DNA from: Candidatus Caccousia avicola
Lineage (GTDB): Bacteria > Bacillota > Clostridia > Oscillospirales > Acutalibacteraceae
Direction: 5' to 3'
DNA: 40,088 bases
Assembly: GCA_018712435.1 (NCBI GenBank)
Contig: DVGZ01000059.1
Span: 1-40,088 of the forward strand
Part shown: in pieces, positions 1 through 40,088 of the stretch
Layout of the letters: each line of letters starts with the position of its first letter
Position numbering within the stretch: the first letter of the stretch is position 1
Made by a program: the position numbers and the translations under genes
Notes under the pieces: model-generated
What the model was told of the DNA's origin: nothing
The model's input: only the letters and a program-made list of their open reading frames with translations
The model's database searches: none

Positions 1-292
1 GAGTGTAGCCACTGTCCGCAATCTTCTCACCTGTGATCGTCACAGTAACATCTTCTTCATTGGAAAGATCAATCCCCACTCCTTCCAATACAGCATCCAC
101 ACCGGAGTCCTGCACTCTCGTATAGTTGGAATCGACCGGTGTTCCCGTATCCTGCACCATCGTAATGCGGCCGGAATCAGAATCCCACTTCTGTTCAGAC
201 GTAAACGCATAATCCGCCGACACCAGAGTGACCATTGACGTGAGCATGCAGGTCACGAGCACAAGCGAGAGGAACTGCTTAAACGCTCTCAT
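1..292 (-). CDS. Exported protein, N-terminal fragment (runs off the window)
   Basis: The reading frame starts at an ATG at 292 and is open to the window edge, giving about 97 residues. A ribosome binding site (AGGAGGG) lies about 10 bases upstream. The N-terminus is a classic signal peptide: MRAFKQFLSL, a hydrophobic stretch LVLVTCMLTSMVTLV, then a likely signal peptidase site at VSA-DYA. The visible mature part is acidic, rich in Asp, Ser, Thr and Val, and resembles the start of a secreted or surface protein. No domain can be recognised. It is transcribed away from fba, with about 500 bases of non-coding DNA behind it. The start and signal peptide are fairly sure; the function is unknown. 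Confidence 0.7.
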   Translation of the reverse strand, partial: MRAFKQFLSLVLVTCMLTSMVTLVSADYAFTSEQKWDSDSGRITMVQDTGTPVDSNYTRVQDSGVDAVLEGVGIDLSNEEDVTVTITGEKIADSGYT

Positions 293-689
293 GATACGAT
301 ATCCCTCCTATCAAAATTTCTGCACGGGAAAGAGCAGGGGCTACTCTCCGCCCGCGCACCGCTATATGCGGAATCTGTTGAAAACTCAAATCCCCCCTTA
401 ATCGTCCCCATGTTCCGAATCTTGATCGCGTCCCGGCGGGCGCGGTCGCCACCTCCATTTGGGATTGTTTACGCTAAAGCGCATTATTACAAATTTCGCA
501 GGTTTTTCCCCGCGCCATACCGGCTGAAATTGAATGCTTGGAAGGCGTCTTTATGACGTAGCATTGCTACGTCATAGCAAAGAGGGCGCCCTCTTTGTCA
601 CTTTTCCTAAACCCTTCATATTTGGGTTCGGAATGCAGCTATTCTATTTATTGGTATCAGTATAGCACGCGTTCCAGGCAAAATCAACC
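293..689. other. Intergenic region upstream of the exported-protein gene
   Basis: About 400 bases without a gene. It holds the leader of the minus-strand exported protein, a small CGCT-AA-AGCG dyad near 472-481, and the two larger palindromes at 552-597 listed separately. No convincing -35/-10 pair was found. A known riboswitch (cyclic di-GMP type I) was considered for the leader and its core motifs are not present. Confidence 0.4.
552..597. repeat. Two adjacent perfect palindromes
   Basis: Positions 552-576 are a perfect dyad with 12-base arms (TATGACGTAGCA and its complement) around one central T. Positions 578-597 are a perfect 20-base palindrome centred on GGGC/GCCC (CAAAGAGGGC and its complement). 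The two are separated by a single base. There is no T-run on either side, so neither looks like an ordinary intrinsic terminator. They lie beyond the fba terminator, in the upstream region of the exported-protein gene. Confidence 0.7.
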
Positions 690-747
690 ATAAAAAGAAA
701 AAGAAAGGGAAATGGCATCCGCTTTCCAAAAGCGGATGCCATTTCCC
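690..747 (-). terminator. Intrinsic terminator of fba
   Basis: Read on the minus strand this is a stem of about 19 perfectly paired bases (707-725 against 729-747, loop CCA region) followed by a T-rich tract TTTCTTTTTCTTTTT. It lies about 55 bases after the fba stop codon. The stem is unusually long for a factor-independent terminator. Confidence 0.9.
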
Positions 748-802
748 GTGCAACGAACTATTTCCAATGGGTCCTTGGGACCCGGAACATAGTCTGTGTT
801 AT

Positions 803-1741
803 TTAGGCCTTGCCGGCGCAGCCGAGCACGACGTTGATCTTGTGGGCCACCATGTCCTTCACAGCGGTACGGGCCGGAGCGAGGTACTGGCGGGGATCGA
901 AGTGGCTCGGATTCTCAGCGAGATACTTGCGGATGGTAGCGGTCATGGCAAGACGGATATCGGAGTCGATGTTGATCTTGCAGACAGCCATCTTCGCGGC
1001 CTCACGGAGCATCTCCTCCGGAATGCCGATTGCGTCAGGCATCTCGCCGCCGAACTTGTTGACCATCTCGACGTACTCCGGAATAACGGAGGAAGCGCCG
1101 TGCAGAACGATCGGGAAACCGGGCAGACGGTTGGAAACCTCCTGCAGGATGTCCAGACGCAGCTGCGGCTTCTGGCCGGGCTTGAACTTGTAAGCGCCGT
1201 GGCTGGTGCCGATGGCGATGGCCAGGGAATCGACGCCCGTGCGGGTAACGAAATCCTGCACCTCGTCGGGATCCGTGAACTGGGCCTTGTCGTCCTCAAC
1301 CTTCACGTCGTCCTCAACGCCCGCGAGCTTGCCGAGCTCAGCCTCGACGGTGACATTATACTTATGAGCGTACTCCGCAACGCGGCGGGCTTCCTCGACG
1401 TTCTCCTCATACGGCTTGGAGGAACCGTCGTACATGACGGAGGTAAAGCCGCCGTCGATGCAGTCCTTGCAGATCTCGAAGCTTGCGCCGTGATCCAGAT
1501 GCAGAGCGATCGGAATGTCGGGATTCACCTTCACAGCAGCCTCAATCAGCTTCACCAGATAGGTGTGGTTGGCGTATTTGCGGGCGCCGGCGGAAACCTG
1601 CAGAATCACAGGGGCATTGAGCTCCTGGCAGGCTTCGGTGATACCCTGAACGATTTCCATGTTGTTCACATTGAAAGCGCCGACAGCGTATCCGCCTTCA
1701 TAGGCTTTCTTGAACATTTCCTTCGTATTTACCAACGGCAT
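803..1741 (-). CDS. fba: Class II fructose-1,6-bisphosphate aldolase
   Basis: This 312-residue protein cleaves fructose 1,6-bisphosphate into glyceraldehyde 3-phosphate and dihydroxyacetone phosphate (and the reverse) in glycolysis, using a divalent metal, usually zinc. Family hallmarks are visible: HLDHG with catalytic Asp83 and metal ligand His84, GTSHG with His181, and VLHGASSV with His214. The length fits the family. An in-frame GTG nine bases upstream (1750) is rejected because it almost touches the AGGAG ribosome binding site; the ATG at 1741 is 10 bases from it and gives the usual MPLVNTKEMF start. The gene is monocistronic: a TATAAT box lies at 1780-1785 and a strong terminator follows. 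Confidence 0.97.
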   Translation of the reverse strand: MPLVNTKEMFKKAYEGGYAVGAFNVNNMEIVQGITEACQELNAPVILQVSAGARKYANHTYLVKLIEAAVKVNPDIPIALHLDHGASFEICKDCIDGGFTSVMYDGSSKPYEENVEEARRVAEYAHKYNVTVEAELGKLAGVEDDVKVEDDKAQFTDPDEVQDFVTRTGVDSLAIAIGTSHGAYKFKPGQKPQLRLDILQEVSNRLPGFPIVLHGASSVIPEYVEMVNKFGGEMPDAIGIPEEMLREAAKMAVCKINIDSDIRLAMTATIRKYLAENPSHFDPRQYLAPARTAVKDMVAHKINVVLGCAGKA

Positions 1742-1779
1742 GGGGGTCACGCTCCTATTCTATGATTTAATCTGTCCTT

Positions 1780-1785
1780 ATTATA
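1780..1785 (-). promoter_or_regulatory. -10 box of the fba promoter
   Basis: On the minus strand the sequence reads TTG-TATAAT, about 39 bases before the fba start codon. The -35 region at the correct distance (TTTCCT) is a poor match, so only the -10 box is claimed. Confidence 0.6.
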
Positions 1786-1918
1786 CAACAATCTGTCCCG
1801 TTAGGAAAGCATTATTTCCAAAATTTTTTGCCTTTTCGGATGCTTTGGCAAGCTTTTTTCAGAGTTTCACAGATTTTGAGGACAAAAACCGCCGTTTTTG
1901 ACAAAGCTTTCACAATCT

Positions 1919-2704
1919 TTATCCAAACAATTCCGGGTGAAGGCGGCTGTAATGAAACACATACTGCTGGGCAATCCCCGCATAGGGGCCGAAAAAGTCC
2001 GGCGATTTCCCGGGAAACAGCGTCTGCATCGCCCGGCGCATCCACACGTCGAGCGGAAACGCGTCGAGCCGGTGCATTCCATATAAAAGGGCACATTCCG
2101 CCACCTTCGGACCGACCCCATCGATCACCTGCAAGGCCTCGCGGGCCTCGGCAAGCGGCAGAGCGGCAATTTCATTTAGCGGCAGTTCGCCGCTTCCGAC
2201 GCGCCGGGCCGCGTCGAGCACATACCGCGCGCGGAATCCACAGCGCAGAGGCGCGAGATCCTCCGCGGAAAGATCCATGAGCCGCTCCGGCTCCGGAAAC
2301 GAAAACCCGCCCCCCGGCAAAGGTTCCCCGAAATTTTCGCAGAGCCTGTCCACAATCCCCATAATGCGCGGGATGTTGTTGTTCTGCGAGAGGATGAACG
2401 AGCACAGCGCTTCCCAGGGATCCTGCCGCAGAATCCGGATGCCGGGCGCAAACGAAGCCGCCGTCTCCAGCTCCGGGGAGAGCGAGGAAAGCTCCCGGCG
2501 GATTGCGCCGTAATCGAGATCCAGATCGAAATAGGAGCGCCAGAGCGGATCCGCCGCCGCCTGCCCGGCGGACTCCTCCGAAACGGTGAGCGTCCGGCCA
2601 AACGCGACGCCCGAAAAGCTGCCGTCCTCTCCCTCGCGCCAGCGGAAGCACTGGCCGCAGGTCAGCGTCGCCGTCAGGTCAAACGGCCCCATCCAGTCGC
2701 TCAC
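1919..2704 (-). CDS. ogg: 8-oxoguanine DNA glycosylase / AP lyase (OGG1-type)
   Basis: This 261-residue protein belongs to the helix-hairpin-helix base-excision repair superfamily and should remove 8-oxoguanine from DNA and nick the resulting site. The N-terminal part carries the OGG N-domain signature (FDLTATLTCGQCFRW). The middle has SFILSQNNNIPRI, typical of OGG1-type enzymes. The HhH motif IDGVGPKVAECALL supplies the catalytic Lys200, and FPLDVWMRRA gives the catalytic Asp219. It starts with GTG; its first four bases (GTGA) overlap the stop codon of the DUF6062 gene upstream, so the two are probably translationally coupled. A general alkylpurine glycosylase is the alternative, but the QNNN and GPK-D pattern favours OGG. 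Confidence 0.9.
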   Translation of the reverse strand: MSDWMGPFDLTATLTCGQCFRWREGEDGSFSGVAFGRTLTVSEESAGQAAADPLWRSYFDLDLDYGAIRRELSSLSPELETAASFAPGIRILRQDPWEALCSFILSQNNNIPRIMGIVDRLCENFGEPLPGGGFSFPEPERLMDLSAEDLAPLRCGFRARYVLDAARRVGSGELPLNEIAALPLAEAREALQVIDGVGPKVAECALLYGMHRLDAFPLDVWMRRAMQTLFPGKSPDFFGPYAGIAQQYVFHYSRLHPELFG

Positions 2705-3411
2705 GCTTTGTCCTCCCCGTCCTCGCGCCCTGTATAGAGCCGTCCTGTCAGATACGCGATGGCGCGTTCAATCGCGTCGCGGGAATTGCCCCAGTCGCCG
2801 TCCTTGTTGCGGTAGTCGAACATGCGGCAGAAATGCGTCACGTCGGCCTCCACCGTCTGCAAATACGACTGCGACAGCCGCCGCACCTCGGCGCAGAAGG
2901 GCTCCGCCGCCTTTTTCGGCAAGCGGGAGGCTGCGTCCTCCAACAAACGCGCGTGGTGCAGGCACAAGCACTCCTGCTCCGAGAACAACCGGCGGAATTC
3001 CTCCTCCTTGCCCCAGAGGTTCAGAAGGCTGTCCACCAGATGGTTCCGGTTTTTCTCCATATTTTCGCAGATAAAGCATGTTTCTTTTTCCGGCCCGGCC
3101 GCGCCGCCGAACAGCTTTTTCTTTTTCGGGGCGGCTTTCGCGCCGAATGCGCGCTCCTCCACCTCTTTCAGGTGGCTTTCCAGAATCAGCGCGATGGAAA
3201 GGCGGCTCCCCACCTCGCAGATCCGGTCAAAATGGTGGGAACAGAACCCCAGCCGGTTTGTCTCGATGCGCACATCCGGCTCCATCATGGCCGCTCCCGT
3301 GATGTATTCGGCCAGCCTGCTCTCCAGCATGGCGTCCATGCGGCAGATCGGGCAGCCTTTTTTCGGTTCAAACAATTCACTGATGGGTATACTGCAAATA
3401 TCTTCTCTCAT
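2701..3411 (-). CDS. DUF6062 family protein (paired CxxC / HH motifs)
   Basis: A 236-residue cytoplasmic protein of unknown function, recognised as DUF6062, common in Clostridia. Two similar halves each carry a likely metal site: GCPIC followed by GFCSHHFD in the first half, and CFICEN followed by CLCLHHARL in the second. This internal repeat suggests two zinc- or iron-binding modules. A lysine-rich linker (APKKKKLF) separates the halves. Two in-frame ATGs (3420 and 3411) compete; 3411 (MREDICSIPI) is chosen because the GGGAGG site lies about 11 bases from it but only 2 bases from the other. It overlaps the glycosylase gene by four bases, which hints at a shared role, but none is established. 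Confidence 0.85.
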   Translation of the reverse strand: MREDICSIPISELFEPKKGCPICRMDAMLESRLAEYITGAAMMEPDVRIETNRLGFCSHHFDRICEVGSRLSIALILESHLKEVEERAFGAKAAPKKKKLFGGAAGPEKETCFICENMEKNRNHLVDSLLNLWGKEEEFRRLFSEQECLCLHHARLLEDAASRLPKKAAEPFCAEVRRLSQSYLQTVEADVTHFCRMFDYRNKDGDWGNSRDAIERAIAYLTGRLYTGREDGEDKA

Positions 3412-3572
3412 TTTCCCCATATCCTCCCTTGGTGCTGCACATATATGTATTTTACCACACCTGCGGTGAGCATTTCGCGCACCTGCGGTGGGCAAGCCGC
3501 GCAAGACGGCTCCGCCGTCCCAGCTGTGTCAATCCGTATGTTTGGTATCCCGCGCTGGCGCCGCAGAGAAGC

Positions 3573-3645
3573 ACGGGAGCAGGTTCAGACCGTCCCAACG
3601 CGCGGGCCATTGCGTGCAGACTCAGTCTGCCAGGCTCAGTCTGCC
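3573..3645 (-). repeat. Leader repeat, copy A (5' UTR of the DUF6062-ogg operon)
   Basis: Read on the minus strand this segment begins about 8 bases after a -10 box and carries GGCAGACTGAGCC and then GCAGAC-TGA-GTCTGC, followed by ACGCA, GGCCCGCGCGTTGG and AACCTGCTCCCGT. It matches copy B at 3979-4043 at about 56 of 60 positions, in inverted orientation. The hexamer-TGA-hexamer palindrome links it to the gene-end repeats elsewhere in the window. Confidence 0.85.
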
Positions 3646-3652
3646 TTCGGTT

Positions 3653-3661
3653 ATTGTACCA
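3653..3661 (-). promoter_or_regulatory. Likely extended -10 promoter for DUF6062-ogg
   Basis: On the minus strand the sequence reads TGG-TACAAT, an extended -10 element (TGnTACAAT). The -35 region (TTGCAT at 17 bases) is weak, as is common with extended -10 promoters. Transcription would enter leader repeat copy A almost at once. Confidence 0.5.
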
Positions 3662-3956
3662 TGTCTGCGGTGCAAATGCAAAGGAGGAGTGATTACAGTT
3701 TGTACTCTCCATAAGTTTACATAATTTTTACATGGTCTTGTGGGATGTGGAAAGGTTTTGCCCATTTGAAGTGGTTTTCCACATTTTCCACTGAGTTTTC
3801 CACAGACTCCACTGAGTTTTCCCCCGGCTTTTCCCGAAGGGGAAAATAAATTATGTCAACTTCTTCGATTACGCGCCGTATAAACCAGAATCCCGGCGTT
3901 TTTTGTAAACTCCTTTTGAATTTCGCGTTTTAACCCTCCTATTTTACGCTTTCCTA
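3661..3956. other. AT-richer core between the divergent promoters, with TTTTCCACA motifs
   Basis: No gene is visible. The stretch is AT-rich compared with its surroundings and contains TTTTCCACA at 3775-3783 and 3796-3804, TTTCCACA in the opposite sense near 3746-3753, and two TTTTCCACT variants. These are one base away from the DnaA box TTATCCACA. Part of this is a short direct repeat: TCCACTGAGTTTTCC occurs twice about 20 bases apart. There is no dnaA or dnaN nearby, so an origin is not claimed. Confidence 0.45.
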
Positions 3957-3965
3957 TGCTATAAT
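3957..3965 (+). promoter_or_regulatory. Likely extended -10 promoter for rlmB
   Basis: The sequence TGC-TATAAT is a perfect extended -10 element. No good -35 box is present. The start site would fall near 3972, just before leader repeat copy B. Confidence 0.6.
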
Positions 3966-3978
3966 AAAGCAGCAAGCG

Positions 3979-4043
3979 GAGTCTGGCAGACTGAGTCTGC
4001 ACGCAGCGGCCCGCGCGTTGGTACGGTCTCAACCTGCTCCCGT
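3979..4043 (+). repeat. Leader repeat, copy B (5' UTR of rlmB)
   Basis: This is the inverted partner of copy A at 3573-3645. It contains the hairpin GCAGAC-TGA-GTCTGC, then ACGCA, GGCCCGCGCGTTGG and AACCTGCTCCCGT. It starts about 13 bases after the rlmB -10 box and ends about 31 bases before the rlmB start codon, so it makes up most of the leader. Confidence 0.85.
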
Positions 4044-4074
4044 ATTATTTTGATGAAGATAAGGATTTTGTGCC

Positions 4075-4869
4075 ATGAATTATCATAAGAACGATTCGGA
4101 AAACGGCGCCCGTTCCTCCCGCGCGGAGGGCGTGATCGCCGGAAGAAACACCGTGACGGAAGCTTTGCGCAGCGGACGGCCGATTGACACGCTGTATGTC
4201 GCGCGCGGCTCGCTGGAAAAGGGCAGTCTCGCGGCGCTGGCCGCCAAGGCCCGGCAGGCCGGAGCCAACGTCAAGGAAGCCGACCCCAAAAAGCTCGACG
4301 CGCTGTGCGGCGGAGCCGTCCACCAGGGCGTGGTGGCGCTGGCGGCAGCGAAGGAATTCGCCACGCTGGACGACATCTTCCGTCTTGCGGAGGAGCGGGG
4401 CGAACCTCCTTTTCTCATTTTGGCGGACGAGCTGGCCGACCCGCACAACCTGGGGGCCATCCTGCGCACAGCCGAGTGCGCGGGAGCGCATGGCGTGGTG
4501 ATCCCGAAGCGCCGCTCCGTGGGCCTGACCTACACCGTCGGCAAGGCTTCGGCGGGCGCGCTCGAATATGTGCCCGTCGCGCGTGTGGCAAACCTGCCCT
4601 CGTGCATGGAGGAGCTCAAACGGCGCGGCGTGTGGATCTTCGGCGCGGACATGGACGGCACGCCCTGGTGCGAAGCCGATTTCACCGGCCCCATGGCGCT
4701 GGTCATCGGTTCGGAGGGCTTCGGCATGGGCCGTCTGGTCAAGGAAAAATGCGATTTTATCATATCTTTGCCGATGAAGGGCAAAATAACCTCACTGAAC
4801 GCCTCTGTGGCGTGCGGTGTGCTGGCTTATGAGGCGGCACGCCAGCGCGCGGGAATCCGGGCGCGCTGA
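4075..4869 (+). CDS. rlmB: 23S rRNA (guanosine-2'-O-)-methyltransferase, TrmH/SpoU family
   Basis: This 264-residue SPOUT-class enzyme uses S-adenosylmethionine to methylate a ribose 2'-OH in 23S rRNA (G2251 in E. coli numbering). The N-terminal substrate-binding domain starts with VIAGRNTVTEAL. The C-terminal knotted domain has all three SpoU motifs: DPHNLGAILRTAE near residue 122 (with the key Asn/Arg), VIGSEGFGM near 211, and LPMKGKITSLNASVACGV near 232. The ATG is preceded by AAGGAT. The leader is nearly filled by repeat copy B. The large pseudo-ATPase gene follows after 32 bases and is likely in the same transcript. Another member of the TrmH family is possible, but the domain layout fits RlmB best. 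Confidence 0.92.
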   Translation: MNYHKNDSENGARSSRAEGVIAGRNTVTEALRSGRPIDTLYVARGSLEKGSLAALAAKARQAGANVKEADPKKLDALCGGAVHQGVVALAAAKEFATLDDIFRLAEERGEPPFLILADELADPHNLGAILRTAECAGAHGVVIPKRRSVGLTYTVGKASAGALEYVPVARVANLPSCMEELKRRGVWIFGADMDGTPWCEADFTGPMALVIGSEGFGMGRLVKEKCDFIISLPMKGKITSLNASVACGVLAYEAARQRAGIRAR

Positions 4870-4901
4870 CGCCACGGCGGGAAAGGAGCAGAAAAGCAGC
4901 A

Positions 4902-7900
4902 ATGTCGGATGATCGAGAATACCGCGAGGATTTTTCTCTGGAAGAAATCCTCGCAGATGTGCGCAACAGCCGCACCAATCCTCCCAAGCCGGAGGATATC
5001 GCACAGCCTGGACTGGATTATGTGCCGTCCAGCGAAAAACAATCCGCAGACGAGACAACAGCGGAACCGAAGCCTGCTTCCCGCCGTGTACCGCTGTATC
5101 CGGAAAAGGAACAGAAAAAAACGGAACCGGCGCGCGCGGCAAACAAACAGCCGAAGGAAGACGACGGCGTGATCACCGCCGAGGATCTGGCGGAGGACGA
5201 TCCGGAGGAAACCCCGGAGACTCCGCGCCGCAAAAGCCTGCGCGGCCTGTTTTCCTTTGGCAAGAAGGAGAAAAAGAAGAATACGTTCCTGGACATGTCC
5301 GACGACGAGGAAAACCCCTACAAGGATCTTCACCTCAAAAGCCGCGAGGAATACAAGCGCGCTTACGAAAAAACCATGGATTTCGACAGTACCCCGCGCA
5401 GCAGTGAAGATTCCCCTTATTCCTATCTTTTCCACAGCGACGGGCAGGACAGCGACGACGATCTGGCCGCGCGCGCGGACAAGATGCGCGCCGAGCGCCA
5501 TGCCCGCCTGGCTCGTGCGATGAAAAAGGTCGGCTTTGACGAAAACAGCCAGAACGGCGAAGGAGATCTTTTCTCCATGTACCAGCGCGAGGAAGCCCAG
5601 CGCGCCGAACGCCGCACGCACGACGCCGAGGCCGCCGCCCGTGTGCTGGAAAAAGCGGGCGGACCGGAACCCGAGGAGGAGCCTGCCGCTCCGGAACAGG
5701 ACCAGCCCACGGCGACAGTGGAGCCGAGCACCCGCGAGTTTCCGAGCCTGACCGTGCTGGACACGCACGAAGCCCCCGCGCGCGGCAAAGCGGCGGACAC
5801 TGGTTCCGCCCAGACGCGCCGCACCGGGCAAACCTTCAAGGCAGCGCGCGGCGCAAAGCGGAAACCGGCACAGCCCAGCTTCCGCCCGGCCCCGCCCCCT
5901 GTTTTCCTGACGGAGCAGGAGGAGACGAAGCGGCAGGAACCCGCACCGGCAAAGACGAAACCGGCGCAGGACACGCCCGCACAGACCGCGCCGGCCACAG
6001 CGGAAACGGAGCGCGAGCAGACCCCCGCTCCGGTAAAGGAGCCTTCGCCCGCGTCGCCCACCCCCGCGCGTGAGCCCGCGCCCGCTCCGGTGCGCGAACC
6101 GGAGGAAGCGCCGCAGCCGCGTGTGCTCGCCAGCTCGAAAGGCAACGCCAAAAGCGGATCGCGCGAACACTCGTACCGCTCGCGCAAAAACCGTCCCGCC
6201 AAGGTGGTGACGATGGAGGAAACGCCCGGCGAGCTGCGGGAAGCCCTCGATAACGAGGCGCGCACCTATCCGCGCCCCGGCAAGCTTGCCGCCCCCACCG
6301 AACCGGCGGAGCAGCACGCGCAGAAGTCCGCGGCGCGCCAGGAAAGCGCACAGCAGGCAAAGCAGCCTGCCGTACATATAGACAGTACACCGCAGGAGAA
6401 ACAAACATCCGCCGCGCGGAACGAAACGCCTGACGGCATCTGGGAGGATACCACCCCCAAAACGGCTCCGAAGAAGGATTCCGTGCCGGACGCGTGGGCG
6501 GAATTCGCCCCGGCAGACGTGACGGCTTCCACTCCCATTCAGCCGCAGGAAACCGCTGTCTGGGACCATGACGGATGGGAGGAAATTGAGTCCTCCTCCG
6601 GCAAGCCCCTGCGCGGACGCACCATTCCGCTGCACCCCACTCCCTCTCCGGCTCCCGCCGAGGAGGAGGAAAGCGAGGAGGAGGCTGAGGAAACGCTGAA
6701 GCGCAAGCCCGGCCAGAAACGCCATAAGCGCTTCTCGATCCTCGGCACGGAGGAAAAGGACAACCGTCCCGAGGACGAATTCCCGGCGGATCCCGAGGAG
6801 ATCGAGGACTACGAAAAGCCGGAGGACGCGGCGTCCATCCTGCACGACCTCGGAGAAAAGCACCGCGCCCTGCTTCTGCGGGCGGGCGTGACGGGTCTTT
6901 CCCTGTTCCTGATGCTTCTCTTCGGGCTGATCTCGGAATACAACGGGATCCTTCCCTCGTTCATTTCCTATTATCTGCTGACGCAGCCGTATTTGATTTT
7001 GGAGCTGATCTTCCTCATCATCGCCGGGGCCTTCTCCTGGCCGGTGCTGCTCAACGGTCTCAAGGGCCTGATCCGCTTGCAGGCCAACAGCGACAGCGGC
7101 GTGGCCGTGGCCGTTGCCGCATCCGCCATTCATACCGTGCTGCTTCTGTTTTCAACGGCGCGGGTGGATACGGCTTCCCTGCATCTTTATGCCCCGCTGG
7201 CTGTGCTCGCGCTCTTTTTGAACACGCTCGGCAAGCTCTCCATGGTCAAGCGGATCACCAAGAATTTCCGCTTTGTGGCTTCGCCCGACAAAAAGATGGC
7301 CGTTCATCTGCTGAATGACCACAACATGGCGCTGCAAATGACGCGCGGTTATGTGGAAGACGCGCCCGTTGTGGCCTACCAGACGAAAACGGGCTTTTTG
7401 AAGAATTTCCTGCGGATTTCGTATCTGCCGGACGCGTGCGAGCAAAGCTCACAGGTGATTGCGCCGATCGGCATTGTCTCCTCTCTGCTGCTGTGCGTGG
7501 CGACGCTGCTCCTCTCCCACGACGCGATGGCGGCTCTCACCGCGTTCACCGCTTCCTGCTGCATCTGCACGCCGATGCTCAACCAGCTCTGTGTGAACCT
7601 GCCGCTGGCGCAGGCTTCGCGTCTCGCGGGACGGCACGGCGCGATGATCTCCGGCTATCAGGCGCTGGACAAATTCAGCGACACCAACGCCATTCTGGTT
7701 GACGCAAAGGAGCTGTTCCCGAAAAACTGCGTCGTGCTCAGCGGAATCAAAACCTTTGGGGATCAGCGCATCGACGACGCAATCCTCGACGCCGCCGCCC
7801 TGCTCAACCAGACCGGCGGCACGCTCAGTGAGATTTTCGACGAGGTGATCCAGAGCCGCCGCGAGCTTCTTCCGAAGGTGGAGAACTATACCTACGAGGA

Positions 7901-8534
7901 CGGCAAGGGGATCGTGGGCTGGGTGTCCGGCCACCGCCTGCTGATCGGCAGCCGCGACCTGCTGCTGGCGCACCACATCACCCCGCCCTCGCACGATTAC
8001 GAAAAGAAATATGTCCTCGGGGGCAAAAAAGTGCTGTATCTGGCTTCGGGCGGACAGCTCGTCGCGATGTTCCTCATCGCGTACAACGCCGACCGCCGCC
8101 GCACGATCGAGCTATGCCGCCTGGAGGACAACGGCGTTGCCTTCCTGGTGCGCACCTGTGACCCGAACATCACCCCGGAGCTGATTGCGGAAAGCTTCCA
8201 GCTGAACGCCCGCTCCGTCAACGTGCTTCCCACCCGTCTCGGCAACGTTTATGTGAAGGTGGGCAAGAAACCGAACGCCCCCGCCGCCGCGTGGCTGGCC
8301 ACCAAGGGCCGTCCCACGGCCATGATGCGTCTGGTTTCCCTGTGCATCCGCCAGCGCGGGAACATCTCGCTTGCCGTCGCCCTGCAAAATGTGGCTGTCG
8401 GGCTCGGATTTGTTCTTGTGGCCTTCCTGGCCTGCTATTCGGGTCTCGGCAAGCTGAACACACTGTTCCTGCTGATCTATGAGCTGTTCTGGGCGCTCGC
8501 CATCGTGCTGCTGCCCAAGCTGCGCAAGCCCTGA
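4902..8534 (+). CDS. P1B-ATPase-like membrane protein lacking the catalytic motifs, with a long disordered N-terminus
   Basis: A 1210-residue protein. Residues 1 to about 640 are low-complexity, rich in Glu, Pro, Lys and Ala, starting with a conserved-looking DFSLEEILADVR. From about 655 there are eight hydrophobic segments in the 4 - loop - 2 - large loop - 2 order of P1B heavy-metal ATPases: near 657-675, 695-715, 735-752, 762-780, 850-870, 874-897, and two within 1155-1205. The metal-site position reads SCCICTPM (about 884-890). The region that should be DKTGT reads VDAKELFP (Asp934): the Asp is kept but KTGT is lost. The TGD position reads TCDPN (about 1085), and the GDGxNDxP motif and A-domain TGE are absent. 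A KGIVGWVSGHRLLIGS segment still resembles the nucleotide-domain fold. Hydrolysis is therefore unlikely; a scaffold or sensor role is inferred. A terminator follows. Confidence 0.8.
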   Translation: MSDDREYREDFSLEEILADVRNSRTNPPKPEDIAQPGLDYVPSSEKQSADETTAEPKPASRRVPLYPEKEQKKTEPARAANKQPKEDDGVITAEDLAEDDPEETPETPRRKSLRGLFSFGKKEKKKNTFLDMSDDEENPYKDLHLKSREEYKRAYEKTMDFDSTPRSSEDSPYSYLFHSDGQDSDDDLAARADKMRAERHARLARAMKKVGFDENSQNGEGDLFSMYQREEAQRAERRTHDAEAAARVLEKAGGPEPEEEPAAPEQDQPTATVEPSTREFPSLTVLDTHEAPARGKAADTGSAQTRRTGQTFKAARGAKRKPAQPSFRPAPPPVFLTEQEETKRQEPAPAKTKPAQDTPAQTAPATAETEREQTPAPVKEPSPASPTPAREPAPAPVREPEEAPQPRVLASSKGNAKSGSREHSYRSRKNRPAKVVTMEETPGELREALDNEARTYPRPGKLAAPTEPAEQHAQKSAARQESAQQAKQPAVHIDSTPQEKQTSAARNETPDGIWEDTTPKTAPKKDSVPDAWAEFAPADVTASTPIQPQETAVWDHDGWEEIESSSGKPLRGRTIPLHPTPSPAPAEEEESEEEAEETLKRKPGQKRHKRFSILGTEEKDNRPEDEFPADPEEIEDYEKPEDAASILHDLGEKHRALLLRAGVTGLSLFLMLLFGLISEYNGILPSFISYYLLTQPYLILELIFLIIAGAFSWPVLLNGLKGLIRLQANSDSGVAVAVAASAIHTVLLLFSTARVDTASLHLYAPLAVLALFLNTLGKLSMVKRITKNFRFVASPDKKMAVHLLNDHNMALQMTRGYVEDAPVVAYQTKTGFLKNFLRISYLPDACEQSSQVIAPIGIVSSLLLCVATLLLSHDAMAALTAFTASCCICTPMLNQLCVNLPLAQASRLAGRHGAMISGYQALDKFSDTNAILVDAKELFPKNCVVLSGIKTFGDQRIDDAILDAAALLNQTGGTLSEIFDEVIQSRRELLPKVENYTYEDGKGIVGWVSGHRLLIGSRDLLLAHHITPPSHDYEKKYVLGGKKVLYLASGGQLVAMFLIAYNADRRRTIELCRLEDNGVAFLVRTCDPNITPELIAESFQLNARSVNVLPTRLGNVYVKVGKKPNAPAAAWLATKGRPTAMMRLVSLCIRQRGNISLAVALQNVAVGLGFVLVAFLACYSGLGKLNTLFLLIYELFWALAIVLLPKLRKP

Positions 8535-8558
8535 TAAATAATAATTGCAAATAGGGAC

Positions 8559-8601
8559 AGCCCCCGCACCTTCCGGAAGGAAGGCGTGGGGGCTGCTTTT
8601 T
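8559..8601 (+). terminator. Intrinsic terminator after the pseudo-ATPase gene
   Basis: A stem pairs AGCCCCC...CCTTCC (8559-8574) with GGAAGG...GGGGGCT (8579-8594) around a GGAA loop, with one G-T pair and one mismatch, and is followed by GCTTTTT. It lies 25 bases after the stop codon. Confidence 0.85.
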
Positions 8602-9380
8602 GGCGTTCCATAGGCGCGCGCGTCGTCAAACCAGATCATATCCGGCGACCACTGCGCATAGCCCACACGGGCAAAAAGCGGCGCATAGGAGGCCAGCGCC
8701 ACCACATCCGCGTTGCGCTCCACACCGGTGAGGAAAGCCGCCTCCGCCAGCGCGCCGCCAAGCGTGTTCGCGTCCGGGCGGTTCATGCCGTTCACTGGAT
8801 GCGCGGCGTACTCGCCCGAAAAGACCTTGATATTTCTCGGATACGCATCGTAAAAATCGGTGTGCTCGTAGAACCATTCCGGCTTGACATAATAGTGCTC
8901 GTCCACCGCGTAGACAAAGTTCTCCTTCTTCGGCGCGGCTTCCTTGTAGAAGTCCCATGCGGCCTTGTAGCGCTCCGAGGTGATATCGGGGCCGGCGGAA
9001 CCGATCAGGCGCATCTCGGGATATTTTGCATGGATCGCCTGCTCAAACGCCTGATAGCGGGAGAAGAAATCCACCTTTTCCGTCTGCCACTGCTCGTTGC
9101 CGATGCCCATCATCGTCATGCCGAACGGAGCGGGGTGGCCCATCTGCGCGCGCACGGCGCCCCATTCCAACGCTCTCCTTCCAGCGATAGCGGTTTTCCA
9201 GCGTGTTGCCCTCGATGATGCAGCCGCCGGGGAAGCGCAGGAATCCGGGATGCAGACCTTTGAGCAGTTCAAACAGATCCCGGCGGAACACGCCCGCCAC
9301 CGCATCCTCCGGCATGAGGGAGATAAAATCAAATTCCACCACCGGGAGGACACGGAAGCCGGGGATTTCTTCTCTGCTCT
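8600..9380 (-). pseudogene. GH51 alpha-L-arabinofuranosidase remnant
   Basis: Two minus-strand frames carry pieces of a family 51 glycoside hydrolase. Upstream, EFDFISLMPEDAV and GLHPGFLRFPGGCIIEG are followed by RYRWKESVG. In a second frame come EWGAVRAQMGHPAPFGM and MMGIGNEQW, with the catalytic acid/base Glu in GNE, and then sequence up to SPDMIWFDDARAYGTP. The two pieces join near 9170 by a frame change. Compared with the family, the segment between the WKE region and WGAVRA is missing (roughly 90 residues, from memory), as are the N-terminal and C-terminal parts. The remnant begins immediately after the leuD stop and ends at the terminator of the neighbouring gene, so flanking deletions have trimmed it on both sides. 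It cannot encode an active enzyme. Confidence 0.85.
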
Positions 9381-9866
9381 TTACTTCGATTGCAGGCTGT
9401 TGAGCAGCCCGCCTTTGCGGATAATGTTCTGGATAAAGGGCGGGAAGGGCTGTGCCTGGAAGGTTTTTCCGGTGGTTTCGTCCTTGATCAGGCCGGTATC
9501 GAAGTCCACGGACACTTCGTCGCCCGCCTGGATTTCGGCGGCGGCTTCCGGGCATTCGAGAATTGCCAGGCCGATGTTGATCGCGTTGCGGTAGAAAATG
9601 CGCGCGAAGGTCGGCGCGATAACGCAGGAGATCCCGCTGGCCTTGATGGCGATCGGCGCGTGTTCACGCGAGGAACCGCAGCCGAAGTTCTTGCCCGCCA
9701 CCATAATATCGCCGGGCTTGACCTTCTTCACAAAGTCCTTGTCGATGTCCTCCATGCAGTGAGCGGCCAGCTCGCTGTGGGAGGCCGTATTCAGATAACG
9801 GGCGGGAATGATCACGTCCGTGTCTACATTATCGCCGTAGCGGTGTACCAGTCCATGTGCGTTCAT
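9381..9866 (-). CDS. leuD: 3-isopropylmalate dehydratase, small subunit
   Basis: This 161-residue swivelling domain pairs with LeuC to isomerise 2-isopropylmalate to 3-isopropylmalate in leucine synthesis. Visible signatures are [18 protein letters not shown] near the N-terminus, the substrate-binding loop [11 protein letters not shown] in the middle, and [10 protein letters not shown] further on. The length matches the short archaeal/clostridial-type small subunit rather than the roughly 200-residue E. coli form. GGAGG lies 7 bases before the ATG. It sits 12 bases after leuC, in the same operon. The stop codon directly abuts the GH51 remnant, so the natural downstream sequence and terminator may have been lost. 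Confidence 0.96.
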
Positions 9867-9878
9867 GTCGATTCCTCC

Positions 9879-11141
9879 TCAGTTCAGCTTGGCCGGGTCG
9901 GTCAAATAGCCCGTCACCGCGCTGGCGGCGGCGACAGCCGGGCTGGCAAGGTAGATTTCGCTCTCGATGTGACCCATGCGGCCGACAAAGTTGCGGTTTG
10001 TTGTGGAGACGGCGCGCTCTCCCTTGCCGAGCACGCCCATGTGACCGCCCAGGCAGGGGCCGCAGGTCGGCATGCTGAAAATCGCGCCCGCGAGAATAAA
10101 CGTCTCCGCCAGCCCTTCGCGGATCGCGTCGAGATAAATCTGCTGGGTGCCGGGGATGATGATGCAGCGCACCCCGTCGGCCACCTTGCGGCCTTTGAGG
10201 ATGGAAGCCGCCATGCGCAGATCCTCCATGCGGCCGTTCGTGCACGAACCGATCACCGCCTGATCGATCTTCACCTCGCCCACCTCGTCGATGGTGCGCG
10301 TGTTTTCCGGCAGATGCGGGAAGGACACCGTCGGGCGGAGCTTGTCGAGCTCGATGACAACCTCGCGGTCATACACCGCGTCCGGGTCCGCCTCATAGAC
10401 GACGGCTTCGCGGCGGAAACGGTTCTTTCCGTAGGCAAGCGTCACCTCGTCCACGGGGAAAATGCCGTTCTTCGCGCCCGCCTCGATCGCCATGTTCGCA
10501 ATGCACAGGCGGTCATCCATGGACAGGCTCTTCACGCCGTCGCCGGCAAACTCCAGCGACTGATACAGCGCGCCGTCCACGCCGATCTCCCCGATCAGGT
10601 GAAGAATCACGTCCTTGCCGCTGACAAATTCCGGCAGCTTGCCGCGCAGCGTGACGCGGATCGCGGACGGAACCTTGAACCACGTCTTGCCCGCGATCAT
10701 GCCCGCGGCCATATCCGTGGAACCAACGCCCGTGGAGAATGCGCCGAGCGCTCCATAAGTGCAGGTGTGGGAGTCCGCGCCGATCACGCAGTCGCCCGGC
10801 ACCACGATGCCCTGCTCCGGCAGAAGCGCGTGCTCAATGCCCACGCGGCCCACATCAAAGAAATTGTCGATATCGTACTTGGACGCGAACTGCCGCACCT
10901 GACGGCACTGTTCCGCCGCCTTGATATCCTTGTTCGGCGTGAAATGGTCGAGCACCAGCGCGATGCGCGACTTGTCGAACACGGAATCCGCGCCGCATTT
11001 TTCAAACTCATTGATCGCCACCGGCGAGGTGATATCGTTGCCAAGCACCAGATCCAGCTTTGCTTCGATCAGCTGGCCCGGCTCCACATGGTCCAGACCG
11101 GCGTGCGCCGCCAGAATCTTCTGGGTCATGGTCATTCCCAT
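9879..11141 (-). CDS. leuC: 3-isopropylmalate dehydratase, large subunit
   Basis: A 420-residue aconitase-family protein that carries the [4Fe-4S] cluster for leucine synthesis together with LeuD. The three cluster ligands are Cys300 in [11 protein letters not shown] and Cys360/Cys363 in [10 protein letters not shown]. The substrate motif [13 protein letters not shown] is near residue 121. The length of about 420 identifies the archaeal/HACN-like subfamily; the E. coli form is about 466. The frame stays open far upstream, but the real start is the ATG at 11141 ([10 protein letters not shown]), with AAGGAG about 9 bases before it. It is divergent from the Crp/Fnr-type regulator gene, separated by 144 bases. 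Confidence 0.96.
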
Positions 11142-11162
11142 TTTTCCTCTCTCCTTTTCCCT

Positions 11163-11182
11163 GCCGCCTGTTCTCCGGCGGC
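11163..11182 (-). promoter_or_regulatory. Leader hairpin of leuCD
   Basis: GCCGCC (11163-11168) pairs with GGCGGC (11177-11182) around an 8-base loop, about 20 bases before the leuC start codon. No T-box motif and no leucine-rich leader peptide was found, so its role is unknown. A possible minus-strand promoter (TTGATT-N17-TATTGT, -10 near 11236-11241) overlaps the regulator's promoter. Confidence 0.4.
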
Positions 11183-11210
11183 GTCTGTGCTTTCCAGTAT
11201 GCCAGATTTC

Positions 11211-11240
11211 TTGAAAAAAGAATGTATCATATGTTACAAT
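11211..11240 (+). promoter_or_regulatory. Promoter of the Crp/Fnr-type regulator
   Basis: TTGAAA (11211-11216), an 18-base spacer and TACAAT (11235-11240), with the extended -10 form TGTTACAAT. The -10 region overlaps an imperfect dyad, GTATCATATGTTAC, and the possible -10 of leuCD on the other strand. This would allow the regulator to act on both genes, but that is inference. Confidence 0.65.
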
Positions 11241-11285
11241 AATACAGATTCTACCCGAAATCAAAAGAGCAAGGAAGGAAACAAC

Positions 11286-11903
11286 ATGGCACAGCGCGCG
11301 GAAAACCCGTGGAAAATCTTTGAGGAAACCCAGCCGATCCGGCTCTACGCCAAAAATCAGACGGTCTATTCGCAGGAGGAAACGGCGGTGCAGTTTTATT
11401 ACCTGCGGCGCGGTTCGGTGAAAATCACGCTCTCCTCGCCGGACGGTGGGGAACACACCCTGCGTCTGGTCGCGCCGGGGGAGCTGTTTGGGGAAGCGTC
11501 GTTTTTTGACGGGAAGATGCGCGTTTCCTCGGCGCGCACGCTGGAAAAGTCGGAGATCATCTCCATCAACCGCCCGGCGCTGCTGCAATGCATCGCCCTG
11601 CGCCCCCAGCTTGCCATGGATCTGATGCACTCGCTGGCCGGAACGATCCGGCTGCTCTCGGCGCAGGTGGACGCGCTGGCCTTTCTGCGCGCGGATGAAC
11701 GTGTGGAACGGCTGCTGCATGGTCTGGCGGACGAGGAAGGCATGGTGCGCCTGACGCATGAGGAGATTGCCGGGCTGGCGGGTCTTTCCCGTGTGACAGT
11801 GACGCGGGTGCTGTCGCGCCTGGCGGCGCAGGGCCGGATCGAACGCGGTTATGGCGGCCTGCGGCTGCTCCGTGAGCAAGCAGCTTCCAAAGAGCCAACA
11901 TGA
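11286..11903 (+). CDS. Crp/Fnr family transcriptional regulator
   Basis: A 205-residue one-component regulator. Residues about 15-130 form a cyclic-nucleotide-binding-like beta barrel ([12 protein letters not shown], then [12 protein letters not shown]), and 130-155 the dimer helix. The C-terminal winged helix has [24 protein letters not shown] as recognition region (about 157-180). There is no N-terminal cysteine cluster, so it is not a classic Fe-S FNR sensor. The barrel lacks an obvious cAMP arginine-serine pair, so its ligand is unknown. It is divergent from leuCD, which makes that operon a plausible target. The stop codon at 11901-11903 coincides with the start of a Clostridia-type intergenic hairpin repeat. 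Confidence 0.9.
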
Positions 11904-11962
11904 AGTTTTCGCTCAAGCCTTTTTCAAAAGGCTTGCGGGGTTTGGGGCAGAGCCCCATAAAA
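11901..11962 (+). repeat. Intergenic hairpin repeat, copy D
   Basis: Starts at the regulator's stop codon with TGAAGTTTTCG. It forms a hairpin AAGCCTTTT / AAAAGGCTT (11915-11934), followed by GCGGGGTTTGGGGCAG and a GGGGC-AGA-GCCCC hairpin. It matches copy E at 14288-14348 on the opposite strand, with paired changes in the first stem. The bases up to about 12050 are further low-complexity repeat sequence without a gene. Confidence 0.8.
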
Positions 11963-12057
11963 ATCGCGCGAAGCCAAAGAGAAAGCCAGGAAAAAGAGCG
12001 AAGCGATTTTTTCCGGACGTCGGGCGTCCCAGGTACTTTCCCGCACAAGCATAATAT

Positions 12058-12112
12058 CCCAAAGATACAGCAAAGCGCCCGTTCCCCACAAGCATCGTGG
12101 GAAACGGGCGCT
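12058..12112 (-). terminator. Hairpin terminator after the anchored hypothetical protein
   Basis: On the minus strand AGCGCCCGTTTCCCAC pairs with GTGGGGAACGGGCGCT with one mismatch (12074-12112). The following bases are TTTGCTGTATCTTT, a weak T-tract. It starts about 15 bases after the stop codon. Confidence 0.65.
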
Positions 12113-12126
12113 GTATTTCTGAAAAG

Positions 12127-12894
12127 TTACTCCGCGGCAGAGGAAGCCGCTTCGGCGGACGAGGAAGCATCCTCGCTGCCCGCGTTGGTGGGCGTACCCG
12201 CCACAAGGTTTTCATAAAGCTCCTTGGAAGCAACGTAATAATCGGGGTTGTCCTCCAGAAGGTCGTCACGGATCCAGCGCAGGGAGAAGCTGTAATCGTC
12301 GAAGATCTCCCCGATCTCCGTATCGGCCAGACCCTTGCACTCGGACATCGGCAGACGCATGTTTTCGTAATCCTTTGCGCCTTCCTCCGGCTGAGAGCCG
12401 TCCAGATAGGTGAACATGCCCTCCTCCGTACCGTAAGCGACAAAGCTGTCGTCGTCCGTCAGGTAAATATAGGAATCTCCCGTCTGCACATCTCCCTGGA
12501 ATTTCACGATTCCGGCCATCTGCATATTGGGATCCATCGTATTGGCGGATTCTCCCTGTGCAATCTCAAAGACGTTCATCTGCACCACGACTTCGCCGTC
12601 TCCGTTGAGATCTTCGCCATATTTCTCGATTTCATCCCCGAGCTGATCCGAAAGATCCGACGGGATGGTTTTCGACGTCAGAATCGCGACGTTATAGTCC
12701 GGGTGAACCTTTGTCACCATGTCATAAACCATATACGCCACAAACAGCGCCGCGATCACCGCCACAATCACATGGGTTTTGTGGTAGAACCAGAAATTAT
12801 TCCATTTATCCTTTTTTGTTTTCAGCGTGATCTCCGCACCGGCGCGGTTGATCTCTTCCTCGCCCGCGTGCAGCAGATACCGTTCTCTAGCCAC
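12127..12894 (-). CDS. Membrane-anchored hypothetical protein
   Basis: A 255-residue protein that I cannot assign to a family. About 37 cytoplasmic residues containing KTKKDKW precede one membrane segment (THVIVAVIAALFVAYMVYDMV, about 41-60), giving a type II orientation. The outer part is acidic, with DLNGDGEVVVQ and DPNMQMAGIVKFQGDVQTGDSYIYL, and ends in an Ala/Ser/Glu tail (SSSAEAASSAAE). The start is GTG, with GGGAGG 7 bases upstream and an extended -10 promoter (TGC-TATAAT) at 12927-12935. It appears monocistronic, with its own terminator. Confidence 0.8.
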   Translation of the reverse strand: MARERYLLHAGEEEINRAGAEITLKTKKDKWNNFWFYHKTHVIVAVIAALFVAYMVYDMVTKVHPDYNVAILTSKTIPSDLSDQLGDEIEKYGEDLNGDGEVVVQMNVFEIAQGESANTMDPNMQMAGIVKFQGDVQTGDSYIYLTDDDSFVAYGTEEGMFTYLDGSQPEEGAKDYENMRLPMSECKGLADTEIGEIFDDYSFSLRWIRDDLLEDNPDYYVASKELYENLVAGTPTNAGSEDASSSAEAASSAAE

Positions 12895-12926
12895 AGCCTT
12901 CCCTCCCGGCCTGATATACTTGCCTC

Positions 12927-12935
12927 ATTATAGCA
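12927..12935 (-). promoter_or_regulatory. Extended -10 promoter for the anchored hypothetical protein
   Basis: TGC-TATAAT on the minus strand, about 33 bases before the GTG start. No good -35 box is seen. Confidence 0.6.
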
Positions 12936-12972
12936 GGATTCCCCGGGGAAAATCCATGAATATATTGTAAAT

Positions 12973-13638
12973 TCAGGGAAGAAGCAAATACGCCCGCAGG
13001 CCCTCCGGGGACTGGGCCGCGCCCAGACTTCCCTCTCCCGTCAGCTCGCCCGGCGAGCCGTATCCGTAAGCCGCTCCGACAAATGCCGTCCCGGCCTCGC
13101 GCGCGCCCTCACGGTCAAACCGGGTGTCCCCGATCATGACCGCCTGCCGCGGCGAAACGTCCAGCCCGGCGCAGGCCGCTTCAATCAGGCCGCGCTTGCC
13201 CATGCCCTTTTCATCCTCGCGGTTGCCGGACATGAAATCCACACGGGACAGAATCCCGAAGCTCTCACAGACGGCGTGCGCCATCTTGGCGGGCTTGGCG
13301 GTGGCGACGGCCAGCTTTGCCCCGGCGGCGCGCAGATCCTCCAGCAAAGGAAGGATTCCCGGATAGACGGCGCATTCCAGATACCCGCCCGCGCGGTAAT
13401 GCGTGCGGTAGCGCTCCACGGCTTCCTCGGCCTGCTCCGAAGTCAGATGGCAGAAGGTGGTGTAGCTGTACCAGAGCGGCGGGCCGATGAAGCGGCGCAG
13501 CGTATCCTCCGGCGGGATGGGCAAGCCCATTTCTTCCAGGGAAAGACGGACACAGTGCAGGATGCCGGGGTGCGATTCGGTGAGAGTGCCGTCAAGATCA
13601 AACAGGACGGCGGAAAAACGCGGACGCATCGGACTCAC
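12973..13638 (-). CDS. HAD-superfamily phosphatase (phosphoglycolate phosphatase-like)
   Basis: A 221-residue cytoplasmic hydrolase. Motif I is FDLDGTLTESHPGI (nucleophile Asp14, acid Asp16), motif III includes the lysine-containing GNREDEKGMGKRGL region, and motif IV is MIGDTRFD. An alpha-helical cap of about 65 residues follows motif I, typical of the Gph/PGMB subgroup. The substrate cannot be told. The frame opens with GTG at 13638, overlapping the thioesterase stop as GTGA. An ATG at 13629 is the alternative start, with GGTGAG just before it. Either way it is translated from the same message as the thioesterase. Confidence 0.88.
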   Translation of the reverse strand: MSPMRPRFSAVLFDLDGTLTESHPGILHCVRLSLEEMGLPIPPEDTLRRFIGPPLWYSYTTFCHLTSEQAEEAVERYRTHYRAGGYLECAVYPGILPLLEDLRAAGAKLAVATAKPAKMAHAVCESFGILSRVDFMSGNREDEKGMGKRGLIEAACAGLDVSPRQAVMIGDTRFDREGAREAGTAFVGAAYGYGSPGELTGEGSLGAAQSPEGLRAYLLLP

Positions 13639-14021
13639 CGAGGCAGGCGGGCGGCCGCCTTCTCCGGGAAGGTAGCGGCTTTCACGGACACGCGCTCATG
13701 CGTGCCGGTGGCAATCACGCCCGCGTCGTCGCGCGCTTCCAGCGTGAAGCGGAACACGCGGCCCTCCTGCGCGACGAGAGTGGCCGTCGCGGTGATGTGC
13801 GCGCCCTCGGGAGAGGGAGCGTCATGGGAAAGGGAAAGCTTTGTGCCGACGGAGGTAATGCCCTCGTCAAGGTATTTCTGCGCCAGCAGACAGGCGGACT
13901 GCTCCAGAAGCGCCGCGACCATCGGGGTCGCCAGCACGGGCAGAGAGCCGGAACCGACGTGGCAGGCCAGCATCTCCGGGGTTACGATGGCTTCGGTGGA
14001 CAGGGTTGTGGGATTTGACAT
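13635..14021 (-). CDS. Hot-dog fold thioesterase (fluoroacetyl-CoA thioesterase-like)
   Basis: A 128-residue single hot-dog domain of the FlK-like type. Visible features are TPMVAALLEQSACLLAQKYLDEGITSVGTKLSLSH split over the central helix and first strands, with the helix Glu as likely active-site residue, then AHITATATLV and FRFTLEARDDAGVIATGTHERV. Such proteins hydrolyse acyl-CoA thioesters; the substrate is not known here. The start is the ATG at 14021 (MSNPTTLSTEAI), preceded by GGAGGAATTACA. It overlaps the HAD gene by four bases. Confidence 0.85.
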   Translation of the reverse strand: MSNPTTLSTEAIVTPEMLACHVGSGSLPVLATPMVAALLEQSACLLAQKYLDEGITSVGTKLSLSHDAPSPEGAHITATATLVAQEGRVFRFTLEARDDAGVIATGTHERVSVKAATFPEKAAARLPR

Positions 14022-14287
14022 TGTAATTCCTCCGGTTCTTTTATATAATGAATAGTCAGAAAGCAAACGAGTTTGGACGGGTTGGAAAGGCTCCCGGGTG
14101 CGCGATTACGAAAAAAGGCCGTGAATTATGGCGGTTTGCGGGATGCTCTCAGCTTGCGGGGGCGTGCAGGGCTTGGTGCGAACGTGCCAGGGCTGGTTGG
14201 GAAACGAGCTTTGCTTGGCTCGCGAGGGCGCAAAAAAGGCGCTTCGCTGTTTTTTGCTTGGCACGGATGTGCTTGCGCCTGCGGCGC

Positions 14288-14348
14288 TTTTATTGGGGCG
14301 CTGCCCCAAGCCCCGCCACCTTTTGGAAAAAGGTGGACGAAAACTTCA
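14288..14348 (-). repeat. Intergenic hairpin repeat, copy E
   Basis: Minus-strand counterpart of copy D. It contains GAAGTTTTCG, the hairpin CCACCTTTT / AAAAGGTGG (14316-14336), GCGGGGCTTGGGGCAG and GGGGC-AGC-GCCCC. Three outer pairs of the first stem differ from copy D on both sides, so pairing is preserved. The remaining gap from 14067 to 14287 shows only low-complexity repeat-like sequence and no gene. Confidence 0.8.
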
Positions 14349-14423
14349 AGCGGCTCCGCCGTACTTCCCGTCAGCTTTCTTAGCTTATCATATTTTATCC
14401 CATTTGTCACGGAGGAACTCCCT

Positions 14424-15428
14424 ATGCAAATTGGTTCTGTTACCCTCAACGGCTTCGCCCTCCTCGCTCCCATGGCGGGCGTCACCGACGAAGCTTACCG
14501 CTCCCTCTGCGCCCGCTTCGGCGCAGCCGCTACCATCACCGAGATGGTCAGCGCCAAAGCGCTGCATTACCACGACAAGAAAACGCCCGAGCTCATGCAC
14601 CTCAGCCCCGACGAGCATCCCGCCGGGATCCAGCTCTTCGGCTATGAACCGGATATCATGGCCGAGGCCGCGAAAATCTGTATGGAGTATTCCCCGGATT
14701 TTATTGATATCAATATGGGGTGCCCCGCTCCCAAAATCGCCAACAACGGCTCCGGCTCCGCGCTCATGAAAAGCCCCCTCCTCTGCGGCGCGATTGTCTC
14801 CGCCGTCGTGCGCGCCGTCCCGGTTCCCGTCACGGTGAAAATCCGCAAGGGCTGGGACAAGAACAGCGTCAACGCCGTGGAGATCGCCCGCGTCTGCGAG
14901 CATGCCGGGGCCTCCGCCGTCACGGTGCATGGCCGCACGCGCGACGAAATGTACGGCCCGCCCGCCGACTGGGACATCATCCGGCAGGTCAAACAGGCTG
15001 TCTCCATCCCCGTCATCGGCAACGGCGACGTCACCAGCCCCGCCGCCGCCGCGAAGATGCTCGAAACCACCGGCTGCGACGCTGTTATGGTGGGGCGCGC
15101 CGCTCTCGGAAATCCGTGGATCTTCCAGCAGATCAACGCCTGCCTGATCGACAAAACGCAGATCATCCCCGCGCCGGGTATCTATGAGCGTCTGACGGTG
15201 ATGGCCAAGCATATCGAAGCGATGTGCGCGCTCAAAGGCGAAGCGCGCGCCATGAACGAGGCCAGAAAGCACGCCGGCTGGTATATGAAGGGCGTGCGCG
15301 GCGCGGCTGAATTCCGCCGCCGTGCCGGAGAGCTTTCCACCCGTGAGGATCTGGTGAATCTGATCCGCGACGTGCTCCTTGCCCAGCAGGACGCGGCGCA
15401 GGCTCCGGATCCGGAGGATGTTTCTTGA
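14424..15428 (+). CDS. dusB: tRNA-dihydrouridine synthase
   Basis: A 334-residue FMN enzyme that reduces uridines in the tRNA D-loop using NAD(P)H. The TIM-barrel motifs are clear: LLAPMAGVTDEAYR near the N-terminus, the catalytic Cys100 in DINMGCPAPK, then VTVKIRKGWD, VTVHGRTRDEMY, VIGNGDV and MVGRAALGNPWIF. The C-terminal helical domain carries KHAGWYMKGVRGAAEFR. The length and motif set fit the DusB type of Firmicutes. GGAGG lies 8 bases before the ATG, in a long repeat-bearing leader. The stop codon TGA is embedded in the -35 box of the ilvD promoter. Confidence 0.95.
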   Translation: MQIGSVTLNGFALLAPMAGVTDEAYRSLCARFGAAATITEMVSAKALHYHDKKTPELMHLSPDEHPAGIQLFGYEPDIMAEAAKICMEYSPDFIDINMGCPAPKIANNGSGSALMKSPLLCGAIVSAVVRAVPVPVTVKIRKGWDKNSVNAVEIARVCEHAGASAVTVHGRTRDEMYGPPADWDIIRQVKQAVSIPVIGNGDVTSPAAAAKMLETTGCDAVMVGRAALGNPWIFQQINACLIDKTQIIPAPGIYERLTVMAKHIEAMCALKGEARAMNEARKHAGWYMKGVRGAAEFRRRAGELSTREDLVNLIRDVLLAQQDAAQAPDPEDVS

Positions 15429-15453
15429 CAAATAGATGTACGACAAGTATAAT
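15425..15453 (+). promoter_or_regulatory. Consensus sigma-A promoter of ilvD
   Basis: Perfect TTGACA (15425-15430), a 17-base spacer and perfect TATAAT (15448-15453). The -35 box overlaps the dusB stop codon. Such an ideal promoter normally needs repression to be regulated. Confidence 0.92.
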
Positions 15454-15459
15454 ACTTGT
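15443..15459. promoter_or_regulatory. Operator-like dyad over the ilvD -10 box
   Basis: ACAAGTA-TAA-TACTTGT is a perfect 7-base inverted repeat with a 3-base centre that covers the whole -10 box. The position suggests a repressor site; the regulator is not known. It does not match the CodY box, and no T-box leader is present. Confidence 0.65.
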
Positions 15460-15500
15460 ATGATAACCTCGTGAAAGTATAGAAAGGATGGCGGTATCCT

Positions 15501-17168
15501 ATGAAAAGCGAATCCATCATCAACGGGCTGCAAAACGCTCCTCACCGCGCGCTGTTCAACGCGCTCGGCTTCACGCAGGAGGAGATGAAGCGTCCCTTAA
15601 TCGGCATTGTGAGCTCGCAGAACGAGATCGTGCCGGGACATATGAACATTGATAAGATTGTGGAAGCGGTCAAGCTCGGCGTTGCGATGGCGGGCGGCAC
15701 CCCGGCGGTGTTCCCGGCGATCGCGGTGTGCGACGGCATTGCCATGGGCCACGCGGGCATGAAGTATTCGCTCGTGACGCGCGATCTGATCGCGGATTCG
15801 ACCGAGTGCATGGCGATGACGCACGGCTTTGACGGCCTTGTGATGGTGCCGAACTGCGACAAAAACGTGCCCGGCCTGCTCATGGCGGCGGCGCGTCTGA
15901 ACCTGCCGGCGATCTTCGTCAGCGGCGGCCCGATGCTGGCGGGCACGGTGGACGGCTGCAAGGTCAGCTTCTCCGCGGCCAGCGAAGCGGTGGGCGCGTT
16001 CGCGGCTGGCAAAATCAGCGAGGAAAAGCTGCGCGAGTTTGAGGAAAAGACCTGCCCGACGTGCGGCTCCTGCTCCGGCATGTATACGGCGAACTCGATG
16101 AACTGCCTGACCGAGGTGCTCGGCATGGGTCTGCCCGGCAACGGCACGATCCCGGCCGTCTACTCCGAGCGCATCCGTCTGGCGAAGCACGCGGGCATGC
16201 AGATCATGGAGCTGGTGCGCCGCAACATCCGCCCGCGCGACATCATGACCGAGGGTGCGTTCCGCAACGCACTGACGATGGACATGGCGATCGGATGCAG
16301 CACCAACAGCATGCTTCACCTGCCCGCTATTGCGCATGAGGCCGGCATCGAGCTGAACATGGATATGGCAAACGACATCAGCGACCGCACGCCGAACCTC
16401 TGCCATCTGGCCCCGGCTGGCCCGCACCACATTGAGGATCTCTATGAGGCGGGCGGCGTGTACGCTGTGATGCATGAGATCAACAAGCTGGGCCTGCTCC
16501 AGACGGATTTGATCACCTGCACGGGCAAGACGGTCGGGGAGAATATCGCGAACAGCGTGAACAAGAATCCCGAGGTCATCCGTCCGGTGGAGAATCCGTA
16601 CAGCAAGACCGGCGGCATCGCGGTGCTGCGCGGCAACCTTGCGCCCGATTCCTGCGTCGTGAAGCGCTCCGCCGTCGCGCCCGAGATGCTCCAGCATTCC
16701 GGCCCGGCGCGCGTCTTTGACTGCGAGGAGGACGCAATGGCAGCCATCATGGGCGGCAAGATCGTCGATGGCGACGTGGTGGTTATCCGCTACGAAGGCC
16801 CGAAGGGCGGCCCCGGCATGCGTGAAATGCTCAACCCGACCTCGGCCATCATGGGACGCGGCCTTGGCTCCACCGTGGCGCTCATCACGGACGGACGCTT
16901 CTCCGGCGCGACGCGCGGCGCGGCCATCGGCCACGTTTCCCCGGAAGCCGCTGTGGGCGGCCCGATCGCGCTCGTGGAGGAGGGCGACATCATCGACGTG
17001 GACATCATGAACAACCAGCTGAACGTGCGCGTCTCCGACGAGGAGCTGGCCGCGCGCCGCGCCAAGTGGCAGCCGCGCGCCCCGCGTATCACGACCGGCT
17101 ACCTCGCCCGCTACGCCTCCCTCGTGACCTCCGGCAACACCGGTGCGATTTTGAAGGCGGGAAAGTAA
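15501..17168 (+). CDS. ilvD: Dihydroxyacid dehydratase
   Basis: A 555-residue enzyme that dehydrates 2,3-dihydroxy acids to the keto-acid precursors of valine, isoleucine and leucine. Cluster and metal motifs are PNCDKNVPG (Cys119) and [17 protein letters not shown] (Cys185-191). At the position where [2Fe-2S] enzymes carry a third cysteine (TPCN), this protein has VPGHMNI, the pattern of the oxygen-sensitive [4Fe-4S] type found in E. coli. Further signatures are [18 protein letters not shown] and [15 protein letters not shown]. It has its own promoter and a 40-base leader. A terminator follows. leuCD lies 4 kb away on the other strand. Confidence 0.96.
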
Positions 17169-17202
17169 AGGGAAAAACACAAGCCAATCTAAAATGGAAA
17201 CG

Positions 17203-17242
17203 AAGCCGCTTTGCGATTTCTAACGCAAAGCGGCTTTTGTAT
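17203..17242 (+). terminator. Intrinsic terminator of ilvD
   Basis: AAGCCGCTTTGCG (17203-17215) pairs perfectly with CGCAAAGCGGCTT (17224-17236) around an 8-base loop, followed by TTGTATT. It starts 35 bases after the stop codon. Confidence 0.92.
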
Positions 17243-17249
17243 TGCTGCT

Positions 17250-17471
17250 GCCCACGGCGCGCGATCGGAAACAGCCAGCTTGAAAATTGCAGCTCACCTG
17301 CCGGGTTTCTCCATGGAAACAACGCGGGCTGCATAGCAAGACCCTCTTGTGACGTCAGATCGCAAGAGGGTCAATTTCTTTCGCCATGGTTCGCCGCGGG
17401 ACGCGGCGTGCGCGAAGTGCGTCAAGGCTCAGCCTTGCCGCTTGCGCGACTTGTGTCCAAATTCAATTTGG
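17250..17471 (-). repeat. Gene-end repeat, copy 3 (downstream of the DUF4340 gene)
   Basis: Read on the minus strand: a palindrome CCGAAT-TGA-ATTTGG whose central TGA (17463-17465) is the stop codon of the DUF4340 gene; then a CG-rich spacer with AAGTCGCGCA; then CAAGGC-TGA-GCCTTG (17423-17437) with ACGCA, CGCGCACGCCGCG and GGCGAACCATGG; then the hairpin at 17340-17372; then sequence similar to the copies after fucO and asnB down to about 17250. The longer hairpin array of those copies is missing here. Confidence 0.85.
17340..17372 (-). terminator. Terminator-like hairpin within gene-end repeat copy 3
   Basis: On the minus strand GACCCTCTTG...CAAGAGGGTC closes around a 12-13 base loop. It is followed by TTGCTATGC, a poor T-tract. 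The same hairpin, as GACCCCCTTG...CAAGGGGGTC, occurs after fucO and asnB. Confidence 0.65.
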
Positions 17472-19007
17472 ATCGGGGACGGTTTCGCCGTTGTTGAGCA
17501 AGACGAGGTTGTTCATGGCGAGATCCACGGTGTCGGAGAGGGCAAGACCCATCAGTTCCCCGTTGGCCACGATCGCATAGCGGCGGTCGGAAACCTTGTA
17601 GTATTCGATCGTGTCGGGATCCGAGCCGTCATAATAGGAGAAGGTGCAGGTAAACTGCGGTTCGCCGGCAGGCATCTCCCAGCTGTCCTCCGCGACAGTG
17701 ATCGAGATCAGAGTGAGGTAGAAATGTTTGAAGTTCTCCTCATAGTCCAGCACCGTGCCGTCACCGTTCGTCACCGTGTAAATGTAGGCGGTATTATCCT
17801 CGGTGCTCTCCTCCTCGTCCTCCTCGCGGTCAATGGTAAAGTGATAATTCTGACCGTTTGCCGTCAGATCCATCCCGCTTACCGTGACAATGTTCGGAAG
17901 AAGGGTGAGCGTGCTTTGCAGATAGAACGGATCCGCGTCCGCCCAGGACGTTACCGTGCTGTTCGCAATCTGGAACACCGCGTCGATACCGTCATACACA
18001 ATGTAGCGGTTTCCGTCGGCATCCGTGGCGGAAAGCTTCAGCAGATATTCCTTGCCATTGCAGGTGAACTCACAAACCACAGCGGGATCCGCAAGACCGT
18101 AGGACTCCAAATCCTCCTGCGAGGGATGCGCTTTCACCAGACTGTCCGCGGAAAGGCTGGTGAGAGACGTCGTGATTTCCGACATCTTCGTGGAATCCGC
18201 CGTGGCATGGCGGGGTTCCGTCATCAGATAGCCGTCTTCGGGATCGTACTCGATCGTCACCGCGCGCTCAAACGCCGTGCCGGAGAGATGCAGAACGTTC
18301 AGAATCGCGGACTCGGTATAGGTGCCGGTCGTCTGCGCGACGCTGGCGGCGCTGGACGTATCCTCACCGACCTCCAGCTCAAAGAGCGTGGTATCGGCCA
18401 GATCGTTGATGGAATTAAACAGAACGGAGCTGATGGAGGCAAGATACACCTCATCCGAGCCGTCCGGCTGGACATAGTAATAGCCGCCATTTTCCACGCC
18501 GATGCTGTAGGAATAGGTGGAACCGTCCTGATACACGGCCGAAACCGTCGCAGTGGGATCGGTCAGCCCGAATTCCTCGGGATTCTCCACCGTGCCGATA
18601 GACTTCTGCGCCGTCAGGGAATAGCCTGCCCTTGCGACGGTGGAAACGTTGTCGCTCAGCGCCAGGCCCTCCAGGCCGTCAACCTCATAGACCACCTCGA
18701 CCTCCGGTTCGGCGGTTTCGCTGGACGCGCTCTCGCTGCCGGAGGAAGCTTCCTCCGAAGTGGAGGAGGTTTCGATCGTCTCGGTGTGGGCGTGGATGGT
18801 GATGGTACCCGTCTCGTTCGTGACGGTAACGCTGGCCAGATCCTCGTCCGTCTTGTCAATCAGGGCAATGGTGGACGAGGAGGACGCGGCCGCCGAGGAG
18901 GACGTATCCTCCCCCGTGCCGCCCGTCAGCGTCAGGGCGGCGACGGCGCCGCCCAAGACCACGACGCAGGCCAGGGCGATAATCAGATATTTGCTGTTTT
19001 TTTTCAT
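17463..19007 (-). CDS. DUF4340 domain protein of a Gld-like ABC system
   Basis: A 514-residue protein with an N-terminal signal anchor (YLIIALACVVVLGGAVAALTL, about residues 7-28) and an extracellular part with DUF4340-type repeats: NPEEFGLTDPTATVSAVYQDGSTYSYSIG and SQEDLESYGLADPAVVCEFTCNGKEYLLK, each followed by a short beta-rich segment. A Ser/Glu-rich insertion (about 80-105) interrupts the first domain. DUF4340 proteins usually sit beside GldG-type ABC auxiliary proteins, as here. It starts directly after the GldG stop (TAA-ATG), with GGAGG 9 bases upstream. The function is inferred as a surface component of the complex; the transported substrate is unknown. The stop codon lies in the centre of a palindrome. 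Confidence 0.85.
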   Translation of the reverse strand: MKKNSKYLIIALACVVVLGGAVAALTLTGGTGEDTSSSAAASSSSTIALIDKTDEDLASVTVTNETGTITIHAHTETIETSSTSEEASSGSESASSETAEPEVEVVYEVDGLEGLALSDNVSTVARAGYSLTAQKSIGTVENPEEFGLTDPTATVSAVYQDGSTYSYSIGVENGGYYYVQPDGSDEVYLASISSVLFNSINDLADTTLFELEVGEDTSSAASVAQTTGTYTESAILNVLHLSGTAFERAVTIEYDPEDGYLMTEPRHATADSTKMSEITTSLTSLSADSLVKAHPSQEDLESYGLADPAVVCEFTCNGKEYLLKLSATDADGNRYIVYDGIDAVFQIANSTVTSWADADPFYLQSTLTLLPNIVTVSGMDLTANGQNYHFTIDREEDEEESTEDNTAYIYTVTNGDGTVLDYEENFKHFYLTLISITVAEDSWEMPAGEPQFTCTFSYYDGSDPDTIEYYKVSDRRYAIVANGELMGLALSDTVDLAMNNLVLLNNGETVPDPN

Positions 19008-20672
19008 TTACAGATGCCTCCTGCGGAAGAACACAACGATACCGGTGATCAGGAAGGCGAGCGGAATCAGGACGGTGAATACGCCCAGACCGATGAACAT
19101 GATCTGTCCGCCCGACATCGCGATATCATAGGTGATGGTCTGCGTGGGCGTGCTGTAAACCGCTGTGGAGGAACCGGTGGTTCCCGTCGCGTACTTGGAG
19201 AGATCCGCGATATACTGGCCGTTTCCATAGGTGGAGGAGCCGGTGAAGGAAGCGTTGAAGAGATAGGGGCTGCCGATGACGATAACATTGGCGTTGAAGT
19301 ATTCGCCGTCTTCTCCCTTGATCATCTTCACGCCCGCGGCGGCCAGATTATACGAACCGGTTTCGTCCGTCTTTTCCTCCTGCGTGGCCACGTCATAGAT
19401 GTAGCTGGACTCGGAGGAGGTCAGCAGCGGATGCGTGGAAACGCTGTTGCGGCCTTCCCAGAGAATTTCGATCGGGTTGGTCTGCGGGCTGAGAATATAG
19501 CTGTAGCTGTCCGCGCCGTCGAGATCCAGAGAATCGGAAACGTTTGCGAGAATCATCTCCGGAGACTGAACATAGCTGGAGGAATCGCCTTCGATGACCT
19601 CAGCGGGGGTCACGTTCATGCCCCACTCGTTCAGATAGCTGTTGAGCACGGGAAGCTCGCCCTGCGCCGGATAGGATACCACCATCACACTGCGATCCAT
19701 CGAGGTGGAGGTATCGTTCAGATAGGTGTTCAGCTTTTCCACCTCGGCCTCGGAAAGGTCGGTGGCGGGAACGCCCAGCACAACGATCTGCGCGGACTCG
19801 GGAATCTCCTCGGTGAGAAGGTTGAAATCCACGGTGTCAAAGTTGTTGTCGTTCAAAATCTCCTTGTAGGAGGTCATATCCAGCATTTCATCGTGGCCGG
19901 TGTCAAAGGCGACGATCGGCATGGTGTCGGCGTTCACCGCACTGAGAGCCGAAGCCAGAGCGCCGTTGACATCCGTGTAGCTGATCTGCTGGTAGGTGCT
20001 CTGGTCGTACTTCACGGGGAAAAGATCGGAGGAGGTAACCACGCGGTACCGCTTCTCCGTGCGCACCAGAACGCTGCCGGAGGTCAGGCCGTCATACTCG
20101 CTGAGCATGCCGGGCTCCTTGTCCGGGTTCTTGTATTCGACGGTGATATTGGAATTGCGCTCGGCCATCTTCGCAGAGATGGCGTCCACCTTCTGATAGT
20201 TGGCGTTCGACTTGGCGGTGCTTTCCTCCATCATGATGATGATCTCGGTCTTTTCATCCACCGTGTCAACCACCTCGGCGGCTTCCTCGGAGAGGCTGTT
20301 ATCCGCGGATTTGGTCATATCAAGGTTCATGGACGGGAAGCGCTCGCCCAGGATGCCGACAAGCACGTTCACCAGGACAACGGCCACAATAAACACAGCC
20401 GTCAAAGCGGTGGCCATGGAGCCATGCTTGAACTTCTGGCTGGTGAGCCGCTGCTTGAGGGTCATTTTTTCCTTCTTCTTATCCTTATTCTTCTTCTTTT
20501 TTTCCTCGCTGCGCTTTTTCGCCTGATCGGCGGCAGCCTGCACTTCCTCGGAAATTTCCGGGGCGGAATCCTGTGCGGCTTCGGTCTGCTCCGCCGGAGC
20601 GGCCGCGTTTACGTCCTCTGTATTTTCCGGCGTGTTATCCACGCGCGGGTTCTTCTCGTTGTCGTGATTCAT
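19008..20672 (-). CDS. GldG-like auxiliary protein of an ABC transporter
   Basis: A 554-residue membrane protein. Residues 1-70 form an unusual charged extension, acidic first and then lysine-rich (KKRSEEKKKKNKDKKKEKM). A membrane segment follows (about 86-110), then a large outside domain typical of the GldG / ABC_transp_aux family: SADNSLSEEAAEVVDTVDE, VEYKNPDKEPGMLSEY, GALASALSAVNADTMPIVAFDTGHDE and VVLGVPATDLSEAEVEKLNTYL. A second membrane segment is at the C-terminus (about 525-548), ending in RRRHL. It lies between the permease and DUF4340 genes with gaps of 16 and 0 bases. The family is known from gliding bacteria but is widespread in non-gliding Firmicutes, where its job is unclear. 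Confidence 0.87.
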   Translation of the reverse strand: MNHDNEKNPRVDNTPENTEDVNAAAPAEQTEAAQDSAPEISEEVQAAADQAKKRSEEKKKKNKDKKKEKMTLKQRLTSQKFKHGSMATALTAVFIVAVVLVNVLVGILGERFPSMNLDMTKSADNSLSEEAAEVVDTVDEKTEIIIMMEESTAKSNANYQKVDAISAKMAERNSNITVEYKNPDKEPGMLSEYDGLTSGSVLVRTEKRYRVVTSSDLFPVKYDQSTYQQISYTDVNGALASALSAVNADTMPIVAFDTGHDEMLDMTSYKEILNDNNFDTVDFNLLTEEIPESAQIVVLGVPATDLSEAEVEKLNTYLNDTSTSMDRSVMVVSYPAQGELPVLNSYLNEWGMNVTPAEVIEGDSSSYVQSPEMILANVSDSLDLDGADSYSYILSPQTNPIEILWEGRNSVSTHPLLTSSESSYIYDVATQEEKTDETGSYNLAAAGVKMIKGEDGEYFNANVIVIGSPYLFNASFTGSSTYGNGQYIADLSKYATGTTGSSTAVYSTPTQTITYDIAMSGGQIMFIGLGVFTVLIPLAFLITGIVVFFRRRHL

Positions 20673-20688
20673 CGTTTTATGCCTCCCT

Positions 20689-21405
20689 TTAGCTCCATCT
20701 TCTGCTTTCGAGCCTGCGGGCGGTCAGGAAATTGAACACCGCGACGACGCTCAGGAAAAAGACAACGCTGGAGATGTTGAAAATACCGTTGGTGAAGGGG
20801 GTATAACGCGCCTGGAAGGAGATCCAGGACACGATGGTCTGCAAAAAGGTGTTGCCGAGCATGTTGCTCAGAGCGCTGCCGAAGGAATCGATCAGCATCA
20901 GCAGGATGCTCACGCCGACGGTGCCGACCAGCGCGACGATCTGGCTCTCCGTGAGGGAGGAGATGAACACACCGATCGCGATGATGGCCGCGCCGTACAG
21001 CAGCGAAGCAACAAAGTTGCCGAAAATGCTTGCCCAGGACGGATCCGAGAACGCGCCGATGATGAACGCGGGGATCAGCGTGATGGCCAGTGTGATGAAA
21101 TACACGGTGAAGGCGGACAGGAACTTGCCCCAGACGATCGCCGTCACGCTCACGGGCGCGGTGATCAGGGCCTGGTCCGTCTTGTTCTTGCGATCCTCAC
21201 TGAGCGTTTTCATCGTCAGCGCGGGCAGGAACAGCATGCACCAGGTGAACATGATGCCGTACACCTGGCCGATGTAATAGGAGGAGCCTGTCATGACGAC
21301 CTGGAAATCATACACGCCGAACAGGAACAGAACGACTCCCATGAACACATACGCGATAGGGGAATAATAATAGGAACGCAGCTCACGTCTCCAAATAGCT
21401 GTCAT
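20689..21405 (-). CDS. ABC-2 type permease (GldF-like)
   Basis: A 238-residue integral membrane protein with about six hydrophobic segments. It starts MTAIWRRELRSYYYSPIAYVFMGVVLFLFG, typical of GldF/NosY-like permeases. The loop LPALTMKTLSEDRKNKTDQALITAPVS is the cytoplasmic coupling region of this family. The ATG overlaps the end of the ATPase gene by four bases (ATGA), so the two are coupled in translation. It is expected to form the transmembrane pore of the complex with the ATPase, GldG and DUF4340 proteins. Confidence 0.92.
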   Translation of the reverse strand: MTAIWRRELRSYYYSPIAYVFMGVVLFLFGVYDFQVVMTGSSYYIGQVYGIMFTWCMLFLPALTMKTLSEDRKNKTDQALITAPVSVTAIVWGKFLSAFTVYFITLAITLIPAFIIGAFSDPSWASIFGNFVASLLYGAAIIAIGVFISSLTESQIVALVGTVGVSILLMLIDSFGSALSNMLGNTFLQTIVSWISFQARYTPFTNGIFNISSVVFFLSVVAVFNFLTARRLESRRWS

Positions 21406-22412
21406 GCCTCATCCCCTCCTTCCTTCACTTCGCGGCTCTCCGACGGAATCACCGCGGGATGCTGAATGGATTTCGGAATATACGAATCGCTCGTCAGGCG
21501 CAGGAACACGTCCTCAAGCGACAGATCGCTGCTCTTGAGCGCGAGAAGCGGCATGCCGCAGCGGGTGCAGCAGGCGAACAGGTCGCGGCGCAGATCCTTG
21601 CCGGGCGCGCCTTCGATCGAATACTCGCACACGCCGGGCTCCTTCTCTCCGAAGGATTGCAGCTCGATGACGTTCTTGATCGAGCGCAGATTTTGCAGGA
21701 CCTCATGCTCCGGACCCTCGATGCGGGCGATCAGGCGGTGATCGCTCGACAGGTCATGGCTGAGCTTGTCGGGCGTGCCGTCCGCGACGATCACACCCTT
21801 GTTGATCACAAGGATTCTCTCGCACACGGCCTGCACCTCGGGCAGGATGTGGGAGCTGAGCACCACTGTATGGTTGCGGCCCAGATTCTTGATCAGGTTG
21901 CGGATCTCGATGATCTGCTTCGGGTCAAGGCCGACGGTCGGCTCGTCGAGAATCAGCACCGGCGGATTGCCCAGCAGGGCCTGCGCGATGCCGACGCGCT
22001 GCTTGTAGCCTTTGGAAAGGTTCGCAATCAGGCGCTTATACACATCGTTGATCTTGACAAGATTGCAGATCTCCTTAATGTGCTTCTCCTTCGGGATCTT
22101 GACCTTTTTGAGGTCGTACATGAAATCAAGGTACTCCTTGACCGTCATGTCCATATACAGCGGCGGCATCTCCGGCAGATAGCCGATGAGCTTCTTCACC
22201 TCGGCGGGCTCGTCGAGGATGCTGTGTCCCGCCACCGTCACTTCGCCCTCGCTGGCGGAGAGGTAGCCTGTGATGATGTTCATCGTGGTGGACTTACCGG
22301 CGCCGTTCGGCCCCAGAAAGCCCAGGATAGTACCCTCCTCCACGGAGAAGCTCACATGGTCCAGAGCCACATTTGAGCCGTACCGCTTCGTGAGGTTTTT
22401 GACCTCGATCAT
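21402..22412 (-). CDS. ABC transporter ATP-binding protein (GldA-like)
   Basis: A 336-residue cytoplasmic ATPase and first gene of the operon. Walker A is GPNGAGKST (34-42), the signature LSKGYKQRVGIAQAL is near residues 133-147, and Walker B with the catalytic Glu is VLILDEPTVGLDP. The H-loop reads SSHILPEV. The C-terminal 110 residues form the extra domain seen in gliding-type and multidrug exporter ATPases. A ribosome binding site AGGAGG precedes the ATG. The promoter at 22538-22566 is followed by a leader of about 120 bases with hairpins. Confidence 0.94.
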   Translation of the reverse strand: MIEVKNLTKRYGSNVALDHVSFSVEEGTILGFLGPNGAGKSTTMNIITGYLSASEGEVTVAGHSILDEPAEVKKLIGYLPEMPPLYMDMTVKEYLDFMYDLKKVKIPKEKHIKEICNLVKINDVYKRLIANLSKGYKQRVGIAQALLGNPPVLILDEPTVGLDPKQIIEIRNLIKNLGRNHTVVLSSHILPEVQAVCERILVINKGVIVADGTPDKLSHDLSSDHRLIARIEGPEHEVLQNLRSIKNVIELQSFGEKEPGVCEYSIEGAPGKDLRRDLFACCTRCGMPLLALKSSDLSLEDVFLRLTSDSYIPKSIQHPAVIPSESREVKEGGDEA

Positions 22413-22537
22413 CCTGAATTCCTCCTATATGCTTTGCCCTCTCCCCTGTGGGGGTCCTGCGCCAAAGAGCGGGGAGGGGACAGTCAAATCTTTCGATTTG
22501 TCAGTTCTCTGAATTTTGCTCCATGCGCACGGTTCTT
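22413..22537 (-). other. Hairpin-bearing leader of the Gld-like operon
   Basis: On the minus strand the leader contains CAAATC-GAAA-GATTTG (22485-22500), a small stem with a GNRA loop, and then a GTCCCCTCCCC segment that can pair with GGGGAGAGGGC near 22436-22447. No known riboswitch core was recognised. The stem sequences look like another dispersed intergenic element. Confidence 0.45.
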
Positions 22538-22566
22538 ATTTTAGCGAAAATCCCCCATAATTGCAA
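22538..22566 (-). promoter_or_regulatory. Promoter of the Gld-like ABC operon
   Basis: On the minus strand: TTGCAA (-35), a 17-base spacer, TAAAAT (-10, 22538-22543). Confidence 0.6.
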
Positions 22567-22672
22567 TCCCAAGTTTATCAGCGCCAAGTGATTATTAGGT
22601 GATAAATATATGAACAAAGTGTTAATAGTAAAGCGCGAGCGGAAATCGTTTGCGTTTTTTGTAGAAACAAGA

Positions 22673-22719
22673 CAAAAAAAGAGCCTTCCTCCGGCGGTAC
22701 AAAACCACGGGGGAAGGCT
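22673..22719 (-). terminator. Intrinsic terminator of the rubredoxin gene
   Basis: On the minus strand AGCCTTCC pairs with GGAAGGCT (22682-22719), with further inner pairing, followed by CTTTTTTT. It begins about 28 bases after the rubredoxin stop. Confidence 0.85.
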
Positions 22720-22747
22720 TGAACGCTTGCTTTTGGTTCCGGAGGAC

Positions 22748-22906
22748 TTATTCCTCGCTGAACATATCCTTGCCGACGCCGCACAGCGGACACACCCAGC
22801 TGTCCGGCAGAGCCGCAAACGAGGTGCCGGGGGCAATGCCGTTATCCGGATCTCCGACGGCGGGATCATAAATATAACCGCAGGCGTTGCAAACATACTT
22901 ATCCAT
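22748..22906 (-). CDS. Rubredoxin
   Basis: A 52-residue electron carrier with a single iron bound by four cysteines: Cys6 and Cys9 in [12 protein letters not shown], and Cys39 and Cys42 in [13 protein letters not shown]. The length and aromatic core (Tyr4, Tyr11, Tyr13, Trp37) are those of classic clostridial rubredoxins. It probably passes electrons to oxygen- or peroxide-reducing enzymes in this anaerobe. The ATG has AAGGAG 10 bases upstream. The gene is short and sits alone between the PAP2 gene and its own terminator. Confidence 0.96.
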
Positions 22907-22984
22907 TTTGCATACTCTCCTTTTTTATCGGCCCTGTGGGCCGTTTCCTTCTGTCTCTCAGTATAGCGGCAAGAAAGGGGTTTG

Positions 22985-23530
22985 TCAATCCGCTTTTCCC
23001 GCGCCCAGCGGCGTTTCCGACGGGAAAAAACGGCGCGCCAGAAAGACGCAGGCCGTCCCCACGGCAAAGCCGAGCAGCGAGCCGATGAGCACATCGCTGG
23101 GATAGTGCACAAAGAGGAACGCGCGCGAGAACGCGATCAGCCCCGCGAGGATCAGGGCGGCGATCCCCCACCACCGTTTCCCGCAAAACAGCAGCACAGC
23201 CGCCGCCGCAAACGAGGAAGCTGAGTGCCCGCTGGGAAACGAAAAGCCATCCGGCAGACGGATCGGCGGAATCAGCTCCGGATGATCCACAAAGGGGCGC
23301 GGCCGCTCCACGATGTTTTTCAGGATAATATCATTGATCAAAAAGGTGACGGCGAGCGCCACAAGCAGCAGCACGCCCACACGCCGCCAGCGCCGGACGC
23401 ACAGCAGGATCACCGCAATCGTCAGCCAGATCAGCCCGGCATTTCCCAGAAAGCTGATCAGCGGAAAAAAGAAACGGGTGAAGTCGTTGTGCAGAAAATC
23501 GCGGAAAAACTCGAGGATTTTGACATCCAT
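22985..23530 (-). CDS. PAP2-family membrane phosphatase
   Basis: A 181-residue integral membrane protein with about five or six membrane segments. The three phosphatase motifs are present: K71-x6-RP in KNIVERPRP, PSGH at 99-102 (catalytic His102), and SR-x5-H-x3-D in SRAFLFVHYPSD (Arg136, His142, Asp146). Such enzymes remove phosphate from phosphatidic acid or undecaprenyl pyrophosphate at the outer membrane face. The exact lipid is not determinable. The start at 23530 (MDVKILEFF) is chosen because AAGGAG lies 8 bases upstream, although the frame is open further. A TATAAT box lies at 23592-23597. Confidence 0.92.
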   Translation of the reverse strand: MDVKILEFFRDFLHNDFTRFFFPLISFLGNAGLIWLTIAVILLCVRRWRRVGVLLLVALAVTFLINDIILKNIVERPRPFVDHPELIPPIRLPDGFSFPSGHSASSFAAAAVLLFCGKRWWGIAALILAGLIAFSRAFLFVHYPSDVLIGSLLGFAVGTACVFLARRFFPSETPLGAGKAD

Positions 23531-23591
23531 AAAGGAAGCTCCTTCCCCGGGCAAAGCCCTTTTTTCCGGCACAGCCGGATATTTCGCCTTT

Positions 23592-23597
23592 ATTATA
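23592..23597 (-). promoter_or_regulatory. -10 box of the PAP2 gene
   Basis: TATAAT on the minus strand, about 60 bases before the start codon. The -35 region (TTGTGT) is weak. The rest of the gap up to 23783 is AT-rich and shows no gene. Confidence 0.5.
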
Positions 23598-23783
23598 TCC
23601 CGGCGCATCGGAAAACACAAGGGAAAACAGGCGTTAAAATTCTTTTGCCACATTAAAAATTTCGGTTTTGTGTGGAAAACTACCAAGAAATTGGAACAAT
23701 TCTGTATGGTGGTATCGGAAAGATAAGAAATTCGTCTGCTTTTCTGTTTTTTTCAGAGAAAAAACTTTCTTTTTTGGAACCTA

Positions 23784-23812
23784 TTGACAAAAGGGAAAAG
23801 ATAGCGTATAGT
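23784..23812 (+). promoter_or_regulatory. Promoter of the zinc-ribbon protein
   Basis: TTGACA (23784-23789), a 17-base spacer, and TATAGT (23807-23812). It lies about 60 bases upstream of the start codon. Confidence 0.85.
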
Positions 23813-23873
23813 TATCACAGTGCCTGAGCCAGTCTCGGTGCACATATTTTGAGTAAACGAGGTATAGCATCCA

Positions 23874-24152
23874 ATGTACGAGGACAAGACTTTAATCTGC
23901 AAAGAATGTGGCGCCGAGTTCGTGTTCACCGCTGGTGAGCAGGAGTTCTACGCGGAGAAGGGCTTCACCAACGAGCCCCAGAGATGCAAGGCCTGCCGTG
24001 CCGCCCGTAAGACGGCCAGAGGCGAAGCCGGTGGTACCCGCGAGATGTTCGACGCTGTCTGCGCCGAGTGCGGAAAGCCCTGCAAGGTTCCGTTCCAGCC
24101 CAGAGAAGACCGTCCGGTCTACTGCAGCGATTGCTTTGCAGCCAGAAGATAA
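23874..24152 (+). CDS. Small double zinc-ribbon protein (CxxC-x17-CxxC type)
   Basis: A 92-residue cytoplasmic protein. The N-terminal half has CKECG (Cys9/Cys12) and CKAC (Cys38/Cys41), the pattern of the probable zinc-ribbon family common in Clostridia. The C-terminal half has CAEC (Cys63/Cys66), exactly 17 residues, then CSDC (Cys84/Cys87). Two zinc sites are expected. The function is unknown; a nucleic-acid or ribosome-associated role is possible. A near-consensus promoter and a very tight UUCG-capped terminator flank it, so it is probably monocistronic and well expressed. Confidence 0.9.
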   Translation: MYEDKTLICKECGAEFVFTAGEQEFYAEKGFTNEPQRCKACRAARKTARGEAGGTREMFDAVCAECGKPCKVPFQPREDRPVYCSDCFAARR

Positions 24153-24181
24153 ATCTAGTATAACTTTATATCAGATTTTCG

Positions 24182-24208
24182 GTACGCCCTTCGGGGCGTA
24201 CTTTTTTT
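24182..24208 (+). terminator. Intrinsic terminator with a UUCG loop
   Basis: GTACGCCC-TTCG-GGGCGTAC followed by seven T. This is a perfect 8-base stem capped by an extra-stable UUCG tetraloop, 29 bases after the stop codon. Confidence 0.96.
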
Positions 24209-24359
24209 GTTCCCCCGGATTTGACAAACGCCGCCGCAAAGCCCTATAATATTCCTATCCTATTATATATAGCACGCTATCCCGCCCGCGCTCCATTGCC
24301 GGGCGGCTTTTCTTCTCACACAGACCCCTTTGGGGCCGCAAACTTATCGGGAAGGTCAG

Positions 24360-27300
24360 GTGACTGGGGTGCCCAGCAGACACGACAAAAGGAAAAAAGA
24401 AGGATGGTTTTCCGCTCTCTTTGGGCACGGACGCGAGGAGGAACCGCGCCGGAGCACCCCGAGGCCCCGGCCCGAGCCGCCGCGCGACCCCGTGGAGGAG
24501 CGCCGCCGCGCCCTGCGGGAATCAGGACCGGTTTCGCAGACGCGCAGGCCGTTTAATATCGACATTGCGCTGGACACGCCCACGCAAAAGCCCGCCGCTC
24601 AAAAGCCCCCTGTCCGGCAGGAAAATGCGCAGGCAAAGCCCTCCACGCAGCGGCAGACAACCTCATCGGCGGGAACATCCTCTGCCGCGCGTCCGCAGGC
24701 TTCTGTTCCCCGTCCGCAGACTCCGTCTTCCACGCATGCGGGGACCCGTCCCTCGGTGCAGCCGCGCCCCGCTTCCCAGCCGCCGGCGCGCCGCCCGGCC
24801 GCTCAGCGGAATGTGGTGCCGGAGCCGTACCGCTCCTACTATGCGTCGCTGCCGAAAAAGCCATATTATCCCGTGGCCGTGCCGCTCAAGCCGGAGCCGC
24901 CAAAGCCCGCGGCCTACCGCGTGCGGGAGATCTACGGAAAGCCCCGCCCCAATCCGCGCAGCATCCTGATTCCGGCCCGTCTGATCCCGGCCCCGCCGGT
25001 ATTCTCCGCCCGTTCACCCGATGGGCGCGCGCCCGTGTCCCGTCCGGAAGCGGAGACACCGCGTGAGCCCACCGCACGCGAGCGGCTGATCGCCCTTGTC
25101 TCGGAACCGGCACATCAGCCTGTTCAACCTGCTGTTTCCGCTCCTGCCCCGGTGATGGAGGTTGCTGAACCCGTTGTTCCTGCTCCTGCCCCGGCGACGG
25201 AACCTGCTGAACCTACCGTTCCTGCCCCCGCCCCCGTGGCGGAGTCTGTCGAACCTCCTGTTTCCGCTCCGACTCCCGTGGCGGAGTCTGTCGAACCCGC
25301 TGTTTCCGCTCCTGACCCCATGGCGGAGACTGTTGAACCTGCCGCTCCTGCCGCCGTCCCAGCGGATGTCTCCATCTGGGACCGGCTGGAACAGGCGGTT
25401 TCTCAGCCCTCCGGCCGCCCTGCCCCGCTGATGCGTCTCTCCCCGGAAGCGGAGGAGAACGAGGAACCAACGGAAACCGTGGAACCGGTTCCTCCCACTC
25501 CGGAGCCGGAACCTAAGCCCGAACCCGAGCTGGAGCCGAAGCCGGAATCGGAGCCAGAACCGGAAGCGATACCCTCCGCCCCGCCCGTTCTGACGGAGGA
25601 GGAGCAGGCCCAAGCACTGGCGGCGCTGCTTGATCACGCGCAAGCCGCCGCGTCATCCTCCGAATCCCCCGCTCCCCTGACCCGTGGCCCGCTGGCCCCC
25701 GAACCGGAACAGCCGGACCTTCCCCTGCCTCCTCCCGCCGGATCCGGCCACTATGTGTATGTGGATAACAGCGACGACTGGGACGACGATCCCTTCTTCA
25801 CCAACTGGGATATTGAGCAATTCCCCGACGAGGAACCGGAGGAGGGGGAGGAGGCTTCCCCTGAGATTTCCCAGGAAAGCGAGACGGAACCGGCCGAGAT
25901 TGTCGCGGAAGCTTCCCCCGCACCCGCCGAACTCTCCGACTGTTCCAGCCCTGCGACGGAGCCTGCCGGGGAACCCTTACAGGAAGCATCCGGCGAACCT
26001 TCCTCAGAAACGGCTCCTGCGGAACCCACGGAAACTGTGGCGGAACCCACGGAAACGCCCGTTGTTCCGGCGAACAGCACCCCCGCCAGTTCTCCCGCAC
26101 CGGCGGCCCAGCCTGTTTTCCAGGCCACCGTCAAGCCGATCCGTCCCGCCCCGAAAACGCCGACTGTCGAGGTGCCCGCCATTCCCACCTCCCTGCTGGA
26201 ATACAGCCCCGAACCGGACATGGACTCGGTGGAGGAGGAGCTGAACGCCAACGGCGAAAAGCTGATTGAGACGCTGCAAAGCTTCGGCGTGCGCGCCACC
26301 ATGCTGGAAGCGTGCCGCGGCCCGGCGGTAACGCGGTATGAGCTTCAGCCCGCTGCCGGCGTGAAGATCAGCAAAATCACAAACCTCTCCGACGACATCG
26401 CCCTGAACCTTGCCGCCACAGGCGTTCGCATCGAGGCCCCGATCCCCGGCAAAGCCGCCGTGGGAATTGAGGTGCCGAACCGCAAGGTCAGCACGGTGCG
26501 CATGCGCGAGCTGATCGAATCCTCCGCGTTCCGGCGCGCCGAAAGCCCGCTCACCACGGTGCTTGGGCGCGATATCGCGGGCGAGCTGGTGATGGCCGAT
26601 CTGGCGCAGATGCCCCACCTGCTGATCGCAGGTTCCACCGGTTCCGGTAAATCCGTATGCATCAACTCGCTCATTGTGAGCCTGCTTTACAAGAGCACGC
26701 CGCAGGAGGTGCGCTTCCTCATGATCGACCCGAAGGTGGTCGAGCTGGGAATCTACAACGGTATTCCTCACCTCATCGTCCCCGTGGTGACGGACCCGCG
26801 CAAGGCCGCCGGAGCGCTCGGCTGGGCGGTGACGGAGATGCTGCGCCGCTATCAGCAGTTTGCCGCCAACAACGTGCGCGATCTCAACTCCTATAACCGT
26901 CTGGCCCAGGAGCGCAACTACATTGACGAGCAGGGCATGCGCATGGAGCATATGCCGCAGATTGTCATTATCATTGACGAGCTGGCCGACCTCATGATGG
27001 CCGCTCCGAACGAGGTGGAGGACTCCATCTGCCGTCTGGCGCAGATGGCCCGCGCCGCCGGAATGCACCTGGTCATTGCGACGCAGCGGCCGTCCGTGGA
27101 CGTTATTACCGGTATCATCAAGGCGAACATCCCCAGCCGCATTGCGTTCGCGGTGTCCTCACAGGTGGACTCCCGCACCATTCTGGACATGGGCGGCGCG
27201 GAAAAGCTGCTTGGACGCGGAGATATGCTCTTCTCCCCCATTGGCAACAACAAACCCACCCGTGTGCAGGGCTGTTTCATCGACGACCGTGAAATTGAAG

Positions 27301-27644
27301 CCGTTGTGGAGTTCATCCGTCAGGCCGCTTCCGCCGAGTATGACGAGGGCGTGATGGAAGAAATTGAGCGCGGCGGCACACAGGAGCAGTCCGGCGACAG
27401 CGATTCCCCCGAGGGCGATCCGATGATCCCCGAAGCGGTCCGCTGTGTCGTGGAAGCCGGGCAGGCGTCCACGTCGCTCTTGCAGCGCAGGCTGCGCCTG
27501 GGCTACGCCCGCGCCGGCCGTCTGGTCGACGAGATGGAACAGATGGGTGTTGTGGGACCGCACGAGGGCAGCAAGCCCCGTCAGGTGCTGATCACCTGGC
27601 AGCAATACCTGGAAATGGCGCAGAACCGTGGCTGGGAGAGCTGA
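24360..27644 (+). CDS. ftsK: FtsK/SpoIIIE-family DNA translocase without membrane segments (SftA-like)
   Basis: About 1094 residues. Residues 1-630 are low-complexity, rich in Pro, Glu and Ala, with no transmembrane segment; an early [13 protein letters not shown] could be a short membrane-binding helix. A 14-residue repeat occurs six times at about 256-339. The motor domain begins near 640 ([21 protein letters not shown] split across the alpha and beta parts). Walker A is GSTGSGKS (about 758-765), Walker [13 protein letters not shown] (about 868), and [12 protein letters not shown] follows. The C-terminal winged-helix gamma domain (about 1020-1085) should read polar DNA motifs. It pumps chromosomal DNA during division or segregation. 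Start uncertain: no ATG is available; GTG at 24360 is preferred (GGGAAGG upstream), GTG at 24369 is possible. Confidence 0.9.
25125..25376 (+). repeat. Six tandem 42-base (14-residue) repeats in the ftsK linker
   Basis: The linker holds six consecutive units of the form E-P-x-V-x-A-P-x-P-V-x-E-x-V, for example [14 protein letters not shown] and [14 protein letters not shown]. The central units are close to identical in DNA, so copy number could change by slippage or recombination without breaking the frame. Confidence 0.9.
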
Positions 27645-27650
27645 TCCCGC

Positions 27651-27680
27651 TTGACAGGACTTGCTTTCATGCGGTACAAT
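27651..27680 (+). promoter_or_regulatory. Promoter of asnA
   Basis: TTGACA (27651-27656), an 18-base spacer, and TACAAT (27675-27680), starting 7 bases after the ftsK stop codon. Confidence 0.85.
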
Positions 27681-27743
27681 AAAAAATATTATTTTGCAAT
27701 TTATCAACCGGTTTCCTGCAAAAACAGGATTCCGCACAATTCT

Positions 27744-27763
27744 GCCCCTGCGCGCGCAGGGGC
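27744..27763 (+). promoter_or_regulatory. Perfect palindrome just before the asnA ribosome binding site
   Basis: GCCCCTGCGC and its exact complement form a 20-base palindrome that ends 1-2 bases before the GAGGGAG ribosome binding site of asnA. There is no T-run. No T-box motif is present in the leader. Confidence 0.6.
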
Positions 27764-27778
27764 GAGGGAGTGATCGAC

Positions 27779-28789
27779 ATGAACCATGTTTGGATTCCGG
27801 AGGGGTACCGCTCCTGTCTCGGGCTGTACGACACACAGAAGGCCATCGGCCTGATCAAGAACCTGTTTCAGCAGAAGCTGTGCCTTGCGCTGCATCTCAA
27901 GCGCGTCACTGCCCCGCTGTTTGTTGAGCCGTCCAGCGGCCTGAACGACGATCTCAACGGCGTGGAGCGCCCGGTGGCGTTCGACATTCCCGCCGTCGGC
28001 GGTGAGGGCGCGCAGGTCGTGCACTCGCTGGCCAAGTGGAAGCGCATGGCCCTGTACCGCTACGATTTCCACCCCGGCAACGGCCTTCTGACAGACATGA
28101 ACGCCATCCGCCGCGACGAGGAGCTTGACAACCTGCATTCGATCTACGTCGACCAGTGGGACTGGGAAAAAGTCATTCTTCCCGAGGATCGCAATGTGGA
28201 TTATCTGAAGGAAACCGTCCGGAAAATTGCGGGCGTGATCTGCAACACGCTCGAAGAACTGCAATATTATTTCCCCCAGCTTCCCGGTGGGCTGTCCCGC
28301 GATATCACCTTTGTGACAACGCAGGAGCTGGAGGATCGCTGGCCGCACCTCTCCCCGAAGGAGCGCGAGGACGCGCTGCTGGCCGAATGCCGCACCGCCT
28401 TCCTCATGCAGATCGGCGGCCGCCTGCGCTCCGGCGAGCGCCACGACGGCCGCGCCCCGGACTACGACGACTGGACGCTCAACGGCGACCTGCTGTTCTG
28501 GGACGAGGTGCTCGACCGCTCCATTGAGCTGTCCAGCATGGGCATCCGCGTTGACCCGGCGGCCATGGATCGCCAGCTCACCGAGGCGGGCTGCGACAGC
28601 CGCCGTTCCCTGACCTTCCACAAGATGCTGCTCGAAGGCAAGCTGCCGCTCACGATCGGCGGCGGTATCGGACAGTCCCGTCTGTGCATGCTGCTGCTGC
28701 ACAAGGCGCATATCGGAGAGGTGCAGGTTTCCGTGTGGGACGACGCCACCCTCGCCGCCTGCCGCGACGCGGGAATCGAGCTGCTGTAA
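27779..28789 (+). CDS. asnA: Aspartate-ammonia ligase (asparagine synthetase A)
   Basis: A 336-residue cytoplasmic enzyme that makes asparagine from aspartate, ammonia and ATP, with an aminoacyl-tRNA-synthetase-like fold. Typical segments are LFVEPSSGLNDDLNGVERPVAFD, AQVVHSLAKWKRMAL, GLLTDMNAIRRDEELDNLHSIYVDQWDWE (read in parts), DYDDWTLNGDLLFW, SSMGIRVD and PLTIGGGIGQSRLCMLLL. The length fits the family. A GTG nine bases upstream is in frame, but the ATG at 27779 has GAGGGAG 8 bases upstream and gives the expected start. A glutamine-dependent AsnB is encoded 7.6 kb downstream, so the cell has both routes. Confidence 0.96.
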   Translation: MNHVWIPEGYRSCLGLYDTQKAIGLIKNLFQQKLCLALHLKRVTAPLFVEPSSGLNDDLNGVERPVAFDIPAVGGEGAQVVHSLAKWKRMALYRYDFHPGNGLLTDMNAIRRDEELDNLHSIYVDQWDWEKVILPEDRNVDYLKETVRKIAGVICNTLEELQYYFPQLPGGLSRDITFVTTQELEDRWPHLSPKEREDALLAECRTAFLMQIGGRLRSGERHDGRAPDYDDWTLNGDLLFWDEVLDRSIELSSMGIRVDPAAMDRQLTEAGCDSRRSLTFHKMLLEGKLPLTIGGGIGQSRLCMLLLHKAHIGEVQVSVWDDATLAACRDAGIELL

Positions 28790-28832
28790 TCGGAACGCCT
28801 TCCCGAAAGGGCGCAGATCAGGAGGAAACGCA

Positions 28833-29435
28833 ATGGCACAAGAGCGCGGCGAAGCGATCCAATATAAGCTGGCGGACGCGGCGCGCCGCTGCATGCGCGA
28901 CACCCCCGTGGACAGCCTGACCGTCAGCCGCATTGTCCGCGAAGCGGGCGTGGCGCGGCAGACGTTTTACCGCCATTTTGCGGATAAATACGATCTGATC
29001 AACTGGTATTTCGACAAGCTGCTCCTCGAATCCTTCGAGCACATGGGCAGCGGACGCACCGTGCGCGAGGGCTATGAGCGCAAGTTCGCGTTTATCCGGC
29101 AGGAGCGTGTCTTTTTCCGCGCGGCCTTCCGTTCCAACGCGCAGAATTCCCTGCGCGACCACGATTTGGAGCTGATCCTCCGCTTCTTCACCGACTTAAT
29201 CCGGAGCAAAACCGGGCAATCGCCCGACGAAGATATGGCGTTCCTTCTGGAAGCCTACTGCTGCGGAGCCATTGCGATGACGGTGAAATGGGTGCTCGGC
29301 GGCATGCCGGACAGCCCGGCCCTGCTCGCCTTCCGCATGGTGCGGGCCTTCCCCGCCCCGCTGGCGGAGCTGTTCCGGCAGCATGGCCTGCTGGGGGAAT
29401 TGGAGCAGCCGCCCACGGAAGATTCGGAAAAATAG
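28833..29435 (+). CDS. TetR/AcrR family regulator
   Basis: A 200-residue dimeric repressor type. The N-terminal DNA-binding domain has VSRIVREAGVARQTFYRHFADKYDLINWYF (split at the recognition helix), the standard TetR HTH near residues 28-53. The C-terminal part resembles TetR_C regulators linked to dihydroxyacetone or alcohol metabolism (VFFRAAFRSNAQNSLRDHD and FLLEAYCCGAIAMTVKWVLGG in parts). AGGAGG lies upstream of the ATG, 43 bases after asnA, so it may be co-transcribed with asnA. It stands directly before fucO, whose promoter carries a dyad; regulation of fucO is the natural inference. Confidence 0.9.
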   Translation: MAQERGEAIQYKLADAARRCMRDTPVDSLTVSRIVREAGVARQTFYRHFADKYDLINWYFDKLLLESFEHMGSGRTVREGYERKFAFIRQERVFFRAAFRSNAQNSLRDHDLELILRFFTDLIRSKTGQSPDEDMAFLLEAYCCGAIAMTVKWVLGGMPDSPALLAFRMVRAFPAPLAELFRQHGLLGELEQPPTEDSEK

Positions 29436-29456
29436 ACATTTCTTTGTTTCTGTCAC

Positions 29457-29485
29457 TTTACTTTTTTGTCCCGTTTTTGTACCAT
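29457..29485 (+). promoter_or_regulatory. Possible fucO promoter
   Basis: TTTACT (29457-29462), a 17-base spacer, and TACCAT (29480-29485). Both boxes match consensus at 4 of 6 positions. The terminator at 29498-29530 lies between this promoter and fucO, so if the promoter is real the terminator would act as an attenuator. Confidence 0.4.
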
Positions 29486-29495
29486 GAAAGGTACA
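29478..29495. promoter_or_regulatory. Operator-like dyad before fucO
   Basis: TGTACC-ATGAAA-GGTACA, a perfect 6-base inverted repeat with a 6-base spacer that overlaps the candidate -10 box and lies 43 bases after the TetR gene. This is a good candidate binding site for that regulator. Confidence 0.55.
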
Positions 29496-29497
29496 GA

Positions 29498-29530
29498 GGG
29501 CGTGCGTCCTGCTGGCGCACGCCCCTTTTT
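29498..29530 (+). terminator. Intrinsic terminator between the TetR gene and fucO
   Basis: GGGCGTGCG (29498-29506) pairs with CGCACGCCC (29516-29524) around a 9-base loop, followed by CTTTTTATTTTT. It ends 26 bases before the fucO start codon. Confidence 0.88.
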
Positions 29531-29556
29531 ATTTTTGACGAGGAGTGACCGAAATT

Positions 29557-30705
29557 ATGGCAAACCGCATTATGCTCAATGAAACCTCCTACCACGGCGC
29601 CGGTGCGATCGCGGAGATCGTCACGGAAGCCAAGGCGCGCGGCTTCTCGAAAGCCCTCATCTGCTCCGACCCGGATCTCATCAAGTTCGGCGTGACGGCC
29701 AAGGTCACGGATCTGCTGGACAAGGCCGGTCTGGCTTATGCCGTTTACTCCGGCATCAAGGCCAACCCGACGATTGAAAACGTGAAAGACGGCGTGAAGG
29801 CGTTCCAGGACGCCGGAGCCGACTACATCATCGCCATCGGCGGCGGCTCCTCCATGGACACCTCCAAGGCGATCGGCATCATCATCAACAACCCCGAGTT
29901 TGCCGACGTGCGCAGCCTGGAAGGCGTGGCTCCCACGAAGAAGCCCTGCGTCCCGATCATCGCCGTGCCGACCACAGCCGGTACCGCCGCTGAGGTAACG
30001 ATCAACTACGTCATCACCGACGTGGAGCGCAAGCGCAAGTTCGTCTGCGTCGACCCGCACGATATGCCCGTTGTGGCCATCGTCGACCCCGATATGATGT
30101 CCTCCATGCCCAAGGGCCTGACCGCTGCCACCGGTATGGACGCGCTGACCCACGCCATCGAGGGCTATATCACCAAGGGCGCTTGGGAGATGACGGACAT
30201 GTTCCATCTCAAAGCCATCGAGATCATTTCCCGCTCCCTGCGCGGCGCGGTGGAAAACACCAAGGAAGGCCGCGAGGGCATGGCTCTTGCTCAGTACATC
30301 GCGGGCATGGGCTTCTCCAACGTTGGCCTTGGCATTGCGCACTCCATGGCGCACACCCTCGGCGCTGTCTATGACACGCCCCACGGCGTGGCCTGCGCCA
30401 TGATGCTCCCCATCGTGATGGAGTATAACGCCGAGTGCACCGGCGAGAAGTACCGCGAGATCGCGCGCGCCATGGGCGTGTCCGGTGTGGACGCAATGAG
30501 CCAGGCCGAGTACCGCAAGGCCGCTGTCGACGCTGTCGCGAAGCTCTCCGCCGACGTGGGCATCCCCTCCACTCTGCCCGCCCTCAAGGAAGAGGATCTC
30601 ACCTTCCTCGCGGAATCCGCTTATGCCGACGCCTGCCGTCCCGGCAACCCGAAGGACACCAACGTCGAGGACCTCAAGTCCCTCTTCCGCCGCCTCCAAG
30701 GCTGA
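29557..30705 (+). CDS. fucO: Iron-containing alcohol dehydrogenase, lactaldehyde reductase type
   Basis: A 382-residue group III dehydrogenase. It is very similar along its length to E. coli FucO (382-383 residues), which reduces lactaldehyde to 1,2-propanediol with NADH during fucose or rhamnose fermentation. The nucleotide site is IIAIGGGSSMDTSKAIG. The metal ligands by alignment from memory are Asp195 and His199 in MDALTHAIEGY, His262 in GIAHSMAH, and His276 in DTPHG. Other shared blocks are NPEFADVRSLEG and VPTTAGTAAEVTINYVITD. AGGAG lies 11 bases before the chosen ATG. The stop codon TGA is the exact centre of the palindrome CAAGGC-TGA-GCCTTG that opens a gene-end repeat. 1,3-Propanediol dehydrogenase is an alternative. 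Confidence 0.92.
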   Translation: MANRIMLNETSYHGAGAIAEIVTEAKARGFSKALICSDPDLIKFGVTAKVTDLLDKAGLAYAVYSGIKANPTIENVKDGVKAFQDAGADYIIAIGGGSSMDTSKAIGIIINNPEFADVRSLEGVAPTKKPCVPIIAVPTTAGTAAEVTINYVITDVERKRKFVCVDPHDMPVVAIVDPDMMSSMPKGLTAATGMDALTHAIEGYITKGAWEMTDMFHLKAIEIISRSLRGAVENTKEGREGMALAQYIAGMGFSNVGLGIAHSMAHTLGAVYDTPHGVACAMMLPIVMEYNAECTGEKYREIARAMGVSGVDAMSQAEYRKAAVDAVAKLSADVGIPSTLPALKEEDLTFLAESAYADACRPGNPKDTNVEDLKSLFRRLQG

Positions 30706-31205
30706 GCCTTGACGCACTCCGCGCACGCCGCGCAAGGCTGAGCCTTGACGCAAATCGCGCACGCCGCGTCCTGCGGCGAACCACGGTAAAACACATCGAC
30801 CCCCTTGCGATCTTACGTCGCAAGGGGGTCTTGCTTTGCCGCCCGCGTTGTTCTCACGGAGAAAAACGGCGGGTTAGCTGTGATTTTCAGCTGGGTTCTG
30901 ATTGACGCGTTGACGCGCTTCGGCTTCGCCGTAAGCTTCAGCAGCTGGGTGCTATCCGCAAGCCTATGTAGGGCCGTTCCCCAACCCACGGAATCTCCCA
31001 AAATTATTTCTCACGCTAATTTTGGGAGATTCCCCCACCAGCCGGCCAGTCTTGCGCGCCAGCGCAAATTTGGCCGGCCGCGCTGAGGGAGAGGGGGCGG
31101 CAAACTGACGTAGAAAACAAAGCGCGGGGTTCGAAGGGGCAAGGCCCCTCGCGGTTCTTTCCCCCATTTCTTGGCGGCAAGAAATGGGGGGCCATGCGGC
31201 CTGAG
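30697..31205 (+). repeat. Gene-end repeat, copy 1 (downstream of fucO), full hairpin array
   Basis: Two 36-base tandem units start at 30697 and 30733, each CAAGGC-TGA-GCCTTG, ACGCA, then a CGCGCACGCCGCG block. A terminator-like hairpin follows (30798-30830). After a spacer come a 17-base perfect stem at 30990-31033 (GGAATCTCCCAAAATTA and its complement), a nested stem with CCGGCCA...TGGCCGG and TTGCGC-GCCA-GCGCAA (about 31041-31080), a GGGGC-AAG-GCCCC stem, and a 13-base stem CCCCCATTTCTTG / CAAGAAATGGGGG (about 31162-31192). The array ends where the minus-strand gene at 31207 ends. The same order occurs after asnB. No gene is supported inside. Confidence 0.9.
30798..30830 (+). terminator. 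Terminator-like hairpin of fucO
   Basis: GACCCCCTTGCGA pairs with TCGCAAGGGGGTC with a short loop and is followed by TTGCTTTGCC. The T-tract is poor but the stem is strong. It is the same module as at 37235-37267. Confidence 0.7.
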
Positions 31206-31206
31206 C

Positions 31207-32559
31207 TTATTCGACACAAAGCTGATTGAAGCAATTGGTGACGGCGGTCTCATACTCCTGAGACCACTCAGCGGGTTCAAACTGCGTATAGGAGACGCGG
31301 CCCACCGTATCCTCATAGAAAAACGACCGCACGGTGTAGACATAGCCATAATCGCATTCCACGCTGATTTGGGCATACACGATCCCATCCGGCGTTTCTC
31401 CGGTGGTCACAGGCACGACAATGCGCTCATCCTCCCACGAGCCATATCCCTCCAACAGGCTTTGAACCGTTTGCAGCTGCGTGTCCTTGTCATCGGCACG
31501 AAGCGGATCATCCGTATACCATTCCACACTGTAGGCGTATGTAATACCCGTAGAGCTGGACAGTTCCTTGTAATAATCCCCTTCATAGAAATCCATATCA
31601 GCCGGCATCGGGATGGCGAGACCGGTGTCCGGGATAGAGGCCAAACTCCATTCCAGAGGCTTTTCCTCTGGCTCTGATTCCTCCGGCAGCGGCTCCTCCG
31701 CTTCCTCCACGCCCCATTCGGGCGCCACCGTGTCACCGGGATCGGGTTCGGGAGCTTCGGACACCACGCTGATCTCCTCCGGCCACGATTCCGCCGCTTC
31801 CTTCTCCTTCTGGTATGAGGAAATGCTGAACGTCAGCAGCATCACGCTTCCCAGCGCACACAGAATGAAAAACAGAAACAAAAGCGTCCCGCCCAGCGTG
31901 CGCGGAGCTTTCGCGGAAAATGTCACATCGTTCGGGATTCCGGCGGTCGCGGCGTTCAGCCGGTGATAGGAAAGCACACCCACAAGCCCCATCGCGGAGA
32001 AGATCAGAAGCGGGGCCACAAAGCAGGCCGTTCCCCCGCCGAACCCCCAGAATCCCGAGGTAAACAGCAGAAGGATCGCCACGACCATGGCCGCAATCGC
32101 TCCGATGCGGTTCCGTTTCAGAAATCCGAACGCCAGCACGAACAGCACCAGAGCCGCGCCGCTTGCCACCGCAGCCACCAGCCACGCGAATTTCTCCTCA
32201 TCCCAGAAGTAAACCTCGCGGATTCTCGGCAGGGCGAACAGCGCCCCCAGCGCCAGAAACAGCAGCGCATAGCATGCAAGACCGACGGCCCCCAGATTCG
32301 ACAGGCGGCGCGCGGTGCGGAATTGGTTGATCAGCTCCTCCCGCGTGGCAGCCTGCTTTGTGACCGGCCTGCCCGCCTGCCGTGTGTTCGGCGGCGGAAC
32401 CTCGTAGGCTTTCTGTGCCGTCTTTGGGGCGGGTTGGCTGTTTGCCGGACGGTTCACCCACTGGGATCCGGCGGACGATGGCTTCTCTTCTTCTTTCGGA
32501 TTCAAGGGCCTGTCCGGCAGCTCCCATGGCTCCAGCTCCTCGTTCTTGTTCCTCCTCAT
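31207..32559 (-). CDS. Multi-pass membrane protein of unknown function, mnmA operon
   Basis: A 450-residue protein that I do not recognise. Residues 1-80 are hydrophilic with Pro, Gln and Lys (LEPWELPDRPLNPKEEEKP). About five membrane segments follow between residues 88 and 255: GAVGLACYALLFLALGALFAL, WLVAAVASGAALVLFVLAF, IGAIAAMVVAILLLFTSGF, ACFVAPLLIFSAMGLVGVL and LLFLFFILCALGSVMLLTF. An acidic Glu/Pro linker (about 260-320) leads to an outer C-terminal domain with IPDTGLAIPMPADMDFYEGDYY and IVYAQISVECDYGYVYTVRSFFYE. It overlaps the end of mnmA by four bases (ATGA), with AAAGGAGG within the mnmA 3' end. Confidence 0.82.
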   Translation of the reverse strand: MRRNKNEELEPWELPDRPLNPKEEEKPSSAGSQWVNRPANSQPAPKTAQKAYEVPPPNTRQAGRPVTKQAATREELINQFRTARRLSNLGAVGLACYALLFLALGALFALPRIREVYFWDEEKFAWLVAAVASGAALVLFVLAFGFLKRNRIGAIAAMVVAILLLFTSGFWGFGGGTACFVAPLLIFSAMGLVGVLSYHRLNAATAGIPNDVTFSAKAPRTLGGTLLFLFFILCALGSVMLLTFSISSYQKEKEAAESWPEEISVVSEAPEPDPGDTVAPEWGVEEAEEPLPEESEPEEKPLEWSLASIPDTGLAIPMPADMDFYEGDYYKELSSSTGITYAYSVEWYTDDPLRADDKDTQLQTVQSLLEGYGSWEDERIVVPVTTGETPDGIVYAQISVECDYGYVYTVRSFFYEDTVGRVSYTQFEPAEWSQEYETAVTNCFNQLCVE

Positions 32560-33599
32560 GGGGTATCCTCCTTTGTGTCACTGTCAATCAATCCGCCGCC
32601 CAGCACCAGCGCGCCGTCGTAAAACACAGCGGACTGGCCGGGCGTGACGGAACGCTGGGGTTCGTCAAAGCGCACGGCGGCACGCCCGCCGGGAAGCGGC
32701 GTGACCTCGCACGGCGCGGCGGGGGCGTGATACCGGATTTTCGCGCGGCAGCGGATCGGCCCGGCGGGAGCGTCAAACGGGATCCAGTTCACCCCGGAAA
32801 CCGTCAGCTCCGCGCGGTACTGGCTGCCCTCCTCGCCGAGCACCACACGGTTGCGGGCGGCGTCGAGCGCGGTGACGTACATCGGCTTTCCAAACGATCC
32901 AAGCCCCTTGCGCTGGCCCACGGTATACCGCGCCAGCCCCTGATGCCGGCCCAGCACGTTTCCCGCCGCGTCGACAAAATCGCCCGGCGTGAACGGCTCG
33001 TTTGCGTACCGCGCCAGAAAAGCGGCATAATCGCCGTCCGGCACAAAGCAGATATCCTGGCTGTCCGGCTTCGACGCGACGGGAAGCCCCGCCTCCCGCG
33101 CAACCTCGCGCACCTGCTCCTTTTCCAGCGAACCGATCGGAAACACAATATGCGCGAGCTGCTCCTGCGAAAGCGCGTACAGCATATACGACTGATCTTT
33201 TTTCGACGGCACGGCTTCCAGCAAAAAGCGCCCGTTTTCCTCGCGGATCCGCGCGTAATGCCCGGTCGCCACCGCGTCAAAGCCGTTGTCGAGCGCATAG
33301 CGGAGCATCGCCCCGAATTTCACGGCGCGGTTGCACAGAACGCAGGGATTCGGCGTGCGCCCCGCGCGGTATTCGGCGGCAAATACATCCATCACCTCGC
33401 GGCGGAATGTCTCCCGCAGCTCCACCGTGCGGTGCGGGATCCCCAAAACAGCGGCCGCGCGGGCGGCGTCCCCCGCGCCGTCCGCGTTTCCTTCGAGAAG
33501 AAGGGTCGCGCCCTCCACCTCATAGCCCTGCCTGCGCAGGAAAACAGCGGCGGCGGCGCTGTCCACGCCGCCGCTCATTCCAAGAAGGACCCGCTTCAC
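32556..33599 (-). CDS. mnmA: tRNA-specific 2-thiouridylase
   Basis: A 347-residue cytoplasmic enzyme that inserts sulfur at U34 of tRNA-Lys, -Glu and -Gln, using ATP and a persulfide relay. The PP-loop is LLGMSGGVDSAA (residues 5-16). The two catalytic cysteines are Cys86 in NPCVLCNRAVKF and Cys184 in DSQDICFVPDGDY. DAVATGHYARI and GRHQGLARYTVGQRKGLG are further family blocks. It starts with GTG; GTGA overlaps the stop codon of the upstream Cys-rich gene, and its own end overlaps the next gene. The three genes form a tightly coupled operon. Confidence 0.96.
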   Translation of the reverse strand: MKRVLLGMSGGVDSAAAAVFLRRQGYEVEGATLLLEGNADGAGDAARAAAVLGIPHRTVELRETFRREVMDVFAAEYRAGRTPNPCVLCNRAVKFGAMLRYALDNGFDAVATGHYARIREENGRFLLEAVPSKKDQSYMLYALSQEQLAHIVFPIGSLEKEQVREVAREAGLPVASKPDSQDICFVPDGDYAAFLARYANEPFTPGDFVDAAGNVLGRHQGLARYTVGQRKGLGSFGKPMYVTALDAARNRVVLGEEGSQYRAELTVSGVNWIPFDAPAGPIRCRAKIRYHAPAAPCEVTPLPGGRAAVRFDEPQRSVTPGQSAVFYDGALVLGGGLIDSDTKEDTP

Positions 33600-34084
33600 G
33601 GCCAGATCCCGCTGTCGTCCGCCGCCGCTTCCTCGTCCGGATCGTCCGGCAGAACGACAAAGCGTCTGCGTCCTGTAAAGAAATCCGAGAGAACGCCCGG
33701 GGCAGGCTCCTCATGCTCCTGCGGGCCGCAGTCCCTCTGGGGATCGCAGCAGGGGCAGGAATCGCAGCTCTCGCCGCAGCCGTCGCAGGGATCGTCCTGC
33801 GGCTCCGCCTGCGAAGCGATCTCCTCCATCTTCTCAAAAGCGCGGCGCATGCGGGCCGTGCTCTCCTCGACCGAGCGGCACAGGCGCTCCGTCTCCTCGT
33901 TCTGCGGATCGCGCAGATTCTCAAAGTAATACTTGCCCAGCGCCACATAGGCCCGCGCCGTGTTCTCGCGCTCGTTGCGGATCACGATGCGCAGACGGTT
34001 GATCACGGACGCACGGTGATTCTTCTCCACCACGGAATCTATGACTCTGGCAATCCCGTTTCCCAGGTTCTCCAAAAAACTCAT
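33596..34084 (-). CDS. Hypothetical protein with a cysteine cluster, first gene of the mnmA operon
   Basis: A 162-residue protein, not assigned. The N-terminal 90 residues are helical and charged (ENLGNGIARVIDSVVEKNHR, LRIVIRNERENTARAYVALGKYYFENL in parts), reminiscent of small coiled or four-helix proteins. Residues 100-119 contain seven cysteines (positions 100, 103, 107, 110, 112, 113 and 119), arranged as CDGCGESCDSCPCC, likely a metal or Fe-S site. The C-terminus is acidic. The frame extends further upstream, but the ATG at 34084 has AGGAGG about 9 bases before it. A TATAAT box lies at 34119-34124. The first four bases of mnmA overlap its stop codon. Confidence 0.82.
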   Translation of the reverse strand: MSFLENLGNGIARVIDSVVEKNHRASVINRLRIVIRNERENTARAYVALGKYYFENLRDPQNEETERLCRSVEESTARMRRAFEKMEEIASQAEPQDDPCDGCGESCDSCPCCDPQRDCGPQEHEEPAPGVLSDFFTGRRRFVVLPDDPDEEAAADDSGIWP

Positions 34085-34118
34085 CTCAAAACTCCTCCTT
34101 TTCGGGGTTCTTTTTTTC

Positions 34119-34124
34119 ATTATA
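34119..34124 (-). promoter_or_regulatory. -10 box of the mnmA operon
   Basis: TATAAT on the minus strand, about 35 bases before the first start codon of the operon. No good -35 box is seen. Confidence 0.5.
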
Positions 34125-34254
34125 TCGCATTCCACACCGGAATAACAGTATTATTTGTGTAATCTTTTTTTCCATACCTTTTTCTTTCCCTGTGATATTT
34201 TCGATCGTGCTCTCCATACTAAAAACCGGAAGTATTCCTTTTTAAATTCTGGTA

Positions 34255-34263
34255 TGTTATAAT
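34255..34263 (+). promoter_or_regulatory. Extended -10 promoter of the CpXC-asnB operon
   Basis: TGT-TATAAT is a perfect extended -10 element, about 79 bases before the CpXC protein start. The -35 region is weak. The leader between it and the gene contains short GC-rich dyads (GCCGCCGGGCGG region) but no recognised riboswitch. Confidence 0.6.
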
Positions 34264-34341
34264 AGGAACAGTTATGCCGCCGGGCGGATGCTTCCGCCGC
34301 GGGCGCAACCTGGGAGATTTGAAAGAGGTATCTATCATACT

Positions 34342-35340
34342 ATGTCGACAGAGATTAAAAAGGAAGTGAAATGCCCCGGCTGCGGCGCGATGTCGCAGGC
34401 GAGAATGTGGTCCGGAATCAACGCGGAGGTCAACCCAAACCTTCGCCTGAGCGTGCTGGACGAGTCTCTTTTTGACTGGACGTGCCCGCACTGCGGGTAT
34501 CAGGCGATGCTTGTCTACCCGTGCCTGTACCACGACAAAGGGCGGCGCTTCATGATCTACATTCTGCCGGGAGAGCCGGATCCCAGAAAGGCTGCCGGAA
34601 TCTCGGCGCAGTTTCCGCAGCTTCGCGGCGTGCGCAAGCGCGTGACAGGCTCTTTAGCCACGCTCAAAGAAAAAATCCTTCTCTTTGAGGACGGGCTGGA
34701 CGACCGCGCCGCCGAGCTGGTCAAGCTTCTTTTGGCGCTGGTGCTGGCGCACAGCACGGGAAAGCGCGTGGAACAGGGCTTTTACTGCTCCTGCGACGAG
34801 GAAAAGGATCGGATCGGCTTTTCCTTCTTTGTGGAAGGCGAGGAGGAACCGGTGCGCCGCATGACCTCCTTCGCCGCGTACCGGCAGGCGCTTTCCATCG
34901 CGGAATCCCTGCTTCCGCCCGACGGCGACGATTTCCTTCTGGTGAACCAGGCCTTCGCGCGCGCCCTGCTGTACCGTTACCGCCAGGGCGGCGAAATGCC
35001 GGAATCCGCCGAACCGCAGGCAGACCAGCAGATCCCGGCGGAACCCGAGCCGAAACCCGCGCCGGAGCCAGAGCCAACCTCCGTGCCGGAGCCGGAAAAG
35101 GAACCGGAGCAGCAGACCCAGCCCGAGACGGAACAGACTGCCGAACCGGAGCAGCTTCTCGGGCCCGCCGCCGATCCGGTCGCGAAGCCGGTGGCCGAAT
35201 GGGTGGGCAAGCCGATGGCCGAAACAATCGCCGAGGCAATGGCCGAACCGGATGACACACCGCAGGAAGCTCCAATGGATTTTGCGGCACTCGAAACACC
35301 AACCGGCGAGGAACCGCCTGAAAATAAGATGGGAGAGTAA
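34342..35340 (+). CDS. CpXC domain protein with a Pro/Glu-rich tail
   Basis: A 332-residue cytoplasmic protein. The N-terminal CpXC domain has CPGCG (Cys11/Cys14) and FDWTCPHCGYQ (about 48/51), a zinc-ribbon pair typical of this family, followed by LVYPCLYHDKGRRFMIYILPG. A second Cys pair is in YCSCDEE (about 153-155). From about residue 220 the sequence becomes a low-complexity tail of Glu, Pro, Ala and Gln (PEPEPTSVPEPEKEPEQQ and repeats). The CpXC family has no defined function. The gap to asnB is only 6 bases and the asnB ribosome binding site lies inside this gene, so they are one operon. The ribosome binding site of this gene is weak and distant. Confidence 0.87.
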   Translation: MSTEIKKEVKCPGCGAMSQARMWSGINAEVNPNLRLSVLDESLFDWTCPHCGYQAMLVYPCLYHDKGRRFMIYILPGEPDPRKAAGISAQFPQLRGVRKRVTGSLATLKEKILLFEDGLDDRAAELVKLLLALVLAHSTGKRVEQGFYCSCDEEKDRIGFSFFVEGEEEPVRRMTSFAAYRQALSIAESLLPPDGDDFLLVNQAFARALLYRYRQGGEMPESAEPQADQQIPAEPEPKPAPEPEPTSVPEPEKEPEQQTQPETEQTAEPEQLLGPAADPVAKPVAEWVGKPMAETIAEAMAEPDDTPQEAPMDFAALETPTGEEPPENKMGE

Positions 35341-35346
35341 CAGCCA

Positions 35347-37185
35347 ATGTGCGGAGTTTGTGGTTTTACAGGAGAAATCGTGGACAGAGACGCTGCCTTG
35401 CGCCGCATGACGGATGTGATTACGCACCGCGGCCCGGACAGCAGCGGCTTTCACCTCGGCCCCGGAATCGCGATGGGGTTCCGCCGTCTGAGCATCATTG
35501 ACGTGGGCGAGGGCGGCGATCAGCCCATTTACAACGAGGACAAAACCCTTGTGCTCACCTTCAACGGTGAGATTTACAACTACCAGAGCCTGCGCGCGGA
35601 GCTTCTGGAAAAAGGCCATGTGTTCACAACGAAAACCGATTCCGAGGTGCTGATCCACGGCTTTGAGGAGTGGGGCCCCGATCTGCTCCCCCGCCTGCGC
35701 GGCATGTTCGGCTTTGCGATCTGGAACACAAAGGACGAAAGCCTGTTCCTCGCGCGCGACTATTTCGGCATCAAACCACTGCACTACTGCGTGCAGGACG
35801 GTCATTTCCTCTACGGCTCCGAGATCAAAAGCCTGCTGGAATTTCCGGGCTTTCACAAGGAGTTCAACGAGCGCGCGCTCGACAGCTATATTTCCTTTGA
35901 ATACGTCGTCCCGCCCGAGACCTTTTTCAAGGGCGTGTACGCTCTCCTGCCGTCGCATTACCTGTGGTACCGCAACGGCAAGGTGGAAACGCACCGGTAC
36001 TGGGAGCCCAAGTTCCAGCCGGACGAGAGCATGACGGAGGAGGAAGCCGTCTCCGCCATCGAGAAGGTGTTTGAGGAATCCGTGGCCGCGCACAAGATCA
36101 GCGACGTGGAGGTCGGCTGTTTCCTGTCCTCCGGCGTGGATTCCAGCTATGTCTCCACCTATTTCAAGGGCCAGAAAACCTTCACGGTGGGCTTTGACTA
36201 CGGCGATCGCTACAACGAGATTGATTTCGCCAAAAATCTGAGTGAAAAAATCGGGCTGGAACACCATTATAAAGTGATCTCCGCCGACGAATACTGGGAC
36301 GCTGTTCCGAAGGTGCAGTATCATATGGATCAGCCGCTCGCGGACGCTTCCTGCGTCGCGCTCTATTTCGTCTCGAAGATCGCGAGCGAGTACGTCAAGG
36401 TTGTGCTCTCCGGCGAGGGCGCGGACGAGCTGTTCGGCGGGTACAACATCTACCACGAGCCGGACGATCTGGCCAGCTACCAGCGGCTTCCGCTGTTCCT
36501 TCGCCGTGCGGCGGCTGCCGTGGCAAAGGCGCTGCCCTTCTCCTTCCGGGGAAAAAGCTTCCTCATTCGCGGCGCGCTGCCGATCGAGGAAAACTTCATC
36601 GGCAACTGCTCCATGTTCACCATGGACGAAAAGCGCCGCCTGCTGCGCGACGGTCTGCCGTGCACCCGCCCGCAGACGCTCACCAAACCGATCTACGATC
36701 GCGTGCAGGGCCTGGACGACGTGACAAAGATGCAGTATCTGGACATCAACGTGTGGCTGGTGGGCGATATCCTTCTCAAAGCCGACCGCATGAGCATGGC
36801 CAACTCCCTCGAGCTGCGCGTCCCGTTCCTGGACAAGGAAGTGTTCGCCGTCGCCTCGCGCCTGCCGCGCCGCCTGCGCGTCAACAAGGAAAACACCAAG
36901 TACGCCATGCGCAAGGCCGCCATGCGTCATCTGCCGCAGGCCACGGCGCAGAAAAAGAAGCTCGGATTCCCCGTCCCCACGCGCGTCTGGCTGCGCGAGG
37001 AAAAATATTACCGCATCGTGCGCGAAGCCTTCGAGAGCGAGACGGCCCGCAAATTCTTCAACACCTCCGCGCTCGTTGCCCTGCTTGACGACCACTATCA
37101 TGGCAAGCACGACAACAACCGCAAAATCTGGACCATCTACGTCTTCCTCGTCTGGTACAACCTCTACTTCAAGGTTGAACCTTGA
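35347..37185 (+). CDS. asnB: Asparagine synthase (glutamine-hydrolysing)
   Basis: A 612-residue two-domain enzyme that makes asparagine from aspartate, glutamine and ATP. The class II glutaminase domain begins MCGVCGF with nucleophile Cys2 after Met removal, followed by THRGPDSSG, RRLSIID and FNGEIYNY. The synthetase domain has the PP-loop FLSSGVDSS (about 259-267), a known variant of SGGLDSS, and later VVLSGEGADELFGGY. Length and order fit the family. The 3' end is unusual: the last codons lie inside the palindrome CAAGGT-TGA-ACCTTG of a gene-end repeat, and the stop codon TGA (37183-37185) comes from the right edge of that repeat. A more specialised amidotransferase is possible, but the motifs favour true AsnB. 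Confidence 0.95.
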   Translation: MCGVCGFTGEIVDRDAALRRMTDVITHRGPDSSGFHLGPGIAMGFRRLSIIDVGEGGDQPIYNEDKTLVLTFNGEIYNYQSLRAELLEKGHVFTTKTDSEVLIHGFEEWGPDLLPRLRGMFGFAIWNTKDESLFLARDYFGIKPLHYCVQDGHFLYGSEIKSLLEFPGFHKEFNERALDSYISFEYVVPPETFFKGVYALLPSHYLWYRNGKVETHRYWEPKFQPDESMTEEEAVSAIEKVFEESVAAHKISDVEVGCFLSSGVDSSYVSTYFKGQKTFTVGFDYGDRYNEIDFAKNLSEKIGLEHHYKVISADEYWDAVPKVQYHMDQPLADASCVALYFVSKIASEYVKVVLSGEGADELFGGYNIYHEPDDLASYQRLPLFLRRAAAAVAKALPFSFRGKSFLIRGALPIEENFIGNCSMFTMDEKRRLLRDGLPCTRPQTLTKPIYDRVQGLDDVTKMQYLDINVWLVGDILLKADRMSMANSLELRVPFLDKEVFAVASRLPRRLRVNKENTKYAMRKAAMRHLPQATAQKKKLGFPVPTRVWLREEKYYRIVREAFESETARKFFNTSALVALLDDHYHGKHDNNRKIWTIYVFLVWYNLYFKVEP

Positions 37186-37620
37186 CACAAGTCGCGCACG
37201 CCGCGTCCCGCGGCGAACCATAGAGAAACACATCGACCCCCTTGCGATCTGACGTCGCAAGGGGGTCTTGCTTTGCAGCCCGCGGCCCATCCACGGAGCG
37301 GCACGGAAGGTGGGCTGTGATTTTCAGCGTGGTGCTAATTGACACGCTTCAGCGGCCCGGTGCTATCCGCAAACCCGCGTAGAGGCGTTCCCCCACCCAC
37401 GGAATCTTCCAAAATTATTTCCCACGCTAATTTTGGGAGATTCCCCTCACCAGCCGGCCAGTCTTGCGCGTCAGCGCAAATTTGGCCGGCCGTGACGGGG
37501 GAGAGGGGGCGCAAGCCTAACGTAGAAAACAAAGCGCGGGGTTCGAAGGGGCCAGGCCCCTCGCGGTTCTTTCCCCCATTTCTTGGCGGCAAGAAATGGG
37601 GGGCCCTCCGCGGCCTGAGC
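37170..37620 (+). repeat. Gene-end repeat, copy 2 (downstream of asnB), full hairpin array
   Basis: Opens with CAAGGT-TGA-ACCTTG (37170-37184), then ACACAAGTCGCGCACG, GGCGAACCAT and the hairpin 37235-37267. After a spacer come the stem around AATTTTGGGAGATT (about 37401-37444, one G-T pair relative to copy 1), the nested CCGGCCA / TGGCCGG stem, the GGGGC / GCCCC pair and the CCCCCATTTCTTG / CAAGAAATGGGGG stem. The order and most of the sequence match copy 1 at 30697-31205. A CTCCGCC-GCA-GGCGGAG hairpin follows at about 37631-37647. Confidence 0.9.
37235..37267 (+). terminator. Terminator-like hairpin of asnB
   Basis: GACCCCCTTGCGA pairs with TCGCAAGGGGGTC (short loop TCTGACG region), followed by TTGCTTTGC. 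It is the same module as after fucO. Confidence 0.7.
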
Positions 37621-37762
37621 GGAAAAGAAGCACTCCGCCGCAGGCGGAGCATAAGGCGGAAACAAAAAAACACAGCCGGTTAGATGGGTGCTCGTAAGAC
37701 AGTAATTCTAAAAAATTACTATTTTACGGCATCTGTCTGACAGGGTTGGAAACAACAACGAA

Positions 37763-37803
37763 AAGAACGATGTCGAGTCGCATGACCGGCATCGTTCTTT
37801 TTT
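37763..37803 (+). terminator. Intrinsic terminator upstream of DUF6061
   Basis: AAGAACGATG (37763-37772) pairs with CATCGTTCTT (37790-37799), followed by TTTTTT. No gene remains before it in the island, so it may end a transcript from outside or mark a truncated gene. Confidence 0.8.
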
Positions 37804-37837
37804 GCAACAAAATATTAGAATTACGGAGGTATTTACC

Positions 37838-38083
37838 ATGAAACACCTGTTATCTTGTGAATTTAACCTTGATACTGCTTGTGTAGAGCTTTGCTTTTCA
37901 GACGGCAGCATGGTTTCTATCGACACTATCGCTGTGGAAAATGAGGTAGTGAATAATATGTATCAACAGTCGGAACTCGACTATCTGATCTATAATGACC
38001 CTGCTGCATATACTGATTTAATCCTTAACGGCGATCCTGCTGTCTACCTCAAGACAGTTACGGAATACCAAAACCTTGATTGA
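37838..38083 (+). CDS. DUF6061 family protein
   Basis: An 81-residue small protein, recognised by its pattern FNLDTACVELCFSDGSMVSIDT, ELDYLIYNDPAAY and LILNGDPAVYLKTVTEY (read in parts). DUF6061 proteins are common on integrative elements of gut Clostridia and have no known function. GGAGG lies 8 bases before the ATG. The frame is open a few codons upstream, but the ATG at 37838 has the ribosome binding site. It is acidic, has no membrane segment, and is followed by its own terminator. Confidence 0.85.
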   Translation: MKHLLSCEFNLDTACVELCFSDGSMVSIDTIAVENEVVNNMYQQSELDYLIYNDPAAYTDLILNGDPAVYLKTVTEYQNLD

Positions 38084-38095
38084 TTTTTGGTGACG

Positions 38096-38139
38096 AACAA
38101 GAGCTGCCCTGCCATTCAGCGGAGCAGCTCTTGTTTTGG
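38096..38139 (+). terminator. Intrinsic terminator of the DUF6061 gene
   Basis: AACAAGAGCTGC (38096-38107) pairs perfectly with GCAGCTCTTGTT (38124-38135), followed by TTGG. The stem is strong and the T-tract short. Confidence 0.75.
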
Positions 38140-38194
38140 CAAAAATGCGTTCATGAAAAGTTATGCTTTACTTTGGTGAATTGGGAAACTAATC

Positions 38195-38223
38195 TTGAAA
38201 AATATGGTGCATTCTTGTATAAT
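38195..38223 (+). promoter_or_regulatory. Promoter of the GmrSD-type gene
   Basis: TTGAAA (38195-38200), a 17-base spacer and a perfect TATAAT (38218-38223). Confidence 0.85.
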
Positions 38224-38225
38224 GA

Positions 38226-38239
38226 TGTGTGTACACACA
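38226..38239. promoter_or_regulatory. Operator-like palindrome at the GmrSD start site
   Basis: TGTGTGT-ACACACA is a perfect 14-base palindrome that begins 2 bases after the -10 box, so it covers the expected transcription start. It could be a repressor site; no regulator is encoded in the visible part of the island. Confidence 0.5.
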
Positions 38240-38265
38240 CCGATTTACCGGAAAGGATGAAACCG

Positions 38266-40020
38266 ATGGCCGATACACATATTAAATATAACGATCACTC
38301 GATCAACTCCGCATTTAAGAACCACTACATTGTTCCCGACTATCAACGAGAGTATGTTTGGAAAGACGAACAGGTAGAGCAGCTGTTGGCAGACTTACTG
38401 GATGCCTACAATACCGATAGTCAAAAGGCTTATTTCCTTGGCACTATTGTAACTTATGACTCTGGCAGCCAGTTTGAGTTGATTGACGGACAGCAGCGCC
38501 TTACCACATTTTTTATTCTGTTGTGTGCGATCAAAAAAATCTACATAGATCATGGTGAACAAACCAGTGTTATTGAAAATTTAATTTATAGCCCAACTAT
38601 GAATAGTGAGGGTGATGTGATTAACTTGTATCATCTCCAGCTTCAATATGAAGATGCCGGAAATTGTTTGGAGCTGATTGAAAAAGGACAGGAACGACCG
38701 AACTATATCACACAATCGGGAGAAAGACTGTTCGACGCATTCAAGACGATCCAGGACTTTTTGCAGGAGCAATTCCCCCAAATCGCTGATTTGAAAAAAT
38801 TTGTTGTGTTTCTGCTAAACAAAACAAGCTTTATTCGTATTGAAACTTATGACATTTCCGATGCACTGAAGATTTTTGAAACAATCAACCAACGAGGCAA
38901 AGGGCTTGACCCGATGGATTTGCTTAAGAATATGGTTTTCCGTCAGGTTGACAGAAGCAAATTCAAAGAACTAAATATGAACTGGAAATCTATTACCCGT
39001 TCACTGGAAAAAATTGATGAGAAGCCGCTCCGTTTTCTTCGCTATTTTATCATGGCCAATTATGATACCTCCAGCGAAAAAGATGGGATTCTCCGTGAAG
39101 ATCAGATCTATACCTGGCTCAGCAATAACAACGTACAGTGCCATTATCAAGAAGCTCCATTTCAGTTTGTTCAAAAAATGGCACAAAATGTTGAGTTATA
39201 TGTTAAGTGCAGGATGCCCGATGATGCATCGGAAGGAAATGTACATTTGAAGAACATTCCTTTGCTGGCGGGTAAGTCCTATAAGCTGCACCTGATGCTT
39301 CTTCTTGCGGCTTCCAACATGAACTCAGAAGCATTTGCTAAATTTAAAAGCATTCTTGAATCTGTAGTTTATTATACGGTAATTGATAAAATAGCGACCA
39401 ACATCACAGAGCGAACTTTTGCATTGTGGTGCAGAGATGTTCGCAATATTATTACGGTAGAGGACTTGGATTGTTTTGTAAAGAACACTATTATTCCCAC
39501 GGTGAATGACTGGAAACTCGATAATAAATCCAACTTCCTTCGCTTGGGGTTGAACAGTATGCAGCAATATCGAATCAAGTTTATTCTCGGTAAAATCACT
39601 GCGTATGTAGATGCATTGAAATTAGGGAAAACCACGGTGGAGGATTTAACTACCTATACGGAAACAGCAGTTGAGATTGAACACATTATGCCGCAGACTT
39701 GTACAGATAAAGAGCTGTATGGCATGGATGAAGAAGAATTCTCTGTATATATTAACCGGCTTGGAAATCTTACCTTGCTTGAAAACACCATCAACAGATC
39801 AATCCAGAATGATGTTTACGCAAACAAGGCAACTTACTATAAACAGTCTAAATTCTACATCACTTCTTCTATCTCGGAACTGGTGAATTTAGGACAGGAT
39901 ACTGCTATCAACAGAACGAACTCACTGCTGTCCTCTTGGTCTGATTGGAACAAACAAGCCATTGAAGAACGACAAGAAATGTTCTATCGCTTAAGCGAAA
40001 TGATATGGGAGTTGCGATAA
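38266..40020 (+). CDS. GmrSD-type restriction protein (DUF262 + HNH DUF1524)
   Basis: A 584-residue fused protein. The N-terminal DUF262 (GmrS-like, ParB-related) domain has IVPDYQREYVWKDEQV (about 22-37), the nucleotide-site motif ELIDGQQRLTTFFIL (about 71-85), and ETINQRGKGLDPMDLLKNMVF (in parts, about 204-224). The C-terminal DUF1524 (GmrD-like) domain has an HNH nuclease core: VEIEHIMPQ (His near 472) and NRLGNLTLLENTINRSIQN (in parts) with the Asn near 500, then a Tyr/Lys-rich YYKQSKF. Relatives are type IV enzymes that cut modified phage DNA in an NTP-dependent way. The start at 38266 (MADTHIKYND) has GGAAAGG 9 bases upstream; the frame is open further but lacks a ribosome binding site. 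The target modification cannot be predicted. Confidence 0.92.
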   Translation: MADTHIKYNDHSINSAFKNHYIVPDYQREYVWKDEQVEQLLADLLDAYNTDSQKAYFLGTIVTYDSGSQFELIDGQQRLTTFFILLCAIKKIYIDHGEQTSVIENLIYSPTMNSEGDVINLYHLQLQYEDAGNCLELIEKGQERPNYITQSGERLFDAFKTIQDFLQEQFPQIADLKKFVVFLLNKTSFIRIETYDISDALKIFETINQRGKGLDPMDLLKNMVFRQVDRSKFKELNMNWKSITRSLEKIDEKPLRFLRYFIMANYDTSSEKDGILREDQIYTWLSNNNVQCHYQEAPFQFVQKMAQNVELYVKCRMPDDASEGNVHLKNIPLLAGKSYKLHLMLLLAASNMNSEAFAKFKSILESVVYYTVIDKIATNITERTFALWCRDVRNIITVEDLDCFVKNTIIPTVNDWKLDNKSNFLRLGLNSMQQYRIKFILGKITAYVDALKLGKTTVEDLTTYTETAVEIEHIMPQTCTDKELYGMDEEEFSVYINRLGNLTLLENTINRSIQNDVYANKATYYKQSKFYITSSISELVNLGQDTAINRTNSLLSSWSDWNKQAIEERQEMFYRLSEMIWELR

Positions 40021-40057
40021 CCTACCAGCAAAAAGAAGAGCTTTAGAGGTATTCACA

Positions 40058-40088
40058 ATGGCAGATAAGCGAAAACCACCAATCCGGC
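40058..40088 (+). CDS. Start of a further gene in the island (partial)
   Basis: ATG at 40058 with GAGG 8 bases upstream, 37 bases after the GmrSD stop. Only ten residues are visible (MADKRKPPIR). No function can be given; the close spacing suggests the same transcript as the GmrSD-type gene. Confidence 0.55.
   Translation, partial: MADKRKPPIR

Follow-up and report, generated by a model that had tools for sequence, protein, structure and literature searches.

The locus and its rlmB neighbour

The window analysed here, a stretch of 40,088 nt from Candidatus Caccousia avicola, contains at positions 4902-8534 (+) an intact open reading frame of 1210 amino acids, with an AGGAG sequence shortly 5' of its ATG. 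The original prediction, made from the letters alone, had described the product as an intact but degenerate P1B-type ATPase with a disordered N-terminus, and this description holds: the protein is composed of a charged N-terminal extension, measured at 634 aa and delimited by composition (aa 1-634, 4902-6803), and an eight-helix P1B-like core of 576 aa (aa 635-1210, 6804-8531), defined by an AlphaFold2 model and the match to the Legionella copper pump LpCopA. The gene starts 32 nt behind the stop codon of rlmB (4075-4869, +), which encodes the 23S rRNA Gm2251 methyltransferase (TIGR00186, E 8.5e-68) and forms the first gene of a conserved pair. At 127 of the 129 ortholog loci whose upstream sequence is long enough, rlmB likewise lies directly upstream and on the same strand, the median gap over the ortholog loci being 22 nt, and it is the sole neighbour kept throughout the order; genes further upstream or downstream vary. 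The two genes are probably co-transcribed. Outside the order, rlmB-family genes are found in species without the pseudo-pump gene, so the linkage need not mean a common function, and it suggests co-expression instead. On the opposite strand, an open reading frame at 8112-9353 (-) contains a stretch recognised by eye as arabinofuranosidase-like; since it extends into the antisense of the pseudo-pump, the arabinofuranosidase-like gene may be frameshifted or truncated.

Fold of the core and loss of the catalytic motifs

P-type ATPases are textbook ion pumps, and the relationship of the core to their heavy-metal branch is seen at several levels. The NCBIfam CopA model matches the 1210-aa protein at E 4.5e-11 and 45 of 53 orthologs at E<=0.001, and LpCopA (3rfu) is found at E 9.8e-13 with the single sequence and at 6.7e-43 with the family profile. 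The NCBIfam model for heavy metal translocating P-type ATPases (TIGR01525) scores 36.5 bits, which is under its curated cut-off of 346.25 bits; the Pfam search of the protein matched no specific family, and neither Pfam nor NCBIfam searches recognised an RNA-binding domain. The AlphaFold2 model of the core, built with 53 orthologs, reaches a pLDDT of 91.2 and a pTM of 0.85. Its best solved structural match is Legionella CopA (3rfu; Z 24.9, 466 residues, rmsd 8.5), where an rmsd of 8-9 Å fits domain movement together with divergence, so that the fold class is safe and the domain positions are not. ATP7B (7si7) matches over the whole length with Z 23.2. Structure prediction had been set beforehand as a check on the proposed eight-helix P1B plan, and the model does resemble P-type ATPases: eight hydrophobic helices, seen in both the hydropathy profile and the model, occupy the expected MA, MB and M1-M6 positions, the kink glycine of MB is kept in 131 of 145 orthologs, and the cytosolic A, P and N domains are present in the model, the A domain as a remnant only. 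In descent, judged by homology, and in predicted fold, the core belongs to the P1B superfamily. KdpB (7lc6) and other P-type ATPases share the P-type fold with it, at a lower structural match (Z 13.3 for KdpB); KdpB and other P-type pumps retain their catalytic motifs.

These motifs were compared in 145 non-redundant orthologs and 23 pump controls. DKTGT, present in 23/23 controls, occurs in 0/145 orthologs, and the proposed change of DKTGTLT to DAKELFP is confirmed at D934 (7701-7721, aa 934-940). The Asp itself is found in 99/145 orthologs, while the K, T, G and T that follow are replaced by A/S-x-E/D-L and then [FY]-P, which gives the family consensus D-[AS]-x-[ED]-L-[FY]-P. The original prediction was also right that TGE and GDGxND are missing, and the segments bearing them have been deleted, not just mutated. 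At the aligned columns, which are gaps in nearly all orthologs, TGE occurs in 0/145; the remnant of the A domain (7281-7433, aa 794-844) has lost the part that bears it, and the A-domain span is 71 vs 136 aa, indicating deletion rather than mutation. GDGxND is absent from all 145 orthologs in comparison to the 23 controls, and the span from the TGD position to M5 measures 69 vs 100 aa. In place of TGD, found at the aligned columns in none of the 145 orthologs, stands TCDPNIT (8154-8174, aa 1085-1091), so that the predicted TGD to TCD change is borne out at T1085-C-D1087. The surrounding loop, T-x-D-P-N-[IV]-T, is itself a family motif (D1087 in 142, N1089 in 132 and T1091 in 117 of 145 orthologs, with T1085 common as well). 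The PxxK lysine is lost, its column being mainly Leu or Ala, and the His of the HP (SEHP) motif is replaced (G in 78, S in 26 and N in 20 of 145).

The metal site shows a similar picture. The cysteine-rich SCCICTPM (7554-7577, aa 885-892) does lie at the M4 ion-site position, as had been proposed, but the positions of the CPC cysteines are here T890 and M892, and no Cys is kept there in the family, in which the two columns are mainly V/A/I/T and V/L/F/I/M. Residues of the M5/M6 ion site are replaced as well, mostly by hydrophobic ones, and the M4 proline (P891) is kept in 132/145 orthologs. SCCICTPM was considered as a metal site of the family and rejected, its Cys columns being variable and the Cys-rich stretch confined to close relatives; the earlier suggestion of a metal sensor is weakened by the same observations. 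The N (nucleotide-binding-like) domain (7725-8087, aa 942-1062) stands out in the family for its conservation, with Gly1003 in 144 and Gly1016 in 145 of 145 orthologs: it scores 0.447 and the first P segment 0.461, the highest values of all parts, vs 0.31-0.36 in the membrane helices. The conserved N-domain glycines, the new family motifs and the order-wide rlmB linkage go beyond what had been noticed originally. A Post-Albers cycle requires the phosphoacceptor context, a Mg site, a dephosphorylation motif and metal ligands; all of these are lost, which renders such a cycle implausible. Judged by its motifs and modelled fold, the protein is almost certainly a conserved one that is catalytically dead or, at the very least, non-canonical.

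In comparison to CopA, ATP7B and ZntA, the pseudo-pump thus shares the eight-helix core, the domain order (A remnant - P - N - P), the glycine positions of the N domain and a structural match over the whole length. It differs from them in the lack of all catalytic motifs and of both CPC cysteines, in the absence of roughly half of the A domain and some 30 aa of the P domain, in having, where those pumps carry metal-binding domains, a disordered N-terminus that is long and bears a docking-like motif, and in forming a separate clade. In a literature search whose coverage included few subscription journals, no paper on a bacterial pseudo or degenerate P-type ATPase family was found, and nothing on the motif string or on rlmB with a P-type ATPase in Clostridia. 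The closest published parallel that we found is human TMEM94 (ERMA), a P-type ATPase-like membrane protein which, as one cryo-EM study reports, lacks the TGES motif and undergoes no phosphorylation cycle (PMC12134183), and which another group still calls a Mg2+ ATPase (PMC13322241). TMEM94 differs in being human, in having ten helices and in being closest to SPCA (PMC12134183); it would at most be a parallel case, related at the level of P-type ATPases.

An order-wide clade under purifying selection

The family profile matches 274 of 295 genomes of the order, once each at E<=1e-60, and 219 of the 226 high-quality genomes; with the single protein, 56 of 58 relatives' genomes were matched, and the full-length family matches are far better than the matches to canonical pumps in the same genomes. 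The relatives named in a scan of genome contigs with the 11 closest orthologs include Anaeromassilibacillus sp. An200 (97% identical), Caproiciproducens, Ruminococcus bromii, Anaerotruncus and Hydrogenoanaerobacterium, and from these names the order would be Oscillospirales in GTDB terms. No full-length match was found in the 279 genomes that belong to the class but not to the order; they contain partial matches to ordinary pumps, mostly in the M3-P-N region (best 1.9e-42), whereas the 12 own-order genomes in the class sample match at about 1e-115 or better. Likewise, when 398 genomes from across the phylum were sampled, only own-order genomes passed E 1e-43. A viral origin was also considered and rejected, a single-protein scan of viral contigs having returned no relative. 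Ten genomes of the order with an apparent absence were checked, and most of these absences are contig breaks or missing loci. A diverged copy is present in one (G527), the gene start is present in two others whose contigs end within it (G004, G347), and six of the ten also have no strong rlmB match, the locus being missing or co-lost; G009 looks like a true loss, although its rlmB is followed by just 411 nt.

In a quick tree with long branches, the family separates from the pumps as a single clade (SH-aLRT 100) on a long stem. Towards the nearest, 97% identical relative, dN/dS is 0.044. The original prediction had argued that the protein is not simply decaying and had called it a pseudo-pump, leaving open whether orthologs keep the catalytic motifs. 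None of them does, and the order-wide clade, the absence of the motifs from 145 orthologs and the low dN/dS together strongly support a maintained pseudoenzyme branch, neither a product of decay nor a canonical pump. That the gene might be a decaying metal-pump pseudogene, or an artefact, would agree with the loss of motifs and with in-frame TGA codons in two orthologs (G056, G585); it is intact in nearly all genomes, however, occurs throughout the order and has acquired new conserved motifs, and this reading, to which we attach next to no probability, is refuted by purifying selection and conservation. As an observation on the G056 ortholog (L025, L144), its one in-frame TGA may be a sequencing error or a recent break.

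The N-terminal arm and possible functions

E, A, P, K and R abound in the N-terminal extension, which is poor in hydrophobic residues and has 75% disorder-promoting residues vs 47% in the C-terminal part. Its length varies among orthologs from 2 to 1053 aa, and one ortholog (L061) is without it. Two short motifs recur among the orthologs far above shuffled sequences. Close to the N-terminus lies FSLEEILADVR (4932-4964, aa 11-21), whose class, [FYW][SN][LIV][DE][DE]IL, is found in 46/156 ortholog extensions vs 0.065 in shuffles; directly before the membrane part lies EDYEKPEDA (6804-6830, aa 635-643), whose pattern is found in 95/156 orthologs vs 7.7 in shuffles. Other stretches also recur in the arms, for example EIFSNT and PHALTPDEL (L071, L073, L042, L087, L043, L045), and SYLF in 10/156 orthologs vs 0.09 in shuffles.

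Searching the order with degenerate DNA patterns of the N-terminal motif returned 52 matches for the forward pattern vs 1 for the reversed one in 394 genomes, mostly in the pseudo-pump gene itself. Several of the remaining matches lie at the ends of other envelope proteins. An LCP protein (L298 1-1551, -) carries the form [FY][SN][LIV]DDILxE at its extreme N-terminus, and so do ABC-2 export permeases (L293 927-2234, -; L312 797-2332, -; further L313, L314 and, as a cut copy, L315), which are all of one genus and of the polysaccharide-export type. A signal peptidase II (L297 988-1857, +) carries YSLEDILAEF at its C-terminus, and a membrane protein without a Pfam family (L316 368-1396, +), which by eye recalls a type I signal peptidase, has YKIDDILEELK at its very C-terminus, preceded by an acidic, proline-rich tail. 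In a FapA protein (L295), YTVDEILKEL lies near the start of an open frame whose true start is uncertain. Matches in the middle of proteins (F420 ligase, ABC1 kinase and, by eye, EF-Ts-like proteins) were judged to be chance. In the genome to which the window belongs, the pattern search turned up two other matches besides the pseudo-pump, with no clear second protein among them.

The reading that we tentatively put forward, and which is quite possibly right without being assured, is that of a dead P1B branch which arose once in the order, is probably co-transcribed with rlmB and has been kept for a non-transport job as an adaptor in the cell envelope. The protein would be a membrane-anchored adaptor or scaffold, the disordered cytoplasmic arm of which carries a terminal docking motif, here FSLEEILADV; this motif may dock onto a hub in the cytosol that serves some LCP ligases, polysaccharide exporters and signal peptidases as well. 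Without hydrolysing anything, the N domain and the new D934 / T-x-D-P-N-I-T loop might bind a nucleotide, some other ligand or a partner, and what is bound could set the state of the adaptor. Such a role fits the kept fold, the N-domain glycines, the polar P-domain loop and the flexible, motif-bearing arm; what counts against it is that less than a third of the ortholog extensions have the strict docking motif, that L061 is without an extension, that no clear second protein with the motif emerged in the window's own genome, and that the ABC-permease matches stem from a single genus. The scaffold or envelope role contemplated in the original prediction gains tentative and indirect support, from the N-terminal motif common to other envelope proteins.

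Other functions should be weighed against the envelope adaptor. A membrane sensor, in which ATP, some other nucleotide or an ion would bind to the N and P domains and be signalled via the helices or the arm without turnover, the envelope motif being secondary, is unlikely but deserves serious consideration: conservation peaks in the N domain and the first P segment, Gly1003, Gly1016 and Asp1087 hardly vary, D934 and T1085 occur in many orthologs, and in canonical P1B pumps the equivalent positions line the nucleotide and phosphorylation sites. Against this, the family has lost the His of the HP motif that contacts adenine, the Lys and GDGxND, which hold phosphate and Mg, are gone, and the conserved glycines may serve the fold alone. 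We regard it as improbable that the family is a non-canonical transporter moving its substrate through the eight-helix bundle passively or by an unknown energy source; although all eight helices, the MB kink glycine and the M4 proline are retained, mostly hydrophobic residues stand in place of the metal-ligand cysteines and of those that form the M5/M6 ion site, and the membrane part is less conserved than the N domain (0.31-0.36 vs 0.45). A factor of ribosome biogenesis or translation at the membrane would account for the pairing with rlmB, the only neighbour conserved order-wide, but is very improbable given the lack of a recognised RNA-binding domain, the rlmB-family genes that occur outside the order without a pseudo-pump and the variable genes downstream.

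Returning to the envelope adaptor, its boldest form would be an undescribed docking network of the Oscillospirales, in which LCP proteins, a polysaccharide-type ABC exporter, signal peptidase II and the pseudo-pump end in [FY][SNT][LVI]DDILxE and bind one cytosolic hub, the dead ATPase being a nucleotide-responsive scaffold and the near-universal member. We consider this speculative and rather doubtful; the cases are few and were chosen by eye among pattern matches, which makes the network a lead rather than a finding. Should the motif common to these protein ends prove real, the peptide would offer a direct handle on an organiser of the cell envelope. The family further indicates that a whole pump architecture is reusable, as phosphorylation, dephosphorylation, Mg2+ and metal sites have been dropped and yet a single copy is kept nearly order-wide. 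It represents a core gene of a large gut order, which includes for example Ruminococcus bromii, and its members run the risk of being misannotated as copper pumps. Elsewhere in the window, a GmrSD-type restriction endonuclease with both Pfam domains is encoded at 38080-40020 (+), at the end of the contig.
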